From a virus, in IMG/VR virus record IMGVR_UViG_3300032282_004241, positions 1 to 51,194 of that record: a DNA stretch of 51,194 bases. One strand, 5' to 3'. Under the pieces are notes generated by a model. It was given only the letters and a program-made list of their open reading frames with translations. It did not search any database and had not been told where the DNA came from. Shown piece by piece: positions 1-51,194 of this stretch. Numbering within the stretch: position 1 is the first letter of the stretch; every line of letters begins with the position of its first letter. A program made the position numbers and the translations under genes.

Positions 1-2
1 AC

Positions 3-71
3 TTCGTGGTGTGCCGTGAGTGCGGCTATCAGGGCTCCGTACACAGTGGTGTGCGGAGCCTTTTGTTTTGA
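3..71 (+). CDS. C-terminal end of a possible zinc-ribbon protein (partial)
   Basis: An open frame enters from the left edge and ends at TGA 69-71. It reads a CxxCG zinc-knuckle-like stretch (VVCRECGYQG). The terminator-like hairpin at 33-60 lies inside this frame, so the coding signal and the hairpin overlap. Only 22 codons are visible and one Cys pair is a weak basis. It may be the tail of a small zinc-ribbon gene or chance. Confidence 0.25.
   Translation, partial: FVVCRECGYQGSVHSGVRSLLF
33..70 (+). terminator. Rho-independent terminator
   Basis: GGCTCCG (33-39) pairs with CGGAGCC (54-60), and the stem continues inward through ACAC/GTGT. A T-rich tail (TTTTGTTTT) follows at 61-69. It would separate whatever lies left of the window from the first full gene. 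Confidence 0.55.
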
Positions 72-92
72 TTTTTTGGCTATCCCGTCTTC

Positions 93-1376
93 GTGGCTAT
101 GAAGCCAAATCCATGTCGCGTGGCATCCCTTTATCGTCAGGCACTTGTCGTCCCATTTCGACGGGATCGTGAATATTCTGAGTACCGCGTCTTCCTTAAA
201 CGTTTGCAAGCAAATCTTGCCATCGTAGAGGACGCCGAGTTAGACCTGCAATACTTCTACGACGAAGTCTTCCGCAACGTGCCAGATGCCTCGCCCTATT
301 GGCATAGCCGGTCTTTCATACAGGACTTTGAGTCTGAGTTGGGTGCTCGAAAAGACGTGCCAATCAACGACCGACCTGATTCCTACTACCAAGAGCAATA
401 TTATGTTCGAGAAGGGATCCGACATCTTCTTGAACGGACATTGCCAAGTCTGCGCAGGTGGTCTGAGTGGGTTCAGGCGGCTAAGGATGAGCTTTCCCAC
501 GCCGACTTTACGGGGATAGATCCTGCCACGGTTGCACGGGTTCAAAAAGCCGTGGCAGCGGCGAAGGCCATCCCGGAGGCCCTTGTCATGCTACTCAAGC
601 GGATCAAGCGTACTCGGGAAAATGAGTCTGAACGTATCCCGGCTAGTGCCGAAGTTACTGAACGCGAGACGCTTTATCATGCCAGCGTCAATGCGAAGGG
701 GCTGAAGGCGCATGGCTTTTCAAGTGCAATGCCCGAAGAGGGCAGTAGCGCAGGACTGGGTGGCAGCCAGTCCACAGCAGGTAGTGGTAAGGGCATATCA
801 TTCACAGAGGATGAGTACGTCGCCAAAGAGATCGCCCGGGTTCTCAAAGAGGTGACCATGGTTGCCCATGGTGCAATCAAGCACACACAAATCCTCGACT
901 GGATTCGACGCGACGGTCAGCCTCACCGAACCATGGAATACTTCCGGGACAACTTCATGCGTTGGTCGGGGCTTATGAGCAAGCCACAGATTGACCCCAA
1001 GAGTCCCTTCCAGTTCGGCCGTCTTGTCATGGATGAAGCCTACTTGGAAGAGGTGAAGGCGGGTCGTGCGGAGTATGACCCGCGACACACATATGTGACA
1101 CAGCCTATCCCGCCGAGTGAGTTATACGGCAGTCCTGAGAGCGTGATGGGCTTGTATCTGAGTTACCTGAATTTCTCAGGTCGCTACGACCCCAAATTTT
1201 TTGGAGTTGGTGGTCCTGCGGGCCTGGTTCGTATGTTCCAAGGCTTAGACGTGAGCAATATTGGCTATGTCAAGGCCACAGTGGACATGACCCATCCGGA
1301 CATCATTTATCTGCGTGGTGAGCGGGAATTCAGGGTGCCTCCGGAAGCCGTCGTCTCGGTAGATGCCTTTATTTAG
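93..1376 (+). CDS. Putative ADP-ribosyltransferase-like phage protein
   Basis: This 427-residue protein starts at GTG 93; ATG 99 is an equally good in-frame start and neither has a clear ribosome site. The N-terminal half is helical and charged with no recognised domain. The C-terminal half has the layout of an ADP-ribosyltransferase fold: LYHAS near residue 196, a glycine-rich loop then ISFTEDE near 236, and GEREFRV near 410. These fit the H/R, S-T-S and E positions of that fold. Phages such as T4 carry such enzymes in the virion to modify host proteins. The fold is inferred from motif order, and the real role is unknown. Confidence 0.45.
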   Translation: MAMKPNPCRVASLYRQALVVPFRRDREYSEYRVFLKRLQANLAIVEDAELDLQYFYDEVFRNVPDASPYWHSRSFIQDFESELGARKDVPINDRPDSYYQEQYYVREGIRHLLERTLPSLRRWSEWVQAAKDELSHADFTGIDPATVARVQKAVAAAKAIPEALVMLLKRIKRTRENESERIPASAEVTERETLYHASVNAKGLKAHGFSSAMPEEGSSAGLGGSQSTAGSGKGISFTEDEYVAKEIARVLKEVTMVAHGAIKHTQILDWIRRDGQPHRTMEYFRDNFMRWSGLMSKPQIDPKSPFQFGRLVMDEAYLEEVKAGRAEYDPRHTYVTQPIPPSELYGSPESVMGLYLSYLNFSGRYDPKFFGVGGPAGLVRMFQGLDVSNIGYVKATVDMTHPDIIYLRGEREFRVPPEAVVSVDAFI

Positions 1377-1410
1377 TTTGGCTATCTAGTGTGGTTCTTG
1401 GGTTTCACAA

Positions 1411-3126
1411 TTGAGTACGTCCATGCCCACAAATAAAAGTCTGCTTCGTCTAGCATCATCGATGCCGGTGGGTTCTGCGTCCCGTAAGGCCATCCTGCTC
1501 AATTTGAGGGCGGCATCGTCTGACTTCTTTGAGGGCCGCGTCCAGGTCGAAAATGAGAATGGTCGCTTGGTCTGGGTGCTGAAAGAGACGCTGAATGGCC
1601 CCGAGGGTAAGCGGTTCAAGCGTGTCAAAGACAAGGGCGACGACGCCGCCAAGGGCTCGAAGAAGAAATACACGCCGAAGCGCACGTATAAAGAGCACAG
1701 CGACGGGTCTTACACGGACGAAGACTATGGCGTTCGTATTGAGAAGGACATCCCCAAAGAGACATGGGAAGCCTTCTTGGACGACCCCGAGGGCAAAGAC
1801 CTCCTCGAAAACTTCAAGATCAACATCATCGCTGGTCGTGATGGGTTGCTCACGACGGAGCACTTGAAGAATGCCGTAGACCTTCGGCGTAAGCTCAATA
1901 AATATTCCGCAGAGTTGGACAAGAAGGAAAAGGCAAAGGAACGGGGCGAGAAGTACGACCCGAAGATTGACGATATCTGTGATACGGATGCTTTCCCGGC
2001 CAACGAGGGAAAGGGCGTATGCGCTGGAAATATGGGCATCACACGGGATTCGATGCCTCAGTTGGGGCAGCGACCCGTGAAAGACATGCTCAAAGCGGTG
2101 GACGACAAACGCTACGCCGAACTCAAGACGTTGATGAAAGAGAATCCTCGTGAGTTTGACAAACTTGACGGCCGTGACAAGGACGCCCTTTTTGACCGCA
2201 TGAATGCCGAAGCGGCGGTCAGGGCTGGAGCCGACCCCGAGAGTACGACATCGATCTTTGATGACTGGATCGAGCACCTGAAGAAAGACCGTGGTATCAC
2301 AATGACCGATTTGTCCAAGTTGAAGGACAAGGACGGTAAGCCGATGCCTGGAACAATGTCCGTTAAGGACTTGAAGGCCACGCAGTCTGAGATCAACGCG
2401 GAAACTGCGGTCAAGAACTCTGCGAAGTACCTGTCCGGCAAGATGGACTTGAACAACCCCAAGCCGAACGAGATCATCTATGTCTCTTCGGACGGGCACA
2501 TTTTGGACGGGCATCACCGCTGGTCGGGTTTGTTGCTGGCGGACCCGGACACGAAGATCCCGGTCATTCGGATCAACAAGCCGATGAAGGACATTTTGGA
2601 GGATGCCCTAAACTTCAAGGGTGTCTTCCGACAGGACATAAAGTCCCGTCCCATTGCCGACGATGCCCCGATCAACCTACGTCACAACCCGGGTTCTGTC
2701 TGGAAACAGCGTAACGGCAAGTTCTACGGGCAAAAGAGCAAGGATGAGGTTGGTGGGCCATACGACACCGAGGAAGCGGCGAAAGCCTATGCCACGGGTA
2801 AGAGCGAGAGTAAGAAAACCGCTCGCATGTTGACGGCCTCGGATAAGGTGGCGTTGCTTCGCATGGCCTCCCTAATGCCCAAGGGCTCAGATGAGCGAAG
2901 GGCGATTCTGGCGGGCCTTGCCAAGTCCGCTGATCAGTGGGTCAGCAAAGCGATCAAACACCCCGGTCGTTTGCATGAATACTTCGGCATCCCCAAGGGG
3001 GAGAACATCCCCGTGGCGAAGATCGACGCTGAGATCAAGAAGCTGGACAGCAAGAAAGACAAGACGGATGCCGACCTGTCGCTCTTGCGGGCCTTGAATC
3101 TTGCGAAGACGCTGAGAAAGTTTTGA
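1411..3126 (+). CDS. ParB-domain virion-type protein with two copies of a shared peptide motif
   Basis: The protein is 571 residues from TTG 1411; ATG 1423 is an alternative start. A ParB/sulfiredoxin-like core is visible around residues 355-385 (GHILDGHHRWSG), preceded by IIYVSSDG. In its family this motif binds or hydrolyses nucleotides. The peptide LLRLASSMPVGSASRKAIL sits near the N-terminus (residues 11-29), and a close relative, LLRMASLMPKGSDERRAIL, sits at about residues 482-500. The same motif recurs in the products at 3128 and 12878. The middle is lysine- and acid-rich. The gene is followed after 1 nt by the peptidase-like gene, so the two are probably co-translated. Function is unknown; a head-internal protein is likely from context. 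Confidence 0.6.
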   Translation: MSTSMPTNKSLLRLASSMPVGSASRKAILLNLRAASSDFFEGRVQVENENGRLVWVLKETLNGPEGKRFKRVKDKGDDAAKGSKKKYTPKRTYKEHSDGSYTDEDYGVRIEKDIPKETWEAFLDDPEGKDLLENFKINIIAGRDGLLTTEHLKNAVDLRRKLNKYSAELDKKEKAKERGEKYDPKIDDICDTDAFPANEGKGVCAGNMGITRDSMPQLGQRPVKDMLKAVDDKRYAELKTLMKENPREFDKLDGRDKDALFDRMNAEAAVRAGADPESTTSIFDDWIEHLKKDRGITMTDLSKLKDKDGKPMPGTMSVKDLKATQSEINAETAVKNSAKYLSGKMDLNNPKPNEIIYVSSDGHILDGHHRWSGLLLADPDTKIPVIRINKPMKDILEDALNFKGVFRQDIKSRPIADDAPINLRHNPGSVWKQRNGKFYGQKSKDEVGGPYDTEEAAKAYATGKSESKKTARMLTASDKVALLRMASLMPKGSDERRAILAGLAKSADQWVSKAIKHPGRLHEYFGIPKGENIPVAKIDAEIKKLDSKKDKTDADLSLLRALNLAKTLRKF

Positions 3127-3127
3127 C

Positions 3128-4075
3128 ATGAACCGTAAAGCCCGATCCGCTGTTCCTGGGTTGCGTCAGGAAACGCAGTTCACATGCTGCGCCACGTCGA
3201 TTGCCGCTTGCTTGCAGGCGCACGGCAAAAATCAGACCGAGGCCGATGTGAATATGGTCCTTGGAGCGTCCCCGATGGCGGGCGCCACCTGGGAGGCGGT
3301 TCTGGCGACGGTGCAGTATTTCGGGCTACGGGGAACGTTGGTCGTGCCTGCGACGGTTTCGATGCTGAAAGCCTGGACGGACGCGGGTACGCCCGTCATC
3401 ATCGCTTGGAACCCCGAGAATCGTCCGTGGTCACATGCGTCAGTCGTGGCTGACGTGACGGATGGGCCGGACGGGCGTTACGTTCATATCATGGACTCAA
3501 ACATCCCGAACCCGGACAAGACGTTCCGTGTATTACATGAGGACGATTTTTGTGCCAAATGGGGTGAGAAGGTCAATGACAGCCTGATTGTTCGCCGTCC
3601 GGCTTGTGCGGTCGAGCGTGAGATCACGGTGGAAGGTCGTCAAGTGCGTGCCTCGACCAGAGGCCGTAATGATCGTTCGGCTTTGATTCATCTTGCAGCG
3701 AAACTACCGCAGGGTGACAGCACTCGTCGTGCGATTGTTGCCGGATTGCTGAGTCGAGACAAGCAATTAGGGGTCCACCCTTTTAAGAAAGAGCTGGCTG
3801 ATATCGCATTTGTGGTCAAAAATCCGGGATCATTGATCTCACTGAATCCACTGTTCCCGGAGAAATCCGGGGACGTGGCGATGACGATTGCACAGCTAGA
3901 TCAAATATACGACAGGTTGAAAAACCTGGACGCATCCGGTGTGAAGGCAGCATTGCTTCGCACTCCGCGATCTATGTGGATGAACGTCCCTGCGAGCGTG
4001 TTCCGGTTTTCGGGTGTCAAGGCACGGCATTTGAACCTCGACATATCGGACCAGGAATTGCTGTCCTTCGCGTGA
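3128..4075 (+). CDS. C39-like cysteine peptidase domain protein
   Basis: The 315-residue product begins at ATG 3128, just after the previous stop. Residues 15-125 look like a C39-type papain-fold peptidase. Cys20/Cys21 lie in QETQFTCCATSIAACL, His103 in WSHASVVADV and Asp123 in HIMDSN, which gives the expected Cys-His-Asp order and spacing. C39 enzymes cleave leader peptides or amide bonds. The C-terminal half carries the shared motif ALIHLAAKLPQGDSTRRAIV (from residue 185), then a region ending in a helical tail. No signal peptide or membrane segment is seen. It may process virion proteins or act after injection; the substrate is not deducible. Confidence 0.6.
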   Translation: MNRKARSAVPGLRQETQFTCCATSIAACLQAHGKNQTEADVNMVLGASPMAGATWEAVLATVQYFGLRGTLVVPATVSMLKAWTDAGTPVIIAWNPENRPWSHASVVADVTDGPDGRYVHIMDSNIPNPDKTFRVLHEDDFCAKWGEKVNDSLIVRRPACAVEREITVEGRQVRASTRGRNDRSALIHLAAKLPQGDSTRRAIVAGLLSRDKQLGVHPFKKELADIAFVVKNPGSLISLNPLFPEKSGDVAMTIAQLDQIYDRLKNLDASGVKAALLRTPRSMWMNVPASVFRFSGVKARHLNLDISDQELLSFA

Positions 4076-4129
4076 GATTGTGAGCGGTTAGTCCGCCTAT
4101 CCGGCTCCTTCTTATGGAGGTGCTCAGAG

Positions 4130-5050
4130 ATGCCGCGTAAACTAATATCCGCCCAACCCCCATTTACAATGCTTGTCGCAAATCTGACTGGCGGCAGCAA
4201 TCCCTCCCTGGGCAAGTCGGGCAATCCTGTGAAAGCCCGCAAGAGTTTCACGTTCCAGCACTTCCCTGAAGTATCTGGACGTGGGCCTGACACGACACCG
4301 GGTTCCCTAAGCACTCCAGGGGCGGGCACCCGATGGGGTCATGTCACCTACACGGTTCCGGCAACGCCTGTCGCTGCGACAGGCACGATCACAATTTCCA
4401 GTAACACGTTTGGCGGTCCTACTACGATGCTTGTGGGACAGTACGGGTTCACGTCGGATTATGATTTTGACGTGGGTTCCGCAGTCCAAGCAGTAGCAAC
4501 GGCAACGGTTGCCGCGTCCCCAAGCGCCGCCACTTTGACGGTTGGTGGGCTGGCCTTGGCGCCTGCCGGTGGTGCCCGCACACCTGGAAACAACGACTAT
4601 GATAACACGCTAGGTACGGTGGCCGCGATCCGGGCTGACATCGTGAACGCGATCAACGACGCGGCCAACGGTTTCGCGGCGATTGCCACGGCTTCTAATG
4701 GTGCGGGCGGCACGGTCAATTTGACGGCCGTGCCCGTGGGTGCAGCGGGCAATGCTGTGACTCTGGTCACGAACGGCGTCAGTATTACGGTAAGCGGCGC
4801 GACATTTACGTCGGGTCTGGATGCTGACGAAAGCACCGCCGTAAATCTTGCGGCTGCGATCAGCAACATGCCAGAGTACACTGCCGTTGCGACGGGCAAC
4901 GTTGTAACCGTCACAGGTATTCCCGGGATGCTTGGCAACGAGGTGCTTTTTGCGGCTACCGGGACTTCGCCAAACAATTTCACGCTAAACCCAAATGACG
5001 GGCGTATGTCTGGTGCCGAGCCGATCATCGGCCCCCCCGTCATTGCCTAA
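4130..5050 (+). CDS. Structural protein with Ig-like/adhesin-type repeat domain
   Basis: The protein is 306 residues, with a good GGAGG ribosome site 10 nt before ATG 4130. It is rich in Thr, Ala, Val and Gly and predicted to be all-beta. Residues ~120-225 form a module of the pattern VxAxxAAIRADIVNAIND... VNLTAVPVGAAGNAVTL. A second shorter module (AVNLAAAISN...VVTVTGIPGMLGNEV) follows. The same module is inserted in the fibre-type protein at 13834. Such repeats are common in tail or capsid appendage proteins. I assign it as a virion structural protein, exact location unknown. Confidence 0.55.
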   Translation: MPRKLISAQPPFTMLVANLTGGSNPSLGKSGNPVKARKSFTFQHFPEVSGRGPDTTPGSLSTPGAGTRWGHVTYTVPATPVAATGTITISSNTFGGPTTMLVGQYGFTSDYDFDVGSAVQAVATATVAASPSAATLTVGGLALAPAGGARTPGNNDYDNTLGTVAAIRADIVNAINDAANGFAAIATASNGAGGTVNLTAVPVGAAGNAVTLVTNGVSITVSGATFTSGLDADESTAVNLAAAISNMPEYTAVATGNVVTVTGIPGMLGNEVLFAATGTSPNNFTLNPNDGRMSGAEPIIGPPVIA

Positions 5051-5068
5051 CCATGGTAAGATGGGTCT

Positions 5069-5860
5069 ATGTCACTCGATGTAGATCAATTCGTTAAGTC
5101 TCTGCCTCCGGACACAACCCGTGTGCGGGTGATAACCGCTAACGGGTTGCTTTCGTACCGAAAGGTCGAAGAACTCCTGCCTACGGACGAACCCGTCATG
5201 GGGCCGACAGGATTTCCTGTCGTTATGAAGGGTCGCGTTGGGGCATTGCCAAAGTTTCTTCGCAATCAGCCTAGTCCAGTACCTATGGCACTGGCTGAGT
5301 TGACTTCCGTGGCAGTTGTCACACCCACGCCTATTCAATCGCTTGGCTCAGCAGCCATCTTGGATGAGCCGAATTCAATCATCCCAGAAGACCCCGAGGT
5401 GGAGAAGGTCGAGCAGGTTCGTCAGACTCGGCGAAAACGGCACGGCCGAAATGCTGTGCTGCGTGAGGTCAAGCGTAACCCCTCGGCAGACTCAGTTTTT
5501 GATGTGCTCATGCATAGCTTGGCTGAAGAAGCTGAGATGCTGGAGTTCGAGCGTGATAAGGTGCTGCAATTGGGGCAGCCCTCTGGACATCTGACAGAGC
5601 AGCGCCTCCGGGTTATGAAGATGATGACTGATGCGTGGCTCAAGCGACGCTCAAAGTCGAACGGTTCGGGTGTGGACTTGGACTCGCCCGCTTTTGCGGC
5701 AGTGTTTGCTTTTCTTCTGGAGACACTCCGGGCATCCATGGAAGATGCCGGAATGCGCCAGGAATTCATTGAGACGGTGTTCGCAAAAGTGTCCAAGCGA
5801 CTTAATGACGATTGGAAGAACGAGGCTATGATTCGCATTCGTGAGAAAGCGACCGCATGA
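5069..5860 (+). CDS. Hypothetical protein upstream of terminase; small-terminase candidate
   Basis: This is a 263-residue protein with an N-terminal beta-rich part (MSLDVDQFVKSLPP), a proline-rich linker, a basic patch (RQTRRKRHGRN) near residue 120 and a long helical C-terminal half. Its stop overlaps the terminase start (ATGA at 5857-5860), which implies translational coupling. Position, a basic segment and helical content suit a small terminase subunit, but I recognise no diagnostic motif. This is inference from context only. Confidence 0.4.
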   Translation: MSLDVDQFVKSLPPDTTRVRVITANGLLSYRKVEELLPTDEPVMGPTGFPVVMKGRVGALPKFLRNQPSPVPMALAELTSVAVVTPTPIQSLGSAAILDEPNSIIPEDPEVEKVEQVRQTRRKRHGRNAVLREVKRNPSADSVFDVLMHSLAEEAEMLEFERDKVLQLGQPSGHLTEQRLRVMKMMTDAWLKRRSKSNGSGVDLDSPAFAAVFAFLLETLRASMEDAGMRQEFIETVFAKVSKRLNDDWKNEAMIRIREKATA

Positions 5861-8637
5861 GTCTTGCTGAGATTGCGGCTTCTGCGGGTCGACGAAGTGC
5901 GGCTTCCGTATCGGTCGCAGTAGACATCATCTCTTTCATCGAGGCCCCTTGGGGCCTGAGCCTTCGGCTCTACCCCGTGCAGCGGGTACTTCTCAAAGCT
6001 CACTATGGCCTTGAGCTAGACGATAACCCGCATGGGTTCGACCTGCACAATCCAATTCCGACCGACCACCCAAACTATTCACCTGATCTGGTAGACGAAG
6101 AAGGATTCTACAAGTTCCGGGTGCCCGTTACGGATTGGCGTCGGCAAAATCCTCAGATGCTCACTGAGGCGGGGTACTTGCGGTACCTGTTTGATGATGG
6201 TCGATGCAATATCCGCGAGGTTATCCCCGGGCAAGAACGTCGAGAGATGATTCTGAGTGTCGGAAGACGCTCCGGGAAAACACTGCTCACCTCTTGCATC
6301 ATTGCGTATGAGACCTATCGGTTGCTGATCAAAGGCAACCCCCAGGCATACTATGGGTCGTCACAATCGAACGTGATCCAGTTGATCTCTGTCGCAACAG
6401 ACAAAGATCAGGCCGGACTGCTCTATCGTGAATCCTCTGGGCACTTCAACAAGTGCCTAGCAGCGGATACGTTGGTGGTGACCGACGAAGGCACAAAACC
6501 GATCCAATCGCTGGTGGGCACGGAACCTACTCTGCTCACGAGGGATGGTTCTTGGGTGAAGGCCCCTGTCCGATCTTTCGGGGCTCAGCAACTTTACGAG
6601 ATCGTGCTTTGCCGTCAGGGTGTTCGTAAGGTTATATTTGCTACGGCAGATCATCGCTGGTTTGCTCGTGATCGCCATAAATCCCATCGCGGTGGGTTCC
6701 GCGAATTCACTACGGTACAGCTAAGACCTGGTGCCCATCGGCTTCAAGCAGTTTTCGGTCAAAGCTACAAAAAAAGAGTCCACCCGGCACCTTTTGGAGT
6801 TGCCCACGGTTTCACCTTTGGGTACGGGCATCGTAGCGGGGATTGTATATTCGCGCACTGCCCTTTCTTTAAGGACCCCCCATCACCCAATCGAGAAGAT
6901 AAGTCCTATCTTCTCGGTTGGGTGATGGGTTACTTTGCCGCAGAGGGTTGCGTCTCTGGCGGCAGCATTAGCATTTCGAGTGCCGTTCGAGCTAACGTCG
7001 AGTTTTTCCGTGACGCCTGCATACTCTTGGGTATTGGGGCATACGATATCAGGTCTGAGACTACGGTTTCGGACATCACGGGCAGGGATCACACACTCTA
7101 TCGAATGGCGCTGGTGCGCCAGACGCTAGACGAATCCTTCTTCTTGACCAGTTCCCATAGACAATCCTTCCAGCGTTCCAGAAACGGGGTTGCAAGACGT
7201 GACGACACCCATTGGGTAGTAGAGTCGGTACAACCCACAGACCGTGTCGAAGAGGTCTATTGTGCCACGGTAGGGGGGCACCGCGATTTTGTTCTTGATG
7301 GGAACATTGCGACGGGTAATTGCGACTTCTTCAAGCCGTATTCCGCAAACGCTACGCAGTCATTCGCCACATTTCAGACGCCTTTCGACATTGAACGCTA
7401 TGGCTCGTACCACGACAACCAGAAGGCGCGATATTCGATCAACGTGACCTTCCGGTCATGTGTGGCCAAGGGTTTGCGCGGTGGTGCAAACATCTTGGTT
7501 GCTTTGGACGAGGTTGCCCACTTCACCGATGAGGGGCAGTCGTCCGCTGATGATGTGTATCAAGCCGTTGAACCGTCGACCCGAACATTCTCGCCCAAAG
7601 ATCCAAAAAATCCTAGCCGCCCCATTGGTGAGAACGAGGGCCGAATCATTTTGATCTCCAGCCCGCTCGGTAAGCAGGGCTTGTTCTATAAGCAGTTCAC
7701 GTTGGGCTTCACGTCCGGCGAGGCCGCAAAGAACATGCTCTGCGTACAGGCACCTACATGGGAGGTCAACCCCACGGTGCCTGCTGGAACATTCGAGGGA
7801 TCTTACCTGAAAGATCCTCGTGTGTTCTATACTGAGTTCGGTGCGGTATTTACTGACCGAACCCGTGGTTGGATTGAAGATGAATCCGACTTGATGGCTT
7901 GTGTCGATCCAAAGCTGACTCCGAAGTCAGCCGCACCGAGTCGGATGCCACATTTCATGGGTGTTGACATCGCTCTGGTAGGCGACTATACGGCAGTCGC
8001 CGTTGGGCATTTCGACCCGCAGGGTCGTGTGGTACTGGACTATATTGATCGTATTCGAGCCGGTGAGGGTAAATATACGGCGTTGGACCGTTTGGATTTC
8101 GATAACGTAGCTGACTGGATTGCAGACATTGCACGCCGCTTTTTCATCACAGAGGGCATCTTCGACCAATGGTCCGGTATCCCGATGGAACAGGCGCTCG
8201 CAAAGCGAGGTTTGGGCCAATTGAAATCCCTGCACCACACAAAACCATTGGTGTCTCAGATGTGGCAGAACTTCAAGAACTTGTTGCTCGACCGAAAGAT
8301 CGGGCTCTATAACGATGTCAAGGATGGTCGCGCAGCCTACTTGACTGAAATCTTGGAGCTTCAGGCGGACTACGAATCCAAGTATATTGTTACTGTAGAG
8401 GCCCCCAAGGTTGATGGGAAGCATGACGACTATTCGGACGCCCTCTGCCGAATGCTATGGGTCGCGTCTCAAAGGATGGCGAACAAGGCAGTCGTATTTG
8501 GTAACAGAACGGGTGAGAACATGCAGTCGTCCCGACTGCCCACAGGCAATCTGACGGCTTTGCGACGGGCTAAACAGTCGGGATCGCATGAGTCTAGGAT
8601 GATACCTCGTCTATCTAACCGTCCGCGTTGGAGGTGA
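5857..8637 (+). CDS. terL: Terminase large subunit, interrupted by an intein
   Basis: The precursor is 926 residues; without the intein (C200-N488) the mature protein is about 637. The ATPase has Walker A in SVGRRSGKTLLTS (~residues 130-142), Walker B in ILVALDEVAHF and a coupling motif in IILISSPLGKQG. The nuclease domain shows its acidic residues in HFMGVDIALVGDYTAV, EGIFDQWSG and KHDDYSDAL. Terminase pumps DNA into the prohead through the portal and cuts concatemers. The intein sits just after the Walker A region, and splicing is needed for activity. Start ATG 5857 overlaps the upstream stop. The product is followed by a decoration-type gene and then the portal. Confidence 0.93.
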   Translation: MSLAEIAASAGRRSAASVSVAVDIISFIEAPWGLSLRLYPVQRVLLKAHYGLELDDNPHGFDLHNPIPTDHPNYSPDLVDEEGFYKFRVPVTDWRRQNPQMLTEAGYLRYLFDDGRCNIREVIPGQERREMILSVGRRSGKTLLTSCIIAYETYRLLIKGNPQAYYGSSQSNVIQLISVATDKDQAGLLYRESSGHFNKCLAADTLVVTDEGTKPIQSLVGTEPTLLTRDGSWVKAPVRSFGAQQLYEIVLCRQGVRKVIFATADHRWFARDRHKSHRGGFREFTTVQLRPGAHRLQAVFGQSYKKRVHPAPFGVAHGFTFGYGHRSGDCIFAHCPFFKDPPSPNREDKSYLLGWVMGYFAAEGCVSGGSISISSAVRANVEFFRDACILLGIGAYDIRSETTVSDITGRDHTLYRMALVRQTLDESFFLTSSHRQSFQRSRNGVARRDDTHWVVESVQPTDRVEEVYCATVGGHRDFVLDGNIATGNCDFFKPYSANATQSFATFQTPFDIERYGSYHDNQKARYSINVTFRSCVAKGLRGGANILVALDEVAHFTDEGQSSADDVYQAVEPSTRTFSPKDPKNPSRPIGENEGRIILISSPLGKQGLFYKQFTLGFTSGEAAKNMLCVQAPTWEVNPTVPAGTFEGSYLKDPRVFYTEFGAVFTDRTRGWIEDESDLMACVDPKLTPKSAAPSRMPHFMGVDIALVGDYTAVAVGHFDPQGRVVLDYIDRIRAGEGKYTALDRLDFDNVADWIADIARRFFITEGIFDQWSGIPMEQALAKRGLGQLKSLHHTKPLVSQMWQNFKNLLLDRKIGLYNDVKDGRAAYLTEILELQADYESKYIVTVEAPKVDGKHDDYSDALCRMLWVASQRMANKAVVFGNRTGENMQSSRLPTGNLTALRRAKQSGSHESRMIPRLSNRPRWR
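6454..7320 (+). mobile_element. Intein in the terminase large subunit (289 aa)
   Basis: The intein starts at Cys200 (CLAADTLVVTDEG, block A) and ends at Asn488 before Cys489 (block F VEEVYCATVGGHRDFVLDG, end IATGN/C). ATADHRWFA fits the block B TxxH motif. One LAGLIDADG-type motif is visible (YLLGWVMGYFAAEG, ~351-364) and I cannot find a second, so the endonuclease is probably degenerate. The residue before the terminal Asn is Gly rather than the usual His. At 289 aa it lies between mini-inteins and full inteins. Confidence 0.88.
6879..6929. repeat. 23-bp near-perfect inverted repeat inside the intein
   Basis: The arm at 6879-6901 is the reverse complement of 6907-6929 except for one position, which would be G-U in RNA. 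The spacer is 5 nt (AGTCC). It lies in coding sequence exactly where the LAGLIDADG motif of the intein begins. It would form a very stable hairpin in mRNA and a possible cruciform in DNA. There is no T-tract, so it does not look like a terminator. Confidence 0.9.
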
Positions 8638-8641
8638 GGTA

Positions 8642-9241
8642 ATGGCTATTCGTCCTTTCATGCAAGCATCGTCTCCCGATGACGTTCTTGATGTTGAGCT
8701 TCTGCACACAGGAGATCGCTTGCCCGTTCTTGCTGGACCTACTCTTAGGTCTACGGGATGGCGAGGCGGCCAGTTTGTCATGTACGTCACGGGGCCATGG
8801 GAGTTCACCGTCGAACGGTCAAATGGCACGGTCGCCCCTGGGTTCTTGCTCTTTCAGTCCGAGGACTACGCTCCCACGCCTCCGGTCGGCACAGGCCCCG
8901 GATCACCCGAGAATTTCATATCCCATCAGTTTTTGTCCGGTCAAAGTCCGGCTTCAAGCAACGTGGCTACAATTGTCACGGGCAACACCAGAGCCTTCTT
9001 CAAGATTTATGAAACCATCGCCTTGAATGGGGCCGGTGTACGTGCGGGCGGTGCAATTACGTACAACCTGAATGACGTTCTGGTTGTGTCAGAGAACGGT
9101 CTTCTTTGTAACGACCTCGACGCAAATTTGCTTGCTGCGGGGATTCCCGTGCCTCAACCTGTGGGCATGGTGAGTGCCATACCCACGAAGAATAATGGTT
9201 ACCGGATGGGCGTGGACTTGAACATCGGCCCGACGAGATAG
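8642..9241 (+). CDS. Head-fibre/decoration-type structural protein
   Basis: The product is 199 residues, with GGAGG/GAGGT just before ATG 8642. It is predicted all-beta. The last third reads YNLNDVLVVSENGLLCN followed by PVGMVSAIPTKNNG. This is the pattern seen in the protein at 30388 (YTAGDFLYASNNGYLTN then VIGVLKMP), which precedes the capsid gene. The two look like distant paralogues of a capsid decoration or head-fibre base domain. No catalytic motif is seen. Confidence 0.5.
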   Translation: MAIRPFMQASSPDDVLDVELLHTGDRLPVLAGPTLRSTGWRGGQFVMYVTGPWEFTVERSNGTVAPGFLLFQSEDYAPTPPVGTGPGSPENFISHQFLSGQSPASSNVATIVTGNTRAFFKIYETIALNGAGVRAGGAITYNLNDVLVVSENGLLCNDLDANLLAAGIPVPQPVGMVSAIPTKNNGYRMGVDLNIGPTR

Positions 9242-9243
9242 CT

Positions 9244-9507
9244 TTGAGGCAACAGCTTTCAGAAGAAGACCGTTTGATTGCAGACCACATGCGACGGGCA
9301 ATGCGCGAAGTGCAAGATGCACTGTCCATTGCCAAGCGGTCTAAACACGGACGCGCGTATGATGTAGTGCGTGAGCTTTCACGCATTGCAGCGGCGTTGG
9401 GCTCTGTGGGTACTGTCGCGCCAAAAGCGACTGATGACCCAGACCTGATGCCTGAAGATGAACGCACGAAACGCTGGCGCGAAGCGCGTCAGCGTAAAGG
9501 GAAATGA
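9244..9507 (+). CDS. Small helical hypothetical protein
   Basis: An 87-residue protein starting at TTG 9244, two nucleotides after the previous stop. ATG 9289 would give a shorter form. It is highly charged and helical (EEDRLIADHMRRAMREVQDA), with a basic C-terminus (KRWREARQRKGK). It fits tightly between a structural gene and the portal, 3 nt before its start, and is likely part of that operon. No family recognised. Confidence 0.5.
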   Translation: MRQQLSEEDRLIADHMRRAMREVQDALSIAKRSKHGRAYDVVRELSRIAAALGSVGTVAPKATDDPDLMPEDERTKRWREARQRKGK

Positions 9508-9510
9508 TAA

Positions 9511-12500
9511 ATGGCCGAGGATGAAAAAGGCAAAGTCGTTAAGCCAGTGTCAAATGGTGACGGCAAAGCCAAGGCCCGTTCAGGCAAGCCCCGCAAAATC
9601 CCTAAAGTGGCCATGATCTCCCGTACTGCAAGCATGGGCGGTATGGGCATGGGTAACGCCGGAAGTGTTCAAGGCTCGGGCGGCAATTTCTATTCGCCAG
9701 AGCTTTCCACGGACTTCTTGGAGTTGCCGCAGAGCCTCCATGAACAGTGGAACTACTATCGCTTCTTCTATCGTTCCGAAGCCTTTGTGGGTCAAGCGAT
9801 TGATCTACACACAGAACTTCCGCTCAGTAAAATCCGCATCGGTGTGCCTAAGTGCAAGAATCGTGAAGTGGCTCTTGCGGCATATCGCTTTTGTGAGAAG
9901 TGGGCCAAAAGCATCAACCTCATGGATCGGTTGCAGGTGATCGTCCATGAACGGAATCTGCTGGGTGAAGTGTTCATCTGGTTTGAGGACGCGACGCCCG
10001 AGATGCCCCCTGACGTTCGGGGTCGCCCTTCCCGTATCTTGGACGAGGAAGGCAATCCGGTTGAGCACTGGATCGAATATGATGATGCCGATGAACGTGC
10101 GTTCAAGTGGCTCAAAAAGAACTACAAAGGCTGGACGTCCATTCGGGTACTGCCGCCAGAGCAAGTCCGTATGGAGTCCTTCAACTTCACGAGTGAGCGG
10201 ATCATCGAACTGATCCCGGACTCCAAGACGAAGGACATCATTGAGCGTGCAAAGGCAGGCGACATAAACGCACAGCGCGTCGTGCTCTCCATGCCCGCCG
10301 AGGTTGTCAAGGCCGTTACCGAGGGGAGCTATATCCCCCTTAATACGGACCCTGATGCGGGATCGTTCGTCTACTATCTGGCGAACCGCAAGTCTGACTA
10401 TGAGCCCCGTGGTCGTTCTTTGCTAGAGCGTTGCTTCCTTCCAGGAACGCCGATCTGGGTGAAGCGGGACGGGATCATTCAGCAAGTCCCTGTTGAAGAT
10501 GCGGACCCCAGCACGGATGAGGCCCTTACCCATAAGGGCCGGTTCAAGTCATTTGCAACGGGATTCCGCCCCGTTGCAGAAGAAGTCTGCGTCGTTTCTG
10601 TTGAAGGGATTGAACACACCATTGGTGTGACTTGTGAGCATCGATTCCTTGTCATTGATGATGATGGTTCAGAGCGGTGGGTCGAGGCAAAAGACCTTCG
10701 TGTGGGGGATAGCCTCTGTGAAGGGGCTGTGCTATCAACGGCTGAATCTCCCGAACGAATCGATCTCGTAGACTGGTGGACGGGTAGAACTCTTGAGGGT
10801 GGTCGACGGAATCGACCCAATCAGGCGGGTTCTGACATCGGGTCAAGGTTTTTGACTGCTGTTGAAACCGATGGGTCAGATGATGGCCTCACAGTTACGT
10901 TCGAGCATCGGCAGGATGATGCCAATCGAGTTGAAGGCGTTGCCAAGGTAGGCCGTCTTGTTCATTGGTTGGAATCGTTGACAGAGCCTACCGAAGCGTC
11001 CTATGAGGCCGTTGCTGCTGTTACCAGCCAGACCGAATCCGATGTACGAAACAATGCCCATCGCCTTCGTAAGGTGTCTGGGCTGATTACTGAACGGAAG
11101 TACAAGAAGGGCCTCGCTAGGGGTAGGGGGGCGGTTACCTTATGGCACCCTCTCCCAAAGGGCACCATCGTTCATGGTGAATTCTCGCATTTCACCGTTT
11201 CGTCTCCAGTCCGGTATATCGACCTGACTCCAGACTTCTGCTGGCTTTTGGGCACCTGGATTGGCGATGGGTGCCTGTGGACGTCGAAAGATGCCCCTCT
11301 AGTTGCGTGTCAGCTAGGTTGGACGTTTGGCCGACACAGTGAAGTGGCCAAGGCCGTTCGAGAGCGGGTTATCGAGATTGCGACTTCAGCCTTCGGGGCT
11401 GAAAATCTGACTACAAACGCATCGCCCTTCCACAAAGAGGACGACCCTGACCGAACTACGGAAGGGGTCGGAATCATCGATCCTCTTTTGAGTCGATGGT
11501 TCATGGGCGAATTCGGACACAAGGCTCAGGGGAAGCACCTTCCTGCGTGGTTCTTTGACCTACCCGATACACACCTTCTGTCGTTCCTTCAGGGTGTTCT
11601 GGACACCGATGGGTGTCTGATTATGGGTCGGTCTTCAATCGAGTTGACGCTTGATAACAAGCGGTTGATTGACCAGATCCACCTGATTTGCAATCGACTC
11701 GGGTTCAACACCTATGTCAAGTGGTCTCATAAGCCTGCCCGGACATGGATGCGTAAGTGGAAAACCAAGGATGGGTTCAACGAAAAGACCTACAGTTACG
11801 AGCCAAAATCTTTCCCGCTCCTGAGCGCAAACTGCCATGATGATGTCATGCGCTGGGCCGATGGTTCCGTGAAGGGTCGATTTGTTGACCTGACGACCGT
11901 GAAAGCCGCGAAGAAAAGCCGGTTCGTTGGTGGGCGTTTGACCCGTCGAGTATTGGGGGTCGAGCACCTTCCTTATGAAGGTCCCGTCTATTCGTTCGGC
12001 GTTACGAACGACGAGTCTCATGTGACGGGCGGTGTGGTCACGCACAATTGTATTCGCGCCCTCGTGTATCGAGATAAGCTGCGTCAGGCGCAGACAAGCA
12101 TTGCGTCACGCCACATGACACCGATTCGGGTCGTCTACGGTGAGAACATGGATGCTGCGGATGTGGAGGCACTTCGCGAACAAGTTGATATGTCGCTGCA
12201 AGACCCAGATTATTCGATCATCGCGAACTTCCAAATTAATTGGGAAGAGATGGGTGCAGATCAGCGGTTGCTCGATCTGAACACCGAGTATGACCTGACT
12301 GACCGACAGCTTTACGCCGGTATGGGCGTGACCGAAGGTCTGTTGTCGGGCGAAAGCGCCTACTCGGGGGATAAAATCAACATCGAGGTCATCAACACCC
12401 GCTACATGCTGTTGCGGGAACAGATCCAGTCTCTTGTTGAGAGCTACTTTTTCAAGCCCATGTGTGCCCGCATGGGCTTTGTCGATACCGACGAGGACGG

Positions 12501-12840
12501 TGACGAATACGTCGTCGTGCCGACCCTGTCGTTCACTCGCTTGGCGCTCCGTGACAATCGCGATACGTTCGATGCCCTGTATAACCTATATCAGAAGGGC
12601 AGTTTGGATGTGGAGACGATCTTGGAGTTGCTGAATTTAGACCCTGTGACTGTCCGCGAGAAACTTGAGAAAGACCTGTTCACGGTGAATGATCCGACGT
12701 TCAACGAGGTCTTGCGTGGAATCTATGGGGATGTTGGTCGGGCTCTTGCTGAGAAGTCTAACGCCATGGAGAAGATTGCCGAGAACTTGGGGCTCAAATA
12801 TACGCCCCCCAAGGAAGAGGGTGACGGTCGGTTCGGATGA
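9511..12840 (+). CDS. Portal protein, interrupted by an intein
   Basis: The precursor is 1109 residues; removing the intein (C308-N846) leaves about 570, a typical large-phage portal size. Portal-like features include the N-terminal YYRFFYRSEAFVGQAIDLHTEL helix region and VIVHERNLLGEVFIWFED. The post-intein helical segment includes YDLTDRQLYAGMGVTEGLLSGESAYSG, and the C-terminal helices resemble the crown/stem. Portals form the dodecameric channel at one capsid vertex through which terminase pumps DNA. The gene order terL, decoration, small ORF, portal supports this. Start ATG 9511 follows AAAGGGA. Confidence 0.85.
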   Translation: MAEDEKGKVVKPVSNGDGKAKARSGKPRKIPKVAMISRTASMGGMGMGNAGSVQGSGGNFYSPELSTDFLELPQSLHEQWNYYRFFYRSEAFVGQAIDLHTELPLSKIRIGVPKCKNREVALAAYRFCEKWAKSINLMDRLQVIVHERNLLGEVFIWFEDATPEMPPDVRGRPSRILDEEGNPVEHWIEYDDADERAFKWLKKNYKGWTSIRVLPPEQVRMESFNFTSERIIELIPDSKTKDIIERAKAGDINAQRVVLSMPAEVVKAVTEGSYIPLNTDPDAGSFVYYLANRKSDYEPRGRSLLERCFLPGTPIWVKRDGIIQQVPVEDADPSTDEALTHKGRFKSFATGFRPVAEEVCVVSVEGIEHTIGVTCEHRFLVIDDDGSERWVEAKDLRVGDSLCEGAVLSTAESPERIDLVDWWTGRTLEGGRRNRPNQAGSDIGSRFLTAVETDGSDDGLTVTFEHRQDDANRVEGVAKVGRLVHWLESLTEPTEASYEAVAAVTSQTESDVRNNAHRLRKVSGLITERKYKKGLARGRGAVTLWHPLPKGTIVHGEFSHFTVSSPVRYIDLTPDFCWLLGTWIGDGCLWTSKDAPLVACQLGWTFGRHSEVAKAVRERVIEIATSAFGAENLTTNASPFHKEDDPDRTTEGVGIIDPLLSRWFMGEFGHKAQGKHLPAWFFDLPDTHLLSFLQGVLDTDGCLIMGRSSIELTLDNKRLIDQIHLICNRLGFNTYVKWSHKPARTWMRKWKTKDGFNEKTYSYEPKSFPLLSANCHDDVMRWADGSVKGRFVDLTTVKAAKKSRFVGGRLTRRVLGVEHLPYEGPVYSFGVTNDESHVTGGVVTHNCIRALVYRDKLRQAQTSIASRHMTPIRVVYGENMDAADVEALREQVDMSLQDPDYSIIANFQINWEEMGADQRLLDLNTEYDLTDRQLYAGMGVTEGLLSGESAYSGDKINIEVINTRYMLLREQIQSLVESYFFKPMCARMGFVDTDEDGDEYVVVPTLSFTRLALRDNRDTFDALYNLYQKGSLDVETILELLNLDPVTVREKLEKDLFTVNDPTFNEVLRGIYGDVGRALAEKSNAMEKIAENLGLKYTPPKEEGDGRFG
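10432..12048 (+). mobile_element. Full-length LAGLIDADG intein in the portal (539 aa)
   Basis: The intein begins at Cys308 (CFLPGTPIWVKRDG) and ends at the canonical VVTHN/C junction (Asn846/Cys847). TCEHRFLV is the block B His motif, and YEGPVYSFGVTNDESHV forms block F. The endonuclease has two LAGLIDADG motifs, WLLGTWIGDGCLW (~577-589) and LLSFLQGVLDTDG (~689-701), so it may still be active. A basic segment with NAHRLRKVSG between blocks B and the endonuclease may bind DNA. Confidence 0.93.
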
Positions 12841-12877
12841 CACTCCGCGTTATCCATGCTATTAAGAACCCCCCGGC

Positions 12878-13804
12878 ATGACACCAAATCGCCCCCGTTG
12901 TAAGATCGCCTCCGTGGACAGCGCCCGCATATTGCGCCTCGCAAGCGCCATGCCCATTGGCGATCCGGATCGCCGCGTACTACTGGCATTCCTGCAAAAA
13001 AACGCGATTGATTTCCCAACTGAGGACGCACGCAAGAAGTACCTCAAGGACCATCCGGACGCAGACCCTAAGAACCATTCCGTTCAAAAGTCGAAGCAGG
13101 ATGGTGCCAAGGGTGATGATGATGAGGGCAAGGGTCTTCTGCACAAGCTGAAGACCAAGGTTGTCGGCTTGTTGAAGGATATACGTGCAACGTCTGAGAT
13201 CAGCAAGGCGTTGACAGATACGACGCCTGAGGTCCAGCAAGCTTTTCTGGACACGGACACGTACAACACGACCTTTGGCAAGGTCTGTGCCCGGATCGAG
13301 CACCGTGCCAAAAAGTTCGTGTCCGCGATCACCAACAGCATCTCTAAAGAAGTGCATGAGGTGAAACATGCCGTTCATGCCAGCAAGAAACTACTGAAGA
13401 GGCCCCCCGGCCCATTCAGCAAGGAAGACAAGGGGGCCTTCTACTCGGCAGGGGCATATGTTGCAGGCACGATGCTTGCGGCAATCCCACCCGGAGGTGC
13501 TTTGATGGCAGCGGGTGCATTGGGCAAGTCCTTTGCTATGCACGTTGGAGTCAAAGCTGTCAGTCTGATCTTGGACAAAGGATTTACCCACTTTGAGTGG
13601 GCTGAGACGTTGCTGCACGGCATCCATCACATTGCCGCCAAAGATGATGGCGACAAAAAAAGTCGGAATGAAGAGGACAGGCTTCGGGAAGCCCTGGTCC
13701 GTGCCTTGGTCGAAACCATCCCCGAAGTTCTCCGCAACTTGACGGATGAAGATCGTAAGATGATCCTTCGAGGCGAACTGCCCAGGGATAAGGACGAGGG
13801 CTGA
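12878..13804 (+). CDS. Virion-associated hypothetical protein with shared peptide motif and hydrophobic segment
   Basis: The 308-residue protein carries the shared motif RILRLASAMPIGDPDRRVLL at residues 17-36. A lysine-rich segment FPTEDARKKYLKDHPDADP follows, as seen in many phage structural proteins. Residues ~190-235 are hydrophobic and glycine-rich (AGTMLAAIPPGGALMAAGAL) and could insert in a membrane. The C-terminus is acidic. There is no clear ribosome site before ATG 12878. It may be an ejected or head-internal protein that contacts the host membrane; this is inference. Confidence 0.5.
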   Translation: MTPNRPRCKIASVDSARILRLASAMPIGDPDRRVLLAFLQKNAIDFPTEDARKKYLKDHPDADPKNHSVQKSKQDGAKGDDDEGKGLLHKLKTKVVGLLKDIRATSEISKALTDTTPEVQQAFLDTDTYNTTFGKVCARIEHRAKKFVSAITNSISKEVHEVKHAVHASKKLLKRPPGPFSKEDKGAFYSAGAYVAGTMLAAIPPGGALMAAGALGKSFAMHVGVKAVSLILDKGFTHFEWAETLLHGIHHIAAKDDGDKKSRNEEDRLREALVRALVETIPEVLRNLTDEDRKMILRGELPRDKDEG

Positions 13805-13833
13805 AATAGCCCGCCTATCCGGAGGCGGTGTGC

Positions 13834-15387
13834 ATGGCACAGCCCCCGTTTCTTCTCGATGTCCTCCAAGTAGAGCCCGGCTCTGGGCAAACCCTCACTA
13901 TCAGTCGTAATGCGGCTGACGGCACACTGCGTTTTGTGGATGCCGTTATTTCTGGTGGGATCACCCTTCCAGAACTGATTGGTCTACGAAGCGTGACAGG
14001 GTTGTTCCTTGTCGGTCGTGGTGGCGATGGCTCCCCCTACACATCGATTCAAGACGCATTGGACGCTATTCCAGATTCGTCTAGTGCCAGCGCACCGTCT
14101 ACTATCTTGATGCTGCCCGGCGTGTACGAGGGCAACATCAAGATTCAGAAAGACGGTGTGTTTCTGATTGGGTTTGGTGCTACGGTCAAGAACAGCGGTG
14201 TTGGGCACACCATCGAAATCTTGGCGTCGCAGACGGTGACACCGAAGTCCGTCATCCTATCAGGTCTGACCATTCAGAATGATGAGCCGGGCTACGCCTG
14301 TCTCAAAATCACAGGGGCGGATTCATTTGCTTCTGGCACAGTGACAGTGAACGCTGCGCCCTTGGCAACTGGCGACTTGGTTACGATTGCGGGCGTGAAT
14401 CTGGTCGGTACCGCAGGTACCCGAACGTCTGGGTCGGACAACTTCAGTGTTTCAGGCGGGACAGTAGATGCGATTGCCGCTGAAATTGCCGCTGCAATCA
14501 ACGACCCTGCTAACTCCTTCGCGGCATCCGTAAGTGCGACTTCAGCTTTGGGGGTGGTCACAATCACGGCAATCACGGCGGGCTCGGATGGCAACGCGAT
14601 CACCCTGACTGTGGCCACCGTGCCTGCGGGCAACATGACAGCTTCCGGGGCAACCTTGGCTGGTGGTGGTGCCGCAGGCAATGAGGTGGGTCTGGGCCAG
14701 ATTCTTGCCAAAGATTGCGTGTTTCAGGCGGACGCGGTTGGTGGGAACTACCAAGTCTGGTCGGATACCGCGAATGTTGTTCGGGTGCAAGGCGGATCTT
14801 TTACGGGATCGGCTTTGGCTTCAATCACACAAGCCATCAACACGGCTGAATTTAGCCTGACGAGTTTGGCTTGGGTTGGTGACATTGGCCTGTCCTATGA
14901 CACTGGGCAGGACCAACCCGCAACGCTATCTAGCGAGTACCTTTTGTCGAATCTCCCTGCCGTGGGAGACATCACGACCAATTTGGTGGGTCTTGGCTCT
15001 CTTACTGTCACATCCTGTTCGTGTGGGGATTTGACTGTTGGGGGAACCCAACTTGTATCGGCCACACAGAGCAAATTTGGCGCTCTGAGTCTGGTAGACA
15101 CGGTTGCGGTCGTCCTTGATCGATGTTCCAGAGTGAGTTTGTTCAATGCTGGCGGCACTCCGACACTTGCGGAAAGTATGTCGACGGGTTCGGCAAGTTT
15201 TGTCGCGTCAGTCTCAGAGACCGTGACGTTCACGATTGAGCAGCCGGACGACAATTATCTCGTCCTATTGGACGTGCCTACGGTCTTGGTGAGGGCTGCG
15301 GTCACAAATCGCACGTCTTCTGATTTCACAATTGATACAGACGTGGCTTGCACGAGCACCATTGATTTCACCGTGGTCAGAAAGTAA
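13834..15387 (+). CDS. Beta-helix fibre/appendage protein with inserted repeat module
   Basis: ATG 13834 is preferred over GTG 13828 because GGAGG ends 8 nt upstream, giving 517 residues. The start of a pectate-lyase-like right-handed beta-helix is visible (YTSIQDALDAIPDS, then ILMLPGVYEGNIKI). After about 160 residues an adhesin-type module of the kind in the protein at 4130 is inserted (AIAAEIAAAINDPANSFAA...GSDGNAITL). The helix then resumes (KDCVFQADAV...). The C-terminal ~60 residues (TIEQPDDNYLVLLDVP...NRTSSDFTI) resemble H-type-lectin-like tail-fibre tips. It is probably a virion appendage. Confidence 0.65.
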   Translation: MAQPPFLLDVLQVEPGSGQTLTISRNAADGTLRFVDAVISGGITLPELIGLRSVTGLFLVGRGGDGSPYTSIQDALDAIPDSSSASAPSTILMLPGVYEGNIKIQKDGVFLIGFGATVKNSGVGHTIEILASQTVTPKSVILSGLTIQNDEPGYACLKITGADSFASGTVTVNAAPLATGDLVTIAGVNLVGTAGTRTSGSDNFSVSGGTVDAIAAEIAAAINDPANSFAASVSATSALGVVTITAITAGSDGNAITLTVATVPAGNMTASGATLAGGGAAGNEVGLGQILAKDCVFQADAVGGNYQVWSDTANVVRVQGGSFTGSALASITQAINTAEFSLTSLAWVGDIGLSYDTGQDQPATLSSEYLLSNLPAVGDITTNLVGLGSLTVTSCSCGDLTVGGTQLVSATQSKFGALSLVDTVAVVLDRCSRVSLFNAGGTPTLAESMSTGSASFVASVSETVTFTIEQPDDNYLVLLDVPTVLVRAAVTNRTSSDFTIDTDVACTSTIDFTVVRK

Positions 15388-15396
15388 GGCTGAACA

Positions 15397-15684
15397 ATGG
15401 CTTCCATCACGCTAGTACCTGTCGGCACTCCCCCGCAAACTCCGTACACCGTACAGGATAACCTCGATCAACTTCAGACAGACTTGGGTTCTTCTGATCC
15501 GGGTCAAGGTGCCTCACTTGTCGGGGTAGAGCCCATCGGGGTGGACAACGCTGCGGTTCTTGCGAATAGCTGCTACACGGCTTGGGTGAGCGCGGCCAAC
15601 ACGGTCACGGTTCGCTTCAGCAACTACTCCGTAGCATCGCAGAATCCCAATGCAAGCACGTTCAAGGTTATCGTGACCAAGTAA
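15397..15684 (+). CDS. Small fibre-associated structural protein
   Basis: A 95-residue protein at ATG 15397, nine nt after the fibre gene. It contains YTVQDNLDQLQTDLGSS followed by DPGQGASLVGVEP, a sequence style seen at joints of phage tail fibres. The C-terminal half is a short beta domain with IGVDNAAVLANSCYTAWVSA. It may be an accessory or tip protein of the preceding appendage. The assignment rests on style and position. Confidence 0.45.
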   Translation: MASITLVPVGTPPQTPYTVQDNLDQLQTDLGSSDPGQGASLVGVEPIGVDNAAVLANSCYTAWVSAANTVTVRFSNYSVASQNPNASTFKVIVTK

Positions 15685-15707
15685 CTAATGACGTTCAAGA
15701 CGGCCCG

Positions 15708-17084
15708 ATGTTAAACCCAACAAAAATTGCCGCTGAGGTGGGTAGTCCAAAGACGTTGACGCTGAAACGTCAACGTGAATTGGAGTACGCTCAAGATGCT
15801 GCTGCACAGAAACAGGCGGCCAAGACAATCATTGTCGCTTTCGTGGGGACGGCCCGGAAACTCCGTGATCGCATTGGTCAGAACTTGACCGACCGTGAGC
15901 TTGTTCGGGTTCTGAAAGCTGACCCGGAAGTCCAAACGTTTCTCAAAGATTTTGTCGGGCCGGATATTAAGTCCAGACACCAGACGGTCATCTATCGTTT
16001 TCGGGACGCCATTCAGGGCAAGACCGACGCAAAGGCTCTTGGGGAAGACCTCGGGAGACTCACCGAAAGCAGCTACTATGCTGACGCGGTGATGCTTCAG
16101 AAGCGTGCCCCTTTGATTGAGGCTATCGGGGAAGAGTTCCTGGACTTCTTCCCCAGCAACATGATCGTGGACTTGGATCCCGAGGGCCAAATTCGAGAGA
16201 TTACCGAACGATTCAATCATGTCGGCGAGACGATTGACGTAAAACAGCAACGCATGGTGGAGTTGTTGGATATTTTGGATGACCTCCGCGATATCGTCCG
16301 AACGGATCTTCGCGGCTCTTTCGGGACATTGAAGCACGCACAGGCAATGGTGGTGGCTTTGATGCTTGAAGCCGGCATCCGACCGGGTGCGGACCAAAAC
16401 GGCGTTTGGTTTGACCCAGACACCAACAAGATACTGCGTGGTGTCCGTGCGCTTGAAAGTGCGCCAAACAAGGTCTGGGTTAAGACCTACGGCGCCACAG
16501 ACCTGGAGACAACACATTTACAGTTCTCTGGCGGATCTGTTGTCCTAGATTTTCAAGGAAAGATGGGCAGTCAAAATCGCGCTGTCATTTCAGATCCCAT
16601 AACGGTGAGAAGCCTCAAGCAATACTATAACAGGGCGATCCAGGACGGGGTACTTCGAGTTATTCGGACATTAGATGGGGCTTCTTTGACTCCAGGGCAA
16701 GTAGCCGCTTATTGTGCCAAGTATAATTTCAGACCCACCGACTTGCGCAAGTTGAAGGCGACGACGTCCGTCTATGAAAATTTGAAGTCTGAGCAGGCGC
16801 AGTTGTACGCGGAGTTGCGCAAGATTTCGAAAAGTAAGGATCTGCGACTCAAAGTCGTAAGTGCCGTGCAGAACATGGTGTTGCGGGCACTTCAGAAGTC
16901 GCAATCGGATCTGTCACATGATGAGTTTGAGACTACCGTGTCAAACTACATCAACCCGGCAGTGCTGCTCAGGTTTCTTTCAACGGGTCGTCTGGACGAC
17001 ACGCTGTCAAACATGGTCCTAGCGGGCAAGACCACTGTCCGTTTTGACCCCAAGGTGTTTATCCAAGCCGCAATGGAGGTTTGA
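15708..17084 (+). CDS. Type IB topoisomerase-like protein (first of two)
   Basis: The open frame extends upstream to 15582, but ATG 15708 avoids the overlap with the previous gene and gives 458 residues. The C-terminal half follows the topoisomerase IB catalytic order: Arg225 in EAGIRPG, Lys285 in FQGKMGSQ, Arg347 in FRPTDLRKLKAT, His404, and Tyr414 in VSNYINPAVL. The vaccinia-type His-Tyr spacing is 9; here it is 10. These enzymes relax DNA through a 3'-phosphotyrosyl intermediate. The N-terminal ~200 residues are helical and unrecognised. It is divergent, so activity is uncertain. Its place among virion genes suggests a packaged protein. Confidence 0.6.
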   Translation: MLNPTKIAAEVGSPKTLTLKRQRELEYAQDAAAQKQAAKTIIVAFVGTARKLRDRIGQNLTDRELVRVLKADPEVQTFLKDFVGPDIKSRHQTVIYRFRDAIQGKTDAKALGEDLGRLTESSYYADAVMLQKRAPLIEAIGEEFLDFFPSNMIVDLDPEGQIREITERFNHVGETIDVKQQRMVELLDILDDLRDIVRTDLRGSFGTLKHAQAMVVALMLEAGIRPGADQNGVWFDPDTNKILRGVRALESAPNKVWVKTYGATDLETTHLQFSGGSVVLDFQGKMGSQNRAVISDPITVRSLKQYYNRAIQDGVLRVIRTLDGASLTPGQVAAYCAKYNFRPTDLRKLKATTSVYENLKSEQAQLYAELRKISKSKDLRLKVVSAVQNMVLRALQKSQSDLSHDEFETTVSNYINPAVLLRFLSTGRLDDTLSNMVLAGKTTVRFDPKVFIQAAMEV

Positions 17085-17085
17085 T

Positions 17086-17364
17086 ATGGATTTCAAGTGG
17101 GGCACTGGTCCTTCGATGGATTTGCACTTGCAGGAGCGAAAGATCACTTCGTCTTTCGAGTCCGTTAGGGATCTTGTTTCAACCTCAAAATGCTCACTGC
17201 TTCGAGTGGCATCTTTGGGTGATTTGTCCGGTTTTCTGCGTGTATCAAACGATCTGCTGATCCACAAGAGCACTCGTGATTTATGGTCTGTGTCAAAGAC
17301 CGCAGACGGTTCGATTGAGGTGACTCGTCTTTTTGACGACGACGGGTCACCCTTGAAGGGATGA
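17086..17364 (+). CDS. Small hypothetical protein
   Basis: 92 residues from ATG 17086, with GGAGGT just upstream; an in-frame TTG at 17044 lies inside the previous gene and is unlikely. The sequence has CSLLRVASLGDLSGFLRV, a partial echo of the LLRxAS motif in nearby proteins. The C-terminus (LWSVSKTADGSIEVTRLF) looks like a short beta hairpin. No family recognised. Confidence 0.5.
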   Translation: MDFKWGTGPSMDLHLQERKITSSFESVRDLVSTSKCSLLRVASLGDLSGFLRVSNDLLIHKSTRDLWSVSKTADGSIEVTRLFDDDGSPLKG

Positions 17365-17366
17365 TT

Positions 17367-17388
17367 CGATAAGAAGCCTATCTTATCG
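17367..17388 (+). promoter_or_regulatory. Perfect hairpin before the gene at 17421
   Basis: CGATAAGA (17367-17374) and TCTTATCG (17381-17388) form an 8-bp perfect stem around the loop AGCCTA. It lies in the short gap between two genes. No T-run follows, so it is more likely an mRNA processing or stability element than a terminator. Confidence 0.5.
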
Positions 17389-17420
17389 AGGCTTCGTAGT
17401 AGTTTTTGGTGAGGTTCGAG

Positions 17421-18137
17421 ATGCAAGGCCCAGACCCGAAAAAGATCGCACGAATTGCGGCGCTCCAGAAAACCGCTGGTGAAGTCCGATTCATCAAGGA
17501 TCGATCCGGCGATTCTAAGGAATGGGCCTGGGGTCCTCCCGGTGCGTCCGAACGGACCATCTCGGAGAATTTCCTCTTCAATGCCAAGGAGTTGAAACCC
17601 CTTGCATTGTCATTGCGTTCGGCACTTATGGCGCTTGGTCATGTGACCAGTGCCCATGCCCGTTTCGTCAAGATCAAGTCCCGCAACGTGTCACCTGATG
17701 GATCGCTTGGTGGGCAGGGCTATATCCAAAAGATCACAGACTTGCGCCGCCAATTGATGAACTGCATCGAGGTGCTGTCCGCATTTACGGACACCGTGTA
17801 CGACGAGATCAAGGCACCGCACTGGCAACCCGCAGAAGATAAGATGACTCCGCGAGACCGCAAAGAGGTCCAGCAAATCGTCGAGGAATCCACCGAGATC
17901 AAGGATGATCCCGAGGTTTGGGCAGAAGAAGAGGAAGCCGAGGAAGAGGTTCAGAAGAAGCCCACGCCCAAGAGTAAGAAGCGCAATAAAGAGGCCAGTG
18001 CAGATCCCCTGGCCCGTGTGGCTTCCCAAATCTGGATGGCATCCGAAGATTTTGCACGTAAGGATCCTGTGGGTCATGCCCGCCTTGTTGAAGCCATGAC
18101 GGGGATCTATCAGTTCATGCAGAAGGGGTCACCCTGA
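17421..18137 (+). CDS. Conserved phage virion-type protein of unknown function
   Basis: 238 residues from ATG 17421, preceded by GTGAGG; an upstream in-frame TTG at 17406 has worse spacing. The N-terminal region GEVRFIKDRSGDSKEWAWG and the helical part after it (ISENFLFNAKELKPLALSL) look like a conserved phage family I have seen without a function. The middle is acidic and lysine-rich (EEEEAEEEVQKK), and the C-terminus is helical. Its TGA overlaps the next ATG (TGATG at 18135-18139), indicating coupling. Confidence 0.5.
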   Translation: MQGPDPKKIARIAALQKTAGEVRFIKDRSGDSKEWAWGPPGASERTISENFLFNAKELKPLALSLRSALMALGHVTSAHARFVKIKSRNVSPDGSLGGQGYIQKITDLRRQLMNCIEVLSAFTDTVYDEIKAPHWQPAEDKMTPRDRKEVQQIVEESTEIKDDPEVWAEEEEAEEEVQKKPTPKSKKRNKEASADPLARVASQIWMASEDFARKDPVGHARLVEAMTGIYQFMQKGSP

Positions 18138-20263
18138 TGTCGAGCAAGAAAGTCATTTTCGCCGAGTCCATGTTCCCGCAAGATTTGACGACCATGACCA
18201 TGGGTTCAAACTACGGTCTGGATGGGTACGAGGATATGTCTTACGGCATGGGCGTTCTGGAGGGTGTGGTCGATCCTGCGTTGCAATTGCCACCGGCCCT
18301 TCCGACTGGTTTGTCGAAGGGCGCATCGGAGCATCTGGACCTGGGTGATATTATCCAGGACACACCATTGAACGATTTGCGTTGGCTTTCGGATTTTGAG
18401 CCCGATCCAGCCCGACTTCCTGATAAGCCCAAGAGCCTGGATTCAGTGTCGCAACTTCAAGAGCTTTGGGGTGATAACCGTGCGCTGACTCAAAAATCAG
18501 CCCACGAGACAGACTTGGCAGTCTTGCGGGATCGAGGTGATTTCGGTGTACGTCGTGCCAAAACTGTCAATCTCGGTGAGATCGCGCGGAAGGCTTCCCG
18601 TCGTGTCATTGCGAAAGTTGCCCCCGCTGAAATCGCCCAGGAAGCCACGCTTTCGGCAGACGGTGATGAGACCCGTGTTCGGGGAATTGTTGGAGCCGTT
18701 GAGCGGGAGCGTGGGCTCGCAGGAAACGTTTTCATTAGAGCCGCCTCTTTCCCTGGATACGGACAGGGGAAATGGAAAAGCTTCGTAGCTCAACACGCAA
18801 AGCTCGCGCGCTACCTTGTCGTAGATACAGATACGATCAAGTCAGCAGCATGGATTCAAGATGGTCGATGCACATACACGGGCAAGGTTGTCGTTACTTC
18901 CGTGCCGTGGGCGGACGCCTATGCCCACTACGCTCCCCGGTTGAAGGCAGCGGGATATGTGGTGCCCTCCGCAGGCAAAGACCCTAGAAAAGTCCTGCAA
19001 GAGGCTTTCCTGACAGGCCCCCAGCAGCGGGTCGTCGCCAGTAATTTGCCGACTCACGATGGCGAGATCAAACAACTCGGCAAGTCTGAGTTTAATGCGC
19101 GAGCCGCTGCCGAAGCTTTTGAGGATCGCAGCCGCCGTTCCGTCATCGCTAAAGTTGAGGCAATCAAGGCCCGCGTCGAATCTGGCGAAAAGGGCACGAT
19201 CCTGATGCGCCGGATCGCCTCTACGTTTGCTCCTAGCGAGCAAGTCGAAGCCACTAAACTGCTCGCACCCATCGTCAAGGACGCCCTTCGCGACGAAGTC
19301 CGGAACATCCGTATTGCTACGGATGTTGTCGGTTCTGTGGGGGATATCAAGACTCTTGGTAAACGCGAGGTTGACCCTGAAGCGATTGACCGCGCCCACA
19401 AGAACAGTAGGCTGGAGAAAATCGAGGCCAAGGTTGCCAAGATTGTCGCAGCCGTTGATCGGGGTTTGTCGGGCGAAATTCTCCGTCGTAAAATCGCTTC
19501 GACATTTGCCCCGGATGAGCAGACTGAAGCGGTGAAATTGCTTGCGCCTCGCATCAAGAATGCGTTGGTTGAGCAAACTCGTGAAGTCAAAACTGCCCGG
19601 GACACTAATGAGCGGTTTCAACATATGGACCGCAAAAATGAAGAACTTGCGTTGGCGAAGAAGGCTTCGGCGGGGGCCGAAAAGATCGTCCGTGTTCGTG
19701 GGGCCATCGGCTGGGTTCGTCGCGCCATGAACGAGGGCCTTGCGGGTAAAAACTTGGACGATGCTGTCCGGCATCGTTTTACCGACGCCCTGTTTAAGGA
19801 AGCCAGCGAGAACATAGCTCGCGTCCGTGCCGCCCATGAGGGTTTGGCCGGATTCCGATATATTGACGCCTCCGTTTATGCGTCTAAGTCTGGCGTTGAT
19901 GGCTGTGAGTCGGGGGCCTTGAAGCATCGGGCGAATCAAGTCAAGATGCTCCTGGCAATGGACCGCTGTGGCTCTTGTGCCCTAGCAAACAACTTGCCTG
20001 ACGGCACACGCCGCTGCTCGACTTACAACAAGATGTTGGTTCACGCTTCTGATTTTGATGCTGCGGATCTGCGGAGAGCCAAGGTAGCAGCAATTAAGAT
20101 GGCGAACAGCCATGATGCCGAACACACCGCGTCGTTGTTTGCCCCCAAGTACGATCAAGCCGAATTTGGGTTGCACAACGCTGCCTTGGATAACATCCAA
20201 CCTGATGATTTGCCCGAAAACGAAAAGGTCAAAGACATCGTCTTCGGCGGTCTAATTTTTTGA
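18137..20263 (+). CDS. Large virion-type protein with internal repeats and Cys-rich C-terminus
   Basis: A 708-residue protein with internal repeats: RRIASTFAPSEQVEATKLLA (~residue 355) and RRKIASTFAPDEQTEAVKLL (~455), each in a ~100-residue helical unit. The C-terminal 130 residues contain GVDGCESGALKHRAN and MDRCGSCALANN then RRCSTYNK. These four or five cysteines probably bind a metal. The N-terminus holds MTMGSNYGLDGYEDMSYGMG. It is encoded between structural genes and probably virion-associated. I do not recognise a function. Confidence 0.5.
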   Translation: MSSKKVIFAESMFPQDLTTMTMGSNYGLDGYEDMSYGMGVLEGVVDPALQLPPALPTGLSKGASEHLDLGDIIQDTPLNDLRWLSDFEPDPARLPDKPKSLDSVSQLQELWGDNRALTQKSAHETDLAVLRDRGDFGVRRAKTVNLGEIARKASRRVIAKVAPAEIAQEATLSADGDETRVRGIVGAVERERGLAGNVFIRAASFPGYGQGKWKSFVAQHAKLARYLVVDTDTIKSAAWIQDGRCTYTGKVVVTSVPWADAYAHYAPRLKAAGYVVPSAGKDPRKVLQEAFLTGPQQRVVASNLPTHDGEIKQLGKSEFNARAAAEAFEDRSRRSVIAKVEAIKARVESGEKGTILMRRIASTFAPSEQVEATKLLAPIVKDALRDEVRNIRIATDVVGSVGDIKTLGKREVDPEAIDRAHKNSRLEKIEAKVAKIVAAVDRGLSGEILRRKIASTFAPDEQTEAVKLLAPRIKNALVEQTREVKTARDTNERFQHMDRKNEELALAKKASAGAEKIVRVRGAIGWVRRAMNEGLAGKNLDDAVRHRFTDALFKEASENIARVRAAHEGLAGFRYIDASVYASKSGVDGCESGALKHRANQVKMLLAMDRCGSCALANNLPDGTRRCSTYNKMLVHASDFDAADLRRAKVAAIKMANSHDAEHTASLFAPKYDQAEFGLHNAALDNIQPDDLPENEKVKDIVFGGLIF

Positions 20264-20391
20264 AGTGCGGCACCATGACCATTAGCAGGCAAGTTAAACT
20301 GTCGTTTGGCGTTGTTGCCTGACATCTGGCACGCTAGGTAGCCCAGACGGGGCTAATCGGCCCTGGAATTTAACACGGAGGTTTAGACGTT
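20264..20391. other. Non-coding gap with weak hairpins and a ribosome site
   Basis: This 128-nt gap has small inverted repeats (GGGCTAATCGGCCC-like) and a strong GGAGGT 12 nt before ATG 20392. It is the longest untranslated gap in the left module before 26207, so a promoter or processing site may lie here. I could not define one. Confidence 0.3.
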
Positions 20392-21498
20392 ATGGACGCA
20401 TTGCTGGTCAAGTGGGGGCGCTTGATTTACGCCGCTGGCAAAAAGCTGCGCGTGTACGACTTTGATGAAACCTTGGCGTTGGCTGGGGGCACAATCACCG
20501 TTCGAACAGTAGACGGCGACACGGTTGAGATGGATAGCAACACCTTCTCAAACTTCAGACCTCGTGAGGGCGACGTTCTGGACTTCACGGAGTTCAACCA
20601 TGTCAACAATCCACACAAGATCAAAAAGAATTGGGAGCAATTCGTCAAAGATGCGAAAGACCCGGACACGGATGTAGCTATTCTGACCGCTCGTGCAGCG
20701 GGCGCCGAATCGTCCTTGTCTGATTTTCTTGCAGATGAGGGGGTCGGAGATGTCACCCTCAAAGCCCTTGGCTCCAGTGACCCCTACGATAAAGCTCGTT
20801 GGATTGAGACCGCCATTAAAAAGGGCGGTTATGACGACATCGCGTTCTTCGACGACTCCGAAAAGAACTATGCTGCGGTGACGGAGTACGCACGAGACTT
20901 TGAGGCCGGCAAGAAGGGCAAAGCTGTCAGATTCACCACAGAGAACCCGCATCCCCCCAAAGAAGACGATAAGGCTGCCTTTGACGGCCCCCCTGTAAAA
21001 AAGGTCTACAAGTCCAAAAATCCCAAGGCTGCCGTGGTCACGTATAAGGCGAAACCAACAGACGCCCCACACGTCCACTCAAAGTGGTGGGACAATCAAA
21101 CGGACGACTTCAAGCGGAAATACTGCGAGAGTCACGAAAGCTCTCAGTTGTGCAAGAAGGGGTCTAAGAGGGCAGTCGTGGCAGCCAAAGACGCGAACGG
21201 GGAATACAAGAAGCAAGTCGCTGCTCGCGCCGAGAAATGCAAGAACAAGAAGGTTCTGGGCTACATGCCGAGCTTCAATGACAAACTTGACCAGCTTGGT
21301 GATATGGCCGGACACTGGCTTGACCAGTTAGAGTCGAGCAGTAAGAAGGGTGCGATCAAAGCCACAGGGTTGTTCGAGGGATTCACCTCGGCCGACTTTG
21401 ATGAAATGCACGAAGTCCTTTTTGGCCACAAGCAAAAGACCTCAAAGGAAGCTTCGAGCACAGACTTGGTAGCCAAATGGGGCCGGACCCTTATCTGA
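20392..21498 (+). CDS. HAD-like phosphatase domain protein
   Basis: 368 residues, with GGAGGT before ATG 20392. Residues ~17-165 form a HAD-type domain: RVYDFDETLAL carries the DxDxT nucleophile motif, VAILTARAA gives motif II, and IAFFDDSEKN gives the acidic motif IV. HAD enzymes hydrolyse phosphate esters, including nucleotide 5' or 3' phosphates. The C-terminal half is lysine-rich with HSKWWDNQTDDFKRKYCESH. The protein begins with LLVKWGR and ends with LVAKWGRTLI, so nearly the same peptide sits at both ends. The substrate is unknown. Confidence 0.6.
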   Translation: MDALLVKWGRLIYAAGKKLRVYDFDETLALAGGTITVRTVDGDTVEMDSNTFSNFRPREGDVLDFTEFNHVNNPHKIKKNWEQFVKDAKDPDTDVAILTARAAGAESSLSDFLADEGVGDVTLKALGSSDPYDKARWIETAIKKGGYDDIAFFDDSEKNYAAVTEYARDFEAGKKGKAVRFTTENPHPPKEDDKAAFDGPPVKKVYKSKNPKAAVVTYKAKPTDAPHVHSKWWDNQTDDFKRKYCESHESSQLCKKGSKRAVVAAKDANGEYKKQVAARAEKCKNKKVLGYMPSFNDKLDQLGDMAGHWLDQLESSSKKGAIKATGLFEGFTSADFDEMHEVLFGHKQKTSKEASSTDLVAKWGRTLI

Positions 21499-21499
21499 G

Positions 21500-21931
21500 A
21501 TGGCCGACAGATACTCCGATATTGACTTCAAGCCCCCACAGTCCGTTGCGGACGCCGCATCGAAGGGGCTCAAGTATCGGCAGAAGGCCAGCCCCTCGAA
21601 TAAGGGTGGTCTGACCCCTGCCGAAGCGAGTAAACAGGGTATTGGTTCCGGCGTTCAACGTGCCGTGAACCTGAAGAACCGCGACAATATCTCCCCCGAC
21701 GTGATTCGTCAGATGGTTGCATTTTTCTCCCGCCACGAGAAAAATAAGAGCATTGCGCCCGAACATCGGGATACCCCTTGGAATGACAAAGGCTATGTCG
21801 CCTGGTTGATCTGGGGTGGTGATCCGGGCAAAGCCTGGGCAACAAAAATACGGGATCAGATGGATGCTGCGGATAAGAAGGCTGCGGTCAAAACCGCAAG
21901 CTTTCTCTTGAGAGCTTTTGATTGCCTTTAG
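21500..21931 (+). CDS. Conserved phage hypothetical protein
   Basis: 143 residues from ATG 21500, starting one nucleotide after the previous stop. It has YSDIDFKPPQSVADAASKGL, then GGLTPAEASKQGIGSGVQRA and GYVAWLIWGGDPGKAW. I recognise this as a repeated phage-protein style (often at virion-protein ends or standalone) without a known activity. The C-terminus ends KTASFLLRAFDCL. It is probably part of the same operon as its neighbours. Confidence 0.5.
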   Translation: MADRYSDIDFKPPQSVADAASKGLKYRQKASPSNKGGLTPAEASKQGIGSGVQRAVNLKNRDNISPDVIRQMVAFFSRHEKNKSIAPEHRDTPWNDKGYVAWLIWGGDPGKAWATKIRDQMDAADKKAAVKTASFLLRAFDCL

Positions 21932-21993
21932 GGGAAGCCCACCAAGTAGATTGGCTATCAGAAATCAAGAGCACCTCAACAGGAGCAGCGACA

Positions 21994-22890
21994 GTGCCCC
22001 AAAGCCCATCATTTAAACGGGTGGTCACCGCCCACTTGCTCAAACAAGCCTGCATCATTGCAGTTGGTGTGTGGGGTGGGAAGAAGTGCCTGCTCAAAAA
22101 TCGCGACCGTAATTACGTGCCGAAAGTGAAGATCATCCATGAGCTTCGCGAAGGTGTCGAAGTCCTCTACATGACGGACGTAAGTACGGGTTGGTGCGAA
22201 GGCTTGAATGAGCACGGTATCGGCATTGTAAACTCTGCCTTGCAGGTAGCCCGGGACGAAGCTGAGAAGTCGGTCGTCAAGTCCAAAGGCAAGAAGTCGA
22301 AGGACGGCCCTCGCGTTTTGAAAACCCTCGAATGCACAAACGTTAAGCGTGCCGTTGAAGTTGGTCAGACGTATGAAGGTGGGCTTAAGGGGCACACGAT
22401 CATTGCGACTGAAACCGAGACGTACACGCTAGAGGGCACCAGCAAGCATGAGTTCCACTCGCGTAAATTGCCCGAGGGCAAAATTACCGTGCGGACGAAT
22501 CATGGTATTCACTATGACGACTCTGGCTACACAGAAGGTTCGAACTACGAGTCCTCTGTTGTGCGGCGCGACAAGGCCAAGCGAACTCTGCGGGGGCTGG
22601 ACTCTCCCGATGAAGTTGCCACAGCCCTGATGTCTGCACGTATGGATGACCGTGCCCACCCGAACAACATGGTTCGGTACACGGATAACATGAGCACCAC
22701 AAGTCAGATGATTATCAATCTGACGGACAAGGAACTCGTGTTTTATGTCATTCCGGACAGGGTGGAGTTTGAGGGCTATGAGAACAAATTGCCAAAGGGC
22801 CGCAAGCCTAAGTTGAAAGTTCGCGTTATTGAGTATGTTGACGTGGATACTGACGGGGATTTTGACACTAAGGTCATCAAGAATAAGTGA
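21994..22890 (+). CDS. Ntn-hydrolase of the acyl-CoA:6-APA acyltransferase/choloylglycine hydrolase type
   Basis: GTG 21994 is preferred because AGGAG ends 8 nt upstream; the frame is open to TTG 21922. The 298-residue protein has Cys20 (QACIIAVGVWGG) followed by KCLLKNRDRNYVPKVK and WCEGLNEHGIGIVNSAL. This is the pattern of linear-amide C-N hydrolases, in which the Cys becomes the N-terminal nucleophile after self-cleavage. A 19-residue propeptide would be removed. Family members cleave penicillin-, bile-acid- or acyl-amide bonds. Downstream NHGIHYDDSGY fits the conserved Asn region. The substrate is unknown; an acyl-homoserine lactone or lipid amide is only a guess. Confidence 0.65.
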   Translation: MPQSPSFKRVVTAHLLKQACIIAVGVWGGKKCLLKNRDRNYVPKVKIIHELREGVEVLYMTDVSTGWCEGLNEHGIGIVNSALQVARDEAEKSVVKSKGKKSKDGPRVLKTLECTNVKRAVEVGQTYEGGLKGHTIIATETETYTLEGTSKHEFHSRKLPEGKITVRTNHGIHYDDSGYTEGSNYESSVVRRDKAKRTLRGLDSPDEVATALMSARMDDRAHPNNMVRYTDNMSTTSQMIINLTDKELVFYVIPDRVEFEGYENKLPKGRKPKLKVRVIEYVDVDTDGDFDTKVIKNK

Positions 22891-22928
22891 CTTGCGACCG
22901 CTAACCCGGCTATCAAAAGCCCGAGGAC

Positions 22929-24110
22929 ATGCGATCTCAACACGCCTGTTCTCCACAAGAAGCCTTGGCGAATCCTGTCCGCATTGCGGCTAAGTACCAG
23001 GACAAGAAAAAGGTCAAATCCCAGGACGGCAGTGATACCGTCGTCTATGAGTACGGCCCTCGTCAGATCGCAAATAGGCACAAAGAAAAGGCGGAACGCA
23101 TCCAAAAGTTCCTGCCAAAATTGCCTGGCCTGCGCTCCAAAGTCCGAAAAGACTTGGGCTCCAAAGATGCGAAGACACGTCTCACGGCTCTAGCCGTGGG
23201 TTTGATTGACCACACGTATGAACGTGTGGGTAACGTGGATTCGGCAGAAGACAACGGCCATTATGGTGTGACCGTGTGGGAAGTTCGGCACGTTCGCTTC
23301 AAGGGCGATAAGGCTGAGATCCATTATACGGGCAAGTCCGGCGTCGAACACGTCAAGACGGTCGATGATGCAAAGCTGGTTGCGGCTTTGAAGACCGCAG
23401 TCGAAGGTAAGAAGCCTGATGCTCGTGTTCTCTGCGAAGGGGACGAATGTGTTGTCAGTGCCAGTGATGTGAATGAATATCTGAAGCCATACGACATCAC
23501 CGCGAAGGATTTACGCGGGATGCACGCTAACGATGAGGTGCAGCAAGCCCTCAGAAAAATTCGATCTGATGGCCCAGCTTTGCCCCATGCTCGCAAAGAG
23601 AAGGACGAGATTCTCAAAGCCGAGTTTAAAAAAGCGATTGAGCAAGCCGCCAAAGCTGTAGGTCACGAGGCAACCACCTTACGGTCGCAGTATCTCGCGC
23701 CAGCGATTGAAGAGGCATACCTCCACGACGGCACAGTGGCAGACCGCCTGGATAAAAAGGCTGCTCGTCGAAAATCCAGGGGTGGTGATTGCTACGAGGC
23801 CGCAGGCAGTTTTTTCGTGGATAATGCCCTGTTCGAAGATACTGACATGGTTCTGGTTCATGGGGAAGTTGCAGGTCAGGGCAAACTTGAAGGCACGAAT
23901 TTCGGTCACGCCTGGATTGAACAGCACGGCATGGTGCTCGATAAATCCAATGGCAGGGATATCAGACTCCCCATCCAGGTCTACTATGCTATAGGCCGAA
24001 TCGACAAGATCAACAATTTGCACCGATATTCTTGGGAGCAGGCTTTTAGAAAAATCACTGCAACGGGACATTGGGGTCCGTGGGATCTCAAGACATCAAC
24101 GGGGTTGTGA
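22929..24110 (+). CDS. Type IB topoisomerase fused to a Cys-His-Asp domain
   Basis: 393 residues. Residues ~60-260 match topoisomerase IB with every catalytic residue in place: Arg99 (TYERVGN), Lys136 (YTGKSGVE), Arg196 (ITAKDLRGMHAN), His246 and Tyr255 (SQYLAPAIEEAYLHDG). The His-Tyr spacing of 9 equals that of vaccinia enzyme. The C-terminal ~110 residues are a separate domain with Cys288 (GGDCYEAAG), His327 (NFGHAWIE) and Asp338 (MVLDKSNG), a papain/transglutaminase-like order. Similar domains occur alone in other phages. Its neighbours are virion genes, so it may travel in the capsid and act on incoming DNA. Confidence 0.78.
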   Translation: MRSQHACSPQEALANPVRIAAKYQDKKKVKSQDGSDTVVYEYGPRQIANRHKEKAERIQKFLPKLPGLRSKVRKDLGSKDAKTRLTALAVGLIDHTYERVGNVDSAEDNGHYGVTVWEVRHVRFKGDKAEIHYTGKSGVEHVKTVDDAKLVAALKTAVEGKKPDARVLCEGDECVVSASDVNEYLKPYDITAKDLRGMHANDEVQQALRKIRSDGPALPHARKEKDEILKAEFKKAIEQAAKAVGHEATTLRSQYLAPAIEEAYLHDGTVADRLDKKAARRKSRGGDCYEAAGSFFVDNALFEDTDMVLVHGEVAGQGKLEGTNFGHAWIEQHGMVLDKSNGRDIRLPIQVYYAIGRIDKINNLHRYSWEQAFRKITATGHWGPWDLKTSTGL

Positions 24111-24113
24111 GCC

Positions 24114-26207
24114 ATGCCGCTTATTTTCGATACCCTCCCAATCAAGCGCATCGAAGCCGAACTGCCCGATGACGTGATGGGTCGCACGGCTACACTATCT
24201 CAATCGGAGAAAGACGACCGTGAGGCCAGGCGATTGGTGAAGCCAGCGCCCCAGAAAAAACCGCCACGCACGGATTTGAGGCGCACGCACGTCGAAGATC
24301 GGGATACCCATGACGACGATCCCGATACGAAACAGGACAAAAAAGATCAGTCCCGAAACTACAAGGACGCTGCGCTGCGTGTTGCGATGCGGTATCTGTT
24401 CGCTGAAGACGCCAAAGACGCGGCGGATGACACGCCCGAGGGCCGTGATAAGTCCGAGGATGTCCCCGTACTCAACGCTAAGGGACGCAAGGTCTGGGTA
24501 AAGAAAAAGACACTGAGAAACCCTGACGTTGCAAGCAAGTACCGTCCCTACAAGAAAGAAGACGAGGGAAAGGCCGCCCCATCGAAAGATGCTGAACCCA
24601 AGTCCAAGACGGACATGCCCACCGTCCCGAATGTGGACGAGCATGGTGACACGGTAGATCCCATTGCTCCGATCAGGGCAGCGTTCCCGAGCATCAAATA
24701 CTCAAAAATTTTTGACGCCCTTTCTGAAGAGGACCGTGCGTCGTTCAAGAATTTGTTTGAGGCAGAGGCCGCCACAATCGGGGAGCTTTCCAAAGAAGAC
24801 CTGGGGAAAGCGGTCACAGAGGCAGAGGCGTATATTCGCAAGGCGGACGCACCAACGGATGCCAAAACCTTTGCAAAGGCTTTGGCGGCGATCCAGCACG
24901 CACAAGAGATTACTGGCGGCAAGGAAGCCGTAGAAGCACAGACCAAGAAGCTCCTATCCAGCCAGGATTTCAACACCGATCCCGATGGACGTGCCATTGC
25001 AAAAGCACTGGGATCGTTCAATCTGCTCCAGCAAAATGACTTCAACACGGAACTTGCAAGTCAGGCTAATGGCGTGGCAACGGAGGCCCGTAAGGGTCTT
25101 CAAAATGAGGGCGCATCAGATAAATTCAAGGACCAGGTCGAACGTGCCCGCTTCTTTTTTTCTAGCGAAGGCTCCGAGGCTCGTAAAGGCGCAAGCCCCA
25201 AAGATGTCGCAAGACATGCAGCGGTGTTGCTGGCGGACCATTCAATCAATGACCCGATGGTGCAGTTCGGCATCGAAGACGAATCAACCGACCCTATCCC
25301 TGAAGGCATGGAGGAAGAGGCTGCTATCCATGACCAGTTTGATGCCTTAGCTGCGTATGGACAGGTCAAAAAAAATGCCTTGGATGACGACGCCTTAAAA
25401 AAGTTTGTTGCCCGTTTGAAACAACGAGCCTCGATATTGCCTGCCAACAGCCCCGCACAGCGAAAAGCTGCGGCGGTCGCATCCGCACTGGAGCTTCGTC
25501 GAGTCGCAATCTCCCCCGTGAATCAGAAAATTAAGGGCGTGCATCCAGCGATTGCGAATGGCATCCGTGCCGCTGCGCTGAATGGTGACGAGACCTGGTT
25601 CTTGGAGACATCACGGGATACAGGCAAGAGCCCCACGAAAATCCTTGGGGAGATATCGGCCAAGATCGGCCAGATTTACGGCGGTCTGACCAACAGTGAG
25701 CTTTTGGGATTCCTACCTGAAAAGATGCCACTTCGGGGACTTGCCCAAGATGTATTTGAGAACGTGAGTTCCCCAGCATCGCACAAGTTTGTTCGTGAAT
25801 CTGTAATCCTGGCCCTTCAAGGCCAGATCCAATTTACGAATGTCGTGGACCCCGAGTTTGAAGCAGAGCAACAGCAAGCTGCGGATGTGTTGGAAGAGGA
25901 TATTGAAGGCATCAAGGCCAAACGGAAATGGTCGGACATCTTCAAAGATGTCGGCAAGAAATCCTCAGACGCCTTCAAGAATGCCGGCAAGCGAATTGTG
26001 GATGCTGTAACCGCATTTTTGAAGCGGATGGCTGCACTTTTCGCCAAGGTGAAGAAATCGCTAAAAAGCACGCACCAGAAGTTCAAGCGATTCAAAGTGC
26101 CAGAGCCCGGTGGCACTTTGCCCACGTTTGGTGACAGCCTGCCGTCATCGGTTAAATCCAGGATGGCGTCTAGGCTTGCATACCGATATGTGCAAAACAA
26201 TTTGTGA
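24114..26207 (+). CDS. Large helical virion-type protein of unknown function
   Basis: 697 residues from ATG 24114, three nt after the previous stop. The N-terminal 110 residues are basic/acidic and low-complexity, and the body is almost all helix. It carries RNYKDAALRVAMRYLF near residue 85 and ends SRMASRLAYRYVQNNL. The two peptides share an A-x-R-x-A-x-RY pattern. A lysine-rich amphipathic stretch (residues ~605-670, FKDVGKKSSDAFKNAGKRI) could bind DNA or membrane. No enzyme motif is seen. It is probably a head-internal or structural protein. Confidence 0.5.
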   Translation: MPLIFDTLPIKRIEAELPDDVMGRTATLSQSEKDDREARRLVKPAPQKKPPRTDLRRTHVEDRDTHDDDPDTKQDKKDQSRNYKDAALRVAMRYLFAEDAKDAADDTPEGRDKSEDVPVLNAKGRKVWVKKKTLRNPDVASKYRPYKKEDEGKAAPSKDAEPKSKTDMPTVPNVDEHGDTVDPIAPIRAAFPSIKYSKIFDALSEEDRASFKNLFEAEAATIGELSKEDLGKAVTEAEAYIRKADAPTDAKTFAKALAAIQHAQEITGGKEAVEAQTKKLLSSQDFNTDPDGRAIAKALGSFNLLQQNDFNTELASQANGVATEARKGLQNEGASDKFKDQVERARFFFSSEGSEARKGASPKDVARHAAVLLADHSINDPMVQFGIEDESTDPIPEGMEEEAAIHDQFDALAAYGQVKKNALDDDALKKFVARLKQRASILPANSPAQRKAAAVASALELRRVAISPVNQKIKGVHPAIANGIRAAALNGDETWFLETSRDTGKSPTKILGEISAKIGQIYGGLTNSELLGFLPEKMPLRGLAQDVFENVSSPASHKFVRESVILALQGQIQFTNVVDPEFEAEQQQAADVLEEDIEGIKAKRKWSDIFKDVGKKSSDAFKNAGKRIVDAVTAFLKRMAALFAKVKKSLKSTHQKFKRFKVPEPGGTLPTFGDSLPSSVKSRMASRLAYRYVQNNL

Positions 26208-26276
26208 ACGTTAGGTATTCTATACCCGTTCTTTACTAGCGGCGGTACACGCCTATTACCCAACGGAGATTAGAAG

Positions 26277-26927
26277 ATGCTCACCCGTCAAGGCGCACGA
26301 CGCCTCACTTCAATGCTGGACCGCCTTGCATCCGTGATCCAGGAAAATCCTGATATTCTCGGTGTCAACTCCAAGATCGCACAGGATTTCGCCTATCGTT
26401 GTGATCTTTTGAGCGACGCTATTGAAACCCGCGCCGTTCAGAATTTCCCACGCCAAGCGTCCGAGAACTGTGAGTCTTGTGGCGAATACGCGGACGAGGA
26501 TTTCGAGAGCTTCGAGGAAGCCGCTCGTAAGAACACGCCTCCGTCGTATGCCAAGCCCAATTGTGGTCCTGATGCGTCGTCTCAGGAATGGGGTATGAAG
26601 GACTCGACGAGCCCGACGTACCACAAAAACTACGATCCGTGCTACCGCAAGGTCACCCGCCCAGGGCCAAAGAAGACCGCCTCGCGGGAGCACATCGTCG
26701 GCACGGATCGCAAGGCTTGGTTTGATCCTGCCACCATTGCGGACGAGGTTCCCGGGCCACTGGAGCACCTGGATGACGACGAGCAGTGGATCGACGATCA
26801 CTTCACGCAAGAGAAGTACGACGAGTTGCAGACTGTTCAGGAAGACGGCGACCTCGGCCCCCAGCCTTACGTCACGCCGTCTGGTAAGACTGCTTCCCAC
26901 CATGGGTTCTATCTGACCTCCAAGTGA
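26277..26927 (+). CDS. Conserved virion-type hypothetical protein
   Basis: 216 residues, with CGGAGAT before ATG 26277. The N-terminal helical domain is LDRLASVIQENPDILGVNSK then IAQDFAYRCDLLSDAIETRA. A Cys pair follows in CESCGEYADEDFESFEEAA. The second half holds short linear segments (WGMKDSTSPTYHKNY; GPLEHLDDDEQWIDDHFTQE). The 69-nt gap upstream has an ACGTTA/TATACCCGT sequence that also occurs before 32020. Similar proteins are seen in large phages without assigned roles. Confidence 0.5.
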   Translation: MLTRQGARRLTSMLDRLASVIQENPDILGVNSKIAQDFAYRCDLLSDAIETRAVQNFPRQASENCESCGEYADEDFESFEEAARKNTPPSYAKPNCGPDASSQEWGMKDSTSPTYHKNYDPCYRKVTRPGPKKTASREHIVGTDRKAWFDPATIADEVPGPLEHLDDDEQWIDDHFTQEKYDELQTVQEDGDLGPQPYVTPSGKTASHHGFYLTSK

Positions 26928-26938
26928 GGGCTCCATCC

Positions 26939-27421
26939 ATGCGCCGCACCGCAGAAAACAATGTGAACTACCAGGAGCGGGCCAAAGAGTTTCGCGTAGG
27001 GGACATTGTAGTCCCCTACGGACTCTTGGAGTCGCAATCCGGTCGTGTGACTGCGGTGTATCCTGCAATTGGCATGGTGGACGTTGAATTCCCTACGGGG
27101 AACAAGAGAACCCCTGCGGAAATACTTCTGCATCATAACGACCCGACACTGATCCCACCACGTACAAACTCGGCACCTGACAAAACCGCCAGTGCAAAGC
27201 GCGTAGCCCTTTATTGGGTGGATCGGGATCGTAAGTATCGGACGACCCGAACAGAACAGGAACAACAAACGGTGTTTTGTCCCCGTTGCCCCGAAACGCC
27301 TTTGCGTAAAACGACGTTCAGTCGTGTAAACGGCGTAGGTGAGCATCTGTTGGGGTGCCCCGATTGCTTGTTCTTGATCAGGTTCGAGGATATCCCGAAC
27401 CACTGGAAGTGGGAGGGGTGA
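26939..27421 (+). CDS. Zinc-ribbon protein with SH3/KOW-like N-terminus
   Basis: 160 residues from ATG 26939; GTG 26924 is in frame but overlaps the previous gene, and GAGGG fits the ATG better. Residues ~15-55 (FRVGDIVVPYGLLESQSGRV and VDVEFPTG) look like a small SH3/KOW barrel. The C-terminal third has CPRC...GCPDC, a zinc ribbon. This points to nucleic-acid or protein binding. The gene is directly followed by the prohead protease gene, so a head-assembly role is possible. Confidence 0.5.
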   Translation: MRRTAENNVNYQERAKEFRVGDIVVPYGLLESQSGRVTAVYPAIGMVDVEFPTGNKRTPAEILLHHNDPTLIPPRTNSAPDKTASAKRVALYWVDRDRKYRTTRTEQEQQTVFCPRCPETPLRKTTFSRVNGVGEHLLGCPDCLFLIRFEDIPNHWKWEG

Positions 27422-27422
27422 A

Positions 27423-28850
27423 ATGGCCTTTTTGAAGACCGCAAGGGCTGTCGTAGTAAACCCCCACGTCAGCTTGACTACGTGGGGCGGTTTGCGTAAG
27501 ACCGCCTCGGTCAGCCCCTCGACTAGCGTGTCTGCCCAAGCTCGTGAGATTCTGGGCGATGCGTTAGACCCGGCGCAGTATCTTGTCAGTCATTGTACGA
27601 TTGTTGCATCCGTTGATGTCGTCCCTGTTCCTGGGATTCAGACGGGCACAATCAAAGTCGGATCGAAGACAGTAGATCGCCGCTGGTCGGATTATTTGAT
27701 CACGGCGGAAACTGATCGTTTCATCAATAACAACAACGACTCGTTTAGCCGTCCTGTGCTTATGAAGTCCTACCGCACATTCATCGGTGGGCATAACTTC
27801 TGCGAGCATGTTCAAATCGAGGCCCAGTCGAAAGGCCGCATCATCGACGCTGTGGCCCGGGACATTGGCGAGTCCGTCTACATCGACATCCTGATTGCCA
27901 CCAACCGCAAGCACGCCCAACTGATTCAACAGATCGAATCCGGCGCACTCACCACTTTGAGCATGGGATGCTCCGCAGACGCAACCCAATGCACAAAATG
28001 CGGTCATGTTGCGGCGGACGAAACCCAGCTTTGCGATTGCGTGAAGTACGAGAAGGGTAACTACTTCATCGATGACATGGGTAACCGCCGCCGTGTGGCA
28101 GAGCTTTGTGGTCACCCATCAATGGGTGATACTGGCGGTGTCCGTTTCATCGAAGCTTCTTGGGTTGCGGTTCCCGCATTCCAAGGTGCCGTCATGCGGA
28201 ATATTCTGAGCCCCGTCGAAACCCTCGGCAAGAAAGCTCAGGAGATTCTGGCATCCCCCCCAACTCAGTGGAGCACCACAACTGGCAGCATAAAGGCGGC
28301 GTCTACACATCTCGCCTTTGATCTGTCAAGCCTCGGCGGTGGCGATGCTGATGCCGCACCATCTAATGACGGCGATGGCAAAAAAGAAAAAGACCCACTT
28401 GACGAAGCCGAAGACAAACTGTTCACGACGCTTCGTGATCGAGTAGTGAAGCGAATTGAGACGTCACTGTCCAAAAAAGACAAAGCCCCATCACAGGCGT
28501 TGCCAGCAGCGCCCGGTGGTTCCGCGTCTACAAATGAGAACGTGACCAAGATGGCCGACACAGTCGACTACAGCACCGCCGTCAATCGGCTGGTACGGAC
28601 TGCGGCCAATCAGGTTGAACTGTTATCAGGTCTTTCGGCAGTTAACTCCATTTATGGGGTATCATTGCGAAAAGATTTGTATTGGACTGCCTATCAGGTA
28701 GGTCCAATAGTGAAGTACGCAAACACACATTCTTTTCTTGCGGCTTGCCGTGAAAAAGCAGGTCGTAATCTCACAACCGCCGAAGTCCGAGCGATCATTC
28801 GGATCGGCTCCCTGCTCGCTCGACGGGCATGCAATAGCGCAGGAGAGTAG
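27423..28850 (+). CDS. Prohead protease (HK97/S78-like) with zinc-knuckle insert
   Basis: 475 residues, with GGGAGGGG before ATG 27423. The protease region shows His124 in FIGGHNFCEH, the serine motif LSMGCSADA (Ser180/Ser184) and IEASWVAVPAFQGAV near 243-257. That fits the His, Ser, Glu/Asp order of HK97-type prohead proteases. A CTKCGH...LCDC insert right after the serine motif may bind zinc. The C-terminal ~200 residues are lysine/acid-rich, then helical, and may be a scaffold-like delta domain. These enzymes trim scaffold, capsid and internal proteins during maturation. The next genes are scaffold-like protein, head-fibre protein and capsid. Confidence 0.7.
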   Translation: MAFLKTARAVVVNPHVSLTTWGGLRKTASVSPSTSVSAQAREILGDALDPAQYLVSHCTIVASVDVVPVPGIQTGTIKVGSKTVDRRWSDYLITAETDRFINNNNDSFSRPVLMKSYRTFIGGHNFCEHVQIEAQSKGRIIDAVARDIGESVYIDILIATNRKHAQLIQQIESGALTTLSMGCSADATQCTKCGHVAADETQLCDCVKYEKGNYFIDDMGNRRRVAELCGHPSMGDTGGVRFIEASWVAVPAFQGAVMRNILSPVETLGKKAQEILASPPTQWSTTTGSIKAASTHLAFDLSSLGGGDADAAPSNDGDGKKEKDPLDEAEDKLFTTLRDRVVKRIETSLSKKDKAPSQALPAAPGGSASTNENVTKMADTVDYSTAVNRLVRTAANQVELLSGLSAVNSIYGVSLRKDLYWTAYQVGPIVKYANTHSFLAACREKAGRNLTTAEVRAIIRIGSLLARRACNSAGE

Positions 28851-28852
28851 TT

Positions 28853-30214
28853 ATGCGCCAGAGAATGACATGGAGCCGCAAGGCGTCGGCTCATCCCGCT
28901 TACCCCGACGAGGGCGCTGCTTCCCCGGCTTACCCCGGCGCAGATCCCGACGCTCACGATTATGAGAACGGCGATACGTCGTCCTGGGCTGAGGATCCCA
29001 CCGAGGGTCCATACAACCAGAGCGCGCATCCCGCCTACCCTGATGAGGGTCCGGCGTCACCCGCTTACAATAAGCAGGCCGCTTTGGAGCGTAAGGCTGC
29101 CAAGTGCATCCGTATTGCCTCCGCCATGCTTGGCAAAAAGGCTTCGGTTGGCGCCATCGAAGATCAGGCTCTTGTTCTGATGGATCTCGATAACCGTTCG
29201 ATTCAGGCGACCCTCGCCCGTCTCGCGATGGATGAAGAGGTCGAGGCTGAGGACGAGGACGAGGCTCCCAAGGCCGAGGCCAAGAAGAAGGCTTCCGTGC
29301 AAGATCGCCTCGCTCGTCTTCGCCGCCTTGCTGGGGAGGAAGAGGTCGAGGAAGAGGTCGAGGCTGAGGAAGAGGTCGAGGCTCCCAAGGCTGAGGCCAA
29401 GAAGAAGGCTTCCGTGCAAGATCGCCTCGCTCGTCTTCGCCGCCTTGCTGGCGAGGAAGAGGTCGAGGAAGAGGTCGAGGCTCCCAAGGCCGAGGCCAAG
29501 AAGAAGGCCGCTTGGGAGAATATGATGCTTGACCGTATGCTCCGCGAGGAACGTATGGGCAAGTATGCGACTTCCCGTCGTGTTGCCAGTGAGGACGCCG
29601 AAGAAGAGGCTGAGGACGAGGCCCCCGAAGCCCCCAAGGCTGAAGCCAAGAAGAAGGCTTCGCTGAAGGCCCGCCTCCTGCGTCTTGCTGCGGAGTTGGA
29701 TGAGGAAGAGGCTGAGGACGAGGCCCCCGAGGCCCCCGAGGCCCCCAAGGCCCCCAAGGCCCCCAAGGCTGAGGCCAAGAAGAAGGCTGCTTGGGATGAT
29801 GCCGACCAGGATCTCCTGGAATCGATGCTGGCCGAAGAAGGTATGATGCCTGAGGCCGAGGCCGAAGAGATGCCCGAGGCTGAGGATGATCTTTTGGAGT
29901 CGATGCTCGATGCCGAGAGCGCGATGCTTGGCGAAGAAGATCCCATGGGCGTTCTTGACGAGGACATGGGCGCGGAAGAACGCATGCTGATGGCCAAACT
30001 TTTTGGCAACAAGCAGGCTGGTGAGGAAGAGGCTGAGGACGAAGCCCCCAAGGCCCCTGAAGCCACCAAGACCGAGAAGAAGGCTTCTTTCCGCCCCCAG
30101 CCCCTCAAGCCCGCTAATGGCGTGACCCGTCTCGGCGGTGGTGTTACGAAAGACCCCTCTGACAATCTGTCGAGTCTCTGGGATTCGGCTCCCGACGTGT
30201 CCAAGTATTTCTAA
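28853..30214 (+). CDS. Acidic repeat protein, probable scaffold/prohead core
   Basis: 453 residues from ATG 28853 (AGGAGA upstream). The N-terminus has two copies of HPAYPDEGxASPAY. The middle is made of E/A/K repeats with units such as APKAEAKKKASVQDRLARL then RRLAGEEEVEEEVE. The C-terminus ends NLSSLWDSAPDVSKYF. Extreme acidity, repeats and a place between the prohead protease and capsid fit a scaffold or core protein digested during maturation. Repeats are nearly identical in DNA, which implies recent duplication. A strong terminator follows. No enzymatic motif. Confidence 0.65.
   Translation: MRQRMTWSRKASAHPAYPDEGAASPAYPGADPDAHDYENGDTSSWAEDPTEGPYNQSAHPAYPDEGPASPAYNKQAALERKAAKCIRIASAMLGKKASVGAIEDQALVLMDLDNRSIQATLARLAMDEEVEAEDEDEAPKAEAKKKASVQDRLARLRRLAGEEEVEEEVEAEEEVEAPKAEAKKKASVQDRLARLRRLAGEEEVEEEVEAPKAEAKKKAAWENMMLDRMLREERMGKYATSRRVASEDAEEEAEDEAPEAPKAEAKKKASLKARLLRLAAELDEEEAEDEAPEAPEAPKAPKAPKAEAKKKAAWDDADQDLLESMLAEEGMMPEAEAEEMPEAEDDLLESMLDAESAMLGEEDPMGVLDEDMGAEERMLMAKLFGNKQAGEEEAEDEAPKAPEATKTEKKASFRPQPLKPANGVTRLGGGVTKDPSDNLSSLWDSAPDVSKYF
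29261..29576 (+). repeat. Near-identical coding repeats (117- and 99-bp units)
   Basis: Units starting GAGGCTCCCAAGG at 29261, 29378 and 29477 repeat in frame. The first two are almost identical over about 100 nt and differ by an 18-nt acidic extension. The third diverges after the lysine run. They encode the APKAEAKKKA helices of the scaffold-like protein. The high DNA identity suggests recent slippage or unequal recombination. Confidence 0.85.
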
Positions 30215-30234
30215 TACCACCGACAGGTCTGACT

Positions 30235-30279
30235 AAAAAAACCCGGTGAGAAGTCTAAACCCTTCTCACCGGGTTTTTT
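30235..30279 (+). terminator. Strong Rho-independent terminator
   Basis: ACCCGGTGAGAAG (30241-30253) pairs perfectly with CTTCTCACCGGGT (30262-30274) around an 8-nt loop. A-tract 30235-30240 and T-tract 30275-30279 flank it, so it could work in both directions. It lies 21 nt after the scaffold-like gene. Confidence 0.92.
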
Positions 30280-30319
30280 ATTTTCACTAGGTTGTTTATT
30301 CGCATTCTTTAACAGGTGA

Positions 30320-30364
30320 CTGCCATTTGTGGGCAGCTTTTTCAACCCTTCCCTGTAAACAGGG
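30320..30364 (+). promoter_or_regulatory. Two small hairpins in the leader of the head-fibre/capsid genes
   Basis: CTGCC/GGCAG (30320-30336) followed by TTTTT looks like a weak terminator or attenuator. CCCTG/CAGGG (30351-30364) sits 13 nt before the AGGAG ribosome site. Together they form a structured leader for the capsid transcript. A promoter between the strong terminator and here is expected but I cannot define it. Confidence 0.4.
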
Positions 30365-30387
30365 AGCAAGGCAATTAGGAGTTGACT

Positions 30388-30966
30388 ATGCCTTTGCTTG
30401 GACAGGCGAGTGGGGACTGGACTGAAAGTTCATCGGCCCTTCGGATTTTGCACGTCGGTATTCGCAATACTGTCGGCATTCTGACGGACGATGCGTTCAC
30501 GCAGACCAACCCCCCTGTGATCTCCGTTAACGTCAGCACTTCTGCGGGTATGGACACGCGGGTCTTTGGCGTTCTCGGTGGTTCAGTGGCTTTCATCCGT
30601 GGCGACATCGGCCCCAATTACATTGGCGGCCCCGTGGACCCCGCTGGCACCGCTGGTGTCATCCCGGTCGGTGTCTTCATCAACAACGCCGTGGGTCGTC
30701 CTTACGAGAACACCCCGGGGCCGGCTTCGGGCAAGGGTCCGTATGTGTCCGCCATGGGCACTTATGGCAACAGCCTGTATGAGACGGCTGAGCATGGTGG
30801 CGGCGCGCTGACCTACACGGCCGGTGACTTCCTCTATGCCAGCAACAACGGTTACCTGACGAACAACAGCGCCGATGCCTACGATGCTGCCGTCCAGGTC
30901 ATCGGTGTTCTCAAGATGCCCGCCGACTCGGTCCAGCCCGAGTTGGTCTACGACCAGCGGATCTGA
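30388..30966 (+). CDS. Head-fibre/decoration protein upstream of capsid
   Basis: 192 residues from ATG 30388, six nt after AGGAG; the in-frame TTG 30382 is too close. It is all-beta and Gly-rich. LTYTAGDFLYASNNGYLTN then VIGVLKMPADS is the pattern of capsid head-fibre bases or decoration proteins, which commonly sit just before the capsid gene. It shares the second-half pattern with the protein at 8642. It would bind the capsid surface. GC content at third positions is high, as in the capsid gene, fitting high expression. Confidence 0.6.
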   Translation: MPLLGQASGDWTESSSALRILHVGIRNTVGILTDDAFTQTNPPVISVNVSTSAGMDTRVFGVLGGSVAFIRGDIGPNYIGGPVDPAGTAGVIPVGVFINNAVGRPYENTPGPASGKGPYVSAMGTYGNSLYETAEHGGGALTYTAGDFLYASNNGYLTNNSADAYDAAVQVIGVLKMPADSVQPELVYDQRI

Positions 30967-30981
30967 TAGGAGGGCCACAAA

Positions 30982-31857
30982 ATGTCTATCGATAACAGTG
31001 TCAAGCAGAAGCTCATCAGCGAATACATCTCGACCGCCACGGGTCGGGCCAAGCTCGCTGCCTCCATGACCCAGCCCCTTCGCCTTCGTCGCGACTACAT
31101 GGCCGTTGGTCGTAAGACCTTCCTGGTCGAGCAGTTGCCCGATGGCGCCCTGCCGATCTACGACAAGGATCCGGACGTGACCGCGTTCGTGGTTGGCGAG
31201 GAAGGCGAGAACATCGTCGCCATCGTCAAGCCCCGCCGCGTGATCTTCCCTCTGTTCGAGATCGCGTCGAACCCCGAGATTCCCCTCACGCAGATCAAGG
31301 AGCGTCGTTACGACCTCATTGAGCGTGCTCAGGATCTCGCTCGCGCTCAGATCCAGGCCGCCGAAGACGAGCGCGTCTTCTCCGTCCTGGACGCCATCGC
31401 GACTTCGGGTTTCGACTCCGTCGCCGGTGGCATCAACCCCGACATCCCGGTCGTCGCCCCCGTGTCTGGCGCCGTTCTCGCCGATGCCTTCGGTCTGATT
31501 GAGCGCCACGACCTCCGCGTCGCCCGCGTGTTTATGAACGCGCAGGACTACACGGACCTCCGGAAGTTCGGTCGCGACATTCTCGACATCGAGAGCCAGC
31601 GTGACCTGCTGAAGACCGGCCTCATGGCGACCCTCTGGGGCGCCCAGGTCATCGTCAGCCGTCTCGTTCCGGTCGGTACCGTGTACGCGACCTGCGAGCC
31701 CGAGATGTTTGGTCGCATCCCGGTTCGCACGGAGCTTACGGTTCTCTCGGCGGACGATCCCAAGGCCCGCACGATTGGCTTCTCGGTCTTCGAGAACTTG
31801 GGTATTGGGGCCTACAATCCCAAGGGCCTCGCCCGTCTGACGATCACCCGCTCCTAA
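30982..31857 (+). CDS. Major capsid protein (HK97-fold type)
   Basis: 291 residues, with a strong AGGAGG before ATG 30982. The position after protease, scaffold and decoration genes and before a terminator is that of the capsid gene. The body shows HK97-like segments: an extended N-arm, KPRRVIFPLFEIASNPEIPL, a long helix (YDLIERAQDLARAQIQAAE) and a C-terminal domain with VFMNAQDYTDLRKFGRDIL and LWGAQVIVSRLVPVGTVY. Codon use is strongly biased to C-ending codons, fitting the most abundant virion protein. It would form the icosahedral shell. The fold is inferred from pattern and context. Confidence 0.82.
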   Translation: MSIDNSVKQKLISEYISTATGRAKLAASMTQPLRLRRDYMAVGRKTFLVEQLPDGALPIYDKDPDVTAFVVGEEGENIVAIVKPRRVIFPLFEIASNPEIPLTQIKERRYDLIERAQDLARAQIQAAEDERVFSVLDAIATSGFDSVAGGINPDIPVVAPVSGAVLADAFGLIERHDLRVARVFMNAQDYTDLRKFGRDILDIESQRDLLKTGLMATLWGAQVIVSRLVPVGTVYATCEPEMFGRIPVRTELTVLSADDPKARTIGFSVFENLGIGAYNPKGLARLTITRS

Positions 31858-31866
31858 TCCGTAGGG

Positions 31867-31936
31867 TGGGGGGCTAGAAGCCCCCCTCACACGCGACTCA
31901 CAAAAAGCCGTCCCGACTACGTCGGGGCGGCTTTTT
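31867..31936 (+). terminator. Terminator after the capsid gene
   Basis: GCCGTCCCGAC (31907-31917) pairs with GTCGGGGCGGC (31921-31931), with an A-tract before and TTTTT (31932-31936) after. A second hairpin (GGGGGGCTAGAAGCCCCCC type, about 31867-31886) precedes it. This ends the head-gene transcript. Confidence 0.9.
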
Positions 31937-32019
31937 CTTTTGCCCCACACGTTATTCGATATACCCGTCTGGACACCTGTTGTACATTCGCAGGGATGTT
32001 GGGATTCCAGGGGGCTTGA

Positions 32020-33939
32020 ATGCCAGTGCCGTCATTTGAAAACTTGCGGTGTCTGTATGAGGATGCTGGCTTGTCGGACGCAGAGATTGGTGACCGTTTC
32101 GGTGTGACGGGGATGACGGTTTGCCGATGGCGGAAGTTGGCCGGCATCGTAACGATGCCGGATATGGATCGTCGTCGAATTCGTGGCGGGCACCGTTACC
32201 TTGACCTTGACGAGCCGACTTTGAGGCGGCTCTATGTGGTCGATGGTCTTGGGATGGACGAGATTGGTCGCCGTTACGGTTGTTCAAAGATCCCGATTCG
32301 CGAGTTGATCCACAAATTCGGGATTCCTGTAACAGCAAAACGGTGGGAGAAGAAGGGCCTGCCGGACGAAATTCCCGCAGATATGATGCCTGTCGTGATT
32401 GGGACACTTCTAGGTGATGCCTGCATCGCTTATGACAACGGCGGTGATACCGCAAGGTATAAGGTGTCTCACGGTTACTCCCAATTTTCGTACATCTCTG
32501 CAATCCATCGCAGGTTTGGGTCTTGGGCGAAGAGGCTGCTTGGCTCTGATACTGTGGACCTATTTGGCCGGCGCAGGATAGGTCATAGCTTTTACTCAGT
32601 CGCCCATCCTGCTTTTCGGCAGCTTCGTCAGTCGTGGTATCGGGATGACCTTCGTGGGGAGTTCCCGGTTTCCTGGTTGAAGTGCCCACCTAGATCCGTG
32701 TTGGAGTCATTGTCAGACGAGGCTTTGGCCTACTGGTATTTCGATGACGGGACACATGGGTTTTCGATTGCGACATTCTTCCCGCTAATCCCGCCAGAAG
32801 AAATTGCGCATCTCGTATCTGTTGGGACGGGTTTGCGGTGGTATCCCAAAGGCGCCAAGGATGGGGAGATGTTCAACCTGTCTCTTCGTGCGGCAGATCA
32901 CGACGAGTTTCAGGCGCGGATTCTCCCGTGGGCAACGCCTGACATGGCGCATAAATTCGACCGTTCGTTCTGGCCATTGGTTCCGGGGATTCCTGAGACA
33001 CCGCCTGAAATCGACTCCCGGGATGTGGAGCGTTTGGCGTTTTACACGATTCCGTCGTGGCAAAATCTGGACCTCGGTGCGAAAGCCCAGTGGGTTCGTG
33101 AGGTTTTTGAGATCCATCGTCGTCATGGTTTCCCATATCCACGCGAAACCCCACCGAATGAGGCCCACAAGATTTTCGCAAACTTGAAGTCTCACTCCGA
33201 ATCATTGACAGACGGGCATGTGTTCAGTCGGTCGAAGGTTGGTCTTTCGATGTGCGACGGTTATGCCCCGCAGCGGTATGCCCGCGCCCGTTTGACGTTC
33301 GATGATGATGCGTCCTTTATCCGTCTGATTGAGGCGCAGTTCCAATCTCCAGCGATTACTCATGTCACACGAACAGCAATGCGGGTGGCTTTGGGGGGCG
33401 CGATCCCGATCTTCCGTCCATCCACCGCAAAGGCTTTGGTTGACACGTTATGCCCAGTAAACGGGGACGTTTGGATTCCGGTGGCGGGATTTGGAGGGGC
33501 TTTGTTGGGGGCGGCTGCGTCAGATCGGGTTGGGCGCATTGTTTGCCATGAAACCACAGACGTTCAACGGATGTGGTCCTCGATAGGGTGCGGTTCATCG
33601 CGGGTCGAATTCACACTTTTTGATGGGCCTGTCGATCTGATTCTGGCAGCCCCTATTGAGTCCGACTTTGGTTCCTTGTGGTCGGCGCTCCGTATTGGCG
33701 GGCATATTGTATTTCACCTTGATGTAGCAGAGGCTTTGGCTTTGGACCGCTTGGCTGTTGCGGCGGGGTTTCGGCGAGTTTTTCGGTTATGGTATCCCGT
33801 TGACGGCCAGCGGGAGGACGAGATCATCTTGGTTTATGTGAAAGGTGGCCTTGGCGTGGAGCCCGATTGGGATCTTACGGGGAGACGTGTGACAGGTTCA
33901 CGGCATCATCGGCGAGGCACGGTAGACGGGCAGAACTAA
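32020..33939 (+). CDS. LAGLIDADG endonuclease fused to a methylase-like domain
   Basis: 639 residues. Two helix-turn-helix units lie at the N-terminus (LSDAEIGDRFGVTGMTVCRW and GMDEIGRRYGCSKIPIREL). Two LAGLIDADG motifs follow, VVIGTLLGDACI (~125-136) and ALAYWYFDDGTH (~236-247), as in intron-type homing endonucleases. The C-terminal ~200 residues resemble phage DNA methylases: FRPSTAKALVD, then a degenerate SAM motif IPVAGFGGALLGAA, then VDLILAAPIESDF where DPPY/SPP would be. Both methylase motifs lack usual key residues, so activity is doubtful. It stands alone after the capsid terminator, directly before the split zinc-ribbon gene. Confidence 0.7.
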   Translation: MPVPSFENLRCLYEDAGLSDAEIGDRFGVTGMTVCRWRKLAGIVTMPDMDRRRIRGGHRYLDLDEPTLRRLYVVDGLGMDEIGRRYGCSKIPIRELIHKFGIPVTAKRWEKKGLPDEIPADMMPVVIGTLLGDACIAYDNGGDTARYKVSHGYSQFSYISAIHRRFGSWAKRLLGSDTVDLFGRRRIGHSFYSVAHPAFRQLRQSWYRDDLRGEFPVSWLKCPPRSVLESLSDEALAYWYFDDGTHGFSIATFFPLIPPEEIAHLVSVGTGLRWYPKGAKDGEMFNLSLRAADHDEFQARILPWATPDMAHKFDRSFWPLVPGIPETPPEIDSRDVERLAFYTIPSWQNLDLGAKAQWVREVFEIHRRHGFPYPRETPPNEAHKIFANLKSHSESLTDGHVFSRSKVGLSMCDGYAPQRYARARLTFDDDASFIRLIEAQFQSPAITHVTRTAMRVALGGAIPIFRPSTAKALVDTLCPVNGDVWIPVAGFGGALLGAAASDRVGRIVCHETTDVQRMWSSIGCGSSRVEFTLFDGPVDLILAAPIESDFGSLWSALRIGGHIVFHLDVAEALALDRLAVAAGFRRVFRLWYPVDGQREDEIILVYVKGGLGVEPDWDLTGRRVTGSRHHRRGTVDGQN

Positions 33940-34098
33940 ATGCAACATTCGACCCGGACGTTTACCTGTAGCGGTTGTGGGCAATCCTGGACGACAGACG
34001 CACCAGGGAACTTCAAGAAATGCCCTGGGTTCCTAAACTGTAGCCAAAAATCTAGGTAATTCGGGGTCAACTTAGGTGTCCCCCGGAGTCAAAACTTT

Positions 34099-34129
34099 TT
34101 GCAAATAAGTACGGTAATCCGTTTATAGT
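34099..34129 (+). promoter_or_regulatory. Possible tnpB promoter
   Basis: TTGCAA (34099-34104) and TATAGT (34124-34129) resemble sigma70 boxes with a 19-nt spacer, which is long. It lies in the left end of the element, 20 nt before ATG 34149. Confidence 0.3.
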
Positions 34130-34148
34130 TACCCCCTAGTAAGTAAGA

Positions 34149-35570
34149 ATGAAAGCAATCATCACCCACGCTCACGAGGCAACCAATCCAGGCAAACTCG
34201 CCCTACTCGACGCCCTCAGCGTCGAGTACCGCGCCTATGTTCGGAAATGCCTTCAAAAGATGATTGATGATCGAATCACCCACGTTCAACTCCCTGACCG
34301 TCGAACCTACTTCCCAACTGCTCAAAACCTCTCGTCCCAAATCGTCAAAAACGCCCAGGCTCACGCCATCTTCATCATGGACTCCTGGATCCGATCCCTC
34401 TACGCCCGCAAGCTCAGGAACAAGATCGCCCGAACCGAAGGTCTAACCGATCAGCAACGAATCGAACTTCGGTGCTGCGGCAAACGGGTTCTTCTGAAGC
34501 CAGGTGTCCAAGGTCGGATGATCCTGACCCCCGAGATGTTCGACCTCTACTGGTCTTGGGTTTGGGACCCTTTGGTTTCAGGTTCACCCCCGGAGGTTAG
34601 AAAAGACCTCCCGATGTGGATGACTGAAATGACGTGCGAGGTCCAAGAGGCAGATCATGCTGGCCTATCGGGTTGGTGGTTCAAGTTCTCCAGCCTCCTG
34701 AAAGGTCATCGGGTTTGGATCCCTCTTGCTTTCAACCCGAAGATGAAGTCGGAGAACGTTGCGAAGACGGTTCTCGTCAAGAAACGTAAAGGTCGTTGGA
34801 CGTTTCAGTTCACCGATAAGACCCCCGATGAAATCTTCGACGGGACCCAAGGGAAGATCGGGTTGGATGTTGGTTTGAACGTATTGGCAGCCACTTCAGA
34901 TGGTCGCCTCTACGGGCAACACGTCAAGCCCAAGTTCGATGCCCTCTATGAACGAGTCCGGGATCTCAGGTCAAATCGCCAACGTCAGGGATTCAAAGAG
35001 AATTCCCCTCGATTGGATCGTCTTGAGGAACGCCTCACGGGCTTGGTCAAGACGGCAGTTGGAACCGTCTCAAATCAACTGATCAAAGATTACCCTGGGT
35101 TCACGTTTGTCATTGAAGACCTGGATCTTCGAGGGACACTGGGGCAGAAGCGGTTCGCTTATCGAGCCCTTCATCATTCACTTGGAACCAAAGCAGTCGT
35201 TGAGGTAGTGAACCCGGCATACAGTTCTCAGATGTGCCCGAGTTGCGGGTATGTGAGTAGAAAGAATCGCCACGGGACGGACTTCAAATGTCAGTCCTGT
35301 GGTCGTAAGAGTCATGCTGATGTGGTGGGAGCAAAGAATCTTCTCGGACGTTCCGAGGACAAAGGGATTCGGAGCTTTGATCATCCGTCAGTTGTGAGGG
35401 CGTTGTTGAGAAAGCGATTCCTCGTAAAGAGGACCAGTTTCTCGACACGCAACTCCCTGGTGGCCCCATTGCCCCGAAGGGGGAGGGGGAGGCCGAGGAA
35501 ATGCGCTCGAACCGTCGAGCCAGAGGCTTACTGTGGAGAAACGCCGCATAGCCTCAAAGACGATACCTAA
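34149..35570 (+). CDS. tnpB: TnpB RNA-guided nuclease
   Basis: 473 residues. The RuvC-like triad is intact: Asp240 (GLDVGLNVLAATSDG), Glu323 (FVIEDLDLRG) and Asp391 (HADVVGAKNLLGR). A zinc finger CPSCGY...CQSCGRK lies between the last two. TnpB cuts DNA next to a short motif using an omega RNA made from the element's 3' end, and helps keep the element by cutting empty sites. The flank read as guide here would begin CACAAGTGTGACG, the 3' half of the split gene. The C-terminus is basic (RRGRGRPRKCA). An internally deleted copy lies at 44067-44387. Confidence 0.92.
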   Translation: MKAIITHAHEATNPGKLALLDALSVEYRAYVRKCLQKMIDDRITHVQLPDRRTYFPTAQNLSSQIVKNAQAHAIFIMDSWIRSLYARKLRNKIARTEGLTDQQRIELRCCGKRVLLKPGVQGRMILTPEMFDLYWSWVWDPLVSGSPPEVRKDLPMWMTEMTCEVQEADHAGLSGWWFKFSSLLKGHRVWIPLAFNPKMKSENVAKTVLVKKRKGRWTFQFTDKTPDEIFDGTQGKIGLDVGLNVLAATSDGRLYGQHVKPKFDALYERVRDLRSNRQRQGFKENSPRLDRLEERLTGLVKTAVGTVSNQLIKDYPGFTFVIEDLDLRGTLGQKRFAYRALHHSLGTKAVVEVVNPAYSSQMCPSCGYVSRKNRHGTDFKCQSCGRKSHADVVGAKNLLGRSEDKGIRSFDHPSVVRALLRKRFLVKRTSFSTRNSLVAPLPRRGRGRPRKCARTVEPEAYCGETPHSLKDDT

Positions 35571-35749
35571 TTTCACCTAGGTTTTGTTAAACGGCACAAG
35601 TGTGACGTGTATTCATGCCTGTGTTTGGACGAATCCGGGGATGAAGTGCTTCGAGAGTATCGGATTCCTGCTTCGGTTTTGGGGAAACGCAGGTTGATCC
35701 ACGTATATGAGGGTGATGACGGCCAGTGGCGGTCGTATAGAACCGCTCC

Positions 35750-36949
35750 ATGAGTAAGCTCAAGAGATATACGTCTGAGAACGTCTACGAAGCGGCAGTC
35801 AAGCGGCTAGAGCGCATCTACGAATCGTTTGACAAGGTGTATTTGTCGGTGTCGTTCGGCAAAGATTCGAGCGTCATGTTGCACCTTGCCATCGAGGTTG
35901 CACGGCGTTTGAATCGTTTGCCGGTGAACATCCTGTACATTGACCTTGAAGGGCAGTACCAAAGTACGATTGCCCATGCCCGTGAGATGTTCGACCGTCC
36001 TGAAGTCATTGGCCATTGGGTTTGCCTGCCGTTGAACCTGCGGAACGCTGTCTCGGTCCATCAACCGTTCTGGCGATGTTGGGATCCTGAAGAGAAAGAG
36101 CGTTGGATTCGGCCCATGCCGGAACATTCGGCTGTCGTATCTGATCCCGCTTTCTTCCCGTTCTACAAGTTCGGGATGGAGTTTGAAGAGTTCGTTCCGG
36201 CGTATGCGGCATGGTTTGCGGACGGCGGGCAAGTAGCCTGTATGGTCGGCATTCGTACTGACGAGAGCCTGAACCGTTTTCGAACGATTGCATCTTTGGC
36301 GAAGGGGCGGTTTGACGACTTGCCTTGGACCACGGAGATTTTGCCAGGGGTGTATAACGTCTACCCGATTTACGATTGGAAGGTTGAGGACATCTGGACA
36401 GCCGTGGGGAAGTTCAAATGGCCTTACAATCGGGTTTACGACTTGATGCACATGGCAGGTACCCCTTTGTCGCACCAGCGCATTTGCCAGCCGTATGGGG
36501 ACGATCAGCGCCGTGGATTGGATTTGTTTCATCGGTGTGAGCCTGAGACTTGGACCCGTGTTGTCAGTCGTGTTGCGGGGGCGAATTTTGGGGCGCACTA
36601 CGCCAAGTCTGCCCTGCTCGGATTTCGCAAGATGCAGAAGCCTCCGAACCATACTTGGCGGAGCTATACGGAGTTCTTGTTGGAGACGTTGCCGAGGTTC
36701 CAGGCTGAGTGGTACCGGAGCAAGATCCAGCGATTTTTCGCATGGTGGGGGGACCATGGCTTTGGTCTTGAAGAGATACCCGACGAGGCGGACCCTGAGT
36801 TGGAGTCAAATCGAAAGGTGCCGTCGTGGAGGCGAGTTTGCCGGTGTGTGGTGACGAACGATCTCTTGTGTCGGGGATTGTCGTTTGACCAGACCGCCCG
36901 TCAGTGGGAGAAATACATGGCTTTGAAGGCAAAATATGGCGATGACTGA
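35750..36949 (+). CDS. ibrA: IbrA-like PAPS-reductase-family protein (DUF3440)
   Basis: 399 residues. The PP-loop VSFGKDSSVMLHLAIEVA (~residues 32-50) binds ATP as in phosphoadenosine-phosphosulfate reductase and DndC-like enzymes. The order ILYIDLEGQYQSTI, then MVGIRTDESLNRFRTI, then VYPIYDWKVEDIWTAVGKF and TPLSHQRICQPYGDDQRRGL follows the DUF3440/IbrA family. The start overlaps the split zinc-ribbon gene's stop (ATGA), and it overlaps the next (IbrB-like) gene by 14 nt. IbrA and IbrB act as a pair in E. coli prophage regulation. Their chemistry in phages is unknown; sulfur-based DNA or nucleotide modification is a guess. Confidence 0.8.
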   Translation: MSKLKRYTSENVYEAAVKRLERIYESFDKVYLSVSFGKDSSVMLHLAIEVARRLNRLPVNILYIDLEGQYQSTIAHAREMFDRPEVIGHWVCLPLNLRNAVSVHQPFWRCWDPEEKERWIRPMPEHSAVVSDPAFFPFYKFGMEFEEFVPAYAAWFADGGQVACMVGIRTDESLNRFRTIASLAKGRFDDLPWTTEILPGVYNVYPIYDWKVEDIWTAVGKFKWPYNRVYDLMHMAGTPLSHQRICQPYGDDQRRGLDLFHRCEPETWTRVVSRVAGANFGAHYAKSALLGFRKMQKPPNHTWRSYTEFLLETLPRFQAEWYRSKIQRFFAWWGDHGFGLEEIPDEADPELESNRKVPSWRRVCRCVVTNDLLCRGLSFDQTARQWEKYMALKAKYGDD

Positions 36950-37592
36950 ACACTTGGACGCGATTCTTGCGGAGTTGGCCACGATGAGTGACGACGCTCG
37001 AATCGAAGCTCTCAATGAGATCCGCGTTCGATTGCATGAGGTCTCCCCGATGCGTGGAGAGCCCGTGGATCTGGTTTTGTGGGTGAAGCAGTCGGAGGTC
37101 GTTGCGAACGGCTACAATCCGAACACGGTGGCGCCCCCTGAGATGAAGCTGTTGGAGCACAGCATCAAGGAAGACGGTTATACACAGCCGGTGGTGGCAT
37201 TTCGTCGTGATGACGGAACCTTTGAGGTGGTCGACGGGTTCCATCGTAACCGGGTTGGACGTGAGAGCACCGACGTACACATTAAGGTTCGAGGGCGTCT
37301 GCCGGTGACATCGATTAACGGCACACGGGTTGAGATCAAGGACCGCATGGCGAGCACGATTCGGCATAATCGCGCTCGGGGCGTCCATGGTGTGACTCCA
37401 ATGGCTGAGATTGTCTCCCAGATGTACTTCAACGGCTGGAGCAACGCCCGGATTGCCCGCGAGTTGGGCATGGACAAGGATGAAGTGCTGCGTTTGAAGC
37501 AGGTCACAGGGCTTGGGTCTTTGTTCGAGAATCGGGAATTCTCTTCCGCCTGGGATCTCGTTGACCTTGAGGGTCGGGACTTGTCCGCATAG
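36936..37592 (+). CDS. ibrB: IbrB-like ParB-domain protein
   Basis: 218 residues from ATG 36936 (GAAGG upstream), overlapping the ibrA-like gene by 14 nt. The ParB/Srx domain has EMKLLEHSIKEDGYTQPVVA and FEVVDGFHRNRVG. A helix-turn-helix follows (WSNARIARELGMDKDEVLRL, ~180-200). This is the arrangement of IbrB, the constant partner of IbrA. ParB-fold proteins bind or hydrolyse nucleotides and bind DNA. The pair is probably one functional unit. Confidence 0.8.
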   Translation: MAMTEHLDAILAELATMSDDARIEALNEIRVRLHEVSPMRGEPVDLVLWVKQSEVVANGYNPNTVAPPEMKLLEHSIKEDGYTQPVVAFRRDDGTFEVVDGFHRNRVGRESTDVHIKVRGRLPVTSINGTRVEIKDRMASTIRHNRARGVHGVTPMAEIVSQMYFNGWSNARIARELGMDKDEVLRLKQVTGLGSLFENREFSSAWDLVDLEGRDLSA

Positions 37593-37672
37593 GGCATGGG
37601 GGCCACCCAAACCGTTAATCCTTTTATGCTATGTACACGCGGGAGTGGTTTTGTTCACAGGGGACCGCGTGT

Positions 37673-39094
37673 ATGCAGGATTCGCGATATCGGGCACTAC
37701 TTGAAATCTGGGGTTCGCGAGGTCTTGCCAAGGCTGCGAGTCGTCAATGGGCACGCATCGCTCGGATTCTTCAGTGTTCTACTGATGAGGCGCGCGAGTT
37801 TGGGCAGCGTCTTTTGAAAGAGCGGTTCCCGGATTCAGCCCCCCCAAAATCTCTTCCTGACCCGGATTCCCCTAAGCAAGACCACAAATACGCACACGAC
37901 GCATCGTATTGGCATGATTCAGAGCGTGGTGTGTATGTTATTTGGCTACCCCATCTGCCGAAGCCCCTTGCCTTGCCTACAGATATGTGGGCAGGTATCA
38001 AGGCAGCATATTCGTCATGGGATGGACAGCCCGCATCCGTTGAACAAATCGCCCGTAAATTCGGTTTGACGCGCCGGACGGTAACGGCGTTGATGCGGGT
38101 TATGGGGCATACGCACACGGGCTCGCCATGGACTCGCGAACAGGTCATGGTGTCCGAGGACAAAACCCTTGTCGAGGATTTGATCCTTGCGCGTGAAGAG
38201 GGTGTGCTTCGACAAGCGGAGGCGCAGCGTTGGAACACAGTAAAGTCCAAGGCTGAGGCTTTCGAGCGGCTACAACGAGGATGCCTGGATGCGCTCAACG
38301 AGTGGCTGAACACCCCAAAACAACGACTTGCCGTATCCACAACAATTGTGCGTGGACAACCTGCGGAAACACTCGCTGTTCTTGGTTTGACGGATTTACA
38401 TTACGGCGCACAAAACCACGATGCGGCTGCGGCTTTGGACAAAGTCCTGGCAGAGGTTTTCCGACGTTGGGAACAACGTGGCGCACCGAGTTTGATCGTG
38501 TTGCCTATTGGGTCTGATGGTATGCATTACGACACCGCTGGATACACCACGACCAGCGGGACACGGATGGAAGCCGAGGGTCCAGCCCGAGAAGTCATTG
38601 TCGGATACATGGACATGATCGCAAAGCTGATTTTGTCACTTAGCGCGGTCGCTTCCGTTCATTGTGTCCCCATGGCAGGGAACCATGACCGTATGATGAG
38701 CTATGCTACCTTTGCTGCGATGCGACTGGCGTTCAAGGGTAATGACACGGTTCAATTCTCGGAGTCTTTGTCCGAAATTCAAGTGTTCACACATGGCAAG
38801 TCTTTTATCGCCCTGCATCATGGTGACCGACATAAGCCTGCGGCTTTGGCTGGCATTTTGCCCCGTGACTATGCAGAGCAATGGGGCGCCACTCAATACC
38901 GATATTGTCTGTTAGGGCATTACCACACGCCAGGGACTTTCGGCACCAAGTCAGGTTTGGAGTGCCTTTACATGCCGTCTTTGTCCCCTACTGATGAATG
39001 GACAGAAAGTATGGGCTTTAGGAGCCAACCTGCGTTGTCCGTCTATGCCTTCGATGCTGTTGATGGATTAGTGACGGTGGATACCATTCGCTAG
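37673..39094 (+). CDS. Calcineurin-like metallophosphoesterase
   Basis: The frame is open from ATG 37631, but ATG 37673 has AGGGGAC upstream, while a TATGCT-type promoter box overlaps the first. That gives 473 residues. The N-terminal ~200 residues include a DNA-binding-type helix-turn-helix (SVEQIARKFGLTRRTVTALM). The C-terminal half has all five metallophosphoesterase motifs: GLTDLHYGA, PIGSDGMHYD (GD variant), PMAGNHDRM, ALHHGDRH and LLGHYHTPG. These bind two metals and cut phosphodiesters. A role in DNA or RNA processing, like SbcD/Mre11, is plausible. Confidence 0.8.
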   Translation: MQDSRYRALLEIWGSRGLAKAASRQWARIARILQCSTDEAREFGQRLLKERFPDSAPPKSLPDPDSPKQDHKYAHDASYWHDSERGVYVIWLPHLPKPLALPTDMWAGIKAAYSSWDGQPASVEQIARKFGLTRRTVTALMRVMGHTHTGSPWTREQVMVSEDKTLVEDLILAREEGVLRQAEAQRWNTVKSKAEAFERLQRGCLDALNEWLNTPKQRLAVSTTIVRGQPAETLAVLGLTDLHYGAQNHDAAAALDKVLAEVFRRWEQRGAPSLIVLPIGSDGMHYDTAGYTTTSGTRMEAEGPAREVIVGYMDMIAKLILSLSAVASVHCVPMAGNHDRMMSYATFAAMRLAFKGNDTVQFSESLSEIQVFTHGKSFIALHHGDRHKPAALAGILPRDYAEQWGATQYRYCLLGHYHTPGTFGTKSGLECLYMPSLSPTDEWTESMGFRSQPALSVYAFDAVDGLVTVDTIR

Positions 39095-39138
39095 ACCGTT
39101 TATACGTTTTTCAGATAGGGAAAGAAGAAAGGCATACC

Positions 39139-39636
39139 ATGTCAACCACCCCTCCGTGGCTCAAGAATCTTGACCCTCTCACTCCAATTTTGGCGGATCG
39201 GGCTGAGCTTGCTCGCACGGACACCGCGAAGCAAGTCTCCGTCACAAACGAGGCCGACCTCGTGTTTGGTGTCATCGCTGTCGCCACGGAAGTTGCGATT
39301 GACTTCAGCTATGCCGCAACCTCGCTGGATGAGGACTTCATCATTGGCGCGGGGCTAGTCTATACGGGCGACAATGGGGCATTCACGGTGACGGTGGATG
39401 GTCTGGGTTCTCTGGGCACCCCGGTGCCTTTGGTGAGCGGATCGAAATTCCTGCTCCCGATCCCGCCAGATACATATGGTACTCCGTATCCTCTGACGAT
39501 CAAGGCACTTGCGGCAAATAACGGAGTTGCCAAGTCGGGCAGCCTCGCGATTTGTGACCGTTTTGATTTTGCGGGCACGGGTGCTGTGACACGCACCTTG
39601 AAGACACTGGCCCTTTCCAAGACCTACACACCCTAA
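39139..39636 (+). CDS. Beta-rich structural-type protein
   Basis: 165 residues from ATG 39139, with AGAAAGG upstream. It is all-beta with little charge: DLVFGVIAVATEVAIDFSYA, then a hinge and PYPLTIKALAANNGVAKSG. The size and composition resemble small virion or appendage proteins. The 44-nt gap upstream has CCGTTTATAC, similar to CCGTTTATAG before tnpB. No family recognised. Confidence 0.45.
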   Translation: MSTTPPWLKNLDPLTPILADRAELARTDTAKQVSVTNEADLVFGVIAVATEVAIDFSYAATSLDEDFIIGAGLVYTGDNGAFTVTVDGLGSLGTPVPLVSGSKFLLPIPPDTYGTPYPLTIKALAANNGVAKSGSLAICDRFDFAGTGAVTRTLKTLALSKTYTP

Positions 39637-39650
39637 TTAGGAGCTTTTCG

Positions 39651-40589
39651 ATGCCTCGGTTTACTCGCGTGCCCCATGCCTCGATTCCGGATACGTTCGT
39701 TGTTGACGTTCGTGGTCCTGATGAGGACACCCCGCGCTATCTGCTGGTTCAGGATTTGAACACCGCGCAGATTGACTATTTCACGTACACCCGCAAATTT
39801 GGCCCTGCCAAGGAAGGCGGCGTGGTCTACAACTACGGTGGCCGTCCTGTTGCGTACATTTCGCACGATGGCAAGCTGTGGATGGTCGACCGTGATGGCA
39901 GGCCGATGCGGGCGATTCGGACGTTGCGTCAGGCGTACAACGCGGTCCCTCGGGATGAGCCTGGTTCACCCGTGCATGACAACACGGTACAGCAGGCCCG
40001 AAGCCGTTTTGACGTGGGTGACCGGAAGCGGTATGACATCAAGTTCGACACTCGCGGTATGCCTGACCGTGAGCGCATGATCCAGCTTCGGCGGTTGTAC
40101 CGCTCTCTCGCGGACAATCCGGCTGCGCTTTCGAAGTGGAAGGATTCTATCGCCGAGTTGAACGACCGCGAGTTTGAGCGGGATACGGCGGATCGCATGG
40201 ATCGCATGGCTTCCATGGATCCGAAGCAGCTTGCCAGCCAGCTTGCCCACTTCACGGGCAGCGAGTCGGTGGCTCGGATGGGTTTCCCTCCGGTGTTGGC
40301 AACCGATGGCGTTCAGTTTTTGTGTGAGAACGTTTCGTGCTACTGGCTGGTCGATGTTATCGCATCGCACCAGACCAGCAGGCAGGTTGCCGCAGAGGAG
40401 TTCCAGGTCTGGACCCTGACCTTGAGCAAGTCGGGGTCGGGTGCGGTAATTGTTGCTGATGATGGCAACGGTCGTAAGATCGCTTCGCAGCGCATCTCAT
40501 ACACGGACTTTCCGCTGCCCAAGATCAAGCTGTTTGTGCAGCGTTCTCCGGGCCAATTCCCCGTCGTGATGTTGCCCAGCGAATACTGA
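39651..40589 (+). CDS. Hypothetical protein with DUF6876-like C-terminus
   Basis: 312 residues, with TAGGAGC before ATG 39651. The N-terminal half is basic and of unknown fold (YISHDGKLWMVDRDGRPMRA). The C-terminal ~110 residues (LAHFTGSESVARMGFPPVLA, LCENVSCYWLVDVIASHQ, ending TDFPLPKIKLF...LPSEY) match the DUF6876 pattern found in phages and mobile elements, with no known function. Its stop directly abuts the stop of the opposing HNH gene. Confidence 0.55.
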   Translation: MPRFTRVPHASIPDTFVVDVRGPDEDTPRYLLVQDLNTAQIDYFTYTRKFGPAKEGGVVYNYGGRPVAYISHDGKLWMVDRDGRPMRAIRTLRQAYNAVPRDEPGSPVHDNTVQQARSRFDVGDRKRYDIKFDTRGMPDRERMIQLRRLYRSLADNPAALSKWKDSIAELNDREFERDTADRMDRMASMDPKQLASQLAHFTGSESVARMGFPPVLATDGVQFLCENVSCYWLVDVIASHQTSRQVAAEEFQVWTLTLSKSGSGAVIVADDGNGRKIASQRISYTDFPLPKIKLFVQRSPGQFPVVMLPSEY

Positions 40590-41108
40590 TCAGCCGAGAT
40601 AGTCCCGCCACAGTTCGGGTACATTTTGATCCAAGGACGGATCATTCGACTCGTTCAAAACAGGCAGCACCTTCGGCGCCACAGGCGATGACCGAAGGTG
40701 CATATTCGCTTCCTGCGGCGTCCGTGCTTCTTTCTTTTGATTGCACGGATTACAGGCGACTACAATGTTCCCCCACTCCGTCCTACCTCCGCGTGATCGC
40801 GGAAAGACGTGATCCAGGGTGAACCGATGTAGTACAACGGCGCTGCCACAGTATTGGCATTGGCCTTTGTCACGAATCCAAATATTTTTGCGGGTGAACC
40901 TGGGTTCGCATTTGAACCACCGTGATGGGTTCTTGCGCAGGAACCTCACGACGCAGGGCATCACCCATTCTTGGGCGGCCGACCTGATGGTCTTATCGGG
41001 ATACGCCTCGACAAGCTCGGCGCGACCTGAATAGATCATCGTAATGGCGTCCTGCCACGTCGTTACGGCTACTGGCCGATAGCTGTTGTTCAGGACGAGA
41101 ACATCCAT
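40590..41108 (-). CDS. HNH endonuclease
   Basis: 172 residues on the minus strand, tail-to-tail with the previous gene with no gap. It starts MDVLVLNNSYRPVAVTTWQD, typical of standalone phage and bacterial HNH proteins. The nuclease core is CQYCG...LHRFTLDHVFPRSRGG then NIVVACNPCNQKK, giving the H-N-H residues and two CxxC zinc pairs. It cuts or nicks DNA. It is the first reverse gene and lies at the end of the RNA-gene region. Confidence 0.9.
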   Translation of the reverse strand: MDVLVLNNSYRPVAVTTWQDAITMIYSGRAELVEAYPDKTIRSAAQEWVMPCVVRFLRKNPSRWFKCEPRFTRKNIWIRDKGQCQYCGSAVVLHRFTLDHVFPRSRGGRTEWGNIVVACNPCNQKKEARTPQEANMHLRSSPVAPKVLPVLNESNDPSLDQNVPELWRDYLG

Positions 41109-41113
41109 AATTC

Positions 41114-41293
41114 TCAGGGGATTTCAAGATGCCATCGACTCGGCTCAGTTTCCGGTGGCGGCCTTTTGCGCAGCAAGACGGGCTTGTCGTCATCATCAAG
41201 GATCACATCAATTGTTTTGACGTGATACATTGTTGCCGCAGATGAACGGATCAGTCTGCGCAACTCTTCGATCTCTCGGTTCAAATCTTTCAT
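41114..41293 (-). CDS. Small hypothetical protein
   Basis: 59 residues, starting MKDLNREIEELRRLIRSSAA and ending RWHLEIP. A short coiled coil is followed by an acidic stretch (VILDDDDKPVLL). It ends 5 nt before the HNH start, so the two are probably one operon. It is below usual gene-finder lengths but has clean coding character. Confidence 0.5.
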   Translation of the reverse strand: MKDLNREIEELRRLIRSSAATMYHVKTIDVILDDDDKPVLLRKRPPPETEPSRWHLEIP

Positions 41294-41323
41294 GGCTCAC
41301 ACTGGACAGAATAGCCAAAATAC

Positions 41324-41491
41324 CTACTCCTGGGCTACATCGTCCCCCTCATCCATCAAACGAGCATTCCGTGTGGAATCCGACGAACCGCACGTCGGGC
41401 AAACCCTCGCCTGCTTTCCCGATTTTTTGATCGTTGTGCGATACTTTGTACCGCACGATGAACAAGTCACACTTACTACTGCTTTTGCCAT
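41324..41491 (-). CDS. Small zinc-ribbon protein
   Basis: 55 residues beginning MAKAVVSVTCSSCGTKYRTT. Two pairs, CSSCG and CPTCG, are spaced about 20 residues apart around a basic middle (KKSGKQAR), a standard zinc ribbon. It precedes the 59-residue gene and HNH gene on the same strand. It probably binds nucleic acid or a protein partner. Confidence 0.65.
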   Translation of the reverse strand: MAKAVVSVTCSSCGTKYRTTIKKSGKQARVCPTCGSSDSTRNARLMDEGDDVAQE

Positions 41492-41580
41492 GTTGAAGAA
41501 TACCGTCAGAGCGCGGATTTGAGAAGCTCTGTCAGAACACCCAAAGGGTTCGAACTCGGCGCCCCGATGTCGATGCGAAG

Positions 41581-41654
41581 TGAACCCGGGAGGATTTGAA
41601 CCTCCGACTTCTCCGGTAGGATCGGAGCACTCTGTCCAGTTGAGTTACGGGTCC
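41581..41654 (-). tRNA. tRNA-Arg(CCT)
   Basis: Acceptor GGACCCG pairs with CGGGTTC. The anticodon arm CTCCG-ATCCTAC-CGGAG gives CCT (codon AGG). The T-arm is CGGAG-TTCAAATC-type. No CCA is encoded. Confidence 0.88.
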
Positions 41655-41728
41655 GCACAGCTACAACGTAGCTGAAGCAACTTTAGGACGCAATTGATTT
41701 AAGCTCTATCCACCTGAGCTACGGGAGC
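41655..41728 (-). pseudogene. Decayed tRNA (5' half) with a hairpin in place of the T-arm
   Basis: The minus strand starts GCTCCCGTAGCTCAGGTGG, a normal tRNA acceptor and D-arm. The anticodon loop is 9 nt (GCGTCCTAA), and no CGGGAGC follows to close the acceptor. Instead a perfect hairpin CAGCTAC-GTT-GTAGCTG lies before the next tRNA. It may be an old Arg tRNA. Confidence 0.6.
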
Positions 41729-41806
41729 TTGGATTTGCCCGTCTCTCCGGGCTTGTCACGCCAAGGTAAGCAGCGGCGTTCCCTGGACGCCCAATCAAGG
41801 GCGATG

Positions 41807-41892
41807 AGGAAGGGGTGGGATTCGAACCCACGGCGGATTTTGTCCGCGACGGTTTTCAAGACCGTTGTTTTAAGCCGCTCAACCACCCTTCC
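41807..41892 (-). tRNA. tRNA-Ser(TGA)
   Basis: Acceptor GGAAGGG/CCCTTCC; anticodon arm ACGGT-CTTGAAA-ACCGT gives TGA. A long variable arm (CGCGGACAAAATCCGC) identifies a class II tRNA. The T-arm is GTGGG-TTCGAAT-CCCAC. The discriminator is T, unusual for Ser. Confidence 0.9.
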
Positions 41893-41899
41893 TTCGGAT

Positions 41900-42109
41900 T
41901 CAGGTTCCGTGAATGGAACTTTGCAATACGGCAAGCCCGTATGAAGTAACTTGGAAAGTTTCTGCGATCTTCACGACCAAACCCTTGTGCTTGAGGCTTG
42001 AAAGGATCTTCCGCGTGTGCCCCTCATTCCGGTCAATCAGGCTGGAAAGCTCTTTCGTGGGCAAGGTCGAACCAGACAGGTAGAACAGAGCCTCAATTTC
42101 CTTTGTCAC
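41900..42109 (-). CDS. Small winged-helix protein (paralogue A)
   Basis: 69 residues from GTG 42109 with AAAGGAT upstream; the frame is open further upstream but overlaps tilS. The sequence IEALFYLSGSTLPTKELSSL then NEGHTRKILSSLKHKGLVV is a winged helix-turn-helix. A paralogue at 45660-45887 shares FYLSG, the K-x-L-x-x-LI core and GHxRxxLS. It overlaps the 3' end of tilS by 17 nt and lies just before tRNA-Ser in the transcript. It may regulate the tRNA region. Confidence 0.6.
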   Translation of the reverse strand: MTKEIEALFYLSGSTLPTKELSSLIDRNEGHTRKILSSLKHKGLVVKIAETFQVTSYGLAVLQSSIHGT

Positions 42110-42713
42110 AGGTGCATCCTTTCGTTGGAGTGCCGTCGTACAGGGACTTACGCAGAACCGCAATCATCGCAGGCACCGCCGCTTCTAGCGCGGGCAGGCA
42201 CGTCCGTAATCTTGCTCGCATATTACCGTCCCCCACGTTGGTCGGATCTACTATGTAGGGAATAGTGTGGTCTTCACACCATTGTACCGTTTGCGCTTTT
42301 CGGGCATAGAGGAAAGGGCGGAAAACGTTCCCGTTTACGGGAGACATCGGTTTCGGATTCCCGCGTAGGCTTGTGTAGATCCACCACTCCAATGCATCGT
42401 CAAATGTGTGGCCTACAGCTACGGGTAGCTCATTGGCCGCGTATGTCGCACGCCTCGCCTTTGACCAGGATAGTTCCGTGGCCGGTATGTCATGTGGCAA
42501 CGTCACGACATGAACGGGGATGCCTAGCGCACTGCCATGTTTGAGGACCAGGGCTTCGAATGTAGGCGACATTGCAGTGCCGTGATTGACATGGATGATG
42601 CGACGGACTCGACGAGTCCGATTCAGAAAATCAAGTAACGCCATGGAGTCCGGCCCGCCAGATACGGCGACATCGCACAGGCTTGGCAAGGGACAGGCTA
42701 ATTTGATTTGCAT
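42093..42713 (-). CDS. tilS: TilS-like tRNA(Ile)-lysidine synthase
   Basis: 206 residues, about the length of the TilS catalytic core without the C-terminal domains. The PP-loop is VSGGPDSMALLDFL (~17-30), followed by HVNHG, GHTFDDALEWWIYTSLRG (the HxxDDxxET-like motif with changes) and RPFLYARKAQTVQWCEDH then YIVDPTN. TilS joins lysine to C34 of tRNA-Ile2(CAU) using ATP, so it reads AUA instead of AUG. The likely substrate tRNA lies 17 nt upstream on the same strand. Start ATG 42713. Confidence 0.85.
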   Translation of the reverse strand: MQIKLACPLPSLCDVAVSGGPDSMALLDFLNRTRRVRRIIHVNHGTAMSPTFEALVLKHGSALGIPVHVVTLPHDIPATELSWSKARRATYAANELPVAVGHTFDDALEWWIYTSLRGNPKPMSPVNGNVFRPFLYARKAQTVQWCEDHTIPYIVDPTNVGDGNMRARLRTCLPALEAAVPAMIAVLRKSLYDGTPTKGCTCDKGN

Positions 42714-42730
42714 CTTGCTTTGTATTCGTA

Positions 42731-42807
42731 TGGTAGGCCCCCTCGGGTTTGAACCGAGAACCTAGCGATTATGAGTCGCTTGCTCTTACCGATTGAGCTA
42801 GAGGCCC
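42731..42807 (-). tRNA. tRNA-Ile2(CAT), TilS substrate
   Basis: Acceptor GGGCCTC/GGGGCCT with encoded CCA. The anticodon arm GCGACTCATAATCGC is identical, as I recall it, to that of E. coli tRNA-Ile2 and unlike that of elongator Met. It lies directly before a tilS-like gene. The T-arm is CTCGG-TTCAAAC-CCGAG. Confidence 0.85.
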
Positions 42808-42859
42808 ATGTGCCTAGAGCGGGACTCGAACCCGCACGCCCTTTCGAGCGGAGGATTTT

Positions 42860-43501
42860 CTTACCACACGCACTTTCATGCGCCCTCTCGGTTGTGGTCT
42901 GGACTATATCATCTCCCACAGCCTTACCTGTTTCGGGAGCGCCGTGCATAGTCTCTGAACCTTCCCCATAGTGCTACCTTTAGGGGCTCGGCTGCTGATT
43001 ACCCAATTTCCGCTATTCTTATAACATTCGCGCTCGTCGTTTCCAACCACGCTGTAGTTAACGGAACTATCAGGGCTTTCCAGCAATTCTCGACGTTCTC
43101 ATTCCCAGATTTCTCTAGGATGACTCTCTGTAGGTCCAGGTATTGATGAAGACGTCCATGTTCCGATTCTCTTCAGCGATATCTCGGTGCTGCGTGTGCT
43201 CCGGAACGTTTGTCATTAGGTACTTATTTGTGTTTTTTGTTCGCGAAGCTAGCTCGACCTGCAAAGCGTAGCAACTTGAGCAAAGTTGCTGTTCTTTTCG
43301 CCAAGCCTCGTATGCATCGTGACAAGCCACACATATAAGACTAAACGTGTATCTGGGCTTCTGTCTGGCAAGGGCGCGTAACCGCTCCCTGTTGCACTCC
43401 GCACAAATACGGCGTCCGATCTCTCTACCCGCTCCACAGTTCTTGCAGATTAGTTCTTTCATGCCCACAGGACACCCTGTGTCTAACCAACATGCAAGGT
43501 G
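42860..43501 (-). ncRNA. Group I intron in tRNA-Leu(UAA)
   Basis: The intron is 642 nt and ends in G (42860), with U before its 5' end. Conserved core elements are present: P/Q region AATTGGGTAATCAGCAGCC (about 43009-42983), R GGTTCAGAGACTA (42961-42949) and S GATGATATAGTCC (42913-42901). R and S pair through GACTA/TAGTC (P7). ACCACA...TGTGGT forms P9 near the 3' end. It should self-splice. A protein gene is inserted in its 5' half (43115-43462). Confidence 0.9.
43115..43462 (-). CDS. Intron-encoded zinc-finger protein, possible degenerate homing endonuclease
   Basis: 115 residues from ATG 43462, wholly inside the group I intron. It has ICKNCG, ICAECN, ICVACHDAYEAW and CSSCYALQ: four Cys pairs, probably two zinc sites. 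The tail has TNVPEHTQHRDIAEENRN, which recalls the EHRxIAEE start of an HNH core, but the rest of that core is missing. It may be a truncated HNH homing enzyme or a DNA-binding remnant. The position strongly suggests an origin in intron mobility. Confidence 0.55.
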   Translation of the reverse strand: MKELICKNCGAGREIGRRICAECNRERLRALARQKPRYTFSLICVACHDAYEAWRKEQQLCSSCYALQVELASRTKNTNKYLMTNVPEHTQHRDIAEENRNMDVFINTWTYRESS

Positions 43502-43538
43502 AAGTCCTCTGTGTCTACCGTTCCACCATCTAGGCAAA

Positions 43539-43610
43539 TAGTCGAGGAGGGTGTCGAACCCCCGACATTCCCCATGTAAAGGGGACGCTCTGCCGCTGAG
43601 CTACTCGACC
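43539..43610 (-). tRNA. tRNA-Val(TAC)
   Basis: Acceptor GGTCGAG/CTCGACT; anticodon arm TCCCC-TTTACAT-GGGGA gives TAC. D-arm GCTCAGCGGCAGAGC and T-arm GGGGG-TTCGACA-CCCTC are normal. No CCA is encoded. Confidence 0.92.
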
Positions 43611-43614
43611 AGCA

Positions 43615-43770
43615 TTACTTTTTGCTGAATGCGATGGCAGCCACGAGTACGCCAATTGGGCCAAACAAGAGGCCCATGACGGCACCCAGTCCCTTCTTCC
43701 CCTCGGCGGACACAGCATGACCGGCCCACGCACACAGAACCCACACGATGAGAACAAACAGAACACCCAT
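43615..43770 (-). CDS. Small membrane protein
   Basis: 51 residues with AAGGAGG 6 nt before ATG 43770. It has two hydrophobic segments, MGVLFVLIVWVLCAWAG and LGAVMGLLFGPIGVLVAAIA, with a short polar loop SAEGKK. The second segment, with GLLFGP, looks like common small two-helix membrane proteins. It sits between two tRNAs and ends 4 nt before tRNA-Val begins. Role unknown. Confidence 0.7.
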   Translation of the reverse strand: MGVLFVLIVWVLCAWAGHAVSAEGKKGLGAVMGLLFGPIGVLVAAIAFSKK

Positions 43771-43822
43771 ACAGCCTCCTTGTGGCTAATCGCCCCTCCA
43801 GGATGAAAGGACTAGATATTCG

Positions 43823-43906
43823 TGGCCAAGGTGGGGGTCGAACCCACATACCCGTGAGGGCGCTGGAACCTAAATCCAGTGCGTTTTCCAGTTTCGCCAC
43901 TCGGCC
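43823..43906 (-). tRNA. tRNA-Leu(TAG)
   Basis: Acceptor GGCCGAG/CTTGGCC; anticodon arm CTGGA-TTTAGGT-TCCAG gives TAG. A long variable arm and T-arm GTGGG-TTCGACC-CCCAC are present. No CCA is encoded. Confidence 0.92.
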
Positions 43907-43946
43907 AAGTTATTCCTCAAACGTCCCTCTAGGGGAACTAGAACCG

Positions 43947-43983
43947 AAAAAAGAGGCAGACTTCAGGGGATGTTCGGTCTGCC
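43947..43983 (-). terminator. Minus-strand terminator in the tRNA array
   Basis: On the minus strand GGCAGAC (43983-43977) pairs with GTCTGCC (43961-43955), followed by TCTTTTTT down to 43947. It would end transcripts from the right before tRNA-Leu(TAG), splitting the array into units. Another long hairpin (GCACGGA...TCCGTGC) lies at about 44000-44031. Confidence 0.65.
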
Positions 43984-44066
43984 AGCGAATCTTCGAGACG
44001 CACGGAAGCGAAAGGAGAAAAACCTCCGTGCGTATCCCCTTAAACAAGGGGGGCGGGAGCCAAACC

Positions 44067-44387
44067 GTTTGACAAAATCTAGGTAATCCTAGGTATCGTC
44101 TTCAAGGCTGTGCGAAATCGTCGGATTCGACGTACTTTCACAGTAAGCCTCTGGCTCGACGGTTCGAGCGCATTTCCTTGGTCTCCCCCTGCGGGGGGTC
44201 ACCAAGGAGCCGCGTGTCGAGAAACTGGTCCTCTTTACGAGGAATCGCTTTCTCAACAACGCCTTCACCACCGATGGATGATCAAAGCTCCGAATCCCTT
44301 TGTCCTCGGAACGTCCGAGGAGATTCATCGCTCCCACCACATCAGCATGACCCCTGATTACCTAGACTTTCGGCTACAGTTTAGGGA
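44067..44387 (-). mobile_element. Internally deleted TnpB element (both ends kept)
   Basis: On the minus strand the 321-nt element starts TCCCTAAACTGTAGCC and ends TTTTGTCAAAC, each next to GG (44388-44389; 44065-44066), as in the full copy at 34030. About 1.25 kb is missing. The junction lies at GTCA, which occurs at both deletion ends in the full copy (34066; 35311). The element keeps the last ~80 tnpB codons and right end. It inserted 7 nt downstream of tRNA-Leu(CAA). Confidence 0.85.
44089..44340 (-). pseudogene. tnpB C-terminal fragment
   Basis: The frame encodes MVGAMNLLGRSEDKGIRSFD and a basic end RRGRPRKCARTVEPEAYC, about 85% like the C-terminus of the full TnpB by eye. It starts just after the third RuvC aspartate region, so there is no nuclease core. 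Retention may reflect the guide RNA encoded in the same DNA and not a protein. Confidence 0.85.
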
Positions 44388-44396
44388 CCCCAAAAG

Positions 44397-44479
44397 TGCC
44401 CAAGGCCGGACTCGAACCGGCACGCCCTGACGGGCAGGAGATTTTGAGTCTCCCGTGGCTACCGTTACACCACTTGGGC
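44397..44479 (-). tRNA. tRNA-Leu(CAA)
   Basis: Acceptor GCCCAAG/CTTGGGC; anticodon arm GGAGA-CTCAAAA-TCTCC gives CAA. The variable arm is TGCCCGTCAGGGCG; T-arm GCCGG-TTCGAGT-CCGGC. No CCA is encoded. Confidence 0.92.
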
Positions 44480-44483
44480 TAAA

Positions 44484-44560
44484 TGGTCGGAGTAGCAGGA
44501 TTTGAACCTGCGACAACCTGCACCCAAAGCAGGTGCGCTACCAGACTGCGCTATACTCCG
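44484..44560 (-). tRNA. tRNA-Pro(TGG)
   Basis: Acceptor CGGAGTA/TACTCCG with encoded CCA. Anticodon arm CCTGC-TTTGGGT-GCAGG gives TGG. T-arm GCAGG-TTCAAAT-CCTGC. The C1-G72 pair fits bacterial tRNA-Pro. Confidence 0.93.
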
Positions 44561-44710
44561 AAAAGCGCACGGACTTGACCCGTCACCGTGCTGTGCAGAC
44601 TTTCGTCACCCGTTGGGTCTTTCGACCACCCTGGATCTGCTTCGGCCCGCTTGTAAAGCGTTAGCGGACATACCTAACTGGCCATGCCGTCGAGACGGTT
44701 TAGGCTGTTG
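44561..44710 (-). other. Non-coding gap with possible tRNA remnant
   Basis: These 150 nt hold no gene. On the minus strand CGC-TTTACAA-GCG resembles a Val(TAC) anticodon arm, and GCACGGTGACGGGTC..CCGTGC forms a hairpin. Neither is part of a full cloverleaf. It may be another decayed tRNA. Confidence 0.3.
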
Positions 44711-44783
44711 TGGGTCGTCTGGGACTTGAACCCAGAACCTCGGGATTAAAAGTCCCTTGCTGCTACCATTGAGCTAACGACCC
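44711..44783 (-). tRNA. tRNA-Lys(TTT)
   Basis: Acceptor GGGTCGT/ACGACCC; anticodon arm GGGA-CTTTTAA-TCCC gives TTT. T-arm CTGGG-TTCAAGT-CCCAG. No CCA is encoded. Confidence 0.92.
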
Positions 44784-44823
44784 GTATAGAAAAGAAAGTA
44801 GTGGGCGTCACGGCTTTTAGCCC

Positions 44824-44880
44824 ACCGCCCCCTGTTTACGGACCAAAACCGACCGTCCTGCCTTTAGACGATCCTCATTT
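44824..44880 (-). pseudogene. Decayed tRNA-Gln-like sequence
   Basis: On the minus strand GGATCGTCTAAAGGCAGGAC matches the D-arm of the intact tRNA-Gln at 46026 with few changes. It is followed by CGG-TTTTGGT-CCG (TTG anticodon loop, short stem). The T-arm and acceptor cannot be formed. It is probably a duplicate Gln tRNA in decay. Confidence 0.5.
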
Positions 44881-44895
44881 CATTAGGGGATAATA

Positions 44896-44980
44896 TGGTG
44901 GGAGAGGAAGGACTCGAACCTTCGAAGACCGAAGCCGGGGGATTTACAGTCCCATGCAATTGCCACTATGCGACTCTCCC
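44896..44980 (-). tRNA. tRNA-Tyr(GTA)
   Basis: Acceptor GGGAGAG/CTCTCCC with encoded CCA. Anticodon arm GGGA-CTGTAAA-TCCC gives GTA. Long variable arm CCGGCTTCGGTC; T-arm GAAGG-TTCGAGT-CCTTC. Confidence 0.93.
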
Positions 44981-45271
44981 AAAGAGAAAGATCGGGTCGG
45001 GTTGGTAGCCCGTCGATAATAGGGCTCCCGATAGCCCTAGCAGGTTGTTAAAGGCGGGTAGCCTGCTCCCACCGATATATCATCCCCTGCATCTACCAGA
45101 TGCAGGGATCTGCGTTATTCCGGGGCTTGCAAGCAATACCGTGCGCAGCACACGGTATCCCGGTCTGACCCGATTTCCGAACCTCCCAATTAAAACGGGG
45201 ATACTTACGTCGGGTCAGGTTTTCAATGAACCGGCTTTCGGGAGAGAAACGCATCCCAAACCGCGCCAGAA
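44981..45271. other. Non-coding gap with strong hairpins
   Basis: About 290 nt without a gene. A perfect 10-bp stem CCCTGCATCT/AGATGCAGGG lies at 45085-45107, and ATACCGTG/CACGGTAT at 45136-45158. GCAGG..CCTGC and GGGCT..AGCCC pairs occur near 45020-45070. No cloverleaf or open frame is convincing. It may be a small RNA or tRNA-decay debris. Confidence 0.4.
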
Positions 45272-45302
45272 CCGAAAATCGACCTAAGAAGTCGATTTTC
45301 GG
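45272..45302 (-). terminator. Perfect 12-bp hairpin overlapping a stop codon
   Basis: CCGAAAATCGAC (45272-45283) and GTCGATTTTCGG (45291-45302) pair perfectly around 7 nt. The TAG of the minus-strand gene (45286-45284) is in the loop. It probably ends or protects the transcript; the T-run lies inside the stem. Confidence 0.55.
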
Positions 45303-45658
45303 AGTCTTTGGTTGAACCATGTCTCAATCGGTATGTCACCGTTAACGCCATGGTACTTGCCAGTGGCGTTGATTGTTACAAGCACATTGGTGACGCCCAC
45401 GCCAAAAGCCTTAGCAATCTCGTCTGCACGACGCATGATCAAGATCGCCTCCCGATGAGGTTCGGTCGGAACCCTGATCATTTTGTAGAGCGACCCGTCA
45501 GGCCACAGGTACTCGTGGACCATCTCGACACCGCGCTCCGTCGCCGCTTCATGCACGGCACGATCCGCGATGGTGAGGGCCTTGTTTGCTTCTGGCGAAC
45601 CATCTGGATGGTTCGAGTATGGCCCGGTGTAGGTAAAGTCGAGGGAGGCGTACTGCAT
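45284..45658 (-). CDS. Hypothetical protein in the tRNA array
   Basis: 124 residues from ATG 45658, one nt after the stop of the winged-helix gene; the longer in-frame start would overlap it. AAGGAT lies upstream. The sequence has TYTGPYSNHPDGSPEANKAL, LTIADRAVHEAATERGVEMV and TNVLVTINATGKYHGVNGDI, suggesting a small alpha/beta protein. No family recognised. It is coupled with the regulator-like gene upstream. Confidence 0.55.
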   Translation of the reverse strand: MQYASLDFTYTGPYSNHPDGSPEANKALTIADRAVHEAATERGVEMVHEYLWPDGSLYKMIRVPTEPHREAILIMRRADEIAKAFGVGVTNVLVTINATGKYHGVNGDIPIETWFNQRLRKSTS

Positions 45659-45659
45659 G

Positions 45660-45887
45660 CTACGCAAAATATCCTTCAAGGAAGCGGAATCCAGAAGGGA
45701 GAAGGCAATTGTTCCCATCAATTGCCTTGACGTACCCCCGTGCGCGTAGGGTGCTCAAACTGCGGCGGACGTGGCCAGGACTGCGCCCAATAAGGGCGGT
45801 GAGATCCTTTGGCGACAACGTCTTGTCCCCAGACAGGTAGAACATGATCCCAATCATTGTCGGATCTAGGTGCTTTGGGGCGTGCAT
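45660..45887 (-). CDS. Small winged-helix protein (paralogue B)
   Basis: 75 residues from ATG 45887; longer in-frame starts lack better ribosome sites. MIGIMFYLSGDKTLSPKDLT then GHVRRSLSTLRARGYV is a winged helix similar to the protein at 41900-42109. The two genes share a CCAGACAGGTAGAACA stretch (plus-strand sense) over the FYLSG codons. It is followed 1 nt later by the hypothetical gene at 45658. It is likely a DNA-binding regulator. Confidence 0.6.
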   Translation of the reverse strand: MHAPKHLDPTMIGIMFYLSGDKTLSPKDLTALIGRSPGHVRRSLSTLRARGYVKAIDGNNCLLPSGFRFLEGYFA

Positions 45888-46025
45888 TTGTTTCTCTTGA
45901 CGGGTTGTGCCCGTTTCAATACGTCTTGGGGACATCCCCACGCACCCCCTTACGAGGGGCACATGAAATTTGACAGGCTTTGAGGGTCCGGCCTGTCAGC
46001 GGAAGCTGGAACGAGCACCAAATAA

Positions 46026-46096
46026 CTGGGGAACCAGGATTCGAACCTAGATAGGCGGAACCAAAATCCGCTGTCCTGCCATTAGACGATTCCCCA
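46026..46096 (-). tRNA. tRNA-Gln(TTG)
   Basis: Acceptor TGGGGAA/TTCCCCA; anticodon arm GCGGA-TTTTGGT-TCCGC gives TTG. T-arm CTAGG-TTCGAAT-CCTGG with one wobble. The U1-A72 pair fits Gln. No CCA. Confidence 0.92.
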
Positions 46097-46101
46097 ATGA
46101 A

Positions 46102-46174
46102 AGCTGACGACAGGACTTGAACCTGCAACCCACTGATTACAAATCAGTAGCTCTACCAATTGAGCTACGCCAGC
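46102..46174 (-). tRNA. tRNA-Thr(TGT)
   Basis: Acceptor GCTGGCG/CGTCAGC with one wobble; anticodon arm CTGA-TTTGTAA-TCAG gives TGT. T-arm GCAGG-TTCAAGT-CCTGT. No CCA. Confidence 0.92.
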
Positions 46175-46177
46175 GAA

Positions 46178-46248
46178 TTAGAAGCCGGGCTTGAACTCGC
46201 AACCTCCCGCTTGAAAGGCGGACGATCTAACCATTGATCTACTGCGCC
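46178..46248 (-). tRNA. Degenerate tRNA-Glu(TTC)
   Basis: The D-arm GATC-AATGGTTA-GATC and anticodon arm TCCGC-CTTTCAA-GCGGG (TTC) are good. The T-stem GCGAG/CCGGC has two mismatches, and the acceptor (GGCGCAG against TTCTAAT) does not pair. It is probably a pseudogene, unless repaired or unusual. Confidence 0.5.
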
Positions 46249-46256
46249 GAATTATG

Positions 46257-46329
46257 CTCCGACAGCAGGACTCGAACCTGCGACCGATCCGTTAACAGCG
46301 GATTGCTCTACCAACTGAGCTATGTCGGA
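46257..46329 (-). tRNA. tRNA-Asn(GTT)
   Basis: Acceptor TCCGACA/TGTCGGA; anticodon arm TCCG-CTGTTAA-CGGA gives GTT. D-arm GCTCAGTTGGTAGAGC; T-arm GCAGG-TTCGAGT-CCTGC. It is the first tRNA of the array in transcription order. Confidence 0.93.
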
Positions 46330-46770
46330 ATAAAGATGGACCGGCTTGGTAGGCCGTTGCACTTCCTGCCTGACGCTAAACGAGTCCGCGAGGATAGTTC
46401 GCAGGGGTCCATAACCTCCCTGACAGGTTGCCTTTGTCAGCCCTTGTGCAGAGCCGACTATTTTTAATGAGTGGAGAGCCTGTTTCCACTCCAACACCGT
46501 TTTGGGTTCGCCTTCCCAAATACGGCTTCTAAACTCCCCTCCCCCAAGACTTTAGTTCGGGGTCTGCAATTCAGCGGCTAGGGGATGGTCGCCACCATAG
46601 TGCAGGTAATTCTCGGGTTAACGCCCCGACCTGCACGCCGGGGTCCGAGTCCGGCCCTACAAGTCAAATCCCTTGTGCTAAAGTCACAAGGGCTTGTAGA
46701 GCAGAATCATGTCAACGAACCGTTCGGGTGATTCTACCACGTTCCGGTGATTAGGGACGCCCCCCTTTTC
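46330..46770. other. 440-nt non-coding region dense in hairpins
   Basis: No gene fits here. At least seven stems are packed in 46468-46740: GAGTGGA/TCCACTC; CCGTTTTGGG/CCCAAATACGG; ATGGT/ACCAT (46585-46598); GTGCAGGT/ACCTGCAC (46600-46636, enclosing TCGGG/CCCGA); GCCGG/CCGGC (46637-46655); CTACAAG + CCCTTGTG / CACAAGGG + CTTGTAG (46657-46699); AGAATCA/TGATTCT. TAGG (46579) can close the middle group with CCTA (46656-46659). It looks like a structured RNA or its remains. Confidence 0.5.
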
Positions 46771-47229
46771 TTAGGGGAGCTTCGTGATGGTGGCATATAC
46801 GGGGCAAGCCCCGAGGTCTGCCCCATTCCAGCCCACGAAAAGAGCTGCCGTGCGCTTGAACTTGGTCGCCTCCGGTTGCCCCTTCACCGCTGCACACGCG
46901 GCGTCCATTAGCTCCGATTTGTCAAGTCCAATGCTATCGAACGCACAGAGGATCAAGTCAAGGTCGAACAGGTTATCTCCTAGCATGTACGGGTCTTCCG
47001 CCAATGTGGCGGCATCGAAATTCGACCCGAGTACGATGGCGCGTACCGTGTCCCGATGCCGCTCCACCCAAGCGGCGATTTCCGTCGCCTCAACCTCCAT
47101 GCCGAGTCGGCGGGCACGGGTTACGATGGCCGCCCGCTCGAATATGACCACGGGGTCCGTTTCGTCGGCCCCGAGTCCATACTCGTGGATATCGTCGAGC
47201 AAGATGCTCTTGAATTCGGCGAGTGCCAT
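46771..47229 (-). CDS. Hypothetical protein, last gene of a minus-strand operon
   Basis: 152 residues from ATG 47229, with AGGAG 6 nt upstream; an in-frame ATG at 47247 lacks a site. The sequence is acidic and helical: MALAEFKSILLDDIHEYGLG, then ERAAIVTRARRLGMEVEATE and FDLDLILCAFDSIGLDKSEL. No domain recognised. It follows the 59-residue gene by 42 nt. High third-position GC is like that of its operon neighbours and unlike the tRNA region. Confidence 0.55.
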   Translation of the reverse strand: MALAEFKSILLDDIHEYGLGADETDPVVIFERAAIVTRARRLGMEVEATEIAAWVERHRDTVRAIVLGSNFDAATLAEDPYMLGDNLFDLDLILCAFDSIGLDKSELMDAACAAVKGQPEATKFKRTAALFVGWNGADLGACPVYATITKLP

Positions 47230-47271
47230 AGTTGTCTCCTGATTCATCCCTCGAACGTCAAACGACCGGGC

Positions 47272-47451
47272 CTATGTCTCGGAACCGACTTTCTTGGTCA
47301 CGGCGTCAACATGGAGCCCACGGCGTCCCGCTTCGACCCGCAGGTCTTCGAGGTGCCGCTCCAGGGACTCCGTGGGTAGCCCTTCGGCACGCTTGTTCAC
47401 GATGTTGCGGATCACATTGTCCGCATGTCGCATGAAATTCCGGTCATTCAT
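47272..47451 (-). CDS. Small hypothetical protein in operon
   Basis: 59 residues beginning MNDRNFMRHADNVIRNIVNK and ending VTKKVGSET. It is helical and basic. Its ATG overlaps the stop of the upstream 156-residue gene (ATGA), strong evidence of translational coupling. No family recognised. Confidence 0.6.
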   Translation of the reverse strand: MNDRNFMRHADNVIRNIVNKRAEGLPTESLERHLEDLRVEAGRRGLHVDAVTKKVGSET

Positions 47452-47918
47452 GGATAGATGGACTCCAAGAGATCATCAATCTCCTTGACCGCCTTCCCCA
47501 TGAATTCCTCCAGTAGGAGATTAAGATCCACTTTGCCGCCCCGCAGCATCCATCCGAGGCTATTCTCGGCAATCTCGCCGAGGCGCAGGGAGATGCTGCC
47601 CGCAAGCAGCCCCAGACCGTCATCGGTCGCGTTTTCGACGAGCCATCCGAATCGTCGCATGAAAACGGGGTCTGGGGACATATCCAGTTCCACCTCATAA
47701 TAGGTGGGGATCTTCGCCGCCATCGACCGCAGGTATTCGGTCGGCGCAACGTTGACCGTGCGATCCGTGATTCGGGCCATGCCGTAGAGGCAGAGCAGAT
47801 CCTTGGTGATCTCCGACACGAGGTCGGTGACCTCCTGACCTCGCAGGACGGTATCGGGGACAGCCGGTCGGCCCGTGGCCGCGAGTACGACGGATTCGAT
47901 GAAGGCGGTGAAATTCAT
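47448..47918 (-). CDS. Hypothetical protein, first gene of a minus-strand operon
   Basis: 156 residues with GGAG before ATG 47918. It is helical: MNFTAFIESVVLAATGRPAV, then EVTDLVSEITKDLLCLYGMA and an acidic end (VDLNLLLEEFMGKAVKEIDD). No family recognised. It is read from the left promoter of the divergent region at 47947-48038 and heads a three-gene operon. Confidence 0.6.
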   Translation of the reverse strand: MNFTAFIESVVLAATGRPAVPDTVLRGQEVTDLVSEITKDLLCLYGMARITDRTVNVAPTEYLRSMAAKIPTYYEVELDMSPDPVFMRRFGWLVENATDDGLGLLAGSISLRLGEIAENSLGWMLRGGKVDLNLLLEEFMGKAVKEIDDLLESIYP

Positions 47919-47946
47919 GCGGTCTCCTTTGAGTGAGCAACGGTCC

Positions 47947-48038
47947 TGCTAAGTAAACGCAACATCGCCCTATAGGGAATCGAGAATCGACATCACGTTT
48001 GTCGGTTCTTTAGGGGGCGACATTGCGTTTACTTAGCA
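47947..48038. promoter_or_regulatory. Symmetric divergent promoter/operator
   Basis: TGCTAAGTAAACGCAA (47947-47962) is the exact reverse complement of TTGCGTTTACTTAGCA (48023-48038). The symmetry continues inward, after 2 nt, as TCGCCC/GGGCGA. Each arm ends about 30 nt before a start codon (minus 47918, plus 48070), so both probably carry the same promoter or regulator site. Confidence 0.75.
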
Positions 48039-48069
48039 CGTAACACCCACTTGCACACTGGAGGACACC

Positions 48070-48435
48070 ATGAGCTTCGAATCTGAAATTCAGCGGATGA
48101 ACCCCAAGGTTGCCCGGACCTACGTGGAGGCCGTGGGCATGGGGGTTCGGGTGCTTCTGGACGTGGCCGACCCCGCCCGTCTGGAGCGGGGATCGGAGAT
48201 TAAGGACCGGGTTACGCCTGTCCGTGACGGGGCGGATTTCGTGACCGCGCGTGTTCGCGGGACCGATCCTGGTCAGGTCTACGACGTGACCATCGCGCTC
48301 GGGACCATCGCGCAGTCGCGCTGCGACTGCCCTGACTTCGGCCGGAACGGTCCCTGCAAGCACGTTTGCGCTACGGCAGGGCTCTGGCTGGAGCGGGTTG
48401 CTCGCCCGATGTACCGCAAGCTGGCGCGCATCTAA
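48070..48435 (+). CDS. SWIM zinc-finger protein
   Basis: 121 residues with GGAGG before ATG 48070. The SWIM motif is clear: SRCDCPDFGRNGPCKHVCA (CxC...CxH) at ~93-111, a zinc-binding site that contacts DNA or proteins. The N-terminal part is a small beta domain (VRVLLDVADPARLERGSEI). SWIM proteins occur with helicases and recombination factors. Its 3' end overlaps the opposing GIY-YIG gene by 65 nt. It is driven by the right arm of the divergent promoter. Confidence 0.8.
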   Translation: MSFESEIQRMNPKVARTYVEAVGMGVRVLLDVADPARLERGSEIKDRVTPVRDGADFVTARVRGTDPGQVYDVTIALGTIAQSRCDCPDFGRNGPCKHVCATAGLWLERVARPMYRKLARI

Positions 48436-48763
48436 CGTCGAGAATCCCAAGACCTCGACACCATGGGGAATCCTGTGGTGTCCAGTTCAACCTCGCCGCC
48501 CCCCTCTTTCCGTGTTTCAGCGCGTACTCTGCCTTTAGGGCGTCTGATCGGGTTTCATACGGCCCGAAAATCGCTCTCATCTCCCAGACACGCCACTTAG
48601 AGGTGTACCTGCCGCCGCCAGATATTTCTCCGTTGTGCTGCCTAAGCCTGCGTGCGGGATCGGTCGTCATGCCCACATAGAAGAATCCGGGGAGGCGTTG
48701 ACCTTTCTTGTTGGTTCGGATAGTAAGGGACTGCAAGACATAGACCCAATAGACACTGTTCAT
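48371..48763 (-). CDS. GIY-YIG nuclease
   Basis: 130 residues. VYWVYVLQSL then FFYVGMTTDPARRLRQHNGE is the GIY-YIG core with the catalytic Arg, followed by KAEYALKHGKRGAARL with the Glu. Short single-domain forms resemble the UvrC/SLX1 family (structure-specific nicking) or phage homing enzymes. The C-terminal ~30 residues, in the overlap with the SWIM gene, add no motif. Start ATG 48763; the dNK gene begins 15 nt away in the other direction. Confidence 0.85.
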   Translation of the reverse strand: MNSVYWVYVLQSLTIRTNKKGQRLPGFFYVGMTTDPARRLRQHNGEISGGGRYTSKWRVWEMRAIFGPYETRSDALKAEYALKHGKRGAARLNWTPQDSPWCRGLGILDVRCAPACGTSGEQPAPARALP

Positions 48764-48777
48764 AGTGGGGCCTTTAC

Positions 48778-49353
48778 ATGATTGTGACCATCTCGGGTCC
48801 AGTGGGGATCGGCAAGTCTGCGCTTGTGACCAAGTTGGCTGAGACTACCGGCTCGATATTGGTGCCCGATCTCCATAGCACGGAGTTTCGAAGCCTTTTC
48901 TTTGAAGACCCACCACGGTGGTGCTTCCAATACCTGAGCGTCCACTTAGCGCGACATCTTTATCGATATCGCGATGTTAGTCCGGATCAGACATTTCTGT
49001 TTGATCAGTCGATCTACGAGGAAATTTTGTATATCGACACGGCATATCAAGTCAACGTGCTTTCGAAGTCAGAGCACGACGTTTTGACGACGCTGTACCA
49101 ATCGATCTTGCCTGTGCTCCCGCAACCAGAGTTGTGCCTGTATCTGGATGTCCCCAAATATCGGCTGATCGACCGCATTTCTGGTAGGTCTTTAGAGCGG
49201 CGTCTCGGCCCTGCATATTTGCCGGCCTTGGATGCGAATTACGCCGAATGGGCTGCGACGAGTTCGTTGCCGATAAGGCGCGTGCCTTGGACTGACTTCT
49301 CAGCCTTCAATTCCGTCTTGGATCTACTGACGCACGAGTTCCAGCCGAAGTGA
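48778..49353 (+). CDS. Deoxynucleoside kinase
   Basis: 191 residues. The P-loop is MIVTISGPVGIGKSALVTKL (~7-15 GPVGIGKSA). FLFDQSIYEEILY fits the substrate-binding D-R/Q-S motif, and LYLDVPKYRLIDRISGRSLE is the lid with arginines. This family phosphorylates deoxynucleosides to monophosphates for phage DNA synthesis. It is overlapped by the next gene (GTGA), so the two are co-translated. Specificity cannot be told. Confidence 0.8.
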   Translation: MIVTISGPVGIGKSALVTKLAETTGSILVPDLHSTEFRSLFFEDPPRWCFQYLSVHLARHLYRYRDVSPDQTFLFDQSIYEEILYIDTAYQVNVLSKSEHDVLTTLYQSILPVLPQPELCLYLDVPKYRLIDRISGRSLERRLGPAYLPALDANYAEWAATSSLPIRRVPWTDFSAFNSVLDLLTHEFQPK

Positions 49354-49556
49354 AATGCCCAAAATGTGGTGCGGTATCAACTCGCGTCTTGGACACCGAG
49401 GATGGTGGAGTCATTTACGGTAGATTCAAGTCGGTGAAGCAAATTGCTGAATGGGTCACGCAATGGGGGGAATCATCGGTTTACCGCAAGAGACGGTGCC
49501 TTGGCTGCAAGGGCACTTTCATCACGGTAGAACACGTCATTGATCTTGGGACCTAG
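49350..49556 (+). CDS. NrdR-like zinc ribbon protein
   Basis: 68 residues from GTG 49350, overlapping the kinase stop by 4 nt. MKCPKCGAVSTRVLDTEDGG then VYRKRRCLGCKGTFITVEHV is the NrdR zinc-ribbon pattern (CPxCG..VxDT..RRRxCxxC..FxTxE). The ATP-cone of true NrdR is absent, and about 20 residues are inserted in the middle. NrdR represses ribonucleotide reductase genes, and pairing with a nucleoside kinase fits nucleotide metabolism. It may be a regulator or a decoy. Confidence 0.7.
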   Translation: MKCPKCGAVSTRVLDTEDGGVIYGRFKSVKQIAEWVTQWGESSVYRKRRCLGCKGTFITVEHVIDLGT

Positions 49557-49701
49557 GCTTCATCCGTTTGGTTTCCCATTCGGTCTTGCTGACCCACTTT
49601 TCGCCATCCCATACCTGACCGTCGCGTTCCTCACCGATCTCAGGCATCATGTCGACAGTTTTGATTGGGGCAAACCCAATTCCAGTTTTAGTGAAAGCCA
49701 T
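49537..49701 (-). CDS. Small conserved-looking protein
   Basis: 54 residues with AAAGGAG 6 nt before ATG 49701. It reads MAFTKTGIGFAPIKTVDMMP, then GEERDGQVWDGEKWVSKTEW. The strong ribosome site and coherent sequence support a real gene. Its 3' end overlaps the convergent zinc-ribbon gene by 20 nt. No function known. Confidence 0.6.
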   Translation of the reverse strand: MAFTKTGIGFAPIKTVDMMPEIGEERDGQVWDGEKWVSKTEWETKRMKPRSQDQ

Positions 49702-49829
49702 CTGTAGCTCCTTTTGTCTTTACCACGATACCATATAACATCATTACTACCATGGGGGGGCTTGAGCAAGCTCCCGCTGGTATGATCGACCACGATCAGC
49801 GATGTTTCCAGTCAAATATGAGGTGTTGC

Positions 49830-50954
49830 ATGACCGAAGCAGCTTACACTAAGGGTACTTTCCAGCCTTTCAAGGCGCTGGCCAAGGTTCATCTGGGGGC
49901 TCTTGGCGAGAACCTTGAGGTGGGCGAGGTTGTTTTGTTTGATGGCAGCGTGCTTAGGCGGGGTGAGTCGGATCGACCTTTCCCGGCCCTTCGTGGGGCG
50001 ATCAAGCTCGGCTGGTTGGTGCCGGATACGGACAACCACAGTAAGTATGCCCCTAAACCGGCTGATATTCAGATTGGTGCTGCGGTCAATAAGAGTGAGC
50101 ATCGGGATCTGCGTCCGAACAAGGTGGCAATCAGCGCCGATGAACAGGATGTTGGGGCGCTTCAGCAGGTCCGAGGCGCAGATGCGCCTGTGACGCATCG
50201 CTCCAAAAATGCGGGTCAGGTCAATGACGGCGTTGTCGTCGCCAAGCTCAAGACCCCTGCAAAATCGGGTCCGGTTGAGATTGGCATGGATGACCGCAAG
50301 GTTGTGTCCGAATTGGACAACAAGTCCCGAGTTGCTTTGGAGAAGATCCCGGTGGCTGTGGCCGGGGATGAACTTGCGGAGATCCTTCCTGACGCCGCCG
50401 AGACAGGCAAACCCTCTCCTGGTGTCGCTGGCGAGGGTCGCGGGGATGAGTCCGAAATGCGCGCCCGCGCGATTTTTGCTTCCGGTTCTTCTTCCGTTGG
50501 CGGCCAGGAAGACGGTGTGGTATTGCGCCCGGCTTTCCCTAAGTCCAAACCTGATGAGGCCCCCAGGATCACGGCCAGTACGCCAGTGTCGTCCCTTAAC
50601 ATCGAGGTTTTGCAGAGTCAGGTTTCGAACCTGACCCGCAAAGTTGACGCCGTTTCGGCTCAGATGACTGAATTGATGCGTATTCTTTCAGCCAATGTCG
50701 CACTTCCTGCCCCACAAAAAACCCTGGAAGAATCGCCTCCGTTGCCGGAAGACTTCCTTGCCGATATTCTCGACTCTAACCCGGCCCCTGCGAATGATGC
50801 TTGGGATATGAGCCTGCACTGGAAGGCGCGGGCTAAGAAGGCTGTCGACCTTTATGCCGACGATACGGACAAGCTCAATGCCGTTCTGGCGGTCGAGGTG
50901 TCATCGGTGAAGGCAGAGATTGCCAAGATGCTTGAGCGTCGGTCGCAAGGCTGA
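49830..50954 (+). CDS. Hypothetical protein with coiled coil
   Basis: 374 residues from ATG 49830 (GAGGTG upstream); the frame is open to 49752 but that start has no site. The N-terminal domain (YTKGTFQPFKALAKVHLGAL, EVGEVVLFDGSVLRRG) is compact. The middle is low-complexity and Pro/Asp-rich. A coiled coil NIEVLQSQVSNLTRKVDAVS lies near 280-310, and the C-terminus is helical. It may be structural or regulatory; no family recognised. Confidence 0.5.
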   Translation: MTEAAYTKGTFQPFKALAKVHLGALGENLEVGEVVLFDGSVLRRGESDRPFPALRGAIKLGWLVPDTDNHSKYAPKPADIQIGAAVNKSEHRDLRPNKVAISADEQDVGALQQVRGADAPVTHRSKNAGQVNDGVVVAKLKTPAKSGPVEIGMDDRKVVSELDNKSRVALEKIPVAVAGDELAEILPDAAETGKPSPGVAGEGRGDESEMRARAIFASGSSSVGGQEDGVVLRPAFPKSKPDEAPRITASTPVSSLNIEVLQSQVSNLTRKVDAVSAQMTELMRILSANVALPAPQKTLEESPPLPEDFLADILDSNPAPANDAWDMSLHWKARAKKAVDLYADDTDKLNAVLAVEVSSVKAEIAKMLERRSQG

Positions 50955-51047
50955 TTCCTCGCGGTATCTTGCCTATACAAGCAATCGGGCGCTTGCTTGA
51001 ACACACTTGCTGGGACACGATACCCCCAGCGTTTTTGGAGAATCTCC

Positions 51048-51194
51048 ATGCGTAATTTCCTGGTTGCTCTTGCTCTGTTTGCCCCGATGTTTGCCCAGGC
51101 TGAAGCTCCTGCGTCGGTTGCATCGGCCCCTGCGTCGGTTGCATCGGCCCCTGCGTCGGTTGCATCGGCCCCTGCGTCGATTGCATCGGCCCCT
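51048..51194 (+). CDS. Secreted repeat protein (truncated by window end)
   Basis: ATG 51048 has GGAG 8 nt upstream. The N-terminus MRNFLVALALFAPMFAQAEA is a signal peptide with an AxA cleavage site. From 51109 a 21-nt unit encoding APASVAS repeats at least four times and runs off the window. It is probably an exported or envelope-acting protein such as a spanin, adhesin or lysis factor. Only 49 codons are seen. Confidence 0.6.
   Translation, partial: MRNFLVALALFAPMFAQAEAPASVASAPASVASAPASVASAPASIASAP

Follow-up and report, generated by a model that had tools for sequence, protein, structure and literature searches.

An apparently mosaic group I intron with a broken HNH endonuclease gene in a phage tRNA-Leu(UAA)

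We report a 642-nt group I intron that interrupts the tRNA-Leu(UAA) gene of a phage and looks, from sequence comparison, like a mosaic: a catalytic core of the type found in introns of phage protein genes, joined to the 3′ module of shorter trnL introns. We consider it very likely that this is a self-splicing intron that arrived by homing, has since lost its endonuclease but kept its ribozyme, and is of mosaic make-up. The trnL(UAA) intron is the textbook case of an ancient, vertically inherited intron.

Results

An Intron Splits the tRNA-Leu(UAA) Gene of a Probable Large Phage

The stretch of DNA that was analysed, hereafter the window, is an IMG/VR record of 51,194 bases without end repeats. 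The terminase that it encodes shares 56% identity with the one of the 485-kb metagenomic phage LR745208 and 28% with the one of the 308-kb Tunturiibacter phage Tunturi_5, so the record is probably a fragment of a large phage. A tRNA array occupies the minus strand from 46329 down to 41580 (ARAGORN). ARAGORN calls tRNA-Leu(taa) at c[42810,43535] only when introns are allowed; the call agrees within one base with the interval of the original prediction (42811-43535), and its 642-nt intron follows anticodon position 34. Only 2 nt separate it from tRNA-Val on one side and from tRNA-Met on the other.

The joined exons form, as had been proposed, a full cloverleaf (ARAGORN score 118.75), and a covariance search finds RF00028 at 43161..42879 on the minus strand with 63.5 bits (gathering score 50, E=7.1e-14). 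The insertion point, between U34 and A35, is that of the cyanobacterial and plastid trnL intron, also as claimed. The last base of the 5′ exon is a U, the last base of the intron is a G (omega-G) followed by AAAAUC, and the R and S elements lie where they had been placed (Table 1). No second, intact Leu(UAA) gene occurs within the 51-kb window, where the remaining Leu tRNAs are UAG and CAA (ARAGORN).

Table 1. Features of the split tRNA-Leu(UAA) gene, in window coordinates
Feature	Position	Strand	Evidence or remark
tRNA-Leu(UAA) 5′ exon, ends ..GGACUU (U34)	43502..43535	-	ARAGORN, cloverleaf
tRNA-Leu(UAA) 3′ exon, begins AAAAUC (A35)	42810..42859	-	ARAGORN, cloverleaf
Group I intron, 642 nt, omega-G last base at 42860	42860..43501	-	Rfam, ARAGORN
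Predicted spliced tRNA junction, ..GGACUUAAAAUCC..	43502/43501 + 42860/42859	-	
Remnant HNH homing-endonuclease ORF in P1 loop, 115 aa	43115..43462	-	Alignment with six intact relatives
Deletion scar	43164..43168	-	Downstream, endonuclease C terminus EHGRLHQYLDLQRVI.. resumes in another frame
Internal guide sequence GAGUC	43122..43126	-	Pairs with exon GACUU 43506..43502, U.G at splice site
P2 hairpin, GAAA loop	43103..43120	-	7/7 pairs with double changes
P3 5′ strand, partner 42944..42940	43091..43095	-	100% paired, double changes in 4/5 pairs
P4-P5 domain, long P5 extension capped by GAAA loop	42992..43086	-	Helices 4-9; 83 nt between P4 strands
R element / P7 5′ strand, GTTCAGAGACTA	42949..42960	-	Rfam match, covariation alignment
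P8, 42939..42935 with 42917..42913	42913..42939	-	Helix 13
S element / P7 3′ strand, GATATAGTCC	42901..42910	-	Rfam match, covariation alignment
P9 + P9.1 module, ..GACCACAAC..GUGUGGUAAG	42863..42898	-	Part common to other trnL introns

The array holds several other features. A tRNA-Gln with a 444-nt intron, called by ARAGORN at 41580-42115, is spurious, since a true tRNA-Arg occupies 41580-41654. At 46182-46243 (minus strand), between tRNA-Thr and tRNA-Asn, Rfam matches its tRNA model weakly over positions 6-65 (33.7 bits); ARAGORN makes no call there, and the match is perhaps a decayed tRNA. A gene for a TilS-like lysidine synthetase (42093-42713, minus strand; PF01171 E=7e-21; TIGR02432 E=3e-21, under its cut-off) lies directly downstream of an anticodon-CAU tRNA (42731-42807, minus strand), which, given this neighbor, may be tRNA-Ile(CAU) instead of Met.

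As for mobile elements, a LAGLIDADG_2 protein (32020-33939, plus strand), a TnpB-like protein (Cas12f1-like TNB and OrfB_IS605; 34149-35570, plus strand) and a free-standing HNH protein (40590-41108, minus strand) are encoded near the array, and the fragment is therefore rich in such elements. The terminase (5857-8637, plus strand; 926 aa) matches LAGLIDADG_3, and its alignment to LR745208 falls into two pieces with 66% covered; the portal (9511-12840, plus strand; 1109 aa) matches Intein_splicing and LAGLIDADG_3. Judging by sequence, both proteins look intein-bearing.

Covariation Supports a Complete Group I Ribozyme

The helices P1 to P9 are all present, together with the splice-site U.G and omega-G, and the intron belongs to the group I catalytic introns (RF00028), with self-splicing predicted from its structure. 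We drew this structure by hand and assessed it on an alignment of 12 window-type trnL introns (the window intron and 11 viral loci, endonuclease part omitted), in which 97.8% of base-pair cells pair, versus 31-40% when the partners are slid. Changes on both sides are found in 38 of 67 pairs, and none of 500 shuffles gave covariation as high. The covariance E-value and the covariation in 12 relatives thus exclude chance. RNAalifold alone recovers most of the helices drawn, with the exception of P7 and P1, because a pseudoknot-free structure cannot combine these two with the others.

P1 is short (5 bp), its guide lying 375 nt away from the splice site; 91.7% of its cells are paired, and the splice-site U.G is found in all 12 aligned introns. 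P7 is invariant and paired in every one of them, while P8 displays double changes in 4/5 pairs. No clear P10 was seen in the window intron. Between the P7 5′ strand and the P3 3′ strand, which begins 4 nt after P7, P7.1/P7.2 are absent, which rules out a canonical group IA intron (IA1/IA2). On this structure, guanosine would first attack behind U34, at the U.G pair of P1; the released 5′ exon would in turn attack after omega-G, yielding a normal, joined tRNA-Leu(UAA).

The Endonuclease Gene in the P1 Loop Is Broken

The original prediction, right about the intron, had overlooked a broken HNH gene in the P1 loop. The ORF starts with an ATG at 43462 and is located between the 5′ splice site and the guide. 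Pfam assigns its intact relatives, which lie in other trnL introns, to the HNH_3 endonucleases; they have a zinc-ribbon-like N-terminal region. The window ORF retains the zinc-ribbon N terminus, up to HRDIAEE, but some 33 residues are gone, the HH..N active site among them; the net loss relative to the locus L025 is 94 nt. By this alignment the endonuclease is inactivated, its HNH segment deleted and its frame shifted, and the ORF lacks the intact HNH active site of an active homing intron. The guide GAGUC falls within codons that read ..QRV.. in what used to be the endonuclease frame, so that splice-site recognition and the protein frame use the same bases.

Full-length relatives of this endonuclease are located in tRNA-Leu(UAA) introns in 10 of 10 cases, two of the ten being near-identical contigs. 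Three (L355, L359 and L360) sit in genes that ARAGORN labels Phe or SeC, wrongly, because it sets the junction one to two bases off. The endonuclease was not found among 50,697 phage records. In four introns (L004, L012, L020 and L025), the endonuclease ORF is open in frame across nearly the entire ribozyme core and ends within about 4-26 nt of the 3′ splice site. Another window-type trnL intron, L341 (2112-2675, minus strand; 480 nt), has an independent, larger endonuclease deletion and an exon junction, GACT|..AAG|TAAAATC, one base from the usual site.

The intron would thus have arrived as a homing element carrying an HNH endonuclease in its P1 loop, which presumably cut intronless tRNA-Leu(UAA) copies in co-infecting phages. 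Two related phages, LR745208 and Tunturi_5, have an intronless tRNA-Leu(UAA) and provide examples of the empty site. In the window phage a deletion later inactivated the endonuclease, whereas the ribozyme would have been retained because the tRNA depends on it. It might be argued instead that the whole insertion is degenerate and no longer splices, leaving a dead tRNA gene whose role is filled by another Leu(UAA) copy beyond the fragment; the endonuclease is indeed broken, and only 51 kb of the genome are in view. We regard this as extremely unlikely, since every core helix pairs in the window copy, the catalytic residues are present, the exons give a full cloverleaf, and decay is limited to the endonuclease.

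At Least Two Intron Architectures Occupy the Same Site

A search with the pattern R..S..G|AAAATC returned 37 viral stretches (117 with looser letters) and, in genomes, at least 119. ARAGORN finds a tRNA-Leu(UAA) split after CTT at 68 viral loci and at least 53 genome loci, the latter including Cyanobacteria, Clostridia and Bacteroidales. This rules out a one-off oddity, and the introns at this spot on 68 viral contigs had escaped the original prediction. At least two intron architectures occupy the trnL U34/A35 site in phages, the window type and a shorter type, so that the same site does not mean the same element. A short-type trnL intron has a 3′ half matched (72%, E=4e-5) by 190288-190396 (minus strand) of LR756501.1, a 735-kb metagenomic phage. 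The viral contig L180, which also has a short-type trnL intron, encodes a ROOL RNA (2879-3444, minus strand; 283 bits) adjoining tRNAs.

The Core Resembles Introns of Phage Protein Genes

The P4 strands are 82-86 nt apart in window-type trnL introns and in their protein-gene relatives, versus mostly 15-35 nt in cyanobacterial and short-type trnL introns, as measured by an automatic anchor finder after omission of low-scoring HEG-bearing short-type rows in which P4 was misplaced. Outside tRNA genes, the long spacing occurs in the tail hydrolase of Staphylococcus phage DW2, in the lysin of Streptococcus phage Javan129, beside capsid genes in Vibrio phage 1.232.O and bajarodcaudo virus 2, and in many IMG/VR contigs, most of which are classed as non-tRNA because ARAGORN finds no tRNA around the intron.

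Since MAFFT misaligned the P5 extension when given all introns, we relied on HMM comparison and the 12-member alignment. Against an HMM of the window-type core, four introns of named phages score 78-91 bits; these introns, found by BLAST and outside the training set, are located in or next to genes for lysin, capsid and tail hydrolase. With the same HMM, cyanobacterial trnL introns score 15-32 bits and short-type ones no more than 31 bits. In a core tree that rests on 137 columns only, 11 trnL introns including the window's form one supported clade (100/98); with five long rows left out, the window intron is in no starred set. A single clade for all 13 trnL introns is not rejected (p-AU 0.32; 0.51 without L013).

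These scores bear on the kinship with the cyanobacterial and plastid intron that the identical gene and position had suggested, and which found no support. Descent from that IC3 intron, carried into the phage with its tRNA gene, would explain why host gene and site are identical and why a GAG guide and a GAAA-capped P2 are common to the two introns; an HMM of the P1-P2 head also reaches 14.9 bits, with 9 of the 24 cyanobacterial introns above 10 bits. We nevertheless find such descent highly improbable. Besides the low core scores, the P5 region is 83 nt versus 31-35 nt in nearly all cyanobacterial trnL introns, P7 is GACUA/UAGUC instead of GACUC/GAGUC, and the P9 module finds nothing in the cyanobacterial introns (0/24). 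On the core and tail HMM scores we reject a phage copy of the cyanobacterial intron.

The 3′ Module Matches That of Shorter trnL Introns

An HMM of the 3′ module, a comparison over about 50 nt, scores above 10 bits with 47/56 viral and with 32/49 bacterial short-type trnL introns; no cyanobacterial (0/24) or non-tRNA (0/113) intron passes that value. Conversely, the cyanobacterial P9, ..GUCCAAUUC.., is found in 24/24 cyanobacterial introns and 0/9 window-type introns. Because the affinities of core and 3′ module are split, we read the window intron as a mosaic, in which a P3-P8 core of the phage protein-gene type would have been fused to the P9 module of shorter trnL introns; the direction of exchange and the order of events given here are inferred. 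Two trnL members, L353 and L357, have a P9 of another kind. The mosaic boundary is therefore not shared by all, and the 3′ module was either swapped more than once or gained within the group.

Alternatively, a single, non-mosaic lineage from the protein-gene family could have moved into trnL, its P9 converging on that of other trnL introns; P9 has to place the 3′ splice site beside the same exon, so that the introns have some constraint in common. This seems unlikely to us: the likeness extends to the junction bases AGACYACAAC..GURGUAAG, which lie within the intron; short-type introns reach 40-42 bits at best, near the training members themselves (38-47.5); and those of cyanobacteria, which adjoin the identical exon, score 0.

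We somewhat favor a scenario in which an intron lineage of phage protein genes took over the trnL anticodon site through recombination with a trnL intron already present there. It would have gained the 3′ module of that intron and would also have acquired an HNH endonuclease specific for this tRNA. The classic site would then have been colonised twice, independently, and the second colonisation, as yet undescribed, would be spreading among large phages.

Discussion

Dozens of phage contigs have an intron at exactly this base, and at least two architectures are represented among them; a shared site is therefore by itself no proof of common ancestry. These introns point to phages as a reservoir, and a possible vehicle, for tRNA introns, and the mosaic architecture with its decayed endonuclease offers concrete material on how group I introns switch targets. 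We found no report of phage trnL introns in the literature searched, which covered few subscription papers or preprints. A 2014 review of bacterial group I introns stated that all phage introns then seen were in protein-coding genes, despite the many tRNA genes of phages (PMC3984707), a restriction that the window intron contradicts. According to a 2025 survey of Bastillevirinae, phage introns go beyond the accepted subgroups and nuclease type is uncoupled from intron type (PMC11878797).

Among known systems, the cyanobacterial and plastid trnL(UAA) group IC3 intron shares with the window intron its gene, its U34/A35 site, the group I fold, the GAG guide, the GAAA-capped P2, and omega-G followed by AAAAUC. 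The window intron differs from it in core lineage, in its 83-nt P5 region, in P7 and P9, and in the remnant HNH gene of its P1 loop. The group I intron in tRNA-fMet of cyanobacteria has an endonuclease, reportedly the subject of work by Bonocora and Shub in 2001 (cited in PMC3984707), that is by description alike in belonging to a group I intron and in being aimed at the anticodon region of a tRNA, but that tRNA is another one and the system is bacterial.

The phage protein-gene introns of DW2, Javan129 and 1.232.O agree with the window intron in their P4-P5-P6-P7 core, including its 82-86-nt P5 extension, at 70-75% DNA identity over about 140 nt. In contrast to them, the window intron has a tRNA as its host gene and a different P9 module, and it has none of the P7.1-like hairpin seen in the DW2 and Vibrio relatives. 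The shorter trnL(UAA) introns, of about 193-260 nt plus an optional HNH gene, are found in other viral contigs and in Clostridia and Bacteroidales genomes; they share the gene, the site and, in most cases, the P9/3′ module, but have a short P5, another core sequence, and HNH genes of different subfamilies inserted in L1 or L6.
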